Shown: positions 1 to 45,468 of the stretch, piece by piece
Position numbering within the stretch: the stretch's first letter is position 1
How the letters are laid out: each line of letters opens with the position of its first letter
DNA from: an uncultured Elusimicrobiales bacterium
Lineage (GTDB): Bacteria > Elusimicrobiota > Elusimicrobia > Elusimicrobiales > Elusimicrobiaceae
Length of the DNA: 45,468 nucleotides
NCBI GenBank assembly: GCA_944325055.1
Contig: CALUYP010000029.1
Location: forward strand, 1-45,468
Reading direction: 5' to 3'
Notes under the pieces: model-generated
Databases searched by the model: none
Told to the model about the DNA's origin: nothing
What the model saw: only the letters and a program-made list of their open reading frames with translations
Made by a program: the position numbers and the translations under genes

Positions 1-1
1 G

Positions 2-727
2 GGGAGCCAGGGGAAGAAATACCGCTATTATGTCAGCCAAGCGGTTATTAAGAAGGAACCTAGTAAAATAGGGCAAATAAGTAAGATATCCTTACCCAAA
101 CTGGAAGAATTTATAGATAACTGGTTCGCCCAGTTTATACGGGATAAGGCCAAAATATATCCCTATCTTAAAGGATTTGATATTGTAAAACAGAAGGGAA
201 TTATAAATAAACTTACTTCATACACAATCACCCAAAACATAGAACAAGCCCTTATCAAGCGGGTAGATATATCCCAAAAACACATTAAAATCACTATACA
301 CGAAGAACAAGTAACGGAACTGTTAAATGCCCTCTATGAAAACAGAGATATGACCCAGCTGCAAACCAAACGAGAACATCCCTATACGGAGGACTATCAC
401 ATAGGCATTATAGACAACGGTGCCAAAGTATTGGTAGGGCAAAAGATTAAACCTAACCCTCGTAAAGATATTAATATGATTAACATTTTGGCACAAGCAT
501 ATAAGTGGCACCAAGATATATTAAACGGTAAAATGCTAAAAGAGATAGTCCAACAGGAACAAAAGACTGAGCAATATGTACGGAGAATCCTTGAACTAAG
601 TTTTTTATCGCCTAAAATCGTACGGACAATCTTAAATGGCACCCAGCCGGCAGATTGTACACTTAAAAGGTTGTTATCTATCCATACACCCAACTGGCGC
701 GAACAAGAGGAAAAATTCTTCTGTTAA
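2..727 (+). CDS. Large serine recombinase, C-terminal part (5' end outside window)
   Basis: The frame is open from the first base, so the protein is truncated at the left edge; 241 residues remain. The visible part starts with the KKYRYYVSQ segment typical of the zinc-ribbon region of recombinase-family (large serine) integrases. It ends with the conserved tail: a 'LKEIVQQEQKTEQYVRRIL' helix, LSFLSPKIVRTILNG, then LKRLL and NWREQEEKF. The catalytic resolvase domain with the nucleophilic serine must lie upstream. The coding sequence is visibly more AT-rich than the rest of the window, which suggests a mobile element whose right edge lies between this stop codon and the tRNA-Ser gene. It could be an active integrase or a remnant; the missing N-terminus prevents a decision. 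Confidence 0.85.
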   Translation, partial: GSQGKKYRYYVSQAVIKKEPSKIGQISKISLPKLEEFIDNWFAQFIRDKAKIYPYLKGFDIVKQKGIINKLTSYTITQNIEQALIKRVDISQKHIKITIHEEQVTELLNALYENRDMTQLQTKREHPYTEDYHIGIIDNGAKVLVGQKIKPNPRKDINMINILAQAYKWHQDILNGKMLKEIVQQEQKTEQYVRRILELSFLSPKIVRTILNGTQPADCTLKRLLSIHTPNWREQEEKFFC

Positions 728-822
728 ACAACTTCCCCGACAAAAAGACAGCATAAAAATATAAAAAAGCGAATAAAACACAAAAATCGGCGCAAAAGAG
801 GCTGCTATAAGTTGAGTAAAAG

Positions 823-860
823 AAAATCCCCGTCGGGAGTAAGTCCTAACGGGAATTTTT
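823..860. terminator. Bidirectional hairpin between recombinase and tRNA-Ser
   Basis: AAAATCCCCGT (823-833) pairs with ACGGGAATTTT (849-859), with one bulged base, and is flanked by a T-run on the plus strand and by TTTTCTTTT on the minus strand. It can end both the recombinase transcript and the tRNA-Ser transcript. Confidence 0.65.
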
Positions 861-883
861 GCATACAAAGCGAAACTAGAAAA

Positions 884-970
884 CGGAGAGGGAGAGATTC
901 GAACTCTCGATACGGTTTCCCGTATGCAGTCTTTCCAGGACTGTGCCTTAAACCGCTCGGCCACCTCTCC
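884..970 (-). tRNA. tRNA-Ser(GGA)
   Basis: Read on the minus strand, the gene begins GGAGAGGTGGCCGAG and ends with the matching acceptor arm CCTCTCC plus a G discriminator base. The anticodon arm is CAGTC-CTGGAAA-GACTG, giving anticodon GGA (plus positions 934-936). A long variable arm with an ATACGG/CCGTAT stem marks it as a class II (serine) tRNA, and the T-arm contains GTTCGAATC. CCA is not encoded. Its 3' end faces the recombinase remnant. Confidence 0.95.
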
Positions 971-1041
971 AAAAGGGGTTGCGGACTAAGTACTTATTTA
1001 TTATAGCAAATTAATTTTTAGCTTGTATATCTTCCAATGAG

Positions 1042-1080
1042 AAAATAAATCCCCATCATAAAAAACGGGGATTTATTTTT
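1042..1080 (-). terminator. Terminator of the thioredoxin-CcdA gene
   Basis: A 13-bp stem, AAAATAAATCCCC (1042-1054) with GGGGATTTATTTT (1067-1079), lies directly after the minus-strand stop codon at 1083. Confidence 0.8.
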
Positions 1081-1082
1081 AG

Positions 1083-2447
1083 TTAAAACATATTGGCCAA
1101 CATTAACAGCAATAACCCCAAGAACACACAGCAAAGCAAGAACTTGGACAACCCCAAATGTTTCTTGAGCCAGTTATTGAAGGTGGCTGATTCTTTGCCG
1201 CATAACGTCAACACAAATACCAGTACCAGCGGCAGTACAAACATTAAGTTGTACATAATCAGGTATTCGGCTGCTTTCCAGGACTGGCTGCCGGCTTCTT
1301 TCAAAATAACCACACAGGTGGGCAAATACACCTGCCCCGTGCACACCGCTTCCACGCCGGATACCACAAATCCTACGGCAAAAGCCGCCAGCAAAAGCCG
1401 CCACATAGAGCTTTGTTTGTCTTTTAAGAAAAAACGCATTACTTTATGGATATATTCTTTATAGCTTTTGGGCAGCTGCAAAAGCATTTTTTCGGATTTT
1501 TTGGTGCGTTGATAGACGATAAAATCATATAGGCTTAGCGCCAAAAAGATCACACACAATGCAATCGTTCCCCATTGTACCGCCAGCGTTACATAGCGGA
1601 AGCCTTTCATCGCATATAAGAAATGAAACGCCCCCAACCCCATTAAGAGATACGCCAAAAAGACGGAGGCGCAGTAGGCTGTTCCCACGATGATGATTTC
1701 TTTTTTGGTATATTTATAAGCCGCTAAAAATGACACAAAAAATACGATAACGGCAAAAGCACACGGATTAATCCCATCCGCCAAACCTGCCCCGATAATG
1801 GCCCAAAGCGTAATTTGACTAAACAAGGCTTCGTGCGCTTGTAATTGGGCATCAGCGGCTGTTTCTGGCGCGGCTGCCGGCACTGTTTGGGCCGGTTGAG
1901 CCGCTTGAGAAGGCTTGGTTTCTTTTTCCGCGGCGGGAGCTTTTGGCTTATCCTGCGCGGTTACCTCACCGGATTTTTGGGTTTTGGCCGTTTGGGCCGG
2001 TTTTTGGGCGGCGGGCTTAGTGGCCGGCGCGGGTTTTTTAACTTCTAAAGCAGGCAACCCCGGAACCCGGGTTTTTTCTTGCTTGGAGCGCGCTTTTTCT
2101 ATGGCTTTATCGGCTCCGGAAGCTATTTGGGTGGGATAGCCTTGTAAGACTGTCTCGCCTATTACCAACATAGGAATTCCGGCGGAGTCCAGCTGGTAAG
2201 CCTCCAGGGTTTGAGAAAAGAGAACATTGTTGTCGTTTTCCGTCAAATCATATTCAAACAGTTCCAGCGTACCTGCGTATTTATCCCGCAGCTGTTGGGG
2301 AAATCCGTCTTCTTTCAAGTGGCGGCAGTGCGGGCAGTAAGGCGAAGTAAACAATACCGCTTGCACGGGATCCGCCCATACTGCCGAAGCAAAACCCAAC
2401 AGTGCGGCGGCAAGTAACAACGGCTTACAAAAACGTCTTAATAGCAT
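1083..2447 (-). CDS. Thioredoxin-like/CcdA (DsbD-like) membrane fusion
   Basis: A signal peptide is followed by a short thioredoxin-like domain with a CPHC active site (C38, C41), then an Ala/Pro/Lys-rich linker (about residues 130-195). A polytopic membrane domain of the CcdA/DsbD type follows, with the paired cysteine segments ADGINPCAF and GVEAVCTGQVYLP. Family knowledge says such proteins carry reducing equivalents across the inner membrane to extracytoplasmic thiol targets. Having the thioredoxin domain N-terminal and fused by a long linker is less usual than in DsbD. The ATG at 2447 is preferred over the one at 2465 because TTAGGAG sits seven bases before it and it clears the stop of the upstream gene. 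It is the last gene of an ECF-sigma operon, so it may be an output or a sensor partner. Confidence 0.85.
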   Translation of the reverse strand: MLLRRFCKPLLLAAALLGFASAVWADPVQAVLFTSPYCPHCRHLKEDGFPQQLRDKYAGTLELFEYDLTENDNNVLFSQTLEAYQLDSAGIPMLVIGETVLQGYPTQIASGADKAIEKARSKQEKTRVPGLPALEVKKPAPATKPAAQKPAQTAKTQKSGEVTAQDKPKAPAAEKETKPSQAAQPAQTVPAAAPETAADAQLQAHEALFSQITLWAIIGAGLADGINPCAFAVIVFFVSFLAAYKYTKKEIIIVGTAYCASVFLAYLLMGLGAFHFLYAMKGFRYVTLAVQWGTIALCVIFLALSLYDFIVYQRTKKSEKMLLQLPKSYKEYIHKVMRFFLKDKQSSMWRLLLAAFAVGFVVSGVEAVCTGQVYLPTCVVILKEAGSQSWKAAEYLIMYNLMFVLPLVLVFVLTLCGKESATFNNWLKKHLGLSKFLLCCVFLGLLLLMLANMF

Positions 2448-2458
2448 ATCTTTGACTC

Positions 2459-2941
2459 CTAACATTGGTTCTGACAGAAAGCCAGGTCTTTGGTTTGTTT
2501 TTGAGAATCATTCCCCCACAGATTCCAAGGATCCTGCGGGTCAAAATCGGACGGGGCCGTTTTACAACTTTTGCGGGTAACGCGGGTGACCGGGTGTTCG
2601 TCGCAAACGGTCATCGTTTTGGTGCAGGCGCAGTCTGCACCGCGGCATTCCAGTTGAGTAGAAATCAGAACACTTCCGTCTGCTTTTTTACACTGGGCAT
2701 TTTGCCAAAAAGAAGTCTCCTGCGGGCGGGACTGGCCTTGCATGTATTCGCTAAAGCGTATTCCGGCAAGCCCGCCAAGCATTAATAACACCCCGGCGCA
2801 AAGTCCCCAAGCCAGCGGTTTGATGCAGGAGCAAAAAAGCGGCTGCTGATGCAGGCGGTTCCAGACGCGGCGTTGGGCTTGTTGATGAGGGTCAAAATCC
2901 ATGTGTGCCATTCTTTTCAAAAAATCTTTCTCTTCGTTCAT
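2459..2941 (-). CDS. Cys-rich single-pass membrane protein, putative anti-sigma factor
   Basis: A 160-residue protein with a cytosolic N-terminus of about 40 residues, one membrane helix (about residues 42-63) and an outer part containing eight cysteines, including ECRGADCAC and a terminal FCQNQC. It overlaps the stop of the ECF sigma gene by four bases (ATGA), the usual sigma/anti-sigma coupling. No classic zinc anti-sigma motif (HxxxCxxC) is seen, so the anti-sigma role rests on topology and position only. The exported cysteines could sense oxidation or metals and would be natural substrates of the downstream thioredoxin-CcdA protein. I do not recognise the family. Confidence 0.6.
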   Translation of the reverse strand: MNEEKDFLKRMAHMDFDPHQQAQRRVWNRLHQQPLFCSCIKPLAWGLCAGVLLMLGGLAGIRFSEYMQGQSRPQETSFWQNAQCKKADGSVLISTQLECRGADCACTKTMTVCDEHPVTRVTRKSCKTAPSDFDPQDPWNLWGNDSQKQTKDLAFCQNQC

Positions 2942-3459
2942 AGCTGCTCCATTTGTCGGCGTACTTTCTGTATGGCGCGGTGTAACCGTGTTCCTACATT
3001 GGTTTCGCTTAATTGGGTTACGGCGGCGATTTGCCGATTGTTTAGACCAGAGAAAAACTTAAGCGATACTAAATCCCTGTCTGGATTAGAAAGGGTTTCC
3101 AATGCATTTAGCAAGTTGTGGCGCAGGGCATCCTGTTCCAACAGTTCCAAAGGAGTGTCGTCTTTTCCGGGTAGAATTTCTTCCGGCGTTTGGGCTAACG
3201 GAAAAAAATATCTTACCCAAAATAACCGCCGGTACATATTGGTTTCATTCCTGGCAATGGTAAAAAGCCATTGGGAAAATGTTCCTTTGGATTCATCGTA
3301 AGAAGCCCATTTTTCGTAACATTTCTTCCACACACTGGCGCATATATCTTCGGCGGCGGCTTCCGCGCGCGTGCGGGCAAGAACATATGCATAAACGGAT
3401 TTAAAGTACTGATTATATAAGGCTTCAAATGATGTCATGCTACTTATACTATGTTTCAT
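2938..3459 (-). CDS. ECF-type RNA polymerase sigma factor
   Basis: Sigma region 2 is visible as FEALYNQYFKSVYAYVLARTR followed by a GTFSQWLFTIARN segment, and region 4 as NPDRDLVSLKFFSGLNNRQI with a helix-turn-helix ending in LHRAIQKVRRQM. The length of about 170 residues fits the extracytoplasmic-function family. The start is uncertain: GTG 3474, ATG 3459 and ATG 3438 are all in frame and none has a clear ribosome-binding site. I took 3459; domain limits would also allow 3438. It is the first gene of a three-gene unit with the Cys-rich membrane protein and the thioredoxin-CcdA fusion, and so probably directs a thiol or envelope stress response. Confidence 0.88.
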   Translation of the reverse strand: MKHSISSMTSFEALYNQYFKSVYAYVLARTRAEAAAEDICASVWKKCYEKWASYDESKGTFSQWLFTIARNETNMYRRLFWVRYFFPLAQTPEEILPGKDDTPLELLEQDALRHNLLNALETLSNPDRDLVSLKFFSGLNNRQIAAVTQLSETNVGTRLHRAIQKVRRQMEQL

Positions 3460-3505
3460 CGGGAAAAGTATCACACTTCATTATTGTAGCTTTTATGGCA
3501 GAAGA

Positions 3506-3538
3506 TTGCTTCCCCCGGCTGAAGCGGGGGAAAAGCAA
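3506..3538 (-). terminator. Hairpin after the flavodoxin operon
   Basis: CCCCCG (3512-3517) pairs with CGGGGG (3525-3530), extended by TTGCTT/AAGCAA with a two-base bulge. It lies directly after the minus-strand stop at 3539. The following U-tract is weak. Confidence 0.55.
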
Positions 3539-4159
3539 TTAGTTTAAAGTGTTTAACCAAACCGTAATTTTGTTGTCCACGGCGTCGTCGTATTTGGCGG
3601 GCAAATTATTAAAAGATTCGCCTTTTAATAGTTGTGCATTTTGGGCGCGCGAAGCAAAATCTTCAAAAAAAGTGCCGTAATTGCTGCCTTGGGTGGAGAA
3701 AGGAACCACTTTTTTTCCTTGAAAATCCATTTCCCGCAAGAATTGCAATACCGGCGTGGCGGCGGTATACCACCAAATGGGTGAGCCGACAAACACCGTA
3801 TCATAGCCCGAAACATCCGGCAGTGGTTTTTTGACAGCAGGGTATCGCCCTGTAGAAAGCTGGCGTTTTAAAATCAGATAAATCCACGGTGCGGAGGAGA
3901 TGGGTTCTTGCGTTTCAATACGGTACAGATCGGCGTGAGTGCGTTTCTGGATGCGTTGGGCGATGTTCTGCGTGTGGCCTGTCCAAGAGTAATAAATAAC
4001 CAGAGTTTTACCCAAGCTGGCCGTGTAGGAAACCGGCTCTCCTTGAAAAGAGGCCATTTCTTTTTGATTGCGTTGGGCTACGCGCAGTAAATGGATTGCA
4101 CCAATCGCGCCGCCGATTAAAGCGGCCGCTAACATAACCAGTAAAATAATTTTAAGCAC
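3539..4159 (-). CDS. Membrane-anchored flavodoxin-like protein
   Basis: A 206-residue protein with an N-terminal membrane helix (residues 1-25) and then a flavodoxin fold. LVIYYSWTGHTQNIAQRI is the phosphate-binding loop for FMN, VFVGSPIWWYTAATPV is the second flavin loop with aromatic residues, and VVPFSTQGSNYG completes the site. It resembles the exported flavodoxins common in anaerobic gut bacteria. It overlaps the DUF4405 gene by eight bases and is last in the five-gene redox operon, so it is likely an extracytoplasmic electron carrier fed by the DUF4405 membrane protein. The electron donor and acceptor are not known. Confidence 0.87.
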   Translation of the reverse strand: MLKIILLVMLAAALIGGAIGAIHLLRVAQRNQKEMASFQGEPVSYTASLGKTLVIYYSWTGHTQNIAQRIQKRTHADLYRIETQEPISSAPWIYLILKRQLSTGRYPAVKKPLPDVSGYDTVFVGSPIWWYTAATPVLQFLREMDFQGKKVVPFSTQGSNYGTFFEDFASRAQNAQLLKGESFNNLPAKYDDAVDNKITVWLNTLN

Positions 4160-4832
4160 GAATATTCCCTCCTAAAACTGTCTTTTTGTGCGAGAGCCAA
4201 TTTATCATTAAATATACTGTTACGGACGTCAGAAACAGAATGGCGGCGTGAGCGGTTAAAAAAGAAATAAAAGAGCGTCCGCGCGGAATATGGATACCGC
4301 CTGAGAATAACCCCAGCTGCGCGGGTGCTTTCCAATAGAAAAAAGCAAAAAATCCGTAGCCTGCGGCCAGCCAAGCCGTTAAACGGACCGTCCATTTGGG
4401 GAAGATTCTTTGCAAGGGTACCAGGTGCGGCTTGATGATTCCGCCGTTTAACCCAAGGTGTATGGCTGAAAGTATAAATCCCCAATAGGCAAACACGGAA
4501 TGAAGCCGTCGCGCTGTCCAAGAACCGCCTAACTCCAAAAACGAAAACACTTCGCGGGAGAGAAAAATGCCCGTTACGCATAAACCTATCATTGCGCCTA
4601 AAAGCAGGAGGTTTACTAGCGTCAGCACCCCGCGAAAAGGCGTGTGCTTTCCTTTTAGCAAAGATGCATACCAGCCGATATTAAGCACGTTGTGCAGGAT
4701 GAAACATATGCCTAAGGCCGTTCCCAGTATTTCATGGGGAAAGTTGCCCGTAAACGGATAGGCTAAGGACAGTAAAAAGAGAACGGACATAATCAGATCC
4801 ACCCCTAATTTAAAGCGTATTTTTGTGTTCAT
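4152..4832 (-). CDS. DUF4405-type cytochrome b-like membrane protein
   Basis: A 226-residue protein with about five to six membrane helices and histidines in helices at positions expected for b-type heme binding (HEILG, ILHNVLNIGWY, RRLHSVFAYWGF, AIHLGLNG). This pattern matches the DUF4405 family, thought to be small heme-b electron carriers found beside flavodoxins. It lies between two flavodoxin genes in a single operon. I infer that it passes electrons between the quinone pool or cytosol and the two exported flavodoxins. Heme coordination is inferred from histidine placement only. Confidence 0.75.
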   Translation of the reverse strand: MNTKIRFKLGVDLIMSVLFLLSLAYPFTGNFPHEILGTALGICFILHNVLNIGWYASLLKGKHTPFRGVLTLVNLLLLGAMIGLCVTGIFLSREVFSFLELGGSWTARRLHSVFAYWGFILSAIHLGLNGGIIKPHLVPLQRIFPKWTVRLTAWLAAGYGFFAFFYWKAPAQLGLFSGGIHIPRGRSFISFLTAHAAILFLTSVTVYLMINWLSHKKTVLGGNIRA

Positions 4833-4862
4833 ATCCGTTCTCCTTTTTATTTATTATAGCGT

Positions 4863-5462
4863 TTATGGCAGGAGTTTGCCCAGCCAGTTTTGCAGTTTGT
4901 CCGCCGAAGCCCCCGATGCGCGGCCGGGGAAAGCGGCTGCGGGCAGAAACTGGGCCTGCGGCAGCTGGACTTTCATATCGCTTTCACAGCGCTGCATTCC
5001 GCCTCCGCCGTGTGTGAAAAACGGCACGAGTTGTTTGCCGCTGAAATCGTATTGCGACAAAAATGTTCTGACGGCCGGCGCATACGTTCCCCACCAGTTG
5101 GGCGAACCGATAAAAACGACGTCATACGTTTCCATCTGCGGAACTTGGGCTTTTAGCTCGGGCATAAAACCGGCGTTTATTTCCCGTTTGGCTTGGGCGG
5201 TTAAGTCGTTATAACGTTCGGGATAGGTTTGTACTGTTTCAATGGCAAACAGCTCGCCGCCGGTGGCTTGTGCGATCTGTCGCGCCACCGCCTGCGTGTT
5301 GCCCGAATACGAATAATACGCCACCAACACTTTTTTGCCGGTAAACGGTTGTTGGGAAAGGTCTTTCGGTGTGGAAGTTCCCGTTTCACCGCTGTCCGTA
5401 CCGCAGGCCGCTACGGACAAAAACATCATCCCGGAATAAATTAATTGCGTCATTCTTTTCAT
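4863..5462 (-). CDS. Flavodoxin lipoprotein
   Basis: The N-terminus MKRMTQLIYSGMMFLSVAAC is a lipoprotein signal ending in a lipobox, so the mature protein is lipid-anchored at the cysteine. The flavodoxin fold follows, with VLVAYYSYSGNTQAVARQI (phosphate loop), FIGSPNWWGTYAPAV and VPFFTHGGGGMQ. The ATG at 5462 is chosen because GAGGG precedes it by seven bases; an upstream in-frame ATG (5489) would overlap the cupin gene. It is the third gene of the redox operon and a distant paralogue of the flavodoxin at 3539. Gut anaerobes often carry such lipoprotein flavodoxins next to cupin and CMD-domain genes. Confidence 0.88.
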   Translation of the reverse strand: MKRMTQLIYSGMMFLSVAACGTDSGETGTSTPKDLSQQPFTGKKVLVAYYSYSGNTQAVARQIAQATGGELFAIETVQTYPERYNDLTAQAKREINAGFMPELKAQVPQMETYDVVFIGSPNWWGTYAPAVRTFLSQYDFSGKQLVPFFTHGGGGMQRCESDMKVQLPQAQFLPAAAFPGRASGASADKLQNWLGKLLP

Positions 5463-5472
5463 ATTTTCCCTC

Positions 5473-5970
5473 TTATTTATATTCTTCATCTGTTACCGCG
5501 TCCAGCCAATCGGTTTTGCCGTTTTGGTGGGCATTGGTTTCCAACGAAAGATGTACAAACCAACTTTCAGGCGCAGCCCCGTGCCAATGGACGACGCCGG
5601 GCGCAATGCGTACCACATCGCCTTTTTGCAGAACTTGAATTTCTTTTCCCTTTTCTTGGTAGCGGTCTTCTCCGTTTAACACCAGCAAAATTTGTCCGCC
5701 GTCGTGTTTGTGCCAATGTGTGCGGGCACCCGGTTCAAACGTTACGTTGCCGATGGGAGCGTTGAAAACGTCGTCTTTGCCGCTTAACATAGTTAAATAC
5801 GTTTGGCCCGTGAAAAATTTTCCGTACGGGTTGGGTTCTCCTTGGGTAAAAATAGTGTCAATGGGTGCTGTTTTCATCGTTTGATTCTCCTGTTTGGGTT
5901 TGGGGGACATTCCTGCCGCGAATAAAAAGGCGGCAGCCGCCCCGAAGATAATTGCTTTTTTGGAAAGCAT
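5473..5970 (-). CDS. Exported cupin-domain protein
   Basis: A 165-residue protein with an N-terminal hydrophobic signal segment and a single cupin barrel. Motif 1 is seen in ARTHWHKHDGGQILLVLNGE and motif 2 in GDVVRIAPGVVHWHGA, giving the usual metal-binding histidines. Proteins of this kind are annotated as cupin or quercetin-2,3-dioxygenase-like and are frequent neighbours of carboxymuconolactone-decarboxylase-like genes. It is separated by about ten bases from the genes on both sides, so it is translated within the operon. The substrate is unknown; a small reactive carbonyl or quinone is plausible from context. Confidence 0.85.
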   Translation of the reverse strand: MLSKKAIIFGAAAAFLFAAGMSPKPKQENQTMKTAPIDTIFTQGEPNPYGKFFTGQTYLTMLSGKDDVFNAPIGNVTFEPGARTHWHKHDGGQILLVLNGEDRYQEKGKEIQVLQKGDVVRIAPGVVHWHGAAPESWFVHLSLETNAHQNGKTDWLDAVTDEEYK

Positions 5971-5979
5971 AATTCCCTC

Positions 5980-6714
5980 CTAAGGTTGTGTATAGCGGGA
6001 TTTTAATACCGCTTCGAGCGCGTGTAAACCGGCCGTGGCCGTTTTGCGTCCGTTCGTTTGCTTGATCACCGCCATAATTCCTTTAATTTGTTCCGCGCTC
6101 ACGCCCACGTTCATCGCCATAGAGATATGCGCTTGCAGTTGCGGAGTTACATTTCCCAAGGCGGCCAATGCCGATACGGTGGCGATTTCCCGTTCTGAGT
6201 AAGACAGTACGCCGCGTGCAAAAATATCCGCAAACAAATGCTCTTTTAAAAAAGTATCCGTTGCCTGGATAAATACGGGTGGATGGCTGGGCAGAGAAGA
6301 GGCGGCAAGTACTTCCAGATTCCTTTTTCCCAAGGCGTATTTATCCGTTCCAGCGGGGATGGACTGTACCTGCGTTCCCGTTGGATCGTCTTTTCCGTCA
6401 GCCCGGCGGTTTTTAAGCACCGTTTCTAATGTACTTGCGGCATTTAAACTGCGGGGAAACCCCGTATAGGCATAAAGCTGAAGCACGATTTCCTTGAGCT
6501 CGTTGACCGTCAACCCGCTGTTTAACGCTTGGTCAAATGCGGCGGATAATTTTTCTAAATTACCCACCGCGGCCAGCGCCGCCGTTTGGGCAATGGCCTG
6601 TTGTTTGGGGGACAGATTTTTTCGGGCTTGTTTCCAGTCGTAGGCTTGCAGCCCCGATGTACCGATAAGCCCGGCGGCCAGAAGGCCGGTGATATGTTTT
6701 TGCGTCAGTTTCAT
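5980..6714 (-). CDS. Exported protein with two carboxymuconolactone-decarboxylase (CMD/AhpD-like) domains
   Basis: A 244-residue protein with a signal peptide (about residues 1-24, ending LQA). It has two helical CMD repeats, LSPKQQAIAQTAALAAVGN...LKEIVLQLYAYTGFP and LSYSEREIATVSALAALGN...IKGIMAVIKQ. The catalytic CxxC of AhpD is absent, so the AhpD peroxidase-reductase reaction is unlikely. A strong site AGGAGG precedes the start by five bases. It is the first gene of the operon, directly behind a MerR-type promoter. In Bacillus, CMD-family genes belong to carbonyl-stress regulons controlled by MerR-family AdhR, which fits this context. Confidence 0.85.
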   Translation of the reverse strand: MKLTQKHITGLLAAGLIGTSGLQAYDWKQARKNLSPKQQAIAQTAALAAVGNLEKLSAAFDQALNSGLTVNELKEIVLQLYAYTGFPRSLNAASTLETVLKNRRADGKDDPTGTQVQSIPAGTDKYALGKRNLEVLAASSLPSHPPVFIQATDTFLKEHLFADIFARGVLSYSEREIATVSALAALGNVTPQLQAHISMAMNVGVSAEQIKGIMAVIKQTNGRKTATAGLHALEAVLKSRYTQP

Positions 6715-6731
6715 AAATCCTCCTGCTAGTT

Positions 6732-6762
6732 AGTATACGAGCTGGAGTTTGCTCCAAGTCAA
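6732..6762 (-). promoter_or_regulatory. MerR-type promoter/operator of the redox operon
   Basis: On the minus strand TTGACT (plus 6757-6762) and TATACT (plus 6732-6737) are separated by 19 bp, the overlong spacer typical of MerR-activated promoters. The spacer holds a dyad CTTGGAG-CAAA-CTCCAG. The same arrangement stands before the merR gene at 11460-11490. Confidence 0.8.
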
Positions 6763-6797
6763 GGCCTATTTTAAAAAAGGGGGAAAAATAAAACAAA

Positions 6798-6825
6798 AAT
6801 ACCCCGGTCTCAAGACCGGGGTATT
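6798..6825 (-). terminator. Terminator of the iron-alcohol dehydrogenase gene
   Basis: A stem of about 12-13 bp, AATACCCCGGTCT (6798-6810) with AGACCGGGGTATT (6813-6825), is followed on the minus strand by TTTTGTTTTATTTTT. Confidence 0.9.
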
Positions 6826-6839
6826 GGATACAGCAGAAT

Positions 6840-8054
6840 TTATTTGGTGTACGGTTTAAGCGATTCGGTGTAGATCGCGCGCACCGATTCCGGGGTAGCG
6901 TCCGTCGGAGCGATGCCCAACAAGCCGCCTAAAGAAGGCGTATGGAAGGCCAAGTCCACCAACTTGTCCACATCGGAAGCTTTAAAGCCTTCGTCTTCCA
7001 GTTTGTGGGTAGCGCCCACGGAGAACAACCATTTTTCTACGCCTTGCGCCACTTGTTCGGCTTCGCAGGCGCAGCCCGTCAAGCCCGGCACGATGGGGGC
7101 TAATACGTCCGCCAAGGTGGCCGGTTTGGCGGTGTAGATGTTTTTAACCACGGCGGGAAGCAGCATCGCCAGGCCCAAACCGTGCGTCAAGTTCGGGTTC
7201 ACGCCGGAGAGCGGGTGTTCCAAGGCGTGCGTGTAGTGCAAGAGGCCGTTGTCAAAGCTGATGCCGGCAATTAAAGCCGCATACGCCAAGAAATAGCGGG
7301 CTTCTAGGTTGGACGGATCTTTCAGCGCCACCGGCAGATATTCCGCCACCAGTTTCACGACGGAAATCGCCAGATCAATGGCATAGGGGGAAGTGGCTTT
7401 GGTGGTAGAGGCTTCTACTACGTGGTTGACGGCGTCAATGGATACGTAGCGGGTTTGGTTTTCCGCCAGCCCTGTCATCAAAGCCGGGTCGTCAATGGAG
7501 TAGAGCGGATAAATGCAGTCGTATGCGATAGCCGGCTTAAAATTCTTTTCTTCAATGCTTACCACCGCAAAGCGGTTGGCTTCCGAACCCGTTCCGTGGG
7601 TAAGGTTGATGGCAATAATCGGGGCGGCTTCGGTCGGCGTGAATTTAAATTCATAGAGTTCTTCGGCGGTCTTGCCGGGATTTTTCATCAAAATAGCCAC
7701 GCTTTTGCCGGCGTCGATAGCCGATCCGCCGCCGATGGCGAGCATCGCCTGTGCGCCGAAATCGGCCGCCATTTTGGCCGCTTCATTTACGTGATGCGTG
7801 TTCGGGTTGGGCGTCACTTGATCGTAGTGAACGTAGGTAATGCCGTTATCGGCAAATGCTTTGGTAACGTGATCCCACGCGCCGGTTTTTTTGTATGCGC
7901 CGCGGCCGGTCATCACGATTAATTTGGTAATCCCCCTGGCTTTTAAATCTTTGCAGATATCCGAAATTTTCACGATTGCACCCACGCCGAAATAAACCAG
8001 CGTGCGGCTGCGGATTTCGCGTACTTCTTTGATATTAATGTCTTTTTCCCACAT
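6840..8054 (-). CDS. Iron-containing alcohol dehydrogenase
   Basis: A 404-residue protein of the Fe-ADH family. The N-terminal nucleotide-binding half shows MLAIGGGSAIDAGKSVAIL and NLTHGTGSEANRFAVV. The C-terminal helical half carries metal ligands in SIDAVNHVVEA (Asp, His) and in LLHYTHALEHPLSG (His). It probably reduces an aldehyde to an alcohol with NAD(P)H, recycling cofactors in fermentation; ethanol or lactaldehyde/propanediol dehydrogenase are both possible. The ribosome-binding site is strong (AAGGAGGGG). It has its own terminator and leader, so it is not part of the CMD operon downstream although it lies next to it. Confidence 0.92.
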   Translation of the reverse strand: MWEKDINIKEVREIRSRTLVYFGVGAIVKISDICKDLKARGITKLIVMTGRGAYKKTGAWDHVTKAFADNGITYVHYDQVTPNPNTHHVNEAAKMAADFGAQAMLAIGGGSAIDAGKSVAILMKNPGKTAEELYEFKFTPTEAAPIIAINLTHGTGSEANRFAVVSIEEKNFKPAIAYDCIYPLYSIDDPALMTGLAENQTRYVSIDAVNHVVEASTTKATSPYAIDLAISVVKLVAEYLPVALKDPSNLEARYFLAYAALIAGISFDNGLLHYTHALEHPLSGVNPNLTHGLGLAMLLPAVVKNIYTAKPATLADVLAPIVPGLTGCACEAEQVAQGVEKWLFSVGATHKLEDEGFKASDVDKLVDLAFHTPSLGGLLGIAPTDATPESVRAIYTESLKPYTK

Positions 8055-8068
8055 ATATTCCCCTCCTT

Positions 8069-8101
8069 AATATGGTACTTCTTTTTCTACTATACCATAT
8101 T
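8069..8101 (-). promoter_or_regulatory. Inverted repeat in the ADH leader
   Basis: AATATGGTA (8069-8077) and TACCATATT (8093-8101) form 9-bp arms around a 15-base spacer just upstream of the ADH ribosome-binding site. On the minus strand GGTATAGT inside one arm could be a -10 element, so this may be an operator; it could also be an mRNA hairpin. Confidence 0.4.
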
Positions 8102-8120
8102 GGAAAAGGTTCGGAAACGC

Positions 8121-9065
8121 TCAATTTAGAGAGTGGGAAGGATAAGCGTTCCATAATTGGGAAATCCCGTTTTTTAAGCTGATGCGGGGGGCAAAACCCA
8201 AGCGGGAAAATTTGGAAATATCGGCAGACGAAATACGTACATCCCCTAAACGTTTGGGGCGGAAATGGCGGATTGGTTTCTGTCCCGTCACTTCTTCTAT
8301 AATCCGGATCAGTCCCAGCAGGGAATGGCTTTCTCCGCTGGCTACGTTATATGCCTCGCCGGGATTGGCTTTATAGGCGGCAAGCAGATTGGCGCGGGTA
8401 ATATCCGCCACGGATATAAAATCACGGCGTTGGCGCCCGTCCCAGTCGATGCATAGGGGCTGTTGGAGCCGGACATGATCTAAAAATTTAGCGATTACGG
8501 CTGAGTACGGCGCGGATGGATTTTGTCCCGCCCCGTATACGTTAAAATAACGCAGCATGACGGTTTCCAATCCGTAAATCCGGGTATAAAATCGGCATAA
8601 TTCCTCCCCGATTTGTTTGGAAAGAGCATAAGGAGAGCCGGGATTTTGCGGGTGCGTTTCCGTACAGGGTTTGCTCGATGATCCGTATACACTGCAGGAT
8701 GAGGCGAAAATAACGCGTTTGACTCCGCTGCGGCGGGCGGCTTCTAATACATTGGCAGTGCCTTGCACATTAATCTGCCAAGTCGACTCTGGATCCTCCA
8801 GTGAACGGGGAACCGATACTAAGGCTGCGTGGTGCAGGATATAGTCTGTTTGGGAAAAAGCTTTTAATAAATCAGGCAGCTGGCGGATGTCGGATTTTAC
8901 CAACCGGATGGATTTCTCCAACCCGGCTAAATTTTCTGCAAAACCGGATGAAAAATTATCTACAACGGTTACCTGCTGCCCTAGAGACACCAGTTCGCGT
9001 ACCAGATGGGATCCGATAAATCCCGCCCCGCCTGTAACCGCCCAATGTTTGATATCTTTTTCCAC
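8121..9065 (-). CDS. NAD-dependent sugar epimerase/dehydratase (UDP-glucose 4-epimerase-like)
   Basis: A 314-residue extended short-chain dehydrogenase. It shows the NAD-binding GGAGFIGSHL near the N-terminus, HHAALVSVPRSLEDP, SSCSVYG with the catalytic serine, and the YALSK motif with catalytic Tyr and Lys, then LRYFNVYG and RRDFISVADI. These features match the GalE/WbpP-like group acting on nucleotide sugars, probably for surface polysaccharide. The start is GTG; no other start precedes the Rossmann motif. It lies 39 bases after the HAD gene and probably shares its transcript. The exact sugar (Glc/Gal or GlcNAc/GalNAc) cannot be told from sequence. Confidence 0.9.
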   Translation of the reverse strand: MEKDIKHWAVTGGAGFIGSHLVRELVSLGQQVTVVDNFSSGFAENLAGLEKSIRLVKSDIRQLPDLLKAFSQTDYILHHAALVSVPRSLEDPESTWQINVQGTANVLEAARRSGVKRVIFASSCSVYGSSSKPCTETHPQNPGSPYALSKQIGEELCRFYTRIYGLETVMLRYFNVYGAGQNPSAPYSAVIAKFLDHVRLQQPLCIDWDGRQRRDFISVADITRANLLAAYKANPGEAYNVASGESHSLLGLIRIIEEVTGQKPIRHFRPKRLGDVRISSADISKFSRLGFAPRISLKNGISQLWNAYPSHSLN

Positions 9066-9104
9066 GGCCGACCCCGCTGGACTTTTGTGCCTACGATATA
9101 TTGT

Positions 9105-10064
9105 TTATTTACCTACTCGACATTCGGAGAAAGATTGAATATAATAATCCGCCAGGAGCTGCAACATGGGTTGGTCTTTAGCGGAATGTTCATCTTTCAC
9201 CGCAGCAGTCAGAAACCCGGCTTGCTTAGCGGTCTGGACGGCATATAATGCATCTTCCACCACTAACGTACGTGATTTTTGTGTGCCTAATTTTTGCAGA
9301 GCTTGTTCATAAACGGCGGGATTTCGCTTGCCTACGCCTACTTCATCGCACGTAATGATAAAATCAAATAAATCAAATACTCCGGCCCGCTTTAAAGCCA
9401 CTTCCGTAAATTCACGGCTTGAAGCCGTCGCTATACACAATTTGATGCCCTGCGAGTGTAGAAAAAAGAGTATTTCTTTGACGCCTGCTTTGGGGTTTAT
9501 TTCTTTATAGTACCGTTGGCGGATTGGCTCCAGCGTGAGACGTAAAATTTCTTCCGGGGATTGAGGCAAGTTAAATTGGCTTTTAGCCAGCCGGGCGCCG
9601 TCCATAAGCGACATCTTGGCTACGTTTGCGTTGAAATCCGCCGGCGGTTCTATTCCTTGGGTACGTAGGAAATTATCCGCTGAATGTTCCCAGGCCCATA
9701 AAGAATCCAATAAAGTGCCGTCGGCATCAAAAATAATTGCATCTACTGTTTTTTTCCCCGGCAAAAAATTGTGTTTTAATAACGGAAGGACTTTCCTTTG
9801 TATTTCGCTTTGAAGCTGCCTCTGCGGCGGCATTGGCATTGGCCTTGGCCTTTGCCTTAAATTCCTTTCGAAAAGGGCCGGACTTATGTTTGGCAAAGCA
9901 GTGACTCTTTGCAGATTATTCCAAGTTTGGGGATATGCGCTTTTAGCCGGGAATCCTTCTTTTAATATTAGAGAGAAGATCTTGTTTTGGGCATATAATT
10001 CTGAGGGAAATGCCGTTAGGAACAAAGCAGTAACAACCGAAAAAAGGCGTAGAAATAGTTTCAT
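9105..10064 (-). CDS. Exported HAD-family phosphatase-like protein
   Basis: A 319-residue protein. The first 25 residues form a signal peptide (cleavage likely after LYA), followed by about 80 residues of Pro/Arg/Gln-rich sequence (RQRPRPMPMPPQRQ) without a recognised fold. A complete HAD subfamily IA domain then begins: AIIFDADGTLLDSLWAW (nucleophile Asp and acid/base Asp), CIATASSREF (motif II), GVGKRNPAVYEQAL (motif III Lys) and LVVEDALYA (motif IV). Such beta-phosphoglucomutase/phosphatase-like enzymes are normally cytosolic, so a signal peptide is unusual. It is the first gene of a unit with the epimerase. Confidence 0.85.
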   Translation of the reverse strand: MKLFLRLFSVVTALFLTAFPSELYAQNKIFSLILKEGFPAKSAYPQTWNNLQRVTALPNISPALFERNLRQRPRPMPMPPQRQLQSEIQRKVLPLLKHNFLPGKKTVDAIIFDADGTLLDSLWAWEHSADNFLRTQGIEPPADFNANVAKMSLMDGARLAKSQFNLPQSPEEILRLTLEPIRQRYYKEINPKAGVKEILFFLHSQGIKLCIATASSREFTEVALKRAGVFDLFDFIITCDEVGVGKRNPAVYEQALQKLGTQKSRTLVVEDALYAVQTAKQAGFLTAAVKDEHSAKDQPMLQLLADYYIQSFSECRVGK

Positions 10065-10137
10065 ATATATATTTTACCTGTTTATGTACAGAAACAGCAA
10101 GCGTTTGGGAATTCTTTTAGAGAAAAATAGAGTAGAT

Positions 10138-10167
10138 TTGAAAAATTTTTTATAAAAAAGATACAAT
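10138..10167 (+). promoter_or_regulatory. Promoter of the Bcr/CflA gene
   Basis: TTGAAA (10138-10143), an 18-bp spacer and TACAAT (10162-10167). The expected start of transcription falls at about 10174, one base before the ATG, and no ribosome-binding site is present, so the mRNA may be leaderless. Confidence 0.6.
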
Positions 10168-10174
10168 AATTTTA

Positions 10175-11410
10175 ATGAAACACAAACAGAAAACCTGGCA
10201 GGGACACTCCATAAAAAGGCGCAACTCGGCCTTTTTTTTATTTGTTTTTCTGGGCATGCTTACCGCTTTTGGACCGTTTGTAACCGATATGTATCTGCCC
10301 AGTCTCCCCGCAATGACGTCTTATTTCCAGACCAGTACTTCCATGGTGCAGCTTGGGCTTACCTTTTCAATGCTTGGATTAGCGATAGGTCAGCTTTTGT
10401 TTGGCCCATTGAGCGATACGTTCGGGCGGCGCAAGCCTTTATTGGTGTCTATGATTTTGTTTTTGTTCTCCACCGTGGCTTGTATCTGTGCGCCTACTAT
10501 TGAAATATTTATTGCGCTGCGGTTTATCCAAGGAGCGGCCGGGGCGGGGGGCATTGTGATTTCCCGTTCTATTGCAACCGATAAATTTAAAGGAGCCAGT
10601 TTGGCGAAAGCTTTAGCGGTAATTGGCGCGATCAACGGCATTGCTCCGGTAACGGCTCCGGTTATTGGGGGAGCGGTGTTAAAACTAACGGGTTGGCAGG
10701 GCATTTTTGCCGTTTTGTTTGTACTCGGAATTTGCCTGACGGCGGCTTGTATCCATTTTAATGAATCGCTTTCCCGGGCAAGACGTTCCCATGAAAAAAT
10801 TACCCATACCTTGAACTTGTTTAAAAACATACTGGCTAAACGTAAATATATGTTTTGCGTCTTGCAAATGGCTTTTGCACAGGCTGTTTTGTTCGGATAT
10901 ATTGCGGCTTCCCCATTTATTATTCAACAATATTACGGATTCAGCCCATTGGCGTTCAGTTTGTTTTTTGCCTTCAATTCACTTGCTATTATAAGCGGCG
11001 CCGGAAGGAGCGTTAAGTTCAAAAGTCAAGAAAAGGCGATTTTAACCGGCTGCGCCGGAATGTTGCTGTTTAGCCTATTAATAGGAATTGCTTTACCGGC
11101 TGGGATCAGCGTGTGGGGATTTGAAAGTTTATTGTTTGTTCTGCTCTTGATGTTGGGCGTTACTTTTACCGCCTCTACTACTTTGGCGATGGAAAACGCC
11201 CGCGAAAACGCCGGAACGGCTTCCGCTTTTTTGGGAGCAGTCGGTTTTTTATTCGGCAGCATCGTTTCGCCCTTGGTGGGGATGGGCAATATTCTTCTAT
11301 CTTCCGGTATGACGTTTATTGTTTGCAGTGCCGCTTCGTGTGCATTTGGTTGTTTGGCGGTGCGTTCGGAGCCAAAAGGAATTTCTTCCGTCCAAAGTCA
11401 TATCGGTTAA
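10175..11410 (+). CDS. bcr: Bcr/CflA-type MFS drug efflux transporter
   Basis: A 411-residue major-facilitator protein with 12 predicted membrane helices. The signature of drug:H+ antiporters is present: FVTDMYLPSLPAM in helix 1, LFGPLSDTFGRRKPLL in the helix 2-3 loop, RFIQGAAGAGGIVISRSIA in helix 4-5, and GWQGIFAVLFVLG in helix 6. It should export small toxic compounds using the proton gradient. It sits directly upstream of a MerR regulator and an FMN reductase but has its own promoter. A perfect A/T-rich hairpin at 11439-11456 may end its transcript. The specific drug cannot be predicted. Confidence 0.9.
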   Translation: MKHKQKTWQGHSIKRRNSAFFLFVFLGMLTAFGPFVTDMYLPSLPAMTSYFQTSTSMVQLGLTFSMLGLAIGQLLFGPLSDTFGRRKPLLVSMILFLFSTVACICAPTIEIFIALRFIQGAAGAGGIVISRSIATDKFKGASLAKALAVIGAINGIAPVTAPVIGGAVLKLTGWQGIFAVLFVLGICLTAACIHFNESLSRARRSHEKITHTLNLFKNILAKRKYMFCVLQMAFAQAVLFGYIAASPFIIQQYYGFSPLAFSLFFAFNSLAIISGAGRSVKFKSQEKAILTGCAGMLLFSLLIGIALPAGISVWGFESLLFVLLLMLGVTFTASTTLAMENARENAGTASAFLGAVGFLFGSIVSPLVGMGNILLSSGMTFIVCSAASCAFGCLAVRSEPKGISSVQSHIG

Positions 11411-11459
11411 ACCGAATTTTTCATCAAGTACCCCTTTGCGGAAAAATCTTTTTCCGGGC

Positions 11460-11490
11460 TTGACTTAGAGTACACTCCAGATATTACAAT
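11460..11490 (+). promoter_or_regulatory. MerR-type promoter/operator of the merR-FMN reductase unit
   Basis: TTGACT (11460-11465) and TACAAT (11485-11490) are 19 bp apart. The spacer holds the dyad CTTAGAGT-AC-ACTCCAG, nearly the same as the element before the CMD operon (6732-6762). It probably mediates autoregulation by the MerR protein encoded 25 bases downstream. Confidence 0.8.
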
Positions 11491-11514
11491 ATACATAAAA
11501 TACGGAGGATTGGT

Positions 11515-11892
11515 ATGACGATTGCTGAAGTAAGTAAAAAGTACGGTCTTTCGGTAGATACGCTTCGTTATTACGAAAAAGCGGGGTTAATCCCGCCGGT
11601 CAACCGTAAAGAAAACGGCATCCGCGATTATACAGAACAAGATTGCGGCTGGGTGGAATTTATTAAGTGTATGCGCGCAGCCGGGCTTTCCATTGAAGTG
11701 CTGAGGCAATATATTGAGTTATATGCCAGAGGAAACCGGACCTTGCAAAAGCGTAAGAGTTTGTTGGTCGCCGAGCGGGACCGGTTAAAAGAACGTATTG
11801 GGCAAATGCAGCAAACCTTAAAAAGACTGAATTATAAAATATCCGTCTATGAGCAAAAAATCACTGCGTGTGAAAAGAAACTTTTAAAATGA
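11515..11892 (+). CDS. MerR-family transcriptional regulator
   Basis: A 125-residue protein. The N-terminal winged helix-turn-helix reads MTIAEVSKKYGLSVDTLRYYEKAGLI, the usual MerR start, followed by IRDYTEQD and a region to residue ~75. The rest is a long antiparallel dimerisation helix (residues ~78-125) with the QKRKSLL...LKERIGQMQQTL pattern of the AdhR/YhdM-like group. A GGAGG site precedes the ATG. There is no obvious metal-binding C-terminal cysteine cluster (only one Cys near the end), so it is more likely to sense aldehydes or electrophiles than metals. It probably activates both its own operon and the CMD/cupin/flavodoxin operon. Confidence 0.92.
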   Translation: MTIAEVSKKYGLSVDTLRYYEKAGLIPPVNRKENGIRDYTEQDCGWVEFIKCMRAAGLSIEVLRQYIELYARGNRTLQKRKSLLVAERDRLKERIGQMQQTLKRLNYKISVYEQKITACEKKLLK

Positions 11893-11901
11893 GGAAATGG
11901 T

Positions 11902-12441
11902 ATGTCTAAAAAAGTTTTAATTGTTTCCGCCAGTCCCCGGAAGGGCGGTAATTCCGATGTATTATGCGATCAATTTTTAAAAGGCGCATTAGAAGCAGGT
12001 CATCAGGCCGAAAAAGTTTTTTTAGGCCGACATCAAATCAATTATTGTACCGGCTGCGGCGTTTGCAACCAAACGCATTGTTGTGTGCAAAAAGACGATA
12101 TGGCGGGTTTATTGGAAAAAATGATAACGGCGGACGTGATTGTGCTGGCTACGCCCGTATATTTTTATTCTATGGACGGCCAGCTCAAGACTTTTATTGA
12201 CCGCACCGTTCCGCGTTATACGGAAATTTCCAATAAAGATTTTTACTTTATTTTGGCGGCGGCGGACACCAATCAAAAAAATCTGGCACGTACGGTGGAA
12301 GCCCTGCGCGGATTTACCGAAGATTGTTTGAACGGCGCGCGGGAGAAAGGCATTATTTACGGTACGGGGGCTTGGCAAAAGGGAGAAATTAAAGATACGC
12401 CGGCTTTTCAAGAAGCCTATTTGGCCGGTAAAAACTGCTGA
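11902..12441 (+). CDS. NADPH-dependent FMN reductase / iron-sulfur flavoprotein-like
   Basis: A 179-residue protein of the flavodoxin-like fold. VLIVSASPRKGGNSDVLC is the FMN phosphate loop, YCTGCGVCNQTHCC is a Cys-rich segment where related iron-sulfur flavoproteins bind a cluster, and LATPVYFYSMDGQLKTFIDRT is the second flavin loop. It is nine bases after merR and certainly co-transcribed. By family it would pass electrons from NAD(P)H to quinones, nitro compounds or other acceptors. The cysteine spacing does not exactly match the compact archaeal Isf motif, so cluster binding is uncertain. Confidence 0.88.
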   Translation: MSKKVLIVSASPRKGGNSDVLCDQFLKGALEAGHQAEKVFLGRHQINYCTGCGVCNQTHCCVQKDDMAGLLEKMITADVIVLATPVYFYSMDGQLKTFIDRTVPRYTEISNKDFYFILAAADTNQKNLARTVEALRGFTEDCLNGAREKGIIYGTGAWQKGEIKDTPAFQEAYLAGKNC

Positions 12442-12459
12442 AAGCGGCTTTATAAATAA

Positions 12460-12486
12460 GCGCGTTCTTCGGAACGCGCCTGTTTT
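12460..12486. terminator. Terminator between FMN reductase and helicase genes
   Basis: GCGCGTTC-TTCG-GAACGCGC (12460-12479) with a stable UUCG loop is followed by CTGTTTT. The genes converge here and the minus side is also T-rich, so it may act both ways. Confidence 0.8.
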
Positions 12487-12495
12487 ACGGGAACT

Positions 12496-13809
12496 TTAAC
12501 GGCGGGCCTGCGGGCCGCGGACATAGTCCATAAATTGTTTTACCCGTCCGTCGCATAGAACATCTTTGACGGAGATTTCTTTTTTTAAATGAACGCCTTC
12601 TAAAGTTCGGCAGCGGCTCAATGCAACGTAAGTTTGACCGGGCGCGAAGGCGCCGCGGCCAATATCCAAGTAGATACTGTCAAAAGTGAGGCCTTGGGAT
12701 TTGTGTATGGTAATGGCCCAAGCCAGTTTGAGCGGGTATTGTTTAAAAAAACCTTTTACTTTAGGTTGCAGTTTTTGTAAAAGCGGGTTAAATTCATAGC
12801 GGATATCTTCCCATACGTGCGGTTCTACTTGGTAGATACAGCCTTTCAGCTCCACTTGAATGAAATCCGGTCCCAAGTCGTAAACGGTACCGATGTCTCC
12901 GTTTACCCAATGTTCATCGTTGATTAACATCATGATTTTGGCGCCCTTTTTGAGCCGGAGAACCGGTTCGGCAGGCGGTGTTTTGGTTTGGAAGGAGTCA
13001 TCTGCGGTAGCCGTGTAGGTAAATTCTTGGCCCGGAAGTTGGGACAGATAATGTGTGTTGCGCCAGGAAGCGTCTCGGTTAGTAGGCGCCAGAATAATAC
13101 TGTTTTCAAATTTTTCCGGCAATTCAAAGGTTTTGCGGGCATTAAGCAGTGAATCTAAATCAGGCTGGGTAACTTGTCCTTCCCGGATCAAATTAAGCAA
13201 CCGGGCGAAATCCGGATCGGATTTCTGCCGGAAAATACGCTTCAGTTCAAACAGTTCAGTCGGCAGACGCCGCAGTACGTGCGCTTCAAAAAAATAGGGG
13301 CTTGCATAGGCCGACCGGAAATAATCAAATAATCCGCTGGACGTCTGTTCTGCCACTGGAGGCAGCTGGAATAAATCTCCAAACAAAACGATTTTCTTTC
13401 CGCCAAACGGTTCTTGGCTGTGAGTAGAAATTTGCAAAATATAGTCAATCGCGTCTAATAAATCGGCTCGTAACATAGACGCTTCGTCTATAATCAGGGT
13501 GTCTATCGAATCCACCGTTTTGCGCGGTAAGCGCTTGAGATTGCTTTTATCAAGCAAGTTGCCCGGCTTGAGATGAAAAAACGAGTGGACCGTTTGACCG
13601 CCTACATGAATGGCGGCCAACCCGGTGGTAGCCAACACCACCGTATTCTGCGCTGAATGGCGCACAAAATAACGCAAGAGAGTGGTTTTGCCGGTTCCGG
13701 CACGGCCTGTAATGAAAATCAACGGCTGTATGGGCGGTTTGGCTTCCAGTAAAGACAGGGCGTCTTTAAATTCATCGGTTAAAATGATGTCAGTTTTTCC
13801 TGCGGGCAT
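12496..13809 (-). CDS. Pif1/RecD-like DNA helicase (AAA, superfamily 1B)
   Basis: A 437-residue protein with Walker A GRAGTGKTTLLR, Walker B LIIDEASMLRADLL, motif III FGDLFQLPPV, LAPTNRD (motif IV region), and motifs V-VI AWAITIHKSQGLTFD and YVALSRCRTLEG. This is the Pif1-type layout of a 5'-3' DNA helicase involved in replication-fork and recombination processes, or resolving secondary structures. No extra C-terminal domain such as the WYL or HRDC seen in some homologues is present. The gene is transcribed alone, convergent with the FMN reductase. Confidence 0.9.
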   Translation of the reverse strand: MPAGKTDIILTDEFKDALSLLEAKPPIQPLIFITGRAGTGKTTLLRYFVRHSAQNTVVLATTGLAAIHVGGQTVHSFFHLKPGNLLDKSNLKRLPRKTVDSIDTLIIDEASMLRADLLDAIDYILQISTHSQEPFGGKKIVLFGDLFQLPPVAEQTSSGLFDYFRSAYASPYFFEAHVLRRLPTELFELKRIFRQKSDPDFARLLNLIREGQVTQPDLDSLLNARKTFELPEKFENSIILAPTNRDASWRNTHYLSQLPGQEFTYTATADDSFQTKTPPAEPVLRLKKGAKIMMLINDEHWVNGDIGTVYDLGPDFIQVELKGCIYQVEPHVWEDIRYEFNPLLQKLQPKVKGFFKQYPLKLAWAITIHKSQGLTFDSIYLDIGRGAFAPGQTYVALSRCRTLEGVHLKKEISVKDVLCDGRVKQFMDYVRGPQARR

Positions 13810-13870
13810 ACTCTCATTATAGCAATTAAAAAAAGAAATGAAGTCGCGGTCTTTTTAGTATATTATAATC

Positions 13871-14644
13871 ATGGAACAAAAAATTTTACATGCTTTTTTG
13901 CTTAGTTTCTTGGCCGGGGCGGCTACCGCTTTTGGCGGCGCGCTCGCGTTTGTTATCAAAAAGGAAAATCTATCCGTCCTTTCGTTGGGATTAGGCTTTT
14001 CTGCCGGGGTGATGATTTATGTTTCTTTTATGGAAATTTTACCGCAAGCTACCCAATCTTTAGGGGGATTATATGGAGAAAATATCGGATCATGGGCGGC
14101 AACCGGATTCTTTTTTTTGGGAATTGTAATCGCTTGGCTGATTGATACTTTGCTGCCTTCTCATCATGTCCAAGAACATACCTTGGATAAGTCGGCGAAA
14201 CTTAAACATTTGGGGCTTTTTACCGCTTTAGCCTTAGCAATACATAATTTCCCGGAAGGATTGGCTACTTTCATGGCTTCCATGCAGGATACGGCTTTGG
14301 GTATTTCGATCGCGGTGGCGGTGGCGATTCATAATATACCGGAGGGTGTAGCGGTTGCATTGCCTGTCTATCATGCAACCGGTAACCGGAAGCAAGCGTT
14401 TTGGTATAGTGCTGGATCTGGGATGGCGGAGCCGGTGGGGGCGGTATTGGGTTTTTTCTTATTGCGCTCGTTTCTTCATGAAGCGGCTTTTGGAGTATTA
14501 TTTGCTTTGATTGCCGGTATTATGGTGTATATCGCATTAGACGAGTTGCTTCCTACTGCTCATGAATATGGAGACGGACACAAAGTAATTTGGGGCGTAT
14601 TGGGCGGAATGATGATCATGGCGGTATCGCTGCTTTTGTTTTAA
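13871..14644 (+). CDS. zupT: ZupT-type zinc/divalent metal transporter (ZIP family)
   Basis: A 257-residue protein with eight predicted membrane helices. The two metal-binding motifs HNFPEG and HNIPEG in helices 4 and 5 are diagnostic of ZIP transporters. N-terminal AGAATAFGGALAF and GFSAGVMIYVSFMEILPQA align with ZupT. A His-containing loop (LPSHHVQEH) lies between helices 3 and 4. It should import Zn2+ and perhaps Fe2+ or Mn2+. There is no ribosome-binding site, and AT-rich -10-like sequences run up to the ATG, so the message may be leaderless. Confidence 0.93.
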   Translation: MEQKILHAFLLSFLAGAATAFGGALAFVIKKENLSVLSLGLGFSAGVMIYVSFMEILPQATQSLGGLYGENIGSWAATGFFFLGIVIAWLIDTLLPSHHVQEHTLDKSAKLKHLGLFTALALAIHNFPEGLATFMASMQDTALGISIAVAVAIHNIPEGVAVALPVYHATGNRKQAFWYSAGSGMAEPVGAVLGFFLLRSFLHEAAFGVLFALIAGIMVYIALDELLPTAHEYGDGHKVIWGVLGGMMIMAVSLLLF

Positions 14645-14681
14645 AGAATGGCGATTTGCAGACACCCAATTCAAAAACCCG

Positions 14682-15440
14682 TTAAAAGAGAAGAGGGGCC
14701 AGCAGGAAGGAAATAATCATTCCCAAAGAATAACTGGTGACGTTCGTGGCCACACTGAGCATAAAAGCGTCTTGGATGGATATCTTATGCGGGTTCATAA
14801 ACCGCACAATTAACGTTTCCGCCAACAGGCAGAAAATCCATAAGAAAGCGGTCTCTTTCACATAAAGCGCCAAAAACAACCATGAAGCCGTGGTGGTAAT
14901 TAAGTTAGCGATACCTACGCTGTATAAGATGGTAAAACTTTTTTTCCGGTACGAAAGATAAGCCGCCGCCGCAAGCAGTTCTAGGAACAACACAATGCCC
15001 AATGATACCCACGCATCTTTGCGCGCCCAAGAGCGGTTAACCGTTTCCGAAAGAGACGGTTCAACTTTTAGGTTTTCTTTGCCCACATATACCGTAAAAT
15101 GGGATCGTAATGTGTCGGGCGCACTGAAAACATTGCTTTCCTTTTTGGTGCCGTCTTCAAAAGCAATAATCAGTTTTTGGTAAGGGGCATAGGCGTAGGC
15201 GATGGAAAAGCATCCTTCGGAGTTACAATATAATTTTTGAATGCCGTATACTCCTAGAGGGCTGCTTCGCAAACATTGGTTGTCCTCGCACTGGATTTGT
15301 TCGCTTAACAACGGGGAAATAGCCGGTTTCTCATCCGTTTGGTAGACAAAGGAAAATTCCATTTCCGGCTTAGGAGCAATATTTCCCCACAGAGGAGAAA
15401 TCAAACAGAAAAAAAGTGGAAGAATAAGAATCTTTTTCAT
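14682..15440 (-). CDS. Membrane protein of unknown function, exported Cys-paired N-terminal domain
   Basis: A 252-residue protein with a signal peptide (about residues 1-19, ending WGN). An extracytoplasmic domain of about 125 residues follows, with two cysteine pairs (QCEDNQC and YCNSEGC) probably forming disulfides, and then four membrane helices in the C-terminal half. I do not recognise the family. The gene stands alone between zupT (convergent) and the aminopeptidase (divergent). The layout suggests an envelope protein; the role is unknown. Confidence 0.7.
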   Translation of the reverse strand: MKKILILPLFFCLISPLWGNIAPKPEMEFSFVYQTDEKPAISPLLSEQIQCEDNQCLRSSPLGVYGIQKLYCNSEGCFSIAYAYAPYQKLIIAFEDGTKKESNVFSAPDTLRSHFTVYVGKENLKVEPSLSETVNRSWARKDAWVSLGIVLFLELLAAAAYLSYRKKSFTILYSVGIANLITTTASWLFLALYVKETAFLWIFCLLAETLIVRFMNPHKISIQDAFMLSVATNVTSYSLGMIISFLLAPLLF

Positions 15441-15499
15441 TTTTTTACCCGTTGTCTTTATTTGCTATTATAACATTAATGGAGAAAAGGAGAAATAAA

Positions 15500-16705
15500 A
15501 TGTTTTTTACTAAGACGCAAAACGAAAAATATGCCGATGTCTTGATTTGGGCGCTTGAGACTGCACGCCGGAACGGAAAGGTAAAACCGTATGATTCGGT
15601 TCTGTTGCGCAGTGATTTATCAGCCATGCCGTTGGTACGTGCTGTTTATGCAAAATTAATTGCGCTTCGCTATCAGGTAATTTTGCGTTTCAATGCGCCG
15701 GAAGATTTTTCGAAAGAATTTTATCTCCACGCGGATGACAAACAACTTGCGTTTATAGCCGGGGGGGAGAAAGAGTTCCAGCAATCTCTCAACGGGCTGA
15801 TTGTTATCCGCGCGCCGGAAGATTTAATGTTTTTAAAGAAGGCGGATCCATCCCGTATCGCTCAATCCGCTGTAGCCCATCAACCTTTGCGCGAAATTTT
15901 GGACATGCGGGAACAAAAAGGATTTTTTTCTTGGACGATGTGCAACTATCCCACCTTGGAGTTGGCGCAAAAAGCCGGGCTTTCTCCAAAAGAATACGCC
16001 AATCAAGTGGCACGGGCTTGTTTTTTAAACGAAAAAGATCCGGTTAAAAAATGGCAGGAAGTGACCCGTCAGATTACCGAAATCGGAAAGTGGCTGTCTT
16101 CTTTGCCTATAAATACTCTGCATGTTGTTTCCAGGCATATGGATTTTGAAGTGTTGTTGGGAGAAAAACGCAGATTTATGGCCGGAGGGGGCTGTAATAT
16201 TCCCTCTTTTGAAATTTTTACTTCTCCTGATTGGCGCGGCACGCGCGGAATATATTATGCGGATTTATCCTCCTACCGCAGCGGTAATTATGTCAAGGGC
16301 GTGCGTCTGGAATTTGAGAAAGGACGCGTTATCAAAGCGAATGCGGAACAGGGCGCCGATTTCGTACGCAAGATGTTGGCTATGGATAAAGGAGCCGCTC
16401 AAATTGGCGAGTTTTCTTTAACCGACCGCCGCTTTTCAAAGATTAACAAGTTTATGGCGGATATTTTATATGATGAAAATTTTGGCGGAAAATACGGCAA
16501 TTGCCACATAGCGATAGGAGCCAGTTATGCCGATACTTTTTCCGGTCCGCAGGCGAAGTTGGATAAAAAACTGAAGGAGAAACTCGGTTTTAATACTTCT
16601 TCCCTGCATTGGGATTTAATTAACACGGAAGATAAAACCGTTACCGCCCGCTTAAAAGACGGTTCTTCCCAGCTTATTTACGAGAAAGGACAGTTTCGGT
16701 ATTAG
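15500..16705 (+). CDS. M29-family aminopeptidase (AmpS/thermophilic aminopeptidase-like)
   Basis: A 401-residue protein. The N-terminal half shows YADVLIWALE and the central and C-terminal halves carry the metal-binding motifs of M29 peptidases: NIPSFEIFTSPDWRGTRG with the Glu ligand, KINKFMADILYDENFGG, NCHIAIGASYADTF with a His ligand, and LHWDLIN with His/Asp. It should remove N-terminal residues from peptides in the cytosol using two divalent metals. The ATG at 15500 is chosen over the upstream frame extension because AAGGAG precedes it by seven bases. It is a single gene ended by a clear terminator. Confidence 0.9.
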   Translation: MFFTKTQNEKYADVLIWALETARRNGKVKPYDSVLLRSDLSAMPLVRAVYAKLIALRYQVILRFNAPEDFSKEFYLHADDKQLAFIAGGEKEFQQSLNGLIVIRAPEDLMFLKKADPSRIAQSAVAHQPLREILDMREQKGFFSWTMCNYPTLELAQKAGLSPKEYANQVARACFLNEKDPVKKWQEVTRQITEIGKWLSSLPINTLHVVSRHMDFEVLLGEKRRFMAGGGCNIPSFEIFTSPDWRGTRGIYYADLSSYRSGNYVKGVRLEFEKGRVIKANAEQGADFVRKMLAMDKGAAQIGEFSLTDRRFSKINKFMADILYDENFGGKYGNCHIAIGASYADTFSGPQAKLDKKLKEKLGFNTSSLHWDLINTEDKTVTARLKDGSSQLIYEKGQFRY

Positions 16706-16740
16706 TTCCGGTCTATTTTAAGAGCAAAGGTTTTTATAAA

Positions 16741-16769
16741 AAATCCGGGCGTTTAACCCGGATTTTTTC
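16741..16769 (+). terminator. Terminator of the aminopeptidase gene
   Basis: AAATCCGGG (16741-16749) pairs with CCCGGATTT around a GTTTAA-type loop and runs into TTTTTT. Confidence 0.85.
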
Positions 16770-16830
16770 AAAATACTTTTCATCATAAACCCCAGGGGCA
16801 GCCCGGGCAGTTTTATTTATAAACCGAAGA

Positions 16831-17454
16831 TCAGATCTCTTGATGAAGCACTTTCAGAACCGCCTTTTCTTTGGCTACCGGTAAACACTCTTGTACCCGG
16901 TACTTTTTCCCTTCTACCAGTTTCGACAAGGCGGCTATATCTGCATCAGTCAATACTTCTTTATCGTAAGTGGTACGAAATTCGTAGGCCAAGCCGGATT
17001 GGCAGATTAAATCCATCGATTCGCGCAATACGGCCGGATTAAATTCCACTCCCGTAATGAGGGCATATTTCTCCAACGGCGCTTTTAAATCCATAGCGAT
17101 ATAGTCCAGCAAATGCTCGCCAATGAGTTTTTTCAGCATTTCCGGACGGGTACCGTTGGTATCCAGCTTAACGGCATAGCCCATGGATTTGATTTTTTTC
17201 AGAAAAGCAGGCAAATCATCATGCAAAGTCGGCTCTCCGCCAGAAACAACAACGCCCTCCAAGGTTCCCTGGCGGCGTTTTAAAAAAGCGTCAATTTCCC
17301 CTTCGGCAACAGGTTCCGTGAACAAATGCGGGTACACTAATTCCGGATTGTGGCAATAACGGCATCGGAAATTACATCCTTGCGTAAATATCACTGCTGC
17401 CGGACGGCCCGGAAAATCAATCAGTGTAAACTTAATCAGCCCGCCTATTTTCAT
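16831..17454 (-). CDS. nrdG: Anaerobic ribonucleotide reductase activating protein
   Basis: A 207-residue radical-SAM protein. The 4Fe-4S motif appears as CNFRCRYC (CxxxCxxC) after FTQGCNF, followed by VVVSGGEPTLHDD (SAM-binding GGE) and KLDTNGTRPEML. It is of the short pyruvate-formate-lyase-activase/NrdG type that generates the glycyl radical. It lies 27 bases downstream of the 70-residue glycyl-radical protein and so is probably co-transcribed with its substrate. Flanking order nrdD, radical-domain gene, nrdG supports the assignment. No dedicated ferredoxin domain is visible. Confidence 0.93.
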   Translation of the reverse strand: MKIGGLIKFTLIDFPGRPAAVIFTQGCNFRCRYCHNPELVYPHLFTEPVAEGEIDAFLKRRQGTLEGVVVSGGEPTLHDDLPAFLKKIKSMGYAVKLDTNGTRPEMLKKLIGEHLLDYIAMDLKAPLEKYALITGVEFNPAVLRESMDLICQSGLAYEFRTTYDKEVLTDADIAALSKLVEGKKYRVQECLPVAKEKAVLKVLHQEI

Positions 17455-17481
17455 GGAAGCCTGTTGCCCAAAGCGGATAAA

Positions 17482-17694
17482 TTATTTGTCGCTGGCGCAA
17501 TCGCAGCCACAGCCGACGCGCATATTTTTTCTCAAGGCAAATTCTTCTTTTTTGCCTTTGTTCCAGTTTTGTACCGGGCGCAGATAGCCTACTACTCTAG
17601 AGTAGACTTCGCATTTGGAACCGTGTACTTCATTCATTTCTTTCTTCAGTTCCGAGATTTTATTTTCAACGATTTGTTTTTCCTGTGCTGTCAT
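17482..17694 (-). CDS. Stand-alone glycyl-radical domain of anaerobic ribonucleotide reductase
   Basis: A 70-residue protein. Residues 3-22 form a charged amphipathic helix. Residues 28-56 (CEVYSRVVGYLRPVQNWNKG, then KKEEFALRK) are the glycyl-radical loop normally found at the C-terminus of NrdD; G36 would carry the radical. A short Cys-rich tail (GCGCDC) follows. AGGAG precedes the ATG by seven bases and a plausible promoter lies at 17758-17786. The 686-residue NrdD upstream stops before this loop, so the two chains together make one complete reductase. NrdG follows 27 bases later. A split arrangement, rather than sequencing error, is favoured by its own start signals and 151-bp separation. 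Confidence 0.85.
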   Translation of the reverse strand: MTAQEKQIVENKISELKKEMNEVHGSKCEVYSRVVGYLRPVQNWNKGKKEEFALRKNMRVGCGCDCASDK

Positions 17695-17757
17695 GGTTTA
17701 TCTCCTAAATAATGGCCGTTTAAAACGGGAATCGGGCCCGTGAAAACCCTTTATTTT

Positions 17758-17786
17758 ATTATGGCACTTTGCCATACCCGTTTCAA
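17758..17786 (-). promoter_or_regulatory. Promoter with overlapping inverted repeat before the glycyl-radical gene
   Basis: On the minus strand TTGAAA (plus 17781-17786), a 17-bp spacer and CATAAT (plus 17758-17763). A perfect inverted repeat TATGGCA-CTT-TGCCATA (17760-17776) covers the -10 edge and spacer, so it could be an operator. Confidence 0.5.
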
Positions 17787-17789
17787 CCG

Positions 17790-17830
17790 CTTTTTTGGGT
17801 TAGGTTTCTTTAAAAACTAACCCAAAAAAG
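17790..17830. terminator. Inverted repeat after nrdD
   Basis: CTTTTTTGGGTTAG (17790-17803) and CTAACCCAAAAAAG (17817-17830) form a perfect 14-bp stem just after the nrdD stop. It can act as a terminator or attenuator between nrdD and the glycyl-radical gene; the U-rich part is within the stem. Confidence 0.6.
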
Positions 17831-17845
17831 ATATTTTTTGAAGGG

Positions 17846-19906
17846 CTATTTGCTATAGAGCTGCTCTTCTAAAAGTTTTACTTGGCGTTCCAGTTCCTGC
17901 ATCCGTTCCGCTTTACATTTGGGGCATTCAAAATGTTCGCCTTCAATGTAGCCGCATTTGGGGCAGATACTAAACGTAGGTGTGATAGAAAAATACGGTA
18001 AGGTATATTTCTCGCACACGGTTTTGATGAATTTCTTCATCGCTTCCAAATCTTTTATTTTTTCACCCGTAAAGATGTGTTGTACCGTACCGCCGGTATA
18101 TTTGGACTGGATGCCGCTCTGCAGATCCAACATCTCAAAGACGTCGTCGGTATAATTTACAGGAAGCTGCGAAGAGTTGGTATAGAAAGGCTGGTGCCCT
18201 TGTTGATACAGCTCTTCATTGGCGCATTTAATTTCCGGAAAGCGTTCCTTATCCAGCTTGGCCAGCCGGTAGGAAGTACCTTCAGCCGGGGTGGCTTCCA
18301 AATTATAATTGTTGCCGGTTTCTTCTTGGAATTTGACCAAGGTTTCTCTCATAAAAGTAAGCACCTTTTCGGCGAAGGCGCGGCCTTTTTCCGAGCCGAT
18401 ATCTTCTCCAATCAGATTCACGGCGCATTCATTGAGGCCCACCAGTCCGATCGTAGAAAAGTGGTTCTTCCAATATTCGTTAAACCGTTGGCGTATGGAA
18501 CGCAGATAGAAGCTCATATACGGATAGAGATTGCCTCTTGTGAAGCGTTCTATGACTTTGCGTTTAATTTCCAAGCTGGTTTTGGCTACTTCCATGCGGT
18601 CTTTCAAATTAGCAAAGAATTCGTCTTCATTTTTAGATAAATACCCTAAGCGCGGCAAGTTAATGGTTACCACGCCGATGGATCCCGTCAACGGAGCGGA
18701 ACCGAACAAGCCGCCGCCGCGTTTTCTCAGTTCGCGGTTGTCAATGCGCAAGCGGCAGCACATGGAGCGGGCGTCTTCCGGGTTCATATCCGAATTAATA
18801 AAGTTGGCAAAGTACGGGATGCCGTATTTGGCCGTCATTTCCCATAACGGGGCCAGTTTCGGGTTGTTCCAATCGAAATCTTTTGTGATGTTATAAGTCG
18901 GAATCGGGAAGGTAAATACGCGTCCTTTCGCGTCCCCGGCGAGCATTACTTCGCAGAAGGCGCGGTTGAACATATCCATTTCATCTTGGAATTCCCCGTA
19001 GGTTTTATCCTGCAATTTGCCGCCGATGATTACCGGTTGGTCCTTATAATAAGAAGGAACCGTTAAATCCAGCGTTAAATTGGTAAACGGCGTTTGGAAA
19101 CCAACGCGGGTAGGGACGTTGACATTGAATAAAAATTCCTGCAAGGCTTGTTTCACTTCGTCGTAAGATAATTTATCGTAATAGATGAAAGGAGCAAGCA
19201 ACGTATCAAAGTTAGAGAAGGCCTGGGCTCCGGCGCTTTCGCCTTGCAGCGTGTAGAAGAAGTTGACCACTTGTCCCAACGCAGTGCGCAGGTGTTTGGC
19301 GGGTTTACTTTCCGCTTTTCCAACGACGCCTGTAAAGCCGCTAAGCAATAAGTCTTGCAAGTCCCAGCCCACACAGTAGGCGCCCAAGAGACCTAAGTCA
19401 TGCAAGTGAAAATCTCCTTCCGAATGCATCCGGCGGACATTTTCCGGATAAATCTTATTGAGCCAGTAAACTTTACTGATTTCAGAAGAAATATAATTGT
19501 TAAGCCCTTGCAGCGAATAACCCATATTGCTGTTTTCATTTACCTGCCAATCTATTTTTTGCAAGTATTGGTCCACCAAATCCACATTAAATTTGGAAGA
19601 AATTTCGCGCATGCGGGCGTGTTGGTCCCGGTACAGAATATAGGCCTTAGCCGTTTTATGATAATTGGAGGTAAGCAGCACATCTTCTACAATATCCTGT
19701 ACATTTTCGACGTTCGGAACGGTGTCGGAGTAAAGTTGTTGGATAATATTGATGGCGCGGATCGTCAATTTTTTGGCGGTTTCCAGATCAAACTCGCCCG
19801 TTACTTCGGCGGCTTTGAAAATGGCTTTGGTAATTTTTTTAGAATCAAATCGTTGGGTGGTACCGTCCCTTTTGACGATATGGGTAATGACTTCAGAGTT
19901 TTCCAT
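17846..19906 (-). CDS. nrdD: Anaerobic ribonucleoside-triphosphate reductase, large chain without glycyl-radical loop
   Basis: A 686-residue class III ribonucleotide reductase. The N-terminal ATP-cone (about residues 5-95, with VKRDGTTQRFDSKKI) gives allosteric control. The catalytic barrel includes HLHDLG, the MCCRLRIDN segment (382-390) with the active-site cysteine, and GGGLFGSAPLTGSIGVVTINLPRL. The zinc site has C648, C651, C661 and C664. After the zinc site the chain ends in a charged helix (665-686, QELERQVKLLEEQLYSK) where other NrdDs continue into the RVxGYL radical loop. That loop is encoded by the next gene as a separate 70-residue protein. It makes dNTPs without oxygen. The start is ATG with a modest AGGA site and a leader of about 190 bases. 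Confidence 0.93.
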   Translation of the reverse strand: MENSEVITHIVKRDGTTQRFDSKKITKAIFKAAEVTGEFDLETAKKLTIRAINIIQQLYSDTVPNVENVQDIVEDVLLTSNYHKTAKAYILYRDQHARMREISSKFNVDLVDQYLQKIDWQVNENSNMGYSLQGLNNYISSEISKVYWLNKIYPENVRRMHSEGDFHLHDLGLLGAYCVGWDLQDLLLSGFTGVVGKAESKPAKHLRTALGQVVNFFYTLQGESAGAQAFSNFDTLLAPFIYYDKLSYDEVKQALQEFLFNVNVPTRVGFQTPFTNLTLDLTVPSYYKDQPVIIGGKLQDKTYGEFQDEMDMFNRAFCEVMLAGDAKGRVFTFPIPTYNITKDFDWNNPKLAPLWEMTAKYGIPYFANFINSDMNPEDARSMCCRLRIDNRELRKRGGGLFGSAPLTGSIGVVTINLPRLGYLSKNEDEFFANLKDRMEVAKTSLEIKRKVIERFTRGNLYPYMSFYLRSIRQRFNEYWKNHFSTIGLVGLNECAVNLIGEDIGSEKGRAFAEKVLTFMRETLVKFQEETGNNYNLEATPAEGTSYRLAKLDKERFPEIKCANEELYQQGHQPFYTNSSQLPVNYTDDVFEMLDLQSGIQSKYTGGTVQHIFTGEKIKDLEAMKKFIKTVCEKYTLPYFSITPTFSICPKCGYIEGEHFECPKCKAERMQELERQVKLLEEQLYSK

Positions 19907-20092
19907 AATGTGTTGTCCTGGTAGTGATTATTGTCCGTTTGAAAAACCAACGGCTTTTAAAATTTTGACAAAAACAGACTAAAATTGCAAATCCCGTCTG
20001 AATGTTTAAACCGATTGATCTTAAAAAAATACGTTTTACGTCGGAGAAAATCTCTTTTTTTGCATTTTTTAAATGATAAATTGGCGGTTTTC

Positions 20093-20115
20093 TTATTAGT
20101 AATTATTACTAATAA
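20093..20115. promoter_or_regulatory. 23-base palindrome, Fur-superfamily-box-like
   Basis: TTATTAGTAAT-T-ATTACTAATAA has perfect 11-base arms around one base. The core TAGTAATTATTACTA follows the 7-1-7 layout of Fur/Zur/PerR boxes (compare Bacillus Zur TCGTAATnATTACGA). It covers the -10 of the minus-strand promoter of nrdD. Confidence 0.6.
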
Positions 20116-20130
20116 AGAGAAGTTTGTCAA
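20102..20130 (-). promoter_or_regulatory. Promoter of nrdD
   Basis: On the minus strand TTGACA (plus 20125-20130), a 17-bp spacer and AATAAT (plus 20102-20107). The -10 lies inside the palindrome 20093-20115. Confidence 0.65.
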
Positions 20131-20131
20131 A

Positions 20132-20143
20132 CTTTTTCAGGAC
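20132..20143. repeat. Direct repeat CTTTTTCAGGAC, copy 1
   Basis: Lies immediately upstream of the nrdD -35 element. An identical 12-mer is found at 20260-20271. Confidence 0.6.
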
Positions 20144-20259
20144 CTATAAAAATATTTGTCTAAAAAATAAGGGAAAAAATTTCAAAGGCCCATTTATGTC
20201 TAAGTCTTTATTTTTTACGGAACTAGGTCTTTTTTTGGAAGCACGATTTGAAAAAACAC

Positions 20260-20271
20260 CTTTTTCAGGAC
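20260..20271. repeat. Direct repeat CTTTTTCAGGAC, copy 2
   Basis: Lies immediately upstream of the TTGACG -35 at 20272. Identical to copy 1 at 20132-20143. Confidence 0.6.
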
Positions 20272-20300
20272 TTGACGGAAGTGCTGGAAGTGTTTAAAAT
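20272..20300 (+). promoter_or_regulatory. Promoter of the 85-residue membrane protein gene
   Basis: TTGACG (20272-20277), a 17-bp spacer and TAAAAT (20295-20300), about 28 bases before the ATG. Confidence 0.7.
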
Positions 20301-20327
20301 AAAAGAAAAAGAAGCAAAGGGGGAGCT

Positions 20328-20585
20328 ATGGATTTTTATCAATGGTGTGTGCTGGCGGCGGTTGTTGCCTTTATCGTATTTGTAATCTTTGCGGTACGTG
20401 CTTTTTTGCAGATCACGCGCACGGCCGAAGCGGTGGAATATTTAGCTATTTCTACGGCGGAAAACGTGGACAAAGCCAAAAGTGCGTTTGATCTGATTGA
20501 CAATGTTTCTACCTTGTTAGATTCTACTTTTTATAAAGTAATGAAGTTGGGAATGGATTTGGTGAAACGTTACCGTGTAAAATAA
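20328..20585 (+). CDS. Small DUF948-like membrane protein
   Basis: An 85-residue protein with one N-terminal membrane helix (about residues 6-28) and then a helical segment (TRTAEAVEYLAISTAENVDKAKSAFDLIDNVSTLL), which resembles the YtxG/DUF948 type of short membrane-tethered coiled-coil protein. It has a strong promoter, an AGGGGGAG ribosome-binding site and its own terminator, so it is a real monocistronic gene. Function unknown; the family assignment is tentative. Confidence 0.75.
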   Translation: MDFYQWCVLAAVVAFIVFVIFAVRAFLQITRTAEAVEYLAISTAENVDKAKSAFDLIDNVSTLLDSTFYKVMKLGMDLVKRYRVK

Positions 20586-20606
20586 TTTTTAGCCAGTTAA
20601 AAGATT

Positions 20607-20635
20607 AGGCCCTCTGTTATATAGAGGGCCTTTTT
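20607..20635 (+). terminator. Terminator of the DUF948-like gene
   Basis: AGGCCCTCT (20607-20615) pairs with AGAGGGCCT (20623-20631), followed by TTTT. Confidence 0.9.
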
Positions 20636-20645
20636 AAATCCGTTG

Positions 20646-21119
20646 TTAATTTAAATACCATACCCCTGCATTTAAATATCCGGCATATATCAGCCAGATC
20701 AGATAGGGAACCAGCAGGCAGGCGGAGATGCGGTTTCTGCGTTGTAGGACGCGGTACAGCCAAATCCCTTCCGCCAACATCAAAAGCAAAATAAGCAATG
20801 CCGCGGCGGGGTTATGGCTGCCGAAAAAGATGGGAGTCCACCACGCATTAAGCGCCAGCTGTACGATAAACAAAATAAGCGGTTTTCGTGCGGCATAGAG
20901 TCCTTGGCGAAACGCCAAGAACGCGCTGATTCCCAGAAGAATATAAAGAATGCCCCAAGTAATTCCGAAAACGCTGTCCGGTGGTATCAGCGGAGGCAGC
21001 CGCAGCGAATGGTACCACGCTAAATTAGGTTGCACCGTTCCGGCGCCGGCGAGCCCCGGCAGTTGGCAAAGAAACAGCCAAAATAATATTTTGAGTATAT
21101 TCAATAATAAATGTTTCAT
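20646..21119 (-). CDS. TspO/MBR (translocator protein) family
   Basis: A 157-residue protein with five membrane helices and the Trp/Pro-rich signatures of TspO: WYHSLRLPPLIPPDSVFGITWGILYILLG at helix 1-2 and LALNAWWTPIFFG at helix 3. The family binds tetrapyrroles and other lipophilic ligands and is involved in stress signalling; the exact bacterial role is unclear. The ATG at 21119 is used rather than the TTG six bases earlier. The usual tryptophans (NAWWTPIFF, GVWYLN) are kept. It is convergent with the DUF948-like gene. Confidence 0.9.
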   Translation of the reverse strand: MKHLLLNILKILFWLFLCQLPGLAGAGTVQPNLAWYHSLRLPPLIPPDSVFGITWGILYILLGISAFLAFRQGLYAARKPLILFIVQLALNAWWTPIFFGSHNPAAALLILLLMLAEGIWLYRVLQRRNRISACLLVPYLIWLIYAGYLNAGVWYLN

Positions 21120-21253
21120 AAGCAAAAGCTAGCATTTTTTGACTTCTTTTTGTCTTTTTAAAAAGGGTTAAAATTTAGACGGGATATATCGTTTGGGCTT
21201 CAAAAATGGTAAAATAACTCAAATGTATTTTAACCTTTTAATCCGAGGATGCT

Positions 21254-21628
21254 ATGGATACAAAACTGATTACGGAAGTAACCGATTGGCTTAAAACCAC
21301 CGATTTGGCTGAGTTCTGCTACGAAAAAGACGGCGATTGCATTGAAGTCAAAACCAGTGAAGCGCTGCCTGAGCCGGCGCATTTTTCCTGCTCGCTTACG
21401 GCGGTTACGGCCCCTGCTGTGGGTATTTACCGGGCGGCGGATAAAGGTAAGAATCTGGTGCTTAAAGAAGGCCAAACGATCAAAGAAAATGATCCTTTGG
21501 GATGGGTGGAAACGGTCTCTAAAAAACATAAAATTACCGCACCTGTATCTGGGAAACTTCGTGTTGTAACGGCGCAGGAAGGTGCGCCGGTAGAGTTTGG
21601 TCTGCCGCTGTTTTTTATTGAGAGATAG
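21254..21628 (+). CDS. accB: Biotin carboxyl carrier-like protein with degenerate biotinylation site
   Basis: A 124-residue protein with an N-terminal helical part and a C-terminal barrel-type carrier domain (about residues 50-123): VTAPAVGIYRAADKG, VLKEGQTIKENDPLGWVE and ITAPVSGKL are the flanking strands of a BCCP. At the tip of the hairpin, where EAMKM is normal, the sequence is E86-T87-V88-S89-K90. The biotinyl-lysine position is Ser89, with Lys90 and Lys91 just after it. It lies eight bases before accC, so by context it belongs to acetyl-CoA carboxylase, making malonyl-CoA for fatty acids. Either the ligase accepts a shifted lysine or this copy is not biotinylated. Confidence 0.75.
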   Translation: MDTKLITEVTDWLKTTDLAEFCYEKDGDCIEVKTSEALPEPAHFSCSLTAVTAPAVGIYRAADKGKNLVLKEGQTIKENDPLGWVETVSKKHKITAPVSGKLRVVTAQEGAPVEFGLPLFFIER

Positions 21629-21636
21629 GAGTGTTC

Positions 21637-23028
21637 ATGCCTGCCAAAGTTACTATTACCCCCTTTAAAAAAGTTTTGATTGCCAACCGCGGAGAAATCG
21701 CGTTGCGTGTCATCCGGACCCTCAAAGAAATGGGAATTCAATCGGTAGCCGTCTATTCCGAGGCGGACCGGAACAGCCTGCATGTTCGCATGGCCGATGA
21801 AGCCGTGTGCATTGGAGCGGCGCCTTCTCCGGTAAGTTATCTAAACATTGACGCCATTGTAACTGCCGGCAAGATTACCGGTGCGGATGCGGTACACCCC
21901 GGATACGGATTTTTATCCGAGAACGCGGATTTTGCTTCTGCGGTAACGAAAGCCGGCATGACTTTTATCGGCCCGACCGCTGAAGCGATTGAAATGTTGG
22001 GCGTCAAATCGACTGCCCGCGAAATTGCGGTAAGAGCCGGTGTTCCGATTACACCCGGTTCGGATGGGGTCGTGGGTAAAAATTTTCGCGAAGTGGCCCG
22101 TAAAATTGGGTTTCCCATCATGATTAAAGCTTCTTTGGGCGGCGGCGGGAAAGGCATGCGCGCGTGCTTAAAAGAAGAAGATTTAGAACGAATGATGAAA
22201 ACGGCGCAGGGCGAGGCCAAAGCTAATTTTGGCGACGACCGCGTGTATTTTGAAAAACTGGTTTTGAACCCGCGTCATATTGAAGTGCAGGTGGCTGGGG
22301 ATAACTATGGGAATGTGGTTGCGTTTGCCGAGCGCGACTGCAGCATGCAGCGCCGCCATCAGAAACTGGTGGAAGAATCGCCTTCTCCGTTTGTGGATCC
22401 GGTTACGCGTCAGAAACTGCAGGAAGCGGCATGCAAGTTGGTCAAAGCCGCCAAATACCGCGGAGTGGGAACGGTGGAATTTTTAATGGCGCAGAACAAG
22501 GAATTTTATTTTATGGAAGTGAATACCCGTTTGCAGGTGGAACATCCGGTAACAGAGTCTGTATGCGGGCAGGACTTGGTCAAAATGCAAATTCAAATTG
22601 CGCAAGGAGAACCGTTGCATATTACCCAAGAAGAAGCTTCTGTGATTAATTGCCGCGCTATTGAGCACCGTATTAATGCGGAAGACAGTGAAATGAATTT
22701 TACGCCTTGCCCCGGTACAATTGAAGAATGGATTCCCGCCGGCGGATTAGGCGTGCGGGTGGACAGCCATATGTATCCAGGTTATACGATTCCCAGCTAC
22801 TATGACAGTCTAATCGCGAAGCTGATTGTGACCGCCCCCGACCGGGAACGTTTATTGGCGCGCAGCCGCCGCTGTTTAGGAGAATTTGTCGTAGGCGGAA
22901 TCAAAACGACTATTCCGTTTCATCAAAAGATTGTCAACAATGATGATTTCATCCGGGGCAATATGGATACGGGCCTGATTGAACGGATGATGGCTAAAGA
23001 GCAGGAAAGCAGTGAAAGCAAAAAATAA
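21637..23028 (+). CDS. accC: Biotin carboxylase subunit of acetyl-CoA carboxylase
   Basis: A 463-residue ATP-grasp protein starting at [19 protein letters not shown]. Visible motifs are [22 protein letters not shown] (glycine-rich ATP loop), [41 protein letters not shown] and RINAED. All the expected catalytic elements are present. It carboxylates biotin on BCCP with bicarbonate and ATP. The ATG at 21637 follows AGGAG by six bases. It overlaps the next gene by 17 bases. No carboxyltransferase genes (accA, accD) are in the window. Confidence 0.95.
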
Positions 23029-23476
23029 GATTTTAGGTCCGCGCGCGCTGAAAAGATTTGTGGAATCGGCGCGACGTGAAGGCCGAAAAATTGTTTTTAC
23101 GAATGGATGTTTTGATATTTTACACGCCGGGCATGTAAGCGTGCTGGAGTTTTCGCGCGCCAAAGGGGATGTGCTGGTGGTGGGTTTAAACAGCGATGCT
23201 TCCGTACGCCGCTTAAAAGGGCCGAGCCGCCCTGTTAACGCCCAAGCGGACCGGGCTTTGGTGTTGGCGGGGTTGGAAAGCGTGTCGGCCGTATGTATTT
23301 TTGAGCAGGATACGCCGTATGAACTGATAAAAATCGTTCGGCCGGACGTATTGGTAAAGGGCGGCGATTATAAAACCGATGAAATTGTCGGTCGTGAATT
23401 TGCAAAGAAAGTGGTTCGGTTTCCTTTATTAAAGGGGCGTTCCACCACAAATATAATTAAAAAGGTAAGTAAATAG
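23012..23476 (+). CDS. rfaE2: D-glycero-beta-D-manno-heptose 1-phosphate adenylyltransferase
   Basis: A 154-residue nucleotidyltransferase, equal to the C-terminal half of Hld[23 protein letters not shown] has the HxGH signature, [20 protein letters not shown] is the family-specific stretch, and [11 protein letters not shown] replaces the ISSTxI motif. It activates heptose phosphate with ATP to ADP-heptose for the LPS inner core, implying an outer membrane with heptose-containing LPS. The start is GTG at 23012, overlapping accC, with AGGA upstream. The kinase half is not in the window. Confidence 0.92.
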
Positions 23477-23539
23477 ACCGCCGAGCGTTTTCCTGAAGGG
23501 AAACGGCGAGGCGTGTTGTTGTGCCGCGAGGATAAAAAC

Positions 23540-24730
23540 ATGTCTGATATTTTTGAGAAATGCAGAAATTATAAAGACGCCAAGTTGGCTATGCGTATGG
23601 GTATTTATGGCTATTTTCAGCCGATAGAATCTGCGCAGGGGCCGGAGGTAATTTTGGAAGGCAAGAAATTTATCATGGCCGGATCCAACAATTATTTAGG
23701 GTTGGCGAATGATCCCGAAATGAAGAAGGCTGCCAGTGAAGCTGCACTCCAATATGGTACCGGCTGCGCCGGGTCACGCTTCTTAAATGGAAATACCAAA
23801 GCTGCTGAAGAATTGGAAGCGCGGCTGGCACGATTCAAACGCAAGGAAGCGGGATTAATTTTCTCTACTGGATATCAGATGAATTTGGGCGTGGTGTCTT
23901 GTTTGGTAAAAAAAGGCGATTATGCTATTGTAGACAAACTGGACCATGCCAGCATTTTAGACGGAGTCAAACTTTCTGAAGGAGAAATGGTTCGTTTTAA
24001 ACATAACGATCCGGCGGATTTGGACCGCGTATTATCTAAATTGCCCGAAGAAGCGGGGAAGTTGATTATCGTGGACGGTGTGTTTAGCATGGAAGGAGAT
24101 ATCTGCCCGTTGCCGGAAATCGTGAAGATTGCCAAGAAATATGGTGCCCGGATTATAGTGGATGATGCGCATGCTACCGGAATTATCGGCAAGACCGGAC
24201 GCGGCACCTGTGAATATTTTGGCTTGGAAAACGGCGAAGTGGACTTAGTGGTAGGCACCTGTTCTAAAACGTTTGCCACCGTGGGCGGTTTTGTAGTTGG
24301 TGCGGCGGATGTGATTCATTATATTCGCCATAATGCCCGCAGTCAAATTTTTTCCGCTGCGCTGCCGCCGGCTTCCGTGGCCTCCATTACCAAAGCGCTG
24401 GAGCTGATTGAAAACGACACCTCCCGGCGTGATAATTTGTTCCGTTTAACCGCCAAGCTCAAAAAGGGATTAGAAGACTTGGGATACGATTTGGGTACCA
24501 GTACTACGCCGGTATTGCCGGTGCATGTGGGCAGCAATGAAAATTGTTTTAAAATGTGGCGGGCTTTGCATGAGTTGGGCATTTTCTCCAACCCGGTGGT
24601 CAGCCCCGCCGTGCCGCCCGGACGGGCCTTAATGCGTTTGACGTTAATGGCAACGCATACCGATGAGCATGTGGCAAAAATCATTGACGCATTCGCCCAA
24701 GCAGGCCGTTCCATTGGCATCATAAAATAG
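23540..24730 (+). CDS. Alpha-oxoamine synthase (serine palmitoyltransferase / KBL / BioF-like)
   Basis: A 396-residue PLP enzyme. Key elements are NNYLGLANDPEMKKAA, YGTGCAGSRFLNGN, FSTGYQMNLG, VDKLDHASILDG (His stacking on PLP), IIVDDAHATGIIGKTGRG, and GTCSKTFATVGGFVVG with the PLP lysine. It joins an amino acid and an acyl-CoA with loss of CO2. The choice among serine palmitoyltransferase, glycine C-acetyltransferase and 8-amino-7-oxononanoate synthase cannot be made with certainty; no biotin genes or threonine dehydrogenase are near, and the neighbouring GNAT-like gene favours a lipid (sphingoid) role. ATG at 23540 with a GAGGA-type site. Confidence 0.85.
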   Translation: MSDIFEKCRNYKDAKLAMRMGIYGYFQPIESAQGPEVILEGKKFIMAGSNNYLGLANDPEMKKAASEAALQYGTGCAGSRFLNGNTKAAEELEARLARFKRKEAGLIFSTGYQMNLGVVSCLVKKGDYAIVDKLDHASILDGVKLSEGEMVRFKHNDPADLDRVLSKLPEEAGKLIIVDGVFSMEGDICPLPEIVKIAKKYGARIIVDDAHATGIIGKTGRGTCEYFGLENGEVDLVVGTCSKTFATVGGFVVGAADVIHYIRHNARSQIFSAALPPASVASITKALELIENDTSRRDNLFRLTAKLKKGLEDLGYDLGTSTTPVLPVHVGSNENCFKMWRALHELGIFSNPVVSPAVPPGRALMRLTLMATHTDEHVAKIIDAFAQAGRSIGIIK

Positions 24731-24743
24731 TTCTTGTTTGAAG

Positions 24744-24780
24744 CCCCGTTCTGAGAGTTGTTAAAAAGAGCGGGGTTTTT
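24744..24780 (+). terminator. Terminator after the alpha-oxoamine synthase gene
   Basis: CCCCGTTCT (24744-24752) pairs with AGAGCGGGG (24767-24775) with one mismatch and is followed by TTTTTCTTT. Confidence 0.8.
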
Positions 24781-24798
24781 CTTTGGGGAGGGCAATAT

Positions 24799-25914
24799 AT
24801 GGCTGTTACAGTTACAGTACGGCAATTAACCGAACAAGAGTTAGACCTTTTTGTGGATTTTCCGTTTCAACTTTATAAGAACGATCCGTATTGGGTGGGG
24901 GACTTGAAAGCAGATACCCAACATTTGATTGGAAAAGAGAATATCTTCTGGACGCATGGAGAGCGTGCGTTGTTTATGGCGTACCAAGAAGGCAAACCGG
25001 TCGGACGGATTATGGCGCTTGTCAACTGGGCGCACAATGAATACCAAAAGGAAAATATCGGTTTCTTCGGTTTTTTTGACTGTATAGACAGCCAAGAAGC
25101 CGCCAACGCCCTTTTTGAGGCGGCTGAAAATTGGCTGCGTGCAAAAGGCGTAAACGCCGTGCGCGGGCCGGCCAATCCCTCCAGCAACCACGTATATGGC
25201 TTGCTGGTAGATGGGTTTGACAGTATGCCTTCCATTATGATGCCGTACAATTATCCGTATTACGCCGAACTGATTGAAGGAGCCGGGTTTGGAAAAATAA
25301 AAGATTTGTTGGCTTTTCACCGCACCAAAGACGATCAGTTTTCCGAACGATTTACCAAAGTCTGTGCGCGATGCGCGCGCGGAAAAGGAATTACGCTAAG
25401 AAGACTCAACCTGAAAAAAATCGATGAAGAAGCTGAAATTATTCGCAAAATCTATAACGAAGCCTGGGCGGAAAACTGGGGATTTGTGCCGATGTCCGAA
25501 CGGGAAATGGCCGATGTGGTCAAAGAATTAAAGCTGGTGGTGCGCAAGGAAGGTACTTGCGTGCTGGAAGTGGACGGCGTACCGGCGGGATTCTATATTT
25601 TAATTCCCAATATGAATCACGTGTTAAAAGAACTGAAAGGGTCGCTCGTCAATCCTTGGCGCGTTATAAAGGCGTTATGGGCGTGGCGGAAAATCAAAGA
25701 TGCGCGGATGATTATGTTAGGCGTGTCGCCCCAATTCCGTCAGCGTGGAATTGATTTGGTTTTAATTAAACATATTATTGACTATGGCGTAGCCGTATGG
25801 AACGAGGCGGAATTGTCGTGGGTGTTGGAAGATAACGAAGGTATTATCCGCGGTATTACGGAATGCGGCTGCCATTTAAGTAAACGTTACCGTTTGTATC
25901 AAAAAAGCTTATAA
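24799..25914 (+). CDS. GNAT-fold acyltransferase-like protein (YghO/bCerS-like)
   Basis: A 371-residue protein with two GNAT-like lobes. The first lobe has FPFQLYKNDPYWV, RIMALVNWAHN and a VNAVRGPANPSSNHVYGLLVDGF stretch, and the second has a VLEVDGVPAGFYILIPNMN strand and the acyl-CoA-binding type MIMLGVSPQFRQRGIDLVLIKHII. It resembles the group including E. coli YghO and, from memory, the bacterial ceramide synthases described in Caulobacter. The distinct RGPANPSSNHVYGLLVDGF segment is typical of that group. Immediately downstream of an SPT-like gene, it could N-acylate the product. The assignment to a lipid pathway is inference. Confidence 0.7.
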   Translation: MAVTVTVRQLTEQELDLFVDFPFQLYKNDPYWVGDLKADTQHLIGKENIFWTHGERALFMAYQEGKPVGRIMALVNWAHNEYQKENIGFFGFFDCIDSQEAANALFEAAENWLRAKGVNAVRGPANPSSNHVYGLLVDGFDSMPSIMMPYNYPYYAELIEGAGFGKIKDLLAFHRTKDDQFSERFTKVCARCARGKGITLRRLNLKKIDEEAEIIRKIYNEAWAENWGFVPMSEREMADVVKELKLVVRKEGTCVLEVDGVPAGFYILIPNMNHVLKELKGSLVNPWRVIKALWAWRKIKDARMIMLGVSPQFRQRGIDLVLIKHIIDYGVAVWNEAELSWVLEDNEGIIRGITECGCHLSKRYRLYQKSL

Positions 25915-26263
25915 GAAATTCGCAAAAATTTCCGCCAAGCTTGTGTTATTGCTATATTGTTGTAAATAAAGGCCCTGTTCTTCCCACGGAAACAGGGCCT
26001 TTGTATCAATTGCCCGGAGTGGAGTCCCCTCTCTCGTCCGGACGGATAAAAACCGATAGAAATTTTAGCGGAGAAACAAGAAGCAAAACCGAAAAGAATC
26101 TGGATACACAGGATGTTTCTTTTATAACATACTGGATTTGATATAAAAAAGGAAGTGGAAAAATTAATTAGTTCATCCTAAAGAACTGTTTTTTATGGAG
26201 CAGAACGAAGTATACATTCCAAACCGCATAACAACCGCGCCGGGTATGATTGGGAGCGAAGAG
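25915..26263. other. 349-bp intergenic region, mostly unexplained
   Basis: Only the hairpin at 25968-26002 is recognisable. The remaining ~260 bases contain a GTCCGGAC palindrome near 26037 and no convincing coding or RNA structure. Confidence 0.5.
25968..26002. terminator. Bidirectional hairpin after the GNAT-like gene
   Basis: AAAGGCCCTGTT (25968-25979) pairs with AACAGGGCCTTT (25991-26002), a perfect 12-bp stem with A/T ends in both directions. Confidence 0.75.
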
Positions 26264-27178
26264 TTAATCCGCCGGTTGGGTGGTTACGCGTTCCCAGGCC
26301 GCTTTAAAATCTAGTGGGACGGGTGCTTCAAACATCAGTTTTTTGCCTGTCAGCGGATGTTTAAATTCAATCCGTCTGGCGTGGAGCATTAACCGGTCTG
26401 CCGTCGCGCCGCGGTAGAGCCAGTCTCCTAGTACGGGATATCCCAGCCAGTTTAAATGCACCCGCAGCTGGTTGGTGCGCCCGGTGCGGGGGTAGAGTTC
26501 AATATAGGTAAAACCGTTTTTGCGTTTCAGTACTCGATAATCGGTTACGGCTTCGCGTCCGACGTCTGAGGCTTTGATCTTTCCGCCGGCAATGCGCCCA
26601 ATGGGTACGTCGATGGTCCCTTTGTCGTCAGGTACCTCTCCGCAGGCAATGGCGTGGTAGGTCTTATGCACTTCTCGATTGGCAAACAAAGCAATCATTT
26701 CCGCTTGAAATTCCGGCGTTTTCGCTACCAACATTATGCCGCTGGTTTCCCGGTCCAGACGGTGTACCAGCCCTGCCCGCGGCATAGAAACGTCAAATCC
26801 TTTAGGGGGGTTAGCCAAAATAACGGAAACCAACGTTTCTTCCGACGAGAAAACTGCTTCGGGGTGTTCCTCCCATACAGGGCTTTGCGGGTGCACGAGC
26901 ATGCCGGCTGGTTTGATGAGGACAAAAAAATCTTTTGCGTCGTGAATAATTAAATCTTTCAATTGGGTATTGGCTTGCGCTTGTGGCATTTCTATTTCCA
27001 CTACTTCGCCCGATGTTAGAGGCCAGGAGGGTTTTACTTTTTTGCCGTTTACGGTAATTTTGCCGTCTTTAATCATTTTCTGGACAAGAGCGCGCGAAAA
27101 ATCAGCCAGCTCGTCGGCTGCGAATACGTCTAGACGGCGGGAGTATCCTTCAAAAATAATTTTTTTGTTTTCAGCCAT
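26264..27178 (-). CDS. RluA/RluD-family rRNA pseudouridine synthase
   Basis: A 304-residue protein with an N-terminal S4 domain (LDVFAADELADFSRALVQKMIKDGKI..NGKKV) and a catalytic domain containing GLVHRLDRETSGIMLVAKT, where the Asp is catalytic, plus RTGRTNQLRVHL and HPLTGKKLMFEAP. It converts uridine to pseudouridine in 23S rRNA; RluD-type specificity is likely because of the S4 domain but not proven. It is the last gene of a run from eno through ftsB, an MBL hydrolase and lgt, with gaps of zero to about ten bases, so it is probably one operon. Confidence 0.92.
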   Translation of the reverse strand: MAENKKIIFEGYSRRLDVFAADELADFSRALVQKMIKDGKITVNGKKVKPSWPLTSGEVVEIEMPQAQANTQLKDLIIHDAKDFFVLIKPAGMLVHPQSPVWEEHPEAVFSSEETLVSVILANPPKGFDVSMPRAGLVHRLDRETSGIMLVAKTPEFQAEMIALFANREVHKTYHAIACGEVPDDKGTIDVPIGRIAGGKIKASDVGREAVTDYRVLKRKNGFTYIELYPRTGRTNQLRVHLNWLGYPVLGDWLYRGATADRLMLHARRIEFKHPLTGKKLMFEAPVPLDFKAAWERVTTQPAD

Positions 27179-27179
27179 A

Positions 27180-27959
27180 TTATGATGATTCCTTTTTTAA
27201 ACGGCGCCACAAAGCAAATGCCACCACCGCGGCGACAAGCGCAATGGCTTGGGAAGGGGAAAAACCTAAAATATATTCGCCCCGAAAATCTCCGCGGAAG
27301 AATTCTATTATAAACCGCATTGCACTGTATCCCAATACATATTCCACCAATATGCTCCCCTCCTGGTGTGGTTTCTGAGAGGCACGGTGCAGTAAAAAGA
27401 ACAAAATCAAATTTCCAGCCGCTTCGTATAACTGGGTAGGATGCACGTGTACGCCCAAGAGTTCCGGCGCCACCAGCGAGTGCGGGTCGGTAAATGCAAC
27501 GCCCCAAGGCAGATCTGTCGGTTTCCCATAGCAACAGCCTGCCAAAAAGCAGCCAACTCGTCCGAATGCGTGTCCCAGCGGCAGGCCGACAATTAAAAAA
27601 TCGGCCGTTTTTAACAGCGGCAAGTTTTTCTTTTTAATATACCAAACCAGTGTGCCGACTGATACAATCATTCCGCCAAAGAAAACAAATCCATACCGAA
27701 AATCCCGTACGATATTGGCGAGTTTTTCGGCCAGCGTTGTACCCAGCTCAGGCCAAGAAACAATAATATATAAAAGCTTGCTTCCAGCCAACGCGCCGAC
27801 AAAGGCTATAAAAATTAAATTCCAGAAGGTGTCCTTATCAATTCCAATTTTCTTCAGCCGCGGCAATAAATAAAGTGAGGCCGCCGCATATCCCAGCGCT
27901 GTCATCAGCCCATAGCTGGCCAGTTCGAAGGAACCAATCTGAAAAAGTACCGGATGCAT
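27180..27959 (-). CDS. lgt: Prolipoprotein diacylglyceryl transferase
   Basis: A 259-residue membrane protein with seven predicted helices. HAFGRVGCFLAGCCYGKPT holds the Lgt signature with the essential Arg/Gly, HPTQLYEAAGNLILFFLL is the second conserved block, and RFIIEFFRGDFRG the third. It attaches diacylglycerol to the lipobox cysteine of lipoproteins; substrates in this window include the flavodoxin at 4863 and the lipoprotein at 32829. Its ATG overlaps the stop codon of the MBL gene (TAATG), showing translational coupling. Confidence 0.95.
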   Translation of the reverse strand: MHPVLFQIGSFELASYGLMTALGYAAASLYLLPRLKKIGIDKDTFWNLIFIAFVGALAGSKLLYIIVSWPELGTTLAEKLANIVRDFRYGFVFFGGMIVSVGTLVWYIKKKNLPLLKTADFLIVGLPLGHAFGRVGCFLAGCCYGKPTDLPWGVAFTDPHSLVAPELLGVHVHPTQLYEAAGNLILFFLLHRASQKPHQEGSILVEYVLGYSAMRFIIEFFRGDFRGEYILGFSPSQAIALVAAVVAFALWRRLKKESS

Positions 27960-28567
27960 TATAAAGAATCCTTGTCCCTCATGGCGTTACGCATAAAAGG
28001 GTTTTTAATCCGTTCATACCCGATGGTAGAGCTGCATTTTCCGCCATAGCTGTGTCCGGCGAAAATTTGGGTATCTTCAGGCAGCTGCGACAACTTGAGT
28101 AAACTTTTGCGCATTTCGCGCGGATTGGACGAGGGCAAATCCACCCGTCCGCACGCGCCGGGGAAAAGCGTATCGCCCGTGAATACGGCATTGCCGATTT
28201 GAATGCACACGCCGCCGGCTGTGTGGCCCGGCGTGGGAATGATTGCCACTTCAAACGGTCCAATTTGCAGGTTTTGCGCCCCTTCGTAAGCCGTTAACAT
28301 ATGCGGATCTATCCCACTCAGAACCACATCATTTTTTTCTATATACGCTTTCAAATGGTGTTTTTCCAGCAACTCTTGGGCAAATTTAACGTGGTCGAAA
28401 TGTCCGTGCGTGAAAAATACCGCTAGCAAGTTTAGGTTTTTTTCTTCAAGCGTGTGTTCCAGAAAGTTCATATCCCAAGCCGGATCGATCAGCAAAGCAT
28501 CCCGCCCTTCCGTAACCAGATAGGTGCAATTATCCATCGGCCCCAGATTTATAACGTCTATATTCAT
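27959..28567 (-). CDS. Metallo-beta-lactamase-fold hydrolase (glyoxalase II-like)
   Basis: A 202-residue protein with THGHFDHVKFAQEL (HxHxDH), PTPGHTAGGVCIQIG, FTGDTLFPGACGRVDLP (Asp bridging metals) and FAGHSYGGKCSS (last His). It is a small thioesterase-like hydrolase, the sort annotated as hydroxyacylglutathione hydrolase; lacking the C-terminal helical domain of true glyoxalase II, its substrate is probably another thioester. It is coupled to lgt and follows the FtsB-like gene in the eno operon. Confidence 0.9.
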   Translation of the reverse strand: MNIDVINLGPMDNCTYLVTEGRDALLIDPAWDMNFLEHTLEEKNLNLLAVFFTHGHFDHVKFAQELLEKHHLKAYIEKNDVVLSGIDPHMLTAYEGAQNLQIGPFEVAIIPTPGHTAGGVCIQIGNAVFTGDTLFPGACGRVDLPSSNPREMRKSLLKLSQLPEDTQIFAGHSYGGKCSSTIGYERIKNPFMRNAMRDKDSL

Positions 28568-28577
28568 AAAAAACCTC

Positions 28578-28877
28578 TTATTTTTCGGTAAATCGGAATT
28601 GTATTTCGCCGGGATTCACCATATTGTATTGGGTCCGGGCGATTTCTTCGATGTATCCTAAATCCTGTTTTTCGAGTCGTTTCATTCTGGCGGTGAGTTC
28701 CTCGTGTTGTTTATCCAATTCGACGCTTTGTCTTGCCAGTTTGTGCATTTCCAGTTTATTATGCACCAAACTTAAGAAGCTGCTGCCCAGAAAAAACACA
28801 ACCACTGCTGCCAACCCTAAAGCCAGCAGCAGCGGTTTTTTGTTGCGGAGTAAAACTTTTTTTATTTCTTGCGTCAT
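28578..28877 (-). CDS. FtsB/DivIC-like septum formation initiator
   Basis: A 99-residue protein: short cytoplasmic tail, one membrane helix (about residues 15-38) and a coiled coil (residues 40-72, LARQSVELDKQHEELTARMKRLEKQ) followed by the conserved end segment IEEIARTQYNMVNPGEIQFRF. This is the bitopic layout of FtsB/DivIC, a divisome scaffold interacting with FtsL and FtsQ. The order eno-ftsB is common in other bacteria, which strengthens the call. Its start codon touches the last base of eno. Confidence 0.9.
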   Translation of the reverse strand: MTQEIKKVLLRNKKPLLLALGLAAVVVFFLGSSFLSLVHNKLEMHKLARQSVELDKQHEELTARMKRLEKQDLGYIEEIARTQYNMVNPGEIQFRFTEK

Positions 28878-30148
28878 TATTTTTTAAATGCGTCGTCTCG
28901 CGCGTATACGGCTTTATCTCCTAATTCCGCTTCAATTTGAAGCAACCGGTTGTATTTGGCCGTTCGTTCCGCGCGGGCGGGGGCACCTGTTTTGATGGCG
29001 CCGGCGTTGGTAGCTACCGCCAAGTCTGCAATAAAAGTGTCCTCCGTTTCGCCCGACCGGTGCGATACAATCCGAGAATAACCGTTTTGCTTGGCCAGTT
29101 CCATTACGTCAATCGTTTCCGATACGGTGCCAATTTGGTTTACCTTGATTAAGATGGAATTAGCCGCTTTTTCAGCAATCCCTTTTTCCAAGCGTTTTAA
29201 ATTGGTTACAAAGAGATCATCGCCCACCAGATTGATTTTTTTGCCAAGCTTTTTGGTAATCAGCTTCCAGCCGTTCCAATCGTCTTCCTGCAAGGGGTCC
29301 TCAATGGAAATCAGCGGATAAGACTTGCACCAGGCGGTATAAATATCCGTCATCTGTTCGGCAGAGTACATTTTCCCTTCAAAACGGTATGCGCCTTCGT
29401 GGAAAAACTCGCTGGCGGCGCAATCCATCGCCAAGGACATTTCCGCGTGCCCGGCTTGTTGAGCGGCGGCTAAAATCGTTTTCAGGACGTCTTCGTGTTT
29501 GGAAATTTTAGGAGCAAAACCGCCTTCGTCTCCAACTGCAATCACCATGCCTTCCTTCTTTAACAGACTGCGCAGCGCGTGATACGTCTCGCTTGCTTCG
29601 CGTAACGCTTGCGAAAAAGTTTTAGGCGCCGTAGGAACAATCATAAATTCCTGTACGTCTAGGCCGGAGTCGGCATGTTTGCCGCCGTTAATGATATTCA
29701 GCATGGGGGCCGGAATGACATAGCTGTCGTATTGAAGCCCGTAGACGTTGCGGATGTGTTCATACAGCGGCAATTTGGCGCTGTGGCACCCGGCGCGTAA
29801 AACCGCCATCGAAACAGCTAGCATGGCATTGGCGCCCAGGTTGGATTTGTTTTCCGTACCGTCTAAAGCGATCATGCTGTCATCCACTAAGCGGATATCA
29901 AACGGGTCCATCCCCGCCAGTTGCTGGGAGATGCGCTCTACGTTTTTAACTGCCTTTAATACGCCTTTTCCGTTATATCGGTCGCCTCCGTCCCGCAATT
30001 CCAAAGCTTCGTGCGAGCCGGTAGAGGCGCCGCTGGGAACGGCGGCTGTGCCGGTATTTCCGTCGTCTAATATAACGTCTGCCGCGACGGTCGGATAACC
30101 GCGCGAATCTAAAATTTCTCTAGCTATGATTTTTCTGATGCGAGCCAT
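28877..30148 (-). CDS. eno: Enolase
   Basis: A 423-residue protein with the full set of enolase motifs: EILDSRGYPTVAADVIL, VPSGASTGSHEALELRD, PAPMLNIINGGKHADSGLDVQEFMIVP, SIEDPLQEDDW with metal ligands, LVGDDLFVTNLKRL, LIKVNQIGTVSET and SHRSGETEDTFIADLAVA. It interconverts 2-phosphoglycerate and phosphoenolpyruvate in glycolysis. It heads the operon with ftsB, the MBL gene, lgt and the pseudouridine synthase. Confidence 0.98.
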   Translation of the reverse strand: MARIRKIIAREILDSRGYPTVAADVILDDGNTGTAAVPSGASTGSHEALELRDGGDRYNGKGVLKAVKNVERISQQLAGMDPFDIRLVDDSMIALDGTENKSNLGANAMLAVSMAVLRAGCHSAKLPLYEHIRNVYGLQYDSYVIPAPMLNIINGGKHADSGLDVQEFMIVPTAPKTFSQALREASETYHALRSLLKKEGMVIAVGDEGGFAPKISKHEDVLKTILAAAQQAGHAEMSLAMDCAASEFFHEGAYRFEGKMYSAEQMTDIYTAWCKSYPLISIEDPLQEDDWNGWKLITKKLGKKINLVGDDLFVTNLKRLEKGIAEKAANSILIKVNQIGTVSETIDVMELAKQNGYSRIVSHRSGETEDTFIADLAVATNAGAIKTGAPARAERTAKYNRLLQIEAELGDKAVYARDDAFKK

Positions 30149-30181
30149 AATAACCCCCTTCCGGCCGACCGAGGCCGCTGT

Positions 30182-31669
30182 TTAAATGATACTGTCTATA
30201 ATTTTTTTACCTTCTTTAATAAGTGCCGCAGGCAATTTATCGTCTTGCGATTCCGCGTACATACGAATCAATCTTTCGGTGCTGGATGGGCGTATCGCCA
30301 GCCAGCTGCCCCCTTTTAAAATAAATTTGAACCCGTCCGTAGAATCAATTCGCCAAACCGATGTTTTACAGATAGACAACGGCGGACGGATATCCAACCG
30401 TTCCATAATGCGGTTGATTTTCGTTTCCGTCTTGGGCATGCTGACTTTCTGGTCAAAAAGCTGTTTGTATTTTTTATAAAAATCTTTTTTCAGCTGTTTC
30501 AAACTTTTCCCTTCCACCGCTAACATATCCACCACCAACAAGCACGCCAGCAGGCCGTCTTTGTCCGGAATATGGTTCGCTACGGCTATACCGCCGGATT
30601 CCTCCATTCCCATAATATACTGTCCGGTAGTCATCAGCTCCGTAATATATTTAAACCCAACGGGCGTTTCGCGCAGCATCAGGCCGTTGGCTTTGGCGAC
30701 TTGGTCTATCAGGTTAGACGTAATTACGCTGCGGCAGACGCGCCCTTTTACTTTTTTATTGCGGACTAAATGTTCTAACAGCATAGGGGCTATTTCATTG
30801 GGAGAAACCCAGTTCCCTTCCGCGTCGATAATGCCGAATTTGTCACAATCCGGGTTGCAGGCAATCCCCAAGTGCATCTTTTTGGAAACCACCAATTTCT
30901 TTAAATCCGTCAAGCTTACCGGCCCGGCGTTAGGCGTATTCCCGCCGAAGAGTACATCGTCTCCTTCGTGGATTCCTTCTACGGTAACGCCATGTTTTTC
31001 CAAAAAATCGCGGAAATAATTTTTTGCTGTCCCAAACAGCGGATCCACCGCAATTTTGAGTTTTGCTTTTTTAAGCGCTTTTACGTCCACCATTTTTTCC
31101 AGCCGCGCCAAATAACCTTTGCGCAAATCTTTAGTAATCGCGGCCGCAGCGTTTAAATAACCAAACTCGGTAGAGGACGCCTTTAAAATTTGAGCGCTGG
31201 GGGACGGAATGCGTTTTTCAATATCTTCCACAATCTCGTTGTTGGCGATGCCCCCGTAATATGAAATCCATTTAACTCCGTTCACATAATATTCCGCTTC
31301 GCTTCCGGTAATTACAATGGCTCCTACCGCGCATTCATTCAGTACGCCCCATTCCGCTACCGGGGTCGGTAGGGGGAGTTCCGCCACTTTTACGGTGATT
31401 CCGCTTTGTACTAAGGCGTTGGCGGCGATATAGGCAAACTGTTTAGAGAAAAAACGGGTGTCAAAACCCACTAAAACAAGGGGTTTTTGGGGTTTTTTGC
31501 CTTGTGCGGCGCAATGCTTTCGGTATCCTTCTCCTTCAAAACCGTAGAAGGGATGTTCCAAAATATGTTCGGAAATCCCGTAAGCCAAACGTTGTACGGA
31601 CTGGGCGGTAAGCCCGTCTGCGGTAACGGCCCGGAAGCCGGCGGTGCTAAACTTAATATCTTCACTCAT
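30182..31669 (-). CDS. Divergent phosphoglucomutase/phosphomannomutase
   Basis: A 495-residue alpha-D-phosphohexomutase-family protein. The usual domain order is recognisable: N-terminal KFSTAGFRAVTADGLT, phosphoserine loop at about residue 121, metal loop at 270-279, sugar loop GMEESGGIAV and phosphate loop RPSSTERLIRMYAE. Two key loops deviate. The active-site TASHNP is ITGSEAEYY (S123 kept, His and Asn lost), and the metal loop NDPDADR is CNPDCDK (first Asp to Asn272, Arg to Lys277). It may have changed specificity or lower activity. Role by family: interconversion of hexose-1-P and -6-P for glycolysis or glycan synthesis. Confidence 0.85.
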   Translation of the reverse strand: MSEDIKFSTAGFRAVTADGLTAQSVQRLAYGISEHILEHPFYGFEGEGYRKHCAAQGKKPQKPLVLVGFDTRFFSKQFAYIAANALVQSGITVKVAELPLPTPVAEWGVLNECAVGAIVITGSEAEYYVNGVKWISYYGGIANNEIVEDIEKRIPSPSAQILKASSTEFGYLNAAAAITKDLRKGYLARLEKMVDVKALKKAKLKIAVDPLFGTAKNYFRDFLEKHGVTVEGIHEGDDVLFGGNTPNAGPVSLTDLKKLVVSKKMHLGIACNPDCDKFGIIDAEGNWVSPNEIAPMLLEHLVRNKKVKGRVCRSVITSNLIDQVAKANGLMLRETPVGFKYITELMTTGQYIMGMEESGGIAVANHIPDKDGLLACLLVVDMLAVEGKSLKQLKKDFYKKYKQLFDQKVSMPKTETKINRIMERLDIRPPLSICKTSVWRIDSTDGFKFILKGGSWLAIRPSSTERLIRMYAESQDDKLPAALIKEGKKIIDSII

Positions 31670-31793
31670 CGTGCTGGTATTATACTAAAAAAAACCGCTT
31701 TTTTCACGTTCGCGGAAAAGAGGGTAGAAAATCAAAAGAGAACCGGCTGTAAAATGATAAAATATTTATATCCTTTATAATAAGGAAAGAAAT

Positions 31794-32816
31794 ATGAATT
31801 TTGAATCGGTTAAAAAATATATTAAAGAGGCCGGACTGCCTAATTTCCGTATCGCGCAAGTACAGGAAGCGGTTTTTAAAAAAGGAATTTCATCATGGAA
31901 CGAAGCCACTAACCTGCCTGTTCAGCTGCGGGAACAGTTAAAAAAGGATTGCCCTATTTTAAGTTTTGAAGTAACGGAAATTACTTGCTCCCAACGAGAT
32001 AAAGTTGCCAAAGCGCTTTTAACGTTAAAAGACGGCTGGCGTATTGAAACTGTTCTTTTAAAACCCCAAGAAAGTTGGAGTGTGTGCGTTTCCAGCCAAG
32101 TGGGCTGCCCGCTGCGATGTTCCTTTTGCAGTACGGGAAAAATGGGGTTTAAACGCGACTTGACCCAAGAGGAAATTACGGACCAAGTGCTGATGTGGTA
32201 TCAATACGTACGGCGCGAAAAACTGGGAGAACGTATTTCCAGCGTGGTATTTATGGGGATGGGGGAGCCGCTCTTGAATTATCTGAATGTTGTAAAAGCG
32301 GCTAAAGATTTATCCAATCCCGATTATTTGAACATAGGCGCGCGGCATATTTCCGTTTCCACCTCCGGTATCGCGGATAAACTCCATAAGTTGGCGGTCG
32401 ATTTGCCGCAGGCTAATTTAGCCGTTTCACTTCATAATGCCGATGATGCCGAACGAAGCCGGATAATGCCTGTGAACCGCCGTTACGGGTTGGATGATTT
32501 GAAAAAAGCGTTGGAAGAATATATCGCCATGACGGGACGGCAGGTTTTTTTGGAATACTCCGTCATTGAAAACGTAAACAGCCGTCCGGAGCATATCCGC
32601 AAATTGGCGGATTGGATTTATAGTATTAAAGATAATTATTTGCTTCATGTGAATTTAATTGCGTGTAATTTAGGACGCGGCGAAAAAACCGATGACAAAA
32701 TTGTTAAAGATTTCGCCGCCGGACTTAAAGCCATGGGAATCGGGGTAACCATCCGCAAAAGCATGGGGAACGATATTTTGGCTGCTTGCGGACAGTTGGC
32801 TTCCCAAAAGAAATAA
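31794..32816 (+). CDS. rlmN: 23S rRNA (A2503-C2) / tRNA (A37) methyltransferase
   Basis: A 340-residue radical-SAM enzyme. C105, C109 and C112 (CPLRCSFC) bind the cluster; VVFMGMGEPLLN is the SAM-binding GGE-like segment; SVSTSGI and NLAVSLHNADD follow; and the second catalytic Cys is in ILAACGQL near the end. These are the hallmarks of RlmN (rather than Cfr). It has a TATAAT-like -10 and AAGGAAAG site just upstream and is followed by a lipoprotein gene with a 12-base gap. Confidence 0.95.
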   Translation: MNFESVKKYIKEAGLPNFRIAQVQEAVFKKGISSWNEATNLPVQLREQLKKDCPILSFEVTEITCSQRDKVAKALLTLKDGWRIETVLLKPQESWSVCVSSQVGCPLRCSFCSTGKMGFKRDLTQEEITDQVLMWYQYVRREKLGERISSVVFMGMGEPLLNYLNVVKAAKDLSNPDYLNIGARHISVSTSGIADKLHKLAVDLPQANLAVSLHNADDAERSRIMPVNRRYGLDDLKKALEEYIAMTGRQVFLEYSVIENVNSRPEHIRKLADWIYSIKDNYLLHVNLIACNLGRGEKTDDKIVKDFAAGLKAMGIGVTIRKSMGNDILAACGQLASQKK

Positions 32817-32828
32817 AGAGGAGTGCAT

Positions 32829-33266
32829 ATGAGAAAATTAAAAATTTTAAGTGCGGTTATACTGCTTTTAGCCGGTTGCGCTACATTGGAACAGAGTAAT
32901 TTGGATTGGATTCCAATCGGGCCGGATTTTCCTCCTACTAAAGCCAAAAAAGTGGAAATTTTGGGAAGCAAAGCGGAAATAACCCGTCCTTACGGAAACT
33001 TGGGGCTGTTGCGTATTAAAAATTTAAAACCAGACCGCGATGTGCTGAAAATGGGCGTTGAGAAAGGACGCCGCTTTGTAGCCTCTAAAGGAGCTGACGC
33101 AATGTTAATTGGACAATATAACAGCGCGGAGGATGGAGCCTCCGAACCACGCGTGACGTTGATTATTTATGCCATTAAATACGTCGATCAGCTGACGGAA
33201 GAAGACCAAAAAGCGATTGAAGATTTTAAGGTATTGGGGATTTTAAATGAACGTTCTGATAGCTAA
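32829..33266 (+). CDS. Small lipoprotein of unknown function
   Basis: A 145-residue protein with the lipoprotein signal MRKLKILSAVILLLAGC. The ATG at 32829 is preferred over the upstream GTG because AGAGGAG lies six bases before it. The mature part has two mixed alpha/beta stretches (KAKKVEILGSKAEITRPY and GVEKGRRFVASKGADAMLIG), reminiscent of small DUF4156/RcsF-like lipoproteins, but I cannot assign a family. It overlaps the ComB-QueC gene by 20 bases, so it is translated in the same transcript. Confidence 0.8.
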   Translation: MRKLKILSAVILLLAGCATLEQSNLDWIPIGPDFPPTKAKKVEILGSKAEITRPYGNLGLLRIKNLKPDRDVLKMGVEKGRRFVASKGADAMLIGQYNSAEDGASEPRVTLIIYAIKYVDQLTEEDQKAIEDFKVLGILNERSDS

Positions 33267-35190
33267 AACCATCGAAGAATGTAAACAATGGACCGAAGTG
33301 GCTGTAATAATAGATGTATTACGGGATGCTACCACGGTTTGTGCGCTGTTGGAAAAAGGGAAAAAAGAACTCTTGGTTTTTGGAAATGTCCAACAGGCGG
33401 CTGTTTTTGCCAAAGAGCATGGAGAATTCGAAATTTACTGCGAAGGCGATTTTCAAGCTGCGCACGAGGACAATTCTCCTTTTTTGGCTTCTAAATCCAA
33501 CGCCCGGAAACCTGCACTTTTGGTGGCTTCTTCTTCTACAGGACATTTTATCTTTTCCAGCCAAGCTTCACTCCTTTTTTTGGGAGGATTTTGTAACTTT
33601 CATGCATTGGCAGAAAAGCTGGAAGAACAAAATAAAAGTATATTGCTGATTCCCAGCTCCCTCTACACGGGAAAGGATGACGTGGAAGATAATTTCTGCG
33701 CCGCAGCGTTAAAAGATTGTATTCAAGGGATTGGCAATCCGCAGGAAGCGATTATTGAGTTTAATAATACAATGCGCTATGAAGAGTTTGTAGCACAAGG
33801 CACTAAAACCGCCCAAAAAGATCTGAAAATCGCTTTTAATTTGGATGCTTTGCCGGTGGTGCCGCAAATCAGCCGTTCAAATGAAGAATACGGGGTATGT
33901 CATCCGTATGGACAGGTGCCTTCTGAAAAATGGTTTATTCAGAAACCGGAATCTTCCCAACCCGTTACGGCTCCGTTGCCGGCTGAACCGCCAGATGACA
34001 TTCCGCTGCAACCATTGACACAAGAGGTAAAAGCACCCAACCCGGAAACAAAGGGCTCTGAAACAAAAATACCAAAAGAACAAACGAATCTTCAGAAAGA
34101 GAAGCCTTCGGCGTCCCAACAGGCGGACCGGACGGAAGAGTCTTCGCTAAAGAAGGAATCGCCCGCTGTAAAAGAAAATCTAGCCGCCGCTAAAAAGACT
34201 GCCACGACGCGTTTGAAAGGATTTTTTAGCGGTATTTTACAAGCGGTAAAAGAAGAAAAAGCGGAATTTGAAAGGGAAATCGCTCCTAAAAAAGCGCAGC
34301 CCCGTAAGGCGGTTACTCACCAGTCAGAAGATCTGCTTGACCAGGTTTTGAAAAGAGCAGAAAAAACATCTAGACCTAAGGAGCCTGTTTCACAAGAAGT
34401 GACTTCGTCCGCTTCTTCTCCCCAACAAGAGAAGCAGGAAGAAAAATCGGATCTAAAGCCAAGAGATTCTTCTTCAGAAGTTACTTTTTCCGGTCAAAAA
34501 TCCGGTTTTGAAGACAAGAACCCCAAAAAGGCGATTGTGCTTTTTTCGGGAGGATTAGATTCCACTACCTGTCTGTATTGGGCCTTGTCACAAGGATATG
34601 AATGTGAAGCGCTGACGGTTTCATACGGACAGCGTCATGAAAGAGAAGTATTGGCGGCGCAAGAGATTGCACGCCGTTTAGGAATTAAACATCATTTAAT
34701 TACGCTTGATTTGCCATGGCTTTCTTGTTGTTCGTTGGTGGATAAAAAGCAAAAACTTCCGGATGTGGCGGTAGAAGACATTCCCAAAGAAGGAATTCCT
34801 TCTACCTATGTGCCGGGACGGAATCTTATGTTCCTGGCTATAGCAGGTTCTTTGCTGGATGCGGTGGGAGCGGAGGCTGTCATTGCGGGGCCTAACGCAA
34901 TTGATTTCTCCGGCTATCCGGATTGTACGCCTGCATTTTTTAAAGCTGCCGCCGAAGCGCTTAACCGCGGTACTAAGACGGGAGTTAGTGAAGGAATAGA
35001 AGTATTGGCGCCGCTGATGCGTTATTCCAAGGCACAAATAGTAAAATTAGCCGCCAGTTTAAAGGTTCCCTTTGAATTGACGTGGAGTTGTTATGCCGGC
35101 GGCAAGAAGCCATGCGGACACTGCGATTCATGCAAATTGCGTGCGAAAGGGTTTGCGGAAGCCGGCGTACACGATACCGCTTTAGACTGA
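33247..35190 (+). CDS. queC: ComB-like domain fused to 7-cyano-7-deazaguanine synthase (QueC)
   Basis: A 647-residue single chain. Residues 1-235 match the 2-phosphosulfolactate phosphatase (ComB) fold: VAVIIDVLRDATTVCALLEKG, CEGDFQAAHEDNSPF, and DDVEDNFCAAAL. Its TTNGT loop is changed to SSSTG (96-99). Residues ~240-425 are a Pro/Lys/Glu-rich, low-complexity linker. Residues 427-647 are a complete QueC: PP-loop FSGGLDSTT (434-439), YVPGRNLMF, GPNAIDFSGYPDC, and zinc cysteines C615, C623, C626, C629. QueC makes preQ0, the precursor of queuosine, from carboxy-deazaguanine and ammonia. No Met start lies at the QueC border, so the fusion is real within this reading. The ComB partner's role is unknown. 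Confidence 0.92.
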   Translation: MNVLIAKTIEECKQWTEVAVIIDVLRDATTVCALLEKGKKELLVFGNVQQAAVFAKEHGEFEIYCEGDFQAAHEDNSPFLASKSNARKPALLVASSSTGHFIFSSQASLLFLGGFCNFHALAEKLEEQNKSILLIPSSLYTGKDDVEDNFCAAALKDCIQGIGNPQEAIIEFNNTMRYEEFVAQGTKTAQKDLKIAFNLDALPVVPQISRSNEEYGVCHPYGQVPSEKWFIQKPESSQPVTAPLPAEPPDDIPLQPLTQEVKAPNPETKGSETKIPKEQTNLQKEKPSASQQADRTEESSLKKESPAVKENLAAAKKTATTRLKGFFSGILQAVKEEKAEFEREIAPKKAQPRKAVTHQSEDLLDQVLKRAEKTSRPKEPVSQEVTSSASSPQQEKQEEKSDLKPRDSSSEVTFSGQKSGFEDKNPKKAIVLFSGGLDSTTCLYWALSQGYECEALTVSYGQRHEREVLAAQEIARRLGIKHHLITLDLPWLSCCSLVDKKQKLPDVAVEDIPKEGIPSTYVPGRNLMFLAIAGSLLDAVGAEAVIAGPNAIDFSGYPDCTPAFFKAAAEALNRGTKTGVSEGIEVLAPLMRYSKAQIVKLAASLKVPFELTWSCYAGGKKPCGHCDSCKLRAKGFAEAGVHDTALD

Positions 35191-35191
35191 T

Positions 35192-35527
35192 ATGTGGAAA
35201 TATTATTTGTTTTTAGCGGGAGCCATTGTATGTGAGATAATAGGCACCAGCGCCCTGAAGGCATCACGGGGATTTAGCATACCTGTTTGGGCGGTTATGA
35301 CGGCTGCAGCGTATGCGGGGTCGTTCTGGTTATTGGGGCTTACGTTAAAAGGAATTTCTTTAGGAGTGGCTTATGCCGTTTGGGCTGGGGTGGGAACTGT
35401 CCTTACGGTATTAGTTGGACTTGTTATTTTTAAAGAAAAGCCGGATCTGCCTGCTTTATTGGGGATCGCGCTTATTATAGCTGGGGTAACCGTGATGAAT
35501 TTATTTTCTAAAACGGTTTCCCATTAA
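35192..35527 (+). CDS. SMR-family small multidrug/guanidinium transporter
   Basis: A 111-residue protein with four membrane helices. The essential membrane glutamate is present (GAIVCEIIGTSALK, Glu in helix 1), with GISLGVAYAVWAGVGTVL in helix 3 as in EmrE/SugE/Gdx proteins. It should exchange protons for small cations such as quaternary amines or guanidinium. It begins two bases after the QueC fusion stop, suggesting co-transcription. The drug/guanidinium distinction cannot be made confidently. Confidence 0.93.
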   Translation: MWKYYLFLAGAIVCEIIGTSALKASRGFSIPVWAVMTAAAYAGSFWLLGLTLKGISLGVAYAVWAGVGTVLTVLVGLVIFKEKPDLPALLGIALIIAGVTVMNLFSKTVSH

Positions 35528-35537
35528 AGGAGATTCT

Positions 35538-36053
35538 ATGAAAAAAATATTTTTGTCGTTGATGGTTTTATGTATTTGTTCGGTATCTTTTGCAGCGCAA
35601 GAGAAACCGGTTCCTGATGGAAAAATGTCAGGGCAGCAGAACCAAGCTGCCGAAGAAAAAGCGACAGTGGGTACCGGGCAATCCCTTGCGTCGGGAAAAA
35701 AGTCGGCTGATCCGAAAAAAGAATTTAAGGTGCGTCAGAAAAAAATTAAAAAGCTGCTCAAAAAATACCGCAAAGCTTCCAATGAAGAGAAAATTATCAT
35801 AAAAGAAGAATTATATCAAGTGGTATCTCAAAGTATCGACTCTTCCATTATATATGTAAAAAATCGTATTGCGGCGGAACGGGCCAATTTGGATAATTGG
35901 GAGGCTAAATTGCAGGCGGATGAAAAAAATCTAGACCAAATCAAAGCGCGCCGGGTGGAAGAGCTGATTTCCGGGGAAGCGGAACGCAAGCATAAAGCGG
36001 CCCAAAAAAAATGGAAACGACAAATGAAAGAAGCCAAGAAAGAACTAAAATAA
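35538..36053 (+). CDS. Exported Lys-rich coiled-coil protein
   Basis: A 171-residue protein with a signal peptide ending SFA|AQ. After a Gly/Ser/Lys-rich segment comes a long charged helical region (about residues 60-171) with heptad-like repeats (RQKKIKKLLKKYRKASNEEKIIIKEELYQVV, ISGEAERKHKAAQKKWKRQMKEAKKELK). I do not recognise a family; it could be a periplasmic spacer or structural protein. Its ATG has AGGAGATTCT upstream, and a very strong terminator follows. Confidence 0.75.
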   Translation: MKKIFLSLMVLCICSVSFAAQEKPVPDGKMSGQQNQAAEEKATVGTGQSLASGKKSADPKKEFKVRQKKIKKLLKKYRKASNEEKIIIKEELYQVVSQSIDSSIIYVKNRIAAERANLDNWEAKLQADEKNLDQIKARRVEELISGEAERKHKAAQKKWKRQMKEAKKELK

Positions 36054-36062
36054 AAATTGACT

Positions 36063-36103
36063 TTTTAATAAACCCCCCGGCTATGCCGGGGGGTTTATTA
36101 AAA
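36063..36103. terminator. Strong bidirectional terminator
   Basis: A 19-bp perfect stem, TTTTAATAAACCCCCCGGC (36063-36081) with its complement 36085-36103, around a TAT loop, lies between convergent genes. Confidence 0.93.
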
Positions 36104-36136
36104 TGTTGTTCAGATTAGAAAAACCAATTGAACCCA

Positions 36137-36547
36137 TTAGTTAAACAAACCGGAAGATTCCAGTGCGTTTAATGCTTTGGTAATATCGTTTACCACGATA
36201 ATCCAGCGGGTAGTTTGTCCGGCACCTGCGGTTCCGTAAATAGTGGTAATGTTAATTCCGTGCTTGCATAGGACCGAGCCAATATCCCGTATTAATCCAA
36301 TCCGGTTGGAGGCATCTAAGCAAATGGCGTCTGTTTTGACGCTGGTAAAACCGGCTTTGGTCAACGCGTGGCTGATTTCTTCATCATATTTTACGGCCAA
36401 CCGGACAACCGCCGCATCGTAACGCACATCTTGCGAAATGGCGATAACATCCACGTTTTCGCGTACGAACAGATCGGCAAAATTTTTCAATGCGCCCGGT
36501 TCGTTAATCAAAAATACGCTATATTGCTTTACCACACTGATAGCCAT
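36137..36547 (-). CDS. Protein of two ACT domains
   Basis: A 136-residue protein made of two consecutive ACT domains (QYSVFLINEPGALKNFADLF and RIGLIRDIGSVLCKHGINITTIYG). ACT domains bind small ligands, usually amino acids. No catalytic domain is attached, so it may sense an amino acid or regulate another protein. It is transcribed alone. Confidence 0.85.
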   Translation of the reverse strand: MAISVVKQYSVFLINEPGALKNFADLFVRENVDVIAISQDVRYDAAVVRLAVKYDEEISHALTKAGFTSVKTDAICLDASNRIGLIRDIGSVLCKHGINITTIYGTAGAGQTTRWIIVVNDITKALNALESSGLFN

Positions 36548-36648
36548 TTAAACCCCTTTGAAACTCTTCTTTCTAAGATTATAGCAAACCTACAACCGAT
36601 CGGCGAAAAAATAATGTCAGTTTTATATTTCCCGTCTAAAAATAAAAT

Positions 36649-37455
36649 TTATTTTTTTGATTTCTGGCATTTATGCGGAATTTGGCGGATAATTTTTAGC
36701 ATTTGCTGGTGTATTTTGCCGTTACTGGCTAGCAATGTATTTCCGTAATCGAGTATATTTTGATATTTTTTACCGTTGAAATCTGTTACTTTTCCGCCGG
36801 CTTCTTGTAAAATCAGCACGCCGGCTCCTACATCCCATGGGTTTAGATTGTCTTCCCAATATCCGTCCGTCCTGCCGGCGGCAAGCCAGCATAAATCCAA
36901 CGCAGCCGATCCCAACCGGCGTACATCATGACAGGAATTTAAGAAACTTTCAAATCGTTTCAACAGTTCCGGCATCCGTGTAAAACGGTTATAGGGAAAT
37001 CCGGTTACCAGAAGGGATTGGTCCAGTTTCGCGGTTTTGGAAACATGAATCTTTTTACCGTTTAAAGTGGCTCCTTTGCCTTTTTGGGCTAAAAAAGTTT
37101 CCCCGCTTATCGGGTTTGTTACTCCGCCCAAGACGGGTTCTCCTTTATAAAAAAGCGCTATGGAAATGCCGATTTGGGGAAAGGTGTGTGCAAAATTGGT
37201 GGTTCCGTCGATTGGATCAATTACCCAAACATAATCCGAGCCGGTGTTCTTGATGTCGTTTTCTTCCGCCAAATAGTCGTGAGAGGGAAAATTTTTGGTA
37301 ATGAGTTTCAGAATTGTTTTTTGGCTGGCGACATCCGCCTTGGTAACCAAGTTCGCCTTTCCCTTTAATTGATAGCCTACTTTCCCGAAACGTTTGCGTA
37401 CCGCCGTGGCTGCGGCTTGTAAACATTGCTGTAATAGGATGAATTCTTGCTTCAT
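36649..37455 (-). CDS. suhB: Inositol monophosphatase family protein
   Basis: A 268-residue protein with DYVWVIDPIDGTTNFAHTFP (metal-binding DPIDGT) and WDVGAGVLILQEAGGKVTD (second signature). Also LAEEND and RLGSAALDLCWLAAGRTDGYWE are present. It hydrolyses inositol phosphates or related sugar phosphates with Mg2+; NAD and fructose-bisphosphate activities are known in the family. Its start overlaps the stop of the nuclease gene by four bases (ATGA), so the two are co-translated. Tail residues form a Lys-rich end. Confidence 0.9.
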   Translation of the reverse strand: MKQEFILLQQCLQAAATAVRKRFGKVGYQLKGKANLVTKADVASQKTILKLITKNFPSHDYLAEENDIKNTGSDYVWVIDPIDGTTNFAHTFPQIGISIALFYKGEPVLGGVTNPISGETFLAQKGKGATLNGKKIHVSKTAKLDQSLLVTGFPYNRFTRMPELLKRFESFLNSCHDVRRLGSAALDLCWLAAGRTDGYWEDNLNPWDVGAGVLILQEAGGKVTDFNGKKYQNILDYGNTLLASNGKIHQQMLKIIRQIPHKCQKSKK

Positions 37456-38942
37456 TTTTTTAAATCCAGTATTTCAGCTGTTTTTAACTTGTCTTCCAAA
37501 TATAACATGGCTTTGCAGTCGTCTTCATTATACATCAGTACTTTGTTGAGCAGTTCCTCATTTCCGGTCTTGAGCCAGTTGGTAAAATAGACCATGCTGT
37601 CCATGGCGCCGCAGTCGTCTTGGCGCCAATTAAATCCAAAAGCAGGCGCGGCCGCCTTTAAGGAAAAACTGGGCGCCGGCAAATAAAACTGCTTGTTTAC
37701 TGCCACTTTTAGATCGTAGCAGATATTACATAAGGCTTTTAATTTATCCGCATCCTGCGGGTTCTTGGCGGCCAGATTTTTCATCTTTTTTACTTCGTAT
37801 TCCGTCCAGTGGTACAGAGCGGTATCGGAAAAGTCTTTAATATAAGAGTAGAACTGTTCAAAAATGCGGATTTCTTCTTCCGGCGTTTTCGCCACAAAGC
37901 TAACGTATTTATTTTCTTCTTTATCCCAGATACCGATTAAATAAACAAAAGAGACGTTGTCTTTGGTAAAGGTTTCGGTGGCTTCAAAATCAAAGTAGAG
38001 ATTGTATTTTTTTGCGGGTGGCGGGAAATGCCCCGCTTCGCGCAGAACGGGTTTATGATGCAAGTAAGCCAAGGCGTTGTAATAGGAATCGGTGGCGTGA
38101 GGTTCTTCCAGAATGCCGCACAGTCTTTCCAGCCCGGCGTGTGCGACGTCGTCCGTATTAAAAATGCCGTTGATTTTTAAGCATTGGCGCATTTCTGTGT
38201 TTAGGCCGGGCAACATCAGCAGATCTTTGGTTTCTGCTACTATTTTATTGGCATAAACGCGCCACGGGGCACTGGCGGCTTTGGGCGGTTTATGGGCTTC
38301 GGGTTTAGCCAATCCGTCGCGGATGCTTCGCCAAAACGTTAATTCCCGGTCTAAGCGTTCTTGGTGGTCTTGATACAGGACATCCAAGGTGCGGTCTTTT
38401 AGAAACACGCGCGTTTGGGCGGGAGTGTAACGTTGGGCTTTGCCCAGAATTTGATTGAGCAAACTGACTTGCAGCGCATAGTGTTCTTTAAGGTCATGCG
38501 CGCGTTTAAATTGAAAAATGTGGTAGTGGTATGAGCCGAAAAGGCTGGGGGCAGAGTCCGAACGGACGAGCAAATTGATACTGCCGTAAGTATTTTCGGG
38601 CAAGTTCCACAAGAGGGCGTTAGCGATAGCGGTTTCTCCTCGGATCATGGCAGACAAAGTATTTTTGAAACGGGCCGTTTCATCTTCTCCCGATACAAAT
38701 ACAACACCCGGAAATTCATTTTTAATCCATTGATCGCGGGTGTTGCGGTCGGTGCGGATCTTTAAGTTTTCGTAACGGTTGAGTTCGGCTACGGCTGCTT
38801 CTTTGGGAGCGTGAAAAGAACACCAGATGCTAAACGGATCTTCTAAGAGTGAAAACATTTTGGAAGCGTTAAAATCCTGTTTTCCAGGTGTTCGTCCGGC
38901 TGATAACGTATTAAATAAAGAAAGGATTTCGTTTTCTGTCAT
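37452..38942 (-). CDS. TM0106-family RecB-like/YprB-type nuclease
   Basis: A 496-residue protein. The N-terminal half shows RecB-like elements (EDETARFKNTLSAMIRGETAIANALLW, YHYHIFQFKRAHDLKEHYALQV). The C-terminal half is an RNase H-like exonuclease domain: YNLYFDFEATE with the DxE metal ligands, YHWTEYEVKKM and YNEDDCKAMLYLEDKL with the last Asp. It should be a single-strand nuclease in DNA repair or related work. The ATG sits inside a TTTATAATG string with no ribosome-binding site, suggesting a leaderless message. Confidence 0.85.
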   Translation of the reverse strand: MTENEILSLFNTLSAGRTPGKQDFNASKMFSLLEDPFSIWCSFHAPKEAAVAELNRYENLKIRTDRNTRDQWIKNEFPGVVFVSGEDETARFKNTLSAMIRGETAIANALLWNLPENTYGSINLLVRSDSAPSLFGSYHYHIFQFKRAHDLKEHYALQVSLLNQILGKAQRYTPAQTRVFLKDRTLDVLYQDHQERLDRELTFWRSIRDGLAKPEAHKPPKAASAPWRVYANKIVAETKDLLMLPGLNTEMRQCLKINGIFNTDDVAHAGLERLCGILEEPHATDSYYNALAYLHHKPVLREAGHFPPPAKKYNLYFDFEATETFTKDNVSFVYLIGIWDKEENKYVSFVAKTPEEEIRIFEQFYSYIKDFSDTALYHWTEYEVKKMKNLAAKNPQDADKLKALCNICYDLKVAVNKQFYLPAPSFSLKAAAPAFGFNWRQDDCGAMDSMVYFTNWLKTGNEELLNKVLMYNEDDCKAMLYLEDKLKTAEILDLKK

Positions 38943-38992
38943 TATAAAGTATTCTAGCTTTTTTGAGCAGGGAATAAAAGGTTTTAGGCGGC

Positions 38993-39021
38993 TTGCCAGT
39001 GGCTAGAATTTTTGCTACCAT
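38993..39021 (+). promoter_or_regulatory. Promoter of the EIIA gene
   Basis: TTGCCA (38993-38998), a 17-bp spacer and TACCAT (39016-39021), 15 bases before the ATG. It is divergent from the nuclease gene. Confidence 0.55.
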
Positions 39022-39035
39022 AAAAATTAGAAAAT

Positions 39036-39509
39036 ATGCCACTAAGTGAACAAAGTAAAATATGCTTGGGGAGTTTGGTGGGTGCGTCCCGGGTGTTGGT
39101 AGCGGATGCTTATCCGAGCAAAGAAGAATTGATAACGGCGTTGGTAGAGAGGGTCTGCCGGGATTTTCCTCAGTTGGATCCGGCGGATGTCGCCGCGCAG
39201 GTTTTAAAACGCGAAGAAGGTATTAGCACCACCCTTGATACCGGTCTTTCTATTCCACATGCCCGTTTAGAAGAATTAACGGATTTTGTGGCCGCGGTCG
39301 CGGTGTTACGCAAACCGTTGTCTGCGACGGCGCAGGGCGAGTTGCCTATTCAGGTCATGTTTTTATTTTTATCTCCCGCAAAACCCGCTTTTTTCCAGAA
39401 ACACTTACAAATTCTTTCCGCATTGGCTGAAAAGTTTAAGCCGGAATTTATTGAAGAATTGGTTTCGCTTAAAAACGCGGAGGAAATTGTTGCGCGCTTG
39501 GCGCAATAG
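39036..39509 (+). CDS. PTS EIIA-type domain protein (PtsN/fructose type)
   Basis: A 157-residue protein with the EIIA signature around the active His: TTLDTGLSIPHARLEELTDFV (H75). The rest (MFLFLSPAKPAFFQKHLQILSALA) fits the PTS_EIIA_2 family. There is no EIIB, EIIC or HPr nearby. It is ten bases before the APC transporter gene and probably translated with it. A regulatory role on that transporter, or on nitrogen metabolism, is likely rather than sugar uptake. H75 is intact, so phosphorylation is possible. Confidence 0.88.
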   Translation: MPLSEQSKICLGSLVGASRVLVADAYPSKEELITALVERVCRDFPQLDPADVAAQVLKREEGISTTLDTGLSIPHARLEELTDFVAAVAVLRKPLSATAQGELPIQVMFLFLSPAKPAFFQKHLQILSALAEKFKPEFIEELVSLKNAEEIVARLAQ

Positions 39510-39518
39510 TGGGTTGTC

Positions 39519-41546
39519 ATGAATAATTCTGCCGATACTTCTGCTGGTTCTTCCCGTGTAAAAAAAGTAGTCGTACTAACCACTGCTATGTTGACGTTTA
39601 TTCCTTTTTGGAAAGCGGCGGCTGTTGTGCTGTGCGATTTTGGTTCCAGCGCTTTTTATGCCGGCGGCATTGCCATGCGGGCGTTTGGGCCGGCTTTCCC
39701 GTGGTATATTTTGGCGGTGATGCTTTTTTCCGGCTTGCTTTTGATGTTGGAGTTGGAAGCTTGCTCGCTGTTTGTGCGCGGCGGCGCTTACAAGATTGTG
39801 CGGGAAGGATTAGGCGATACGGCTGCCAAGCTGGCGGCTTCCGCCTTGATCTTTGACTTTATTCTGACAGGGCCTATCAGCGCCGTTACCGCCGGGCATT
39901 ATTTATGCGGGCTGCTCAACTCTTTTTTGGAATGGGTCGGCGCAGGATTCGCCTTGCCGGAGGGGGGCGTTTCCGTTTTGTTTGGGCTTATGGTAACGGC
40001 TTATTTCTGGCGTCAAAACGTAAAGGGAATAGAAGAATCCAGTTCCAAAAGCGCTAAAATTATTGCTTTCTCGTTAGCCGTCTGTTTTCTATTAGCTATA
40101 TGGTCGTTTATCACGATTGCCCTTCACGGCGCGCATTTGCCGCCGACGGATTTGTCTTTCTCGGAAGAATCCTTGGGCTGGGCGGGCGGTATAGATTGGA
40201 TGCAGACCATTGGCCTAGTGGGGATGATTATGGCGTTTGGCCACAGCGTATTGGCGCTTTCCGGCATTGAAACGCTGTCCCAGGTATACCGCGAGATTGA
40301 ATATCCCAAAGCCCAAAACTTAAAAAAAGCCGCGTGGCTGATTTTCGGCTTTGCGTTCTTGTTTACCGGGGGGCTGACGTTTTTGTCGGCGGTAATTATT
40401 CCGCCGGAGCTCATCGCGACGAAATACAATGATAATTTGCTCGCCGGATTGGCAATGAGTATGGCCGGGCCTAATTTTTTGAAACTTTTGATGCAGGCGA
40501 TGATTGTGGTTTGCGGCGTGGCAATGCTTTCCGGCGCGGTCAATACTTCGCTTATCGGCTCTAACGCGCTGATGAACCGCATTGCCGAAGACGGCATTTT
40601 AACCGATTGGTTTCGCAAAATTCACCGCCGTTTTGGTACGTCTTATCATATTATTCACTTGATTGCTGCCGTGCAATTGGCGGTGATTATTCTGTCGCGC
40701 GGGAATGTGTATCTGCTGGGGGAAGCGTATGCGTTTGGGGTGATGTGGTGTTTTGTGTTTGAAGTTTCCGCCATTATACGGTTGAGATGGAAGAAAGCCG
40801 CCCAAAAACGCGATTTTATGTTCCCGCTGAATATCAAATACGAAAATTACTATATTCCCATTGGGCTTATCCTGCTGTGCGGCATTTTGGTAACGGTGGC
40901 GTGCGTGAACTTGTTTACCAAGCAGATTGCCACAATTGCCGGGTTGGGATTTACGGCGTTTTTGTTTGCGGTGTTTTCTTTGTCGGAACGGTTGAACGCC
41001 AAGCGGGCCAATACGATGTTTGAAGAAGGTTACCGCGAACGCATCAACGCCGAAACGGTGGATGATTTGAAAGAAGCTTTTGCCGATTTAGACCGCCCGC
41101 ACCGAATTTTGGTGGCGGTAAAAGATCCGGAAAATTTGTATCACTTGGAAGAAGTACTGAGCCAAGCCAACGCTGATGAAACGGACGTAATCGTACTTTA
41201 CTGTAAACCAGTGGAAAATGTACTGTACCGCAAAGATATGCGTTCGGCGGCGGTGGACGAACAGGAAGTGTTTACCGCGGTCATTTTGCTGGCGGAAAAA
41301 TACGGACTTCCCGTTACGCCGGTGCTGGTCCATTCTAATGACGCTTATTATGCCATGGCGCAAGCTGCGGCCGTAGCGGATGCCGAGGAGATTGTGATGG
41401 GCGTTTCCGGCCGCCACGGCGCCAACCCGCAAATTGAACGCGCCGTAATGACGTGGGGCGCCGTTAAAGACCGCGAGTTAAAACATCCCGTTACCTTACG
41501 GATTTTATGGGAAGGGCGGGAAGTTTCTTATCGTTTTACCCGTTAG
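39519..41546 (+). CDS. APC-type amino acid permease with C-terminal Usp-like domain
   Basis: A 675-residue protein. Residues ~20-490 have 12 membrane helices of the APC fold, including GHSVLALSGIETLSQVYREIEYPK and a SLIGSNALMNRIAEDGILTDWF end of the transport core. Residues ~515-675 are soluble with an HRILVAVKDPENLYHLEEVL start and ADAEEIVMGVSGRHG near the end, the universal-stress-protein-type ATP-binding fold. It would import amino acids or amines, with the C-terminal domain as regulator. It is paired with an EIIA protein; the two together suggest phosphorylation- or ATP-dependent control. Confidence 0.87.
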   Translation: MNNSADTSAGSSRVKKVVVLTTAMLTFIPFWKAAAVVLCDFGSSAFYAGGIAMRAFGPAFPWYILAVMLFSGLLLMLELEACSLFVRGGAYKIVREGLGDTAAKLAASALIFDFILTGPISAVTAGHYLCGLLNSFLEWVGAGFALPEGGVSVLFGLMVTAYFWRQNVKGIEESSSKSAKIIAFSLAVCFLLAIWSFITIALHGAHLPPTDLSFSEESLGWAGGIDWMQTIGLVGMIMAFGHSVLALSGIETLSQVYREIEYPKAQNLKKAAWLIFGFAFLFTGGLTFLSAVIIPPELIATKYNDNLLAGLAMSMAGPNFLKLLMQAMIVVCGVAMLSGAVNTSLIGSNALMNRIAEDGILTDWFRKIHRRFGTSYHIIHLIAAVQLAVIILSRGNVYLLGEAYAFGVMWCFVFEVSAIIRLRWKKAAQKRDFMFPLNIKYENYYIPIGLILLCGILVTVACVNLFTKQIATIAGLGFTAFLFAVFSLSERLNAKRANTMFEEGYRERINAETVDDLKEAFADLDRPHRILVAVKDPENLYHLEEVLSQANADETDVIVLYCKPVENVLYRKDMRSAAVDEQEVFTAVILLAEKYGLPVTPVLVHSNDAYYAMAQAAAVADAEEIVMGVSGRHGANPQIERAVMTWGAVKDRELKHPVTLRILWEGREVSYRFTR

Positions 41547-41582
41547 GATGTTTGCCGGCGGCGAATATGGTAAAATAAAAAT

Positions 41583-42107
41583 ATGGCTATTCTGCGCGTG
41601 ACGAAATATGGCGAAAATATTTTGCGCCAAAAGTTAAAACCCGTTGATTTTAAGACGCTTGAACCTATTCTGCCCAAGCTGCTCCAAGATATGGAAGAAA
41701 CCTGTCTGGCCGTGAGAGGGGTAGGTCTGGCGGCTAACCAAATCGGACTTGAATACCGGATGGCGGTTATCTTAATTCCGGAATCGGCCGAAGAAAACGC
41801 ACCGCTTAAACGTTACGTCATTATCAATCCGGAAATTATCTCGATGCGCGGGGAAAAAATAGAAGAGGAAGGCTGTCTTTCCCTGCCCGGTTTATGGGCC
41901 GAGGTCAAACGCGCTACGGACGTAACCATTAAATATATAGATGAGAACGGGCAGGAACAAACCAAACGCGCCCGCGGGCTGTTGGCTAAAGCTTTTCAGC
42001 ATGAAGTAGACCATCTGGACGGGAAATTGTTTATCGATTTAGTAGATCCGGCGTTAAAACCGGAACTTAAAAAGGCAATTAAAAAATTGCGTAAAAATTG
42101 GAATTAA
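41583..42107 (+). CDS. def: Peptide deformylase
   Basis: A 174-residue protein with all three motifs: GVGLAANQIG, EEGCLSLPG (metal Cys) and FQHEVDHLDGKLF (HExxH). It removes the formyl group from nascent protein N-termini. It is a type 1 enzyme of normal length. It is separated from the permease by 36 bases and ends at a strong terminator. Confidence 0.96.
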   Translation: MAILRVTKYGENILRQKLKPVDFKTLEPILPKLLQDMEETCLAVRGVGLAANQIGLEYRMAVILIPESAEENAPLKRYVIINPEIISMRGEKIEEEGCLSLPGLWAEVKRATDVTIKYIDENGQEQTKRARGLLAKAFQHEVDHLDGKLFIDLVDPALKPELKKAIKKLRKNWN

Positions 42108-42121
42108 TCAGTTAAACTCTT

Positions 42122-42155
42122 ACAAAAAACCCCAACATTCGTTGGGGTTTTTTGT
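42122..42155. terminator. Bidirectional terminator between def and gpmA
   Basis: ACAAAAAACCCCAAC (42122-42136) pairs with GTTGGGGTTTTTTGT (42141-42155) around ATTC; it serves both converging genes. Confidence 0.9.
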
Positions 42156-42167
42156 GGGATTATCGCG

Positions 42168-42917
42168 CTAATCGGACGATTTGGGTTGGCTTGCTGCAAT
42201 TTCCGTCCTCTTTTTGATTTCCGCCGGATTTCCCAAAAAATAGTCTTTTTGCAAAACCATATCATCTGTAAACTCGAATACATAGGGTACGCCGGTGGGA
42301 AGATTGAGCGAAACGATGTCTTGGTTGGAAATATTTTTGAGATGTTTGACGATTCCACGAAGACTGTTTCCATGCGCTGCAATCAATATTTCCTGACAAT
42401 CGACCATTCGGGGAAGAATAACCCCTTCCCAATAAGGCATTAGGCGGGCAACGGTATCTGCCAGCGATTCGGAAAGCGGCAAATCTGCCGGAGGAACTTG
42501 CGCGTAGCGGCGGTCCCGCTGGGGAGCCCGCGGGTCTTTTATGGAAAGAGCGGGCGGGCGTACTTCATAGCTGCGCCGCCAAATTTGCACTTGCCCTTCT
42601 CCGTATTTTGCGGCGGTTTGCGCTTTGTTTAATCCCTGAAGCGCGCCGTAATGCCGTTCATTAAGCCGCCATGTTTTTTCCACATTTATCCAATCTTGTT
42701 CCAACACATCCAGTACGTAATGAAGCGTTTCGATGGCTCTTTTCAAATAAGAAGTGTAGGCTTGGTCAAAATGGAAATCCGCTTCCCGCAGCAAGTTGCC
42801 TGCCTCTTTCGCTTCCAATCGACCTTGTTCTGTCAGTCCGACATCCGTCCATCCCGTAAACCGGTTTTCCAAATTCCACTGGCTTTGACCGTGCCTTAGC
42901 AATACGATTTTTTTCAT
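42168..42917 (-). CDS. gpmA: 2,3-bisphosphoglycerate-dependent phosphoglycerate mutase
   Basis: A 249-residue histidine phosphatase: [29 protein letters not shown] with the phospho-His (about His9), [24 protein letters not shown], and [15 protein letters not shown] with the second catalytic His. This is the classical dPGM for glycolysis, which matches the enolase elsewhere in the window. The start has GGGGGAA upstream. Confidence 0.97.
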
Positions 42918-43060
42918 AAATTCCCCCTGTATGGATTTTATGGTACTTTATTTTTGGTTTCCGGAAAGCGGACAAAAGAGATTAGAAAGCCTTTAAATCA
43001 TCTGTGAGAAAAAATCAGGATAAAATGCGCGTTCGTAAATGAAGTAAAATCAGCGGTTAA

Positions 43061-43092
43061 GAGGATTGATTGACTCGTTTTTTTTTTTTTTT
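43061..43092 (+). repeat. 15-base poly-T tract near the pilin start
   Basis: GAGGA (43061-43065) and the presumed TTG start (43070) are followed by T15 (43078-43092). A run this long is prone to slippage in cells and to sequencing error. Confidence 0.7.
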
Positions 43093-43621
43093 AAGCTATG
43101 CATATGAAAAATATCCATCAAAAATCATTCTATTCGGAAAAAACGCCGGATTTACGCTTTTAGAGCTGTTAGTAGTGGTTTTAATTATTGGTATTTTGGC
43201 GGCAATAGCCGTTCCGAAATATGAGATGTCTGTCAAAAAAGCGCGTGTCATGAAAATGGTTCCTTTACTAAAAGCGTTAGTGAATGCAGAAGAATTATAT
43301 TGGTCGGCAAACGGAAAATATACCCCTTATATACACGATTTGTCGATTGATTTTCCACCGGGAGTTAAGTTGCAAGGCTGGAACGATACGGGTTATGTTA
43401 AATTGCCAGATGGAACCGTGTTGGATTTGTTAACAAATGCTGCTTATATTTCCACTTCAAATAGTTATGATTCTCTTGTAGAAGCCCTAATTCCAATTAA
43501 CGGCAAGACGATAACTTATAGATATTATCTGCGCAATTCAGCCTATCCGAATAGAAGGTATTGTACGGGAGATGCGGCATTGTGCAAGAGTTTAGGGGGG
43601 TATCCGTGGATTGATAAATAA
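43070..43621 (+). CDS. Type IV pilin-like protein (pseudopilin) with uncertain start
   Basis: The core is unmistakable: GFTLLELLVVVLIIGILAA, with the Glu at +5 after the cleavage Gly, then a long helix and a globular C-terminal part with two cysteines (CTGDAALC) as in Elusimicrobia-type pseudopilins. The frame as given runs from TTG at 43070 through T15, which would give Phe-rich residues, an unlikely leader. A more typical leader (MKNIHQKSFYSEK) starts at ATG 43104 in another frame, and adding one A to the run GGAAAAAAC near 43137-43145 would join it to the core. So the start is a frameshift, a phase-variable gene, or a sequencing error. Role: fibre subunit for secretion or DNA uptake. Confidence 0.75.
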   Translation: MTRFFFFLSYAYEKYPSKIILFGKNAGFTLLELLVVVLIIGILAAIAVPKYEMSVKKARVMKMVPLLKALVNAEELYWSANGKYTPYIHDLSIDFPPGVKLQGWNDTGYVKLPDGTVLDLLTNAAYISTSNSYDSLVEALIPINGKTITYRYYLRNSAYPNRRYCTGDAALCKSLGGYPWIDK

Positions 43622-43679
43622 TAACAAAGGTATATGGGAAATACAGTTGACGGATAAATATAAAAAATGCATTAAAAAC

Positions 43680-43708
43680 TTGCACAGGTTTTATTTTTTT
43701 TCTATACT
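43680..43708 (+). promoter_or_regulatory. Promoter of the lysA leader
   Basis: TTGCAC (43680-43685), a 17-bp spacer and TATACT (43703-43708). Transcription would start near 43715. Confidence 0.6.
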
Positions 43709-43714
43709 TTTTCT

Positions 43715-43804
43715 ATGGCTAGTATTTTATTTCTCAAGTGTCAGAGCAAACAGATCAAGAGCAAAAAAAGCGCTTGCGGCTTTGCTTACAATTTTGCGGA
43801 CTAA
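43715..43804 (+). CDS. Putative Lys-rich leader peptide of lysA
   Basis: A 29-residue frame, MASILFLKCQSKQIKSKKSA and nine more residues, contains five lysines, four of them within residues 8-18. It begins about where transcription would start and ends 24 bases before a terminator hairpin upstream of lysA. This is the position of attenuator leader peptides, but AT-rich DNA gives Lys codons by chance, so the evidence is weak. Confidence 0.3.
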   Translation: MASILFLKCQSKQIKSKKSACGFAYNFAD

Positions 43805-43828
43805 AAACAGCCAGATGAAAAATTTTCC

Positions 43829-43862
43829 AAACCTCCGCTTAATTGTAAGCGGAGGTTTTTTA
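43829..43862 (+). terminator. Terminator/attenuator before lysA
   Basis: AAACCTCCGCTTA (43829-43841) pairs with TAAGCGGAGGTTT (43846-43858), a perfect 13-bp stem, followed by more T. It lies 35 bases before the lysA ATG. Confidence 0.85.
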
Positions 43863-43896
43863 CGGAATATTGAAAGATAACACAAGGAGAAAATAT

Positions 43897-45147
43897 ATGT
43901 GTTTCCATTATGAAGGCGGCGAACTGTTTGCGGAAGGGGTCTCTCTCCAACAAATAGCCAAGCAGGTAGGAACGCCTTTTTATTGTTATTCCACCCAGAA
44001 GCTGAGCCAAAATTTTAACGCTTACCGAAACGCCCTGTCCGATTTAAACGGTACAGTATGTTATTCCATAAAAGCTAATCCCAATTTAAGTGTAGTGGCG
44101 GCAATAGCCCGGTTGGGCGGTGGGGCGGATGTGGTATCCGGCGGAGAGTTGTATGTAGCGTTGAAGGCCGGTATTCCCGCAGACAAAATTGTTTTTTCCG
44201 GAGTAGGCAAGACCGCCGAAGAATTAACGGAAGCCGTCCGGTTGGGGATTTTGCAAATTAACGCCGAATCTGCCGCTGAAGTGGAAATGATTAACCAAAT
44301 TGCCATGGCCCAAGGTAAGAAAGCCAATGTCGCTCTGCGGGTCAACCCGGACGTGGACGCTTTAACCCATGTCAAAATTACCACCGGTACGAAAGAAAAC
44401 AAGTTTGGCGTTCCGTGGCAGGAAGCACATGAGTTGTATTTGGCCGCGTCGAAGATGCCGGGTATCCGTATTGCGGGGATTGCCGTACATATAGGTTCGC
44501 AATTGTTAGATTTGGAACCGTTCCGTTTGGCGTTTACGAAAATAGCCTCTATGGTCCGTGCGTTGGAAAATGACGGAATCATAATTGAAAATGTAGACTT
44601 GGGCGGCGGAATGGGCATTAATTATAATGTGGAATTGCCTCCCACTTGTGAAGATTATGCCCAGATCGTACGCGAAACGCTGGGCGATATGCGGAAACAT
44701 ATTATTGTAGAACCGGGCCGTTCCGTGGTGGGCAATGCGGGGATTTTGGTAACAGAAGTAATTTGCGCCAAATCAAACGGAGAAAAGAATTTTATTATTG
44801 TGGACGCGGGCATGAACGATTTGGTGCGTCCGGCCCTATACGATGCTTGGCATACCATTTTACCTGTGAGCAAGCAAGGAATAGCGCCGATTATTGCGGA
44901 TATCGTTGGCCCGATTTGCGAATCAGGCGATGTGTTTGCCCATGAGCGGATTATTGAACCCGTTCAAGCCGGCGGTTTGCTGGCTATTATGTGCGCTGGA
45001 GCCTATGGGGCGGCGATGTCTTCTATTTACAATTTCCGCCCGTTGGTGCCGGAAGTGATGGTAAACGGAGAGGAATTTGCCGTGGTACGCAAGCGTACCA
45101 CGTATGAAGAAATGTTGAGCGGACATGTAATTGCGCCGTGGTTATGA
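43897..45147 (+). CDS. lysA: Diaminopimelate decarboxylase
   Basis: A 416-residue PLP enzyme of the fold III group. CYSIKANPN carries the PLP lysine (K59). Other motifs: VSGGELYVALKAG, FSGVGKT, HIGSQLLD, GGGMGINY, EPGRSVVGNAG, CESGDVFA and GAYGAAMSS. It converts meso-diaminopimelate to lysine. The ATG at 43897 follows AAGGAG at seven bases. Downstream, ten bases away, is lysC, so this is a lysine biosynthesis unit. A promoter-terminator leader upstream suggests attenuation. Confidence 0.97.
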   Translation: MCFHYEGGELFAEGVSLQQIAKQVGTPFYCYSTQKLSQNFNAYRNALSDLNGTVCYSIKANPNLSVVAAIARLGGGADVVSGGELYVALKAGIPADKIVFSGVGKTAEELTEAVRLGILQINAESAAEVEMINQIAMAQGKKANVALRVNPDVDALTHVKITTGTKENKFGVPWQEAHELYLAASKMPGIRIAGIAVHIGSQLLDLEPFRLAFTKIASMVRALENDGIIIENVDLGGGMGINYNVELPPTCEDYAQIVRETLGDMRKHIIVEPGRSVVGNAGILVTEVICAKSNGEKNFIIVDAGMNDLVRPALYDAWHTILPVSKQGIAPIIADIVGPICESGDVFAHERIIEPVQAGGLLAIMCAGAYGAAMSSIYNFRPLVPEVMVNGEEFAVVRKRTTYEEMLSGHVIAPWL

Positions 45148-45157
45148 GGAATAAGTT

Positions 45158-45468
45158 ATGAGAAAAATTTGCATCATGAAGTTTGGCGGCAATACGCTGG
45201 CCAATAAACAAAAATTATTAATGGCGGCTGATTTAATCAAATCCCGCTATGATGATAATTTCATTCCGGTAGTGGTGGCTTCCGCCAACGGAAATTTGAC
45301 GGACGTATTATTAGATCATGCTTTTAGCATTACGCCTTCTCCCGAAAAAAGGGAATTGGATATGTTGGTTACTACCGGGGAACGCGTTAGCGTAGCGTTG
45401 TTATCCATTGCGCTACGTGCGATAGGGGTTCCGTCCGTATCGCTTACCGGTTCCCAAATCGGGCTGAT
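45158..45468 (+). CDS. lysC: Aspartate kinase, N-terminal part (3' end outside window)
   Basis: The visible 103 residues start MRKICIMKFGGNTLANKQ. The ATP-binding KFGGTS motif is KFGGNT here. They continue with VVVASANGNLTDVLLD and LLVTTGER-type ELDMLVTTGERVSVALLSIAL and SVSLTGSQ, matching the amino-acid kinase fold of aspartokinase. It phosphorylates aspartate in the first step to lysine, threonine and methionine. GAGGA lies seven bases before the ATG. The regulatory ACT domains lie outside the window. The start is in the same operon as lysA. Confidence 0.9.
   Translation, partial: MRKICIMKFGGNTLANKQKLLMAADLIKSRYDDNFIPVVVASANGNLTDVLLDHAFSITPSPEKRELDMLVTTGERVSVALLSIALRAIGVPSVSLTGSQIGL

What the first reader, a model, noticed from the sequence alone, without database searches (positions are those of the whole stretch)
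23540..25914. SPT-like alpha-oxoamine synthase beside a GNAT-like YghO/bCerS-type protein
The pair resembles the first and acylation steps of bacterial ceramide synthesis in Caulobacter and others. If correct, this gut bacterium may make sphingolipids or related N-acyl lipids, relevant to host interaction. A terminator between the two genes argues that they are separately controlled. Glycine C-acetyltransferase remains possible.
Basis: inference. Interest (0 to 1): 0.5.

Follow-up and report, generated by a model that had tools for sequence, protein, structure and literature searches.

The report
Ceramide-making gene pair in Elusimicrobiota
Two neighbouring genes of a gut-type bacterium look like the first two enzymes of bacterial ceramide (sphingolipid) synthesis, and most sampled genomes of its phylum carry the same pair, so these poorly known bacteria probably put sphingolipid-like lipids in their envelope.

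Summary
ATG 23540-24730 encodes an alpha-oxoamine synthase; 24799-25914 encodes a tandem-GNAT protein homologous to E. coli YghO, listed in print as ortholog of Caulobacter CC_1154 (ceramide synthase). The synthase falls in the serine palmitoyltransferase (SPT) clade with two crystallised SPTs; grouping with KBL is rejected (AU p 0.0004), and a relative's separate paralog, not this enzyme, passes NCBI's glycine C-acetyltransferase cut-off. The pair is no local oddity: of 149 phylum genomes (Elusimicrobiota) 130 have the GNAT protein, 128 an SPT-grade synthase, and in 122 of the 127 with both they are adjacent on one strand. In 53 genomes a CerR-type reductase lies directly upstream (49 full trios), including five assemblies of 0.5-0.8 Mb. 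In the window's genome CerR is unlinked; the candidate on contig 78 is inconclusive. The terminator-like hairpin between the genes is real and conserved in the genus, but ends about 18 nt before the CerS start, so attenuation inside an operon fits better than separate control. Most likely: serine (or a related amino acid) plus acyl thioester to a 3-keto base, then N-acylation to a ceramide-type lipid. Lipids are untested. A new member of a known kind, notable for its breadth in one phylum.

The parts
21254..21628 (+). accB-like biotin carboxyl carrier gene (named by sequence reading), start of the run accB-accC-rfaE2-spt-cerS
   Evidence: sequence; homologs upstream of spt in the same order in 7 of 7 fetched Elusimicrobiales loci (L042-L047, L051), with 1.2-1.8 kb between accB and accC in 5 of them
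21631..23028 (+). accC-like biotin carboxylase gene (named by sequence reading)
   Evidence: sequence; synteny
23012..23476 (+). rfaE2/hldE C-type heptose-1-phosphate adenylyltransferase gene, directly upstream of spt
   Evidence: TIGR02199, 188 bits, over its cut-off of 181.5; synteny
23540..24730 (+). SPT-clade PLP-dependent alpha-oxoamine synthase (N50, H136, PLP-lysine K243, R366, SPT-type A273)
24740..24780 (+). terminator-like hairpin with T-run between spt and cerS
   Evidence: strict hairpin in 25 of 30 genus loci, 14 of 1500 shuffles
24799..25914 (+). YghO/bCerS-type tandem-GNAT N-acyltransferase (putative bacterial ceramide synthase)
25970..26002 (+). inverted repeat followed by a short T-run after cerS, possible end of the transcript
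   Evidence: read by eye; not listed by the scan

Best explanation
The pair encodes the first two enzymes of a bacterial ceramide-type lipid pathway. The PLP enzyme condenses an amino acid, most likely serine, with a fatty acyl thioester to a 3-keto long-chain base; the tandem-GNAT protein adds the second acyl chain to the amine; a CerR-type SDR reduces the ketone. Shown here: gene identity by phylogeny and motifs, predicted fold, conserved linkage, and distribution through the phylum. Inferred: substrates, product, order of steps, the reductase of this genome, and that spt and cerS share a transcript in which the hairpin lowers read-through into cerS.
For: AOS tree of 73 rows: window inside a 50-row clade (SH-aLRT 99) with the Sphingobacterium and S. 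wittichii SPTs; KBL, BioF and ALAS outside. Window+KBL rejected, p-AU 0.0004; elusimicrobial pair AOS + KBL + second paralogs rejected, p 3e-8. Catalytic N, H, K, R present; A273 in 49 of 49 rows of the pair and reference-SPT groups, N/T in the 6 KBL/BioF/ALAS rows, S/T in 14 of 15 second paralogs. YghO is listed as aca ortholog of CC_1154 (passages of PMC9386255). Same gene company elsewhere: E. coli plasmid, Sphingomonas, Roseomonas, Streptomyces AOS-GNAT-epimerase, Aureispira; 64 of 80 named CerS loci carry an SPT in the stretch held, 63 of those 64 adjacent. Adjacent in 122 of 127 phylum genomes with both; CerR directly upstream of spt in 53. CerS model pLDDT 94.5, tandem GNAT, Z 24.0 to 7q3a.
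Against: NCBIfam's SPT cut-offs are not reached (502 against 640; 0 of 149 phylum genomes). A Priestia plasmid AOS without an annotated CerS neighbour also falls in the SPT clade, so the clade is wider than proven SPTs. Ala at position 273 is not exclusive: the Priestia row, a Bacteroides plasmid AOS outside the 50-row clade and one second paralog have it too. The window genome's CerR candidate is unlinked, 255 bits against 325-371 for 12 linked elusimicrobial CerRs and up to 206 for other SDRs; its place in the tree is weak. G061, which has no CerS match, has a 327-bit CerR-type protein. No constant head-group gene was seen in the flanks scanned. An E. coli-type acpR or aasR was not found in the 40 fetched phylum loci except one ACP-like ORF in L102. 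No lipid data.
Confidence: 0.82

Rival explanations
1. Same two-step chemistry with another amino acid: alanine or glycine (1-deoxy-type bases) or cysteate (sulfonolipids), so the product is a ceramide-like N-acyl lipid but not a true sphingolipid.
For: Sequence alone does not fix the amino acid; PMC11334938 speaks of a '(1-deoxy)Cer' backbone pathway (passages). A ComB-type (phosphosulfolactate phosphatase) domain is encoded in this window at 33247-35190.
Against: Cysteate enzymes (SulA) carry Lys281 where SPTs have alanine (PMC9304779 passages); the window has Ala273. The GTGCAGSRFLNG motif is identical to Sphingobacterium SPT. Alanine or glycine use is not excluded by any test here.
Confidence: 0.12
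2. Glycine C-acetyltransferase (KBL) of threonine breakdown beside an unrelated acetyltransferase.
For: Same superfamily; the glycine C-acetyltransferase models score 360 and 293 bits. An SDR-type threonine dehydrogenase (known from recall) was not searched for, so the lack of ADH_N is not a full test for tdh.
Against: Tree and AU test; no ADH_N in the window's genome while 13 of 14 control genomes have it; a relative's KBL-side paralog passes the glycine C-acetyltransferase cut-off (L215) and this enzyme does not; near-constant pairing with a CerS homolog.
Confidence: 0.03
3. The two genes are separately transcribed and regulated, with the hairpin as a full terminator for spt and a promoter for cerS inside spt.
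For: Conserved hairpin; some promoter-like hits inside spt (over the 8 kb scanned 17 found, 11.2 with sd 3.4 expected). In Rhodobacteria cerS is reported to belong always to a different operon than the other genes (PMC11324152 passages).
Against: About 18 nt from the T-run to the start codon, largely taken by the ribosome site; same strand and adjacency in 122 of 127 genomes; outside the genus the two ORFs are 6 nt or less apart or overlap in 11 of 19 fetched loci with a pair (L042-L060; longest-ORF starts, so overlaps may be overstated).
Confidence: 0.2
4. Non-sphingolipid use: the SPT-clade enzyme makes an alpha-amino ketone intermediate of some other N-acyl compound (signal or pigment).
For: The SPT clade includes a Priestia enzyme without an annotated CerS beside it.
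Against: Full CerR-SPT-CerS trios in 49 phylum genomes and linkage in many phyla.
Confidence: 0.05

Closest known systems
Caulobacter crescentus ceramide genes spt (CC_1162), cerS/bcerS (CC_1154), cerR (CC_1164)
   Same: SPT-clade AOS plus YghO-type N-acyltransferase, with a CerR-type SDR candidate in the genome (PMC9386255, PMC11324152 passages)
   Different: Here spt and cerS are adjacent with a hairpin between them, the run starts with accB-accC-rfaE2, and no acpR, aasR or second LptFG pair was seen beside the pair; CerR is unlinked in the window's genome. The Caulobacter proteins themselves were not compared.
E. coli yghO cluster (aasR-cerR-acpR-spt with yghO)
   Same: YghO 35% identical over 98% of length; AOS and CerR-type epimerase present
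   Different: E. coli SPT passes the NF047599 (beta type) cut-off; the window enzyme scores best on the Bacteroidota type and passes none
Sphingobacterium SPT (3A2B, 8GUH)
   Same: Best PDB match, E 5e-121; same catalytic residues and GTGCAGSRFLNG motif
   Different: The window enzyme does not reach the curated cut-off of the Bacteroidota SPT model
Spt-bCerS-CerR sets of many phyla (Black Sea study, PMC11334938)
   Same: Same three-gene logic; that study raises potential producers to 40 phyla (passages)
   Different: Elusimicrobiota is not named in its main text (0 occurrences of 'elusimicrobi'); its supplements could not be opened

Membership tests
Serine palmitoyltransferase (alpha-oxoamine synthase family) | PLP-lysine and conserved Asn, His, Arg of the active site | tested here: met
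   N50, H136, K243, R366; roles from PMC9304779 passages; shared by nearly all AOS rows, so not discriminating
Serine palmitoyltransferase (alpha-oxoamine synthase family) | Phylogenetic grouping with characterised SPTs, apart from KBL/BioF/ALAS | tested here: met
   (quick tree, SH-aLRT 99; AU test)
Serine palmitoyltransferase (alpha-oxoamine synthase family) | Alanine at the SulA Lys281 position | tested here: met
   A273
NCBIfam NF047600 SPT, Bacteroidota equivalog | Score over the curated cut-off of 640 bits | tested here: not met
   502 bits; so filed as SPT clade, not as a member of this equivalog
Serine palmitoyltransferase (alpha-oxoamine synthase family) | Serine plus palmitoyl thioester to 3-ketosphinganine | not testable with these tools
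   needs an assay
Bacterial ceramide synthase (bCerS/YghO) | Full-length homology to YghO and to orthologs of CC_1154 | tested here: met
   34-38% identity over 98-99% to YghO-type proteins and a Sphingomonas homolog; YghO = aca = CC_1154 ortholog; the Caulobacter sequence itself was not in hand
Bacterial ceramide synthase (bCerS/YghO) | Tandem GNAT fold | tested here: met
   predicted model
Bacterial ceramide synthase (bCerS/YghO) | Linkage to spt | tested here: met
   122 of 127 phylum genomes; 63 of the 64 named loci that have an SPT in the stretch held
Bacterial ceramide synthase (bCerS/YghO) | Long-chain N-acyltransferase activity | not testable with these tools
   needs an assay
Complete Spt-bCerS-CerR pathway in this genome | A CerR ortholog | tested here: inconclusive
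   G000:C78:5589-6545, 255 bits on a CerR model against 124 for the window's galE-like protein, but below all 12 linked elusimicrobial CerRs; weak tree; no NCBIfam cut-off reached
Glycine C-acetyltransferase (KBL) | Groups with KBL | tested here: not met
Glycine C-acetyltransferase (KBL) | Score over the curated cut-off (NF005394 460, TIGR01822 493) | tested here: not met
   360 and 293 bits
Glycine C-acetyltransferase (KBL) | A threonine dehydrogenase in the genome | tested here: inconclusive
   no ADH_N match, but SDR-type enzymes were not sought and the assembly is 90% complete
Cysteate acyltransferase (SulA) | Lys281 | tested here: not met
   Ala273

The most novel reading that the evidence does not exclude
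Ceramide-type lipids are an old core envelope component of Elusimicrobiota, kept beside LPS and retained in strongly reduced lineages (assemblies of 0.5-0.8 Mb), made by a cerR-spt-cerS operon in one part of the phylum and by an accB-accC-rfaE2-spt-cerS run in the window's order, where a conserved hairpin sets the ratio of the two enzymes.
Probability: 0.4. Interest if true: 0.6.

Novelty: new member of a known kind. Interest (0 to 1): 0.45.

Why it matters
Gut sphingolipids are known mainly from Bacteroidota, where they modulate host immune responses (introduction text shown). If Elusimicrobiota make ceramide-type lipids, a further gut, rumen and environmental phylum joins the possible sources, and reduced genomes that keep the trio would suggest that the lipid matters for the envelope. 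A cultured member exists (E. minutum; recalled), so the claim can be tested directly. A cerS next to spt also contrasts with the 'always a different operon' statement made for Rhodobacteria.

Tried and rejected
KBL, BioF, ALAS: outside the window's clade; the window held together with KBL is rejected (BioF and ALAS were not tested that way). SulA: wrong residue. LPS replacement (told of sphingomonads in the text): LpxC is in 145 of 149 genomes, so no sign of it. A head-group gene: 10 ORFs near cerS or cerR from 7 phylum loci gave GDP-mannose dehydratase-like, Band_7, lipid A acyltransferase-like, Zip, pilin-like and isocitrate dehydrogenase-like hits or none; nothing constant. Specialised acyl-ACP synthetase: two AMP-binding matches in the window's genome (G000:C57, 312 bits; G000:C55, 43 bits), not assigned. 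CerR orthology: a 3-row profile, a tree, a 31-row model and NCBIfam leave it open. Literature: no paper on sphingolipid synthesis in Elusimicrobiota or Endomicrobia turned up (0, 38, 20 and 6 papers hold the words; 25, 15 and 6 seen as listings; of these only PMC7203096 was opened, one passage, which does not concern them); the supplements of PMC11334938 were not available.

Rows dropped or chosen: one search used 22 of the 64 named SPTs, 19 phylum pair loci plus the window, 15 second paralogs and one AOS from a CerS-less genome; one search used 49 of 65 CerS proteins of suitable length (80 loci), plus the window; one search dropped 6 of 25 other-SDR loci without a clear ORF; one search counts an SPT only if it had 428 bits or more, uses for G070 the second-ranked CerS copy, and holds only those CerR hits that I saw on the contig of spt or cerS in the list, which was cut short. 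The trees are quick ones (no bootstrap); long branches were flagged.
Full report
What is there. The window carries, on the + strand, accB (21254-21628), accC (21631-23028), rfaE2 (23012-23476), an alpha-oxoamine synthase (AOS, 23540-24730) and a 371-aa GNAT-like protein (24799-25914) (accB and accC named by reading the sequence). The next large ORF downstream (26264-27178) is on the other strand.

The AOS. NCBIfam ranks it SPT (Bacteroidota type) 502 bits, BioF 396, gly_Cac_T_rel 395, SPT (beta type) 393, glycine C-acetyltransferase 360 and 293; none of these cut-offs is reached. The best solved relatives are Sphingobacterium SPT (407 bits) and the Sphingomonas SPTs. In a 73-row maximum-likelihood tree (quick search, SH-aLRT) it lies in a 50-row clade (99) with both PDB SPTs used, the AOS that accompany yghO-type genes in E. 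coli, Sphingomonas, Roseomonas, Streptomyces and Aureispira, and 22 AOS from named CerS loci; KBL, ALAS and BioF lie outside. Forcing the window together with KBL costs 83 log units (p-AU 0.0004); forcing the elusimicrobial pair enzymes with KBL and the second paralogs costs 92 (p 3e-8). A Priestia enzyme with no annotated CerS beside it also falls in the clade, so the clade is wider than proven SPTs. Active-site N50, H136, K243 and R366 are present. The residue that separates SPT (Ala) from the cysteate enzyme SulA (Lys281; PMC9304779, passages) is Ala273; it is Ala in 49 of 49 rows of the pair and reference-SPT groups, Asn or Thr in the six KBL, BioF and ALAS rows, and Ser or Thr in 14 of 15 second paralogs; it is also Ala in one second paralog, the Priestia row and a Bacteroides plasmid row, so it is not exclusive. 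The window's genome shows only this one AOS even at E up to 10 and no ADH_N domain, where 13 of 14 control genomes have one; that speaks against a Zn-type tdh, not against an SDR-type one, and the assembly is about 90% complete. In a congener the second AOS (L215) passes the gly_Cac_T_rel (557 against 535) and glycine C-acetyltransferase (496 against 460) cut-offs: the KBL-like role, where present, belongs to another gene.

The GNAT protein. It matches YghO-type proteins of E. coli, Klebsiella, Rahnella and Pseudomonas plasmids and a Sphingomonas homolog at 34-38% identity over 98-99% of its length. PMC9386255 (passages) lists yghO ECD_02850 with CC_1154 as the N-acyltransferase gene required for dihydroceramide. 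I had no Caulobacter sequence to compare directly. The AlphaFold model (50-row alignment, pLDDT 94.5, pTM 0.91) is a tandem GNAT: Z 24.0 to 7q3a (rmsd 3.6, 303 aligned), 15.5-15.7 to N-myristoyltransferases. Fold does not prove the acyl donor.

Company. E. coli plasmid: AOS, ACP, epimerase, fatty acyl-AMP ligase and yghO side by side. Streptomyces: AOS-GNAT-epimerase. Sphingomonas and Roseomonas: AOS, ACP, LptF/G-type genes and the GNAT gene, with a CerR-type gene annotated in Sphingomonas. Aureispira: oxidoreductase, AOS, GNAT. Flanks are short in many, so these are lower bounds.

Distribution in the phylum. The GNAT protein is in 130 of 149 genomes; an SPT-grade AOS (428 bits or more) in 128. 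Of 127 with both, 122 have them adjacent, same strand, spt first. The 5 exceptions: G091 and G125 (spt ends about 200 nt from a contig end), G008 (different contigs), G029 and G045 (only a distant GNAT, 27-29%). All 13 genomes of other orders of the same class lack the GNAT protein; 11 of them have an AOS, none over 399 bits. A CerR-type gene lies directly upstream of spt in 53 genomes, with the full trio in 49, among them five assemblies of 0.5-0.8 Mb, 80-85% complete (G131, G097, G105, G113, G109). LpxC is in 145 of 149, so the lipid does not replace LPS. Two 99%-complete genomes (G001, G017) keep CerR and CerS but show no SPT-clade AOS, so the pathway can decay.

CerR in the window's own order. 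Here the run is accB-accC-rfaE2-spt-cerS (7 of 7 fetched loci; in 5 of them other sequence lies between accB and accC) and CerR is not beside it. The best candidate is G000:C78:5589-6545, 167 bits on a three-row CerR profile with the next SDR at 61. On a 31-row CerR model it has 255 bits; its Elusimicrobiales relatives 223-265, 12 linked elusimicrobial CerRs 325-371, other SDRs up to 206. In the tree it joins the CerR side, but with weak support and two other SDRs intruding. NCBIfam names neither it nor a linked CerR over any cut-off. Against specificity: G061, which lacks CerS, has a 327-bit CerR-type protein. I call this step inconclusive.

The hairpin. A GC-rich hairpin with a T-run stands between spt and cerS at 24740-24780. 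Strict counting finds one in 25 of 30 genus loci against 14 of 1500 shuffles; nearly all of these stems keep a CCCCG core while loops differ. L016 and L020 have none by eye. But about 18 nt separate it from the cerS start, and those hold the ribosome site; a cerS promoter would have to lie in or before the hairpin. With near-constant adjacency, and ORFs 6 nt or less apart or overlapping in 11 of 19 fetched pair loci outside the genus, partial termination inside one operon, giving more spt than cerS message, is the simpler reading. This is inference.

Mechanism proposed. Serine + acyl-CoA or acyl-ACP -> 3-keto base (AOS); N-acylation (GNAT); ketone reduction (CerR-type). Whether acylation precedes reduction is open even in Caulobacter (PMC11087976, abstract and start of introduction). 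Substrates and product are untested.

Known and new. The kind is known: bacterial Spt-bCerS-CerR, with 40 phyla of potential producers by PMC11334938 (passages), whose main text does not name Elusimicrobiota and whose supplements I could not open. Searches found no paper in the held library on sphingolipid synthesis in Elusimicrobiota or Endomicrobia (listings, and one passage of one paper). The breadth of the pair in the phylum, its retention in small genomes and the conserved hairpin are the points of interest. 'Gut-type' rests on the rumen and gut origin of named relatives as I read their titles; G034's length (1,643,562) is, from recall, that of E. minutum.

Noticed in passing
window 33247-35190 (+): One 647-aa gene fuses a 2-phosphosulfolactate phosphatase (ComB-type) domain to QueC of queuosine synthesis through a long linker. 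Of 31 genomes searched (own included) three show a full-length match and seven more both halves within one open frame; in the 12 genomes of the neighbouring family f2 the two halves match as separate neighbouring frames.
   Followed up: partly
G001:C11:104903-107694 and G017:C1:857802-860108: Two 99%-complete genomes of one genus keep the CerR- and CerS-type genes about 810 and 325 bp apart, with no SPT-clade AOS found in the genome: apparent loss of spt alone.
   Followed up: partly
G061:C16:85470-86402 (L069, L098): A strong CerR-type SDR in a genome without a CerS match or an SPT-grade AOS; its role is unclear.
   Followed up: no
L215-L229, L061: Relatives carry a second AOS, mostly grouping beside KBL with Ser at position 273; L215 passes the glycine C-acetyltransferase cut-off. 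None was found in the window's own assembly.
   Followed up: partly
window 39519-41546 (+): Amino acid permease with a universal-stress-protein-like C-terminal domain, next to a small ORF at 39036-39509 that reads like a PTS IIA protein (by eye, not tested).
   Followed up: no

What the first reader, a model, noticed from the sequence alone, without database searches (positions are those of the whole stretch)
33247..35190. ComB-like domain fused to QueC through a long disordered linker
One 647-residue ORF joins a ComB-type (2-phosphosulfolactate phosphatase) domain to a complete QueC. I know of no described pathway uniting these. The ComB loop TTNGT is changed to SSSTG, so the domain may have a new substrate, for example a phosphate released during deazaguanine metabolism, or a structural role. 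The linker is charged and proline-rich.
Basis: partly seen in the sequence, partly recalled or inferred. Interest (0 to 1): 0.75.

Follow-up and report, generated by a model that had tools for sequence, protein, structure and literature searches.

The report
ComB-like domain fused to queuosine enzyme
A gut bacterium of the phylum Elusimicrobiota joins QueC, an enzyme needed to make the tRNA base queuosine, to an unrelated phosphatase-like ComB domain through a long floppy linker; the fusion is real, shared by dozens of related species and apparently undescribed, but what the extra domain does is unknown and several relatives have dropped it.

Summary
One 647-residue ORF (33247-35190, +) encodes a ComB-fold domain (PF04029, residues ~1-225), a ~195-residue disordered linker and a complete QueC (~426-647). 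It is not an assembly artefact: 32 species of the window's genus and 3 of a sister genus (one a single closed-size 1.64-Mb contig) carry it. In the sister family the same two genes lie side by side (lipoprotein-ComB-queC-queE) in 43 of 44 scanned loci. The tree gives one fusion event and at least three later losses of the ComB part. ComA is absent from all 81 genomes checked, so this is not coenzyme M or sulfolactate synthesis. ComB-containing and ComB-less species both keep FolE, QueD, QueC and Tgt, so the domain is dispensable for that pathway. It is under purifying selection and in the window keeps D23, R26, E66, NSP, N117 and E147-D148. Its asparagine is replaced across the whole order; the remaining decay is recent. 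The linker carries two conserved helical motifs found in no other protein. Best reading: an accessory phosphatase-like domain of an Elusimicrobiales-only subfamily, fused to its operon neighbour and now relaxing; a fortuitous fusion is the main rival. Function is inferred, not shown.

The parts
33247..35190 (+). ComB-linker-QueC fusion ORF, 647 aa
33247..33921 (+). ComB-fold (2-phosphosulfolactate phosphatase-like) domain, residues 1-225
   Evidence: Pfam PF04029 70.8 bits; full-length model, pLDDT mostly 85-95, matches 1vr0/2z0j/2yyv
33313..33324 (+). D23..R26 motif (DVLR); D23 invariant in all groups, R26 kept here but lost in 6 of 33 fusions of the genus
33442..33444 (+). E66, the Glu of canonical GER (E17/D14 among 33 fusions of the genus)
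33469..33480 (+). D75-N76-S77-P78, the NSP motif, kept
33526..33540 (+). Loop A94-S95-S96-S97-T98, aligned to canonical T-T-N-G-T; degraded in the window lineage
33685..33690 (+). E147-D148, the ED motif, kept
33934..34515 (+). Disordered linker, residues ~230-423
   Evidence: pLDDT mostly 30-50; composition
34210..34272 (+). Conserved linker motif 1, RLKGFFSGILQAVKEEKAEFE (322-342), predicted helix
34324..34365 (+). Conserved linker motif 2, SEDLLDQVLKRAEK (360-373), predicted short helix
34477..34491 (+). Linker motif 3, EVTFS (411-415), kept in the window's subclade and a few others
34522..35187 (+). QueC (7-cyano-7-deazaguanine synthase) domain, residues 426-647
   Evidence: PF06508 241.9 bits; TIGR00364 217 bits over cut-off 150.3; model matches QueC 3bl5/2pg3
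34546..34563 (+). QueC PP-loop SGGLDS (434-439)
35089..35133 (+). QueC cysteine cluster C615/C623/C626/C629
32823..33266 (+). Small putative lipoprotein, overlaps the fusion start by 20 nt; conserved upstream neighbour in both families, no Pfam or NCBIfam match
31794..32816 (+). RlmN, conserved upstream of the lipoprotein in the window's family
35192..35527 (+). SMR-family transporter directly downstream; present in some relatives only

Best explanation
A two-domain protein made by joining operon neighbours. SHOWN: comB-like and queC are adjacent separate genes in the sister family; they fused once in the ancestor of the window's genus and a sister genus; the linker is 2-41 residues in the sister genus and 109-330 in the window's genus, where it carries two conserved motifs; the ComB part was lost at least three times in the genus. 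INFERRED: the QueC half is an ordinary preQ0 synthase feeding tRNA queuosine. The ComB half belongs to an Elusimicrobiales-only ComB subfamily, ancestrally a divalent-metal phosphatase whose substrate is not phosphosulfolactate, acting as an accessory (probably house-cleaning) hydrolase alongside preQ0/pterin synthesis. It works as a tethered, semi-independent module rather than as a pathway step. In the window lineage its substrate loop is decaying and activity may already be weak or gone, while the fold stays under purifying selection.
For: Both domains detected and folded. Separate adjacent genes in the sister family, and ComB directly followed by queC in 43 of 44 loci of a scan of 84,980 species genomes, 42 of them also preceded by the lipoprotein. 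In that family ComB occurs in 53 of 53 genomes with a strong QueC hit and is absent from five without one; G145 is the single ComB-only case, a fragmented MAG with ComB at a contig end. In G050 ComB stays with queC-queE although the lipoprotein is gone from the site. Single fusion origin and at least 3 losses on a 53-row tree. Purifying selection on ComB: dN/dS ~0.03-0.29 in close pairs. D23, E66 and NSP invariant, ED conserved, in the unfused subfamily as in canonical ComB; N96 changed throughout the order. No ComA in 81 genomes. FolE, QueD and Tgt present and a QueD-QueE-FolE cluster in the window's own genome. Linker motifs specific to fusions.
Against: No substrate is identified and no activity shown. 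Adjacency alone is weak evidence: the lipoprotein is equally conserved beside queC without an obvious link to it. ComB-less species keep the preQ0 genes tested. G120 keeps an intact-looking ComB on a different contig from queC. The loss in g10 removed the lipoprotein too, so it does not separate ComB from its neighbours. The loop, and in some species R26, is eroded in the genus.
Confidence: 0.45

Rival explanations
1. Fortuitous fusion: ComB has its own unrelated housekeeping function; the two genes overlapped or nearly abutted in the ancestral operon, a stop codon was lost, and the fusion is tolerated because a flexible linker keeps the halves independent.
For: In the sister family ComB and queC often overlap by 4 nt, so a small mutation could fuse them. 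The fusions of the sister genus have linkers of only 2-41 aa. Upstream neighbours are conserved regardless of function. ComB is lost repeatedly with preQ0 genes intact and can live apart from queC (G120).
Against: ComB tracks queC in the sister family (53 of 53). The fusion has persisted through much of a genus and carries conserved linker motifs, which pure tolerance does not predict.
Confidence: 0.3
2. Structural or docking module: the ComB fold has become a non-catalytic scaffold and, with the linker motifs, binds a partner or sets the location or oligomeric state of QueC.
For: Fold under selection (dN/dS mostly below 0.3) while the loop and, in 6 of 33 species, R26 are lost. Two linker motifs conserved over most of the genus and found nowhere else, predicted helical in a disordered region.
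Against: D23, NSP and ED remain nearly invariant, as expected for a catalytic site. Sister species with the same linker motif still have T-x-x-G-T loops. ComB and linker are dropped together without loss of QueC.
Confidence: 0.2
3. Canonical 2-phosphosulfolactate phosphatase of coenzyme M or sulfolactate synthesis that happens to be fused.
For: Same fold and Pfam family.
Against: ComA absent in 81 of 81 genomes. NCBIfam TIGR00298 33.8 bits against a cut-off of 175. Canonical Asn of TTNGT and Arg of GER replaced.
Confidence: 0.03
4. Misassembly or chimeric contig.
For: The source is a fragmented MAG (81 contigs).
Against: Same fusion in 32 species of the genus and 3 of a sister genus, one of them a single 1,643,562-bp contig, with the same flanking genes.
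Confidence: 0.005

Closest known systems
QueC (7-cyano-7-deazaguanine synthase, PF06508/TIGR00364; structures 3bl5, 2pg3)
   Same: C-terminal 220 residues: over family cut-offs, PP-loop and cysteine cluster intact, fold match
   Different: Carries an N-terminal ComB domain and linker; a 2026 survey of the QueC family (PMC13329287) reports a GATase fusion but, on a term search, does not mention this one
ComB, 2-phosphosulfolactate phosphatase (PF04029/TIGR00298; 1vr0, 2yyv, 2z0j)
   Same: Fold (TM 0.66-0.79; only ComB structures match significantly), D-x-x-R, E, NSP, N and ED positions
   Different: Asn of TTNGT replaced order-wide, Arg of GER lost, CAG becomes P-[AS]; no ComA in the genomes; below the equivalog cut-offs; fused to QueC
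QueC-family proteins of phage defence (QatC; Cap9 of type IV CBASS)
   Same: QueC-like PP-loop fold (Cap9 9nto is a structural match)
   Different: No defence gene recognised among the neighbours examined; the QueC half meets the QueC equivalog cut-off and sits in genomes with the preQ0 pathway
Biosynthetic enzymes fused to house-cleaning phosphatases (e.g. DUF89 with pantothenate kinase; from memory)
   Same: Possible precedent for a phosphatase tethered to a biosynthetic enzyme
   Different: Different folds and pathway; analogy only, no test made

Membership tests
QueC (TIGR00364, PF06508) | Curated score cut-off | tested here: met
   217 bits vs 150.3; 241.9 bits vs 22
QueC (TIGR00364, PF06508) | PP-loop SGGxDS and four-cysteine metal site | tested here: met
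   SGGLDS 434-439; C615, C623, C626, C629 invariant
QueC (TIGR00364, PF06508) | Partner enzymes FolE, QueD, QueE, Tgt in the same genome | tested here: met
   QueD-QueE-FolE on C37
QueC (TIGR00364, PF06508) | Conversion of CDG to preQ0 | not testable with these tools
   needs an assay
PF04029 fold family (ComB-like) | Pfam gathering score and fold | tested here: met
   70.8 bits vs 26.4; Foldseek hits to 1vr0, 2z0j, 2yyv
Canonical ComB enzyme (2-phosphosulfolactate phosphatase) | Equivalog score (TIGR00298) | tested here: not met
   33.8 bits vs 175.05
Canonical ComB enzyme (2-phosphosulfolactate phosphatase) | TTNGT loop and GER motif | tested here: not met
   ASSST and CEG in the window; the Asn is absent in every f1 and f2 group tabulated
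Canonical ComB enzyme (2-phosphosulfolactate phosphatase) | ComA (PF02679) in the same genome | tested here: not met
   0 of 81 genomes; controls rang in B. subtilis and M. jannaschii
Canonical ComB enzyme (2-phosphosulfolactate phosphatase) | Mg2+-dependent phosphatase activity | not testable with these tools
   needs an assay
QatABCD / type IV CBASS QueC-like | Neighbouring defence genes | tested here: not met
   Neighbours with a Pfam match are RlmN, SMR transporter and housekeeping genes; the PADLOC library was not run

The most novel reading that the evidence does not exclude
The Elusimicrobiales ComB subfamily is a previously unknown queuosine/pterin-branch phosphatase (for example acting on dihydroneopterin phosphates or another damaged or overflow intermediate). 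The fusion, with its private linker motifs, would be a tethered two-enzyme assembly that recruits a partner protein.
Probability: 0.15. Interest if true: 0.75.

Novelty: new variant of a known kind. Interest (0 to 1): 0.5.

Why it matters
PF04029 proteins occur in many bacteria without coenzyme M, and their role there is mostly unknown (own knowledge; the control genomes include Thermus, Thermotoga, Deinobacterium and Synechococcus). Near-perfect linkage to queC-queE plus a real fusion gives a first testable pathway for one branch of the family. The family also offers a natural series (separate genes, short-linker fusion, long-linker fusion, ComB lost) for studying how an enzyme fusion arises, relaxes and is dismantled.

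Tried and rejected
Misassembly: rejected by 34 other genomes with the fusion. Coenzyme M/sulfolactate role: rejected by absence of ComA. Window gene 16831-17454 as QueE: my first cluster grouping suggested it, NCBIfam says NrdG2; QueE of this genome lies on contig C37. ComB filling a gap in preQ0 synthesis: rejected, FolE/QueD/QueE/QueC are all present in the window's genome and ComB-less species keep the genes tested. Co-loss in g10 as proof of a functional link: not decisive, the lipoprotein is lost too. G137 keeps the lipoprotein but not ComB/queC at that site, but the genome is only 60% complete and keeps a QueD homologue. Long open frames around QueC in some sister-family genomes (e.g. 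444 aa) are upstream in-frame extensions overlapping ComB in another frame, not fusions. Phage records: the listed matches to the G110 fusion cover only the QueC half and none covers 80%. First alignment for the genome scan was too divergent to use. Active-site residues of 1vr0 could not be read from the primary paper (not held); only that it binds (2R)-3-sulfolactate.

Full report
Observation. The ORF at 33247-35190 (+) is 647 codons with an ATG start. Pfam finds 2-ph_phosp (PF04029) at residues 7-190 and QueC (PF06508) at 428-639, both over cut-off; NCBIfam names the second half QueC at 217 bits against a cut-off of 150.3. An AlphaFold2 model built from 21 fusions has two confident domains (about 1-225 and 425-647) joined by a low-confidence stretch, about 230-423, with helices only at 307-345 and 363-372. 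Foldseek matches the halves to QueC (3bl5, 2pg3) and ComB (2z0j, 1vr0, 2yyv). A model of a separate-gene ComB from the sister family (pLDDT 95.7) matches only ComB structures significantly.

Relatives. In the window's genus, about half of the 49 genomes first searched, the window's included, have the fusion and the rest have QueC alone. A phylum-wide search added further fusions, giving 32 from this genus with both halves in one ORF, among 35 fusions in all. A sister genus (G109, G110, G111) has the fusion with 2-41 aa between the domains; G110 is one contig of 1,643,562 bp, a size that fits the cultured Elusimicrobium minutum (identification from memory, not tested). One more genus of the family (G112) has lipoprotein-ComB-queC-queE as separate genes. 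The sister family f2 has the same order as separate genes. In a scan of 84,980 species genomes with the f2 ComB profile, all 44 loci found look like Elusimicrobiota (some records are titled only 'bacterium'); 43 have queC right after ComB and queE after that, and 42 of these also have the lipoprotein in front. The scan patterns were subfamily-specific, so a different ComB next to queC in another phylum is not excluded.

History. A tree of 53 rows (QueC with RlmN, PGM and enolase where available) is consistent with one fusion in the ancestor of the genus and its sister genus, with G112 as outgroup, and needs at least three losses of the ComB part inside the genus (rooting relies on one long-branch outgroup). 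In genus g15 only one of 18 genomes, G120, keeps a ComB, and it lies on a different contig from the RlmN-lipoprotein-queC locus. In f2, ComB is present in all 53 genomes with a strong QueC hit and absent in five that lack one; one fragmented genome (G145) has ComB at a contig end without a strong QueC.

Is the ComB part alive? Pairwise dN/dS (NG86) in close pairs is about 0.02-0.18 for QueC, 0.03-0.29 for ComB, and usually 0.1-0.5 for the linker; so ComB is constrained but evolves several times faster at the protein level than QueC. Key positions: D23 is invariant everywhere; R26 is kept in 27 of 33 genus members; E66 is mostly E or D; S77-P78 and E147-D148 are nearly invariant. The canonical T-T-N-G-T loop reads T-[NRC]-[SA]-G-[SA] in f2 and T-[TG]-A-G-T in the short-linker fusions and in G112 and G120, but is variable in the genus. 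Thus the asparagine change is an old, subfamily-wide feature, while the rest of the loop change is a recent local decay. A general survey notes that Arg and Asn often bind sulfonates (PMC8473560); loss of this Asn and of the GER arginine is compatible with a non-sulfonate substrate, which is inference.

Pathway context. ComA is absent in all 81 genomes searched, with positive controls ringing, so the canonical role is effectively excluded. FolE, QueD and Tgt are found in nearly all genomes, with and without ComB, and the window's own genome has a QueD-QueE-FolE cluster on contig C37. The ComB domain is therefore not an obligatory step of preQ0 synthesis.

Linker. In the genus the linker is 109-330 aa. 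Most of it is unalignable, but a helix motif, K-[GNS]-F-F-x-x-I-[LVI]-x-x-V-K-E-E-K-x-E-L-E, and a second motif, D-[DP]-[LMF]-D-x-[VL]-L-K, recur in most fusions. A profile of the pair, searched in 61 whole genomes, hits only the fused gene itself apart from one 16.7-bit match in another ORF that looks like chance. The motifs thus appear to have arisen in the linker and disappear with ComB. A docking role is inferred.

Explanation. The best-supported account is the fusion of two neighbours from a queuosine operon: a working QueC and an Elusimicrobiales-specific ComB-fold domain, probably an accessory phosphatase with a non-canonical substrate, whose active-site loop is eroding in this genus and which several lineages have discarded. 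A fortuitous fusion is nearly as plausible for the functional part. Architecture, distribution and losses are shown (confidence above 0.95 for the fusion itself); single origin rests on the tree; enzymatic role and link to deazaguanine metabolism are inferred. No paper in the library held QueC or queuosine together with 2-phosphosulfolactate (phosphatase), and a term search of the 2026 QueC family survey found no mention of this fusion.

Noticed in passing
window 34210-34272 and 34324-34365: Two conserved helical motifs in the otherwise fast-evolving linker, private to the ComB-QueC fusions of this genus and lost together with ComB; a possible docking site.
   Followed up: partly
window 16831-17454 (-): Radical-SAM protein that groups weakly with QueE but is NrdG2 (anaerobic ribonucleotide reductase activase, 212.7 bits, cut-off 131).
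   Followed up: yes
window 32823-33266 and L034:5233-5655: Small putative lipoprotein with a conserved GADA-like motif, no Pfam or NCBIfam match, kept beside queC in both families even when ComB is lost.
   Followed up: partly
L097:1338-2015 and L157: In G120 ComB lies on another contig, next to an OmpA-like gene and an MsrA-like gene, while RlmN-lipoprotein-queC remains without it.
   Followed up: partly
L077 and L089: Two ComB-less QueC proteins have SSGLDS instead of SGGLDS in the PP-loop.
   Followed up: no
L156:2389-5508: Window genome cluster QueD, QueE, FolE, FolP-like, a second PTPS paralogue and FolK-like; the second PTPS occurs in nearly all of the genus but not in most of the sister family (possible folate PTPS).
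   Followed up: no
L096:5123-5797: A very divergent ComB-like protein (g14, G113) away from queC; the RlmN-lipoprotein locus of this genome (L165) lacks both ComB and queC.
   Followed up: no
L043: In G065 ComB and queC-queE lie several kb apart on opposite strands of one contig, while in its congener G050 (L033) ComB-queC-queE are adjacent without the lipoprotein.
   Followed up: no

What the first reader, a model, noticed from the sequence alone, without database searches (positions are those of the whole stretch)
43680..43896. Candidate attenuator of lysA with Lys-rich leader peptide
A consensus promoter, a 29-codon frame with five Lys codons, and a perfect terminator hairpin stand in order within 220 bases before lysA, whose enzyme makes lysine. 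Segment GCGGA (43796-43800) can pair with TCCGC (43834-43838) of the terminator, giving an alternative fold. Lysine control by the L-box riboswitch is common, but leader-peptide control of lysA would be new to me.
Basis: partly seen in the sequence, partly recalled or inferred. Interest (0 to 1): 0.55.

Follow-up and report, generated by a model that had tools for sequence, protein, structure and literature searches.

The report
Lysine-sensing attenuator before lysA
Just before a lysine-making gene of a gut bacterium lies a tiny lysine-rich gene and a switchable RNA stop signal, kept across dozens of related species, which together look like a gauge that lets the lysine gene be read only when lysine runs short.

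Summary
Before lysA, in a genome of order Elusimicrobiales, stand a promoter, a 29-codon frame with five Lys codons whose AUG lies where transcription should start (probably leaderless), and a 13-bp terminator hairpin. An earlier hairpin (1:2) holds the same strand: the three-segment layout of trp/his attenuators. In its family, 36 of 38 close lysA genes with upstream DNA carry the whole element, one carries half; a covariance model finds it in 36 of 90 genomes, in none of the 44 without lysA. The antiterminator covaries. Five Lys positions are invariant in 26 of 26 leaders compared, with AAA/AAG swaps, while a frameshift or early stop after them is tolerated if the RNA strand is kept. No lysine riboswitch passes its cut-off in 340 genomes of the phylum. 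The operon also holds the only aspartokinase found, which lacks ACT domains. Inferred mechanism: ribosome stalling at Lys codons prevents termination. No expression data exist. I recall one lysine precedent (Thermus), none for lysA.

The parts
43680..43708 (+). promoter: -35 TTGCAC (43680-43685), 17-nt spacer, -10 TATACT (43703-43708)
   Evidence: TANNNT 6-7 nt before ATG in 36 of 37 leaders; TTGC/TTGA 35-36 nt before ATG in 35 of 37
43715..43804 (+). leader peptide gene, 29 aa, Lys codons at 43736, 43748, 43757, 43763, 43766; predicted leaderless (AUG at +1, no Shine-Dalgarno)
43744..43750 (+). segment 1, outer arm of hairpin 1:2 (pairs with 43781-43787); covers a Lys codon
   Evidence: helix 1, 84.4% of cells paired
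43756..43776 (+). inner hairpin of 1:2 (43756-43762 with 43770-43776; one A.G mismatch here); Lys codons 15, 17, 18 in arm and loop
   Evidence: helix 2, 95.1% of cells paired
43784..43800 (+). segment 2, antiterminator 5' strand; pairs with 43841-43850 (10 bp) and 43834-43838 (5 bp)
43829..43861 (+). intrinsic terminator: 13-bp stem 43829-43841/43846-43858, loop ATTG, T6 43856-43861; its 5' arm, loop and 3' arm also form the antiterminator 3' strand
43884..43889 (+). Shine-Dalgarno sequence of lysA
   Evidence: sequence; 35 of 37 leader-bearing lysA genes have one by a simple pattern
43897..45147 (+). lysA, diaminopimelate decarboxylase
   Evidence: TIGR01048 484.5 bits, cut-off 297.9
45158..45468 (+). 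lysC-like aspartate kinase, 10 nt behind lysA, cut by window end; full-length relative is 242 aa with AA_kinase domain only

Best explanation
A ribosome-dependent transcription attenuator that senses charged tRNA-Lys and controls the lysA-lysC operon. Transcription starts at or next to the AUG of the leader peptide (inferred). With enough Lys-tRNA the ribosome runs to the stop codon at 43802 and covers segment 2, so the terminator at 43829-43861 forms and lysA is not transcribed. When Lys-tRNA is short the ribosome stalls at one of five Lys codons, covers segment 1, frees segment 2, and segment 2 pairs with the loop and arms of the terminator as they emerge; RNA polymerase goes on into lysA and lysC. 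Without translation, hairpin 1:2 forms and termination is the default. Shown: all parts, their conservation, covariation, and mutual exclusion in folding calculations. Inferred: transcription start, translation, stalling, and the response to lysine.
For: Lys-rich frame plus terminator in 37 of 45 upstream stretches of the family. Covariance model: 37 matches at E <= 4e-10 in 36 of 90 genomes, 35 of them on the same contig just before lysA; 0 of the 44 genomes without lysA. Antiterminator: 97.2% of cells paired, 6 of 14 pairs with changes on both sides, slid controls 36-43%. Hairpin 1:2 plus terminator: 91.1% paired, 7 of 25 pairs with both-side changes. Duplex test: 34 of 35 distinct leaders beat at least 97% of 300 shuffles. 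Lys columns 8, 12, 15, 17, 18 invariant in 26 of 26, with AAA/AAG swaps at 8, 17 and 18, which lie outside the stems. Divergent leaders keep Lys but not the peptide: L036 MLKNAKKTDSVKKGSKKTLGA, L032, L029. L021 (a one-base insertion after the Lys codons) and L033 (early stop) lose the peptide's tail but keep the pairing strand. Masking a ribosome at any of the five Lys codons of the window removes the terminator at stem completion (P 0.00-0.13); at the stop codon or with no ribosome it forms (0.98). dapA, lysA and an aspartokinase are in the genome; no lysine riboswitch over the cut-off in 340 genomes.
Against: No transcript, translation or lysine-response data. At equilibrium with the whole U-tract made, the terminator regains ground in the window for four of five stall positions (P 0.58-0.93), and in 8 of 34 scorable leaders it stays above 0.7 at stem completion for every Lys codon, so there antitermination must rest on folding during transcription. 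G068 (68% identical lysA) has no leader. Covariation counts include related sequences, so independent events are fewer than cells. Five Lys in 28 residues is not rare by itself.
Confidence: 0.92

Rival explanations
1. The hairpin is just the terminator of the upstream pilin gene and the short frame is chance.
For: The pilin-like gene 43070-43621 lies upstream on the same strand and shows no terminator of its own in the sequence read.
Against: The element stays with lysA while the upstream neighbour changes (peptide deformylase, pilin, or a divergent gene); Lys codons and antiterminator are conserved.
Confidence: 0.01
2. A ligand-binding lysine riboswitch (L-box) or another metabolite riboswitch; the frame is decoration.
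For: Lysine genes are often under L-box control (general knowledge); alternative folds and a terminator are shared features.
Against: No RF00168 match in the window nor over the cut-off in 340 genomes, while 4 of 14 control genomes ring. Lys codons outside the stems vary synonymously and stay Lys.
Confidence: 0.02
3. An arrest-peptide switch: the nascent peptide sequence, not the Lys codons, stalls the ribosome in response to some ligand.
For: Within the window's genus the peptide is strongly conserved (KRVSKQNKSKK...).
Against: Peptides of other genera differ except for Lys (L029, L032, L036); the C-terminal part can be lost or frameshifted (L033, L021). Much of the conservation is explained by overlap with RNA segments 1 and 2.
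Confidence: 0.04

Closest known systems
Ribosome-mediated attenuators of the trp/his/leu/thr/ilv operons of proteobacteria (recalled; Vitreschak 2004 seen only as a citation in PMC10117765)
   Same: Leader peptide rich in the end product's codons; 1:2, 2:3 and 3:4 pairings that exclude one another; terminator before the first structural gene
   Different: Lysine as regulatory amino acid; lysA-lysC operon; the antiterminator strand pairs with 5' arm, loop and 3' arm of the terminator; leader probably leaderless; phylum Elusimicrobiota
Leader-peptide attenuation of the lysine (aminoadipate) gene cluster of Thermus thermophilus (recalled, Tsubouchi et al. 2005; not found or held)
   Same: Lysine codons in a leader peptide, transcription attenuation of lysine synthesis (recalled)
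   Different: Other pathway and genes (aminoadipate route), other phylum; no comparison of sequences was made
trpL / rnTrpL of Sinorhizobium meliloti (passages read in PMC10117765)
   Same: Leaderless leader-peptide gene in an amino-acid attenuator
   Different: Tryptophan; alphaproteobacteria; experimentally shown
L-box lysine riboswitch RF00168
   Same: Lysine genes, control within the 5' leader
   Different: Binds lysine directly without translation (general knowledge); absent here
SEP5 candidate leader peptide of Sinorhizobium (passage read in PMC10117765)
   Same: Short frame with Lys codons before a gene linked to the aspartate family
   Different: Six Thr and three Lys codons, aspartate dehydrogenase gene, no attenuator structure described in the passage

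Membership tests
Ribosome-mediated amino-acid attenuator (trp/his type) | Short leader ORF enriched in codons of the regulated amino acid | tested here: met
   5 Lys of 29 aa; Lys columns invariant 26 of 26 with synonymous swaps; kept in divergent leaders
Ribosome-mediated amino-acid attenuator (trp/his type) | Intrinsic terminator between leader ORF and first structural gene | tested here: met
Ribosome-mediated amino-acid attenuator (trp/his type) | Mutually exclusive antiterminator, conserved or covarying | tested here: met
Ribosome-mediated amino-acid attenuator (trp/his type) | Protector hairpin 1:2 overlapping the regulatory codons | tested here: met
   outer helix 84.4%, inner 95.1% of cells paired
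Ribosome-mediated amino-acid attenuator (trp/his type) | Downstream gene makes that amino acid | tested here: met
   lysA TIGR01048
Ribosome-mediated amino-acid attenuator (trp/his type) | Read-through rises when the charged tRNA is short; leader is translated | not testable with these tools
   needs RNA and reporter experiments
L-box riboswitch RF00168 | Match to the covariance model | tested here: not met
Thermus thermophilus lysine leader attenuator | Homology of leader or of the controlled genes | not tested
   paper and locus not at hand; controlled pathway differs (recalled)

The most novel reading that the evidence does not exclude
A lineage-wide lysine attenuator on the diaminopimelate pathway in Elusimicrobiaceae that takes the place of both the lysine riboswitch and allosteric feedback: one leaderless leader peptide gauges Lys-tRNA and sets lysA together with the cell's only, ACT-less aspartokinase.
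Probability: 0.5. Interest if true: 0.62.

Novelty: new variant of a known kind. Interest (0 to 1): 0.55.

Why it matters
Lysine is usually named as an amino acid handled by riboswitch, repressor or feedback, not by a leader peptide (general knowledge). A conserved, covarying Lys-codon attenuator before lysA in a little-studied phylum extends ribosome-mediated attenuation to this pathway, gives a sequence model (R1) for finding more, and, being probably leaderless and in front of the only aspartokinase found, offers a compact test case for how translation of the very 5' end of an RNA controls its own elongation. My literature searches found no report for lysA; most subscription papers are not in that library.

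Tried and rejected
Rfam at gathering and at permissive E-values: no relevant family; the seven weak matches (Spy779816, lysM-Prevotella and others, E 0.4-4.6) were taken as chance. The generic promoter/terminator scan did not list this terminator or exceed its shuffles. Other families of the phylum: 35 upstream stretches of more distant lysA genes (chosen by me to span families) gave no comparable element; one (L070) has a Lys-rich frame before a terminator, but a fresh promoter-like sequence stands between that terminator and lysA, so I rejected it. Matches of the model weaker than E 1e-6 were treated as chance after looking at one of them (L061: mostly between two convergent genes, no lysA in the 2.6 kb fetched); L062-L064 were fetched but not read. 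Within the family, 7 of 45 upstream stretches lack the leader: L037 (G068) and six of the 51-54% identical lysA type (L038-L041, L043, L044); the seventh of that type, L042, has a Lys-rich frame and terminator but a weak duplex (37 of 300 shuffles as good), and its start is not at a -10 spacing. Whether leaderless spacing is special: 6 of 45 window genes also show a -10-like hexamer 6-7 nt before a start, so leaderless genes may be common in this genome. Literature: PMC1262725, PMC2659441, PMC9413887, PMC4117421, PMC11282234 and PMC10117765 were read as passages only; PMC290268 and PubMed 15843370 are not held.

Corrections to printed output: one search prints '500 shuffles' but 300 were run. 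One search counts L036 although its terminator was not recognised by the script (all zeros); without it 20 of 34 leaders drop below 0.2 for at least one Lys codon and 34 of 34 keep the terminator with the ribosome at the stop. One search took 14 minus-strand loci in the wrong orientation; redid them. Rows left out before counts: A2 holds 26 of the 37 leaders (dropped: two identical copies L007, L020; near copies L012, L017, L024, L028, L030; divergent L029, L032, L036, L042); in A2 the terminator of L026, L045 and L033-L035 is partly misaligned, which should lower the counts. Searches used 35 of 37 (identical copies dropped). The codon table uses the 26 leaders of one common length, including two identical pairs.

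Full report
What is there. The window is part of a 1.32-Mb draft genome; the nearest public records hold lysA 82-94% identical and several are named Elusimicrobiales metagenome genomes, so the organism belongs to phylum Elusimicrobiota. A single-contig relative in the family, G067 (1,643,562 bases), has the length I recall for Elusimicrobium minutum Pei191 (Elusimicrobiaceae); this label is recalled and not tested. In the window, in order on the + strand: TTGCAC-17-TATACT (43680-43708), six bases, a 29-codon frame 43715-43804 (MASILFLKCQSKQIKSKKSACGFAYNFAD), a terminator hairpin with T6 (43829-43861), AAGGAG, and lysA from 43897 (TIGR01048 at 484.5 bits). A lysC-like aspartate kinase gene follows 10 nt behind lysA.

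The alternative fold is larger than reported. It continues, after an internal loop of two bases on each side, with a perfect 10-bp helix: 43784-43793 (GCTTACAATT) with 43841-43850 (AATTGTAAGC). The antiterminator strand therefore pairs with part of the 5' arm, the loop and the start of the 3' arm of the terminator. The same strand is also held by an earlier hairpin: 43744-43750 with 43781-43787 outside and 43756-43762 with 43770-43776 inside, which contains Lys codons 15, 17 and 18. The folded leader has z = -4.4; the best duplex between leader and terminator is -29.3 kcal/mol against -17.2 +/- 3.1 for shuffled leaders, 0 of 300. Of 10 perfect terminators listed in the window (this one twice), no other has a leader that pairs with it by more than 5 bp.

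Conservation. lysA was found in 46 of 90 genomes of the family. Upstream DNA could be read for 45 lysA genes. 37 have a frame of 21-31 codons with 5-7 Lys followed by a terminator, one (L008) begins inside the element at a contig end, seven do not have it. By kind of lysA: of 38 genes at least 67% identical to the window's (one of them split over two contigs), 36 have it whole, one in half, one (G068) not; of seven genes at 51-54%, one (L042) has a weak candidate. A covariance model built from 26 leaders gives 37 matches at E <= 4e-10 in 36 of 90 genomes: 35 just before lysA, one at a contig end (G008), one orphan (G036:C23, see below), and none in the 44 genomes that lack lysA. The next matches are 4.2e-7 (the other half of the G008 element) and then 1.8e-5. 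Sequences used to build the model match by construction; G080 and G081 were not used and match at 2.3e-12 and 4.0e-10. G067's own leader was below the model's reach and was found by eye.

Covariation. On 26 distinct leaders the antiterminator forms standard pairs in 97.2% of cells, 6 of 14 pairs change on both sides in at least one sequence, 22 cells in all; sliding the partner by 1-3 columns gives 36-43%. The largest case is column pair 75/143: G-C in 13, A-U in 12. Others (C-G to U-A, A-U to C-G, U-A to G-C) mostly come together in one group (L015, L016, L019), so independent events are fewer than cells. Hairpin 1:2 and the terminator together: 91.1% paired, 7 of 25 pairs changed on both sides, slid controls 39-50%; the count of further pair types there did not exceed its shuffles (18 against 18.6), and the outer helix of 1:2 is the loosest part (84.4%). 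In sequences too different to align well (L029, L032-L036) the duplex test still gives z from -2.8 to -4.4.

Codons, not just RNA. In 26 leaders of equal length, Lys is invariant at codons 8, 12, 15, 17 and 18; the only other invariant residues besides Met1 are Q13, C21 and A28. Codon 8 lies before the helices and codons 17-18 lie in the loop of the inner hairpin, and exactly these three vary between AAA and AAG (19:7, 20:6, 16:10), as expected if the amino acid and not the base is kept. After the Lys codons the protein seems to matter little: L021 has one extra base that shifts the frame (tail ACLQFRG instead of AYNFAD) and L033 has only 21 codons, yet both keep a strand that pairs with their terminator. 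Leaders of other genera (L036, L032, L029) share Lys runs but not the peptide. These facts favour codon sensing over a nascent-peptide switch and over a pure RNA switch.

Start of the transcript. A TANNNT hexamer ends exactly 6 nt before the AUG in 33 of 37 leaders and 7 nt before it in 3 (L042 is the exception); TTGC or TTGA starts 35-36 nt before the AUG in 35 of 37; no Shine-Dalgarno-like sequence precedes any of the 37 leader starts by the pattern used, whereas 35 of 37 lysA starts have one. With the usual spacing this puts +1 on the A of the AUG, so the leader RNA is probably leaderless. Six of 45 window genes show a similar spacing, so this may be a habit of the genome.

How it would work. 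For the window, with a ribosome masking 15 nt downstream of the P-site codon, any of the five Lys codons in the A site leaves the antiterminator at P 0.86-1.00 when the terminator stem has just been made, while no ribosome, or a ribosome at the stop codon, leaves the terminator at 0.98. By the end of the U-tract the terminator returns for four of the five positions at equilibrium, so the order of folding matters; only Lys 18 keeps it down (0.05). Over all leaders, 20 of 34 scorable ones drop below 0.2 for at least one Lys codon at stem completion, 8 stay above 0.7 for all of them (L014, L016, L017, L027, L028, L030, L031, L042), and 34 of 34 terminate with the ribosome at the stop (corrected for L036). 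The direction of regulation, read-through on Lys-tRNA shortage, is thus supported but rests on folding during transcription in about a quarter of the cases.

What it controls. lysA is followed by an aspartate kinase gene. In the relative L054 this protein is 242 aa with the AA_kinase domain alone, i.e. without the ACT domains that usually carry feedback inhibition (general knowledge). In the window's genome the other pieces found with the aspartokinase family were its apparent continuation at the start of contig C61 (one in-frame stop was counted in that match) and weaker matches on other contigs, which I take for other amino-acid-kinase family members; dapA is present. With a draft genome (90% complete) a second aspartokinase cannot be excluded. 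So the attenuator may set both the first and the last step of lysine synthesis.

What is known. The layout meets every sequence-level criterion of trp/his-type attenuators. The lysine riboswitch is absent: no match over the cut-off in 340 genomes of the phylum while 4 of 14 control genomes ring. In 10 literature searches I found no lysine attenuator of lysA; a survey of Actinobacteria reports no conserved RNA structure before lysine operons there and names the L-box elsewhere (passage, PMC1262725). I recall one lysine precedent, the aminoadipate cluster of Thermus thermophilus, whose paper is not held. Hence: mechanism known, pairing of amino acid and gene apparently new for the diaminopimelate route, phylum new, leaderless form with a precedent in S. 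meliloti trpL (passages, PMC10117765). I rate it a new variant of a known kind.

Noticed in passing
L060 880-1016 (G036:C23:12279-12415): A second, orphan copy of the leader (MVSLFFVKRVSKQSKSKKRFCVPACGN) with a promoter-like sequence, followed by a terminator-like hairpin next to a convergent gene and no lysine gene behind it; a relic or a free-standing small RNA.
   Followed up: partly
window 45158-45468 and L054 8263-8991: The aspartate kinase behind lysA is a bare catalytic domain of 242 aa without ACT domains and seems to be the only aspartokinase of the genome.
   Followed up: partly
window 36137-36547 (-): A separate 136-aa ACT-pair protein, also encoded near lysA in relatives L047, L050, L053, L054, L058; it could be a regulatory partner of the ACT-less kinase.
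   Followed up: no
window, 6 of 45 genes: A TATAAT-like hexamer stands 6-7 nt before a start codon, which hints that leaderless mRNAs are common in this genome.
   Followed up: no
family genomes: 44 of 90 genomes of the family show no lysA, and the leader is missing there too; loss of lysine synthesis seems frequent in this lineage.
   Followed up: partly
window 43078-43092: A run of 15 T lies at the start of a pilin-like gene (43070-43621); possible slippage site for variable expression.
   Followed up: no
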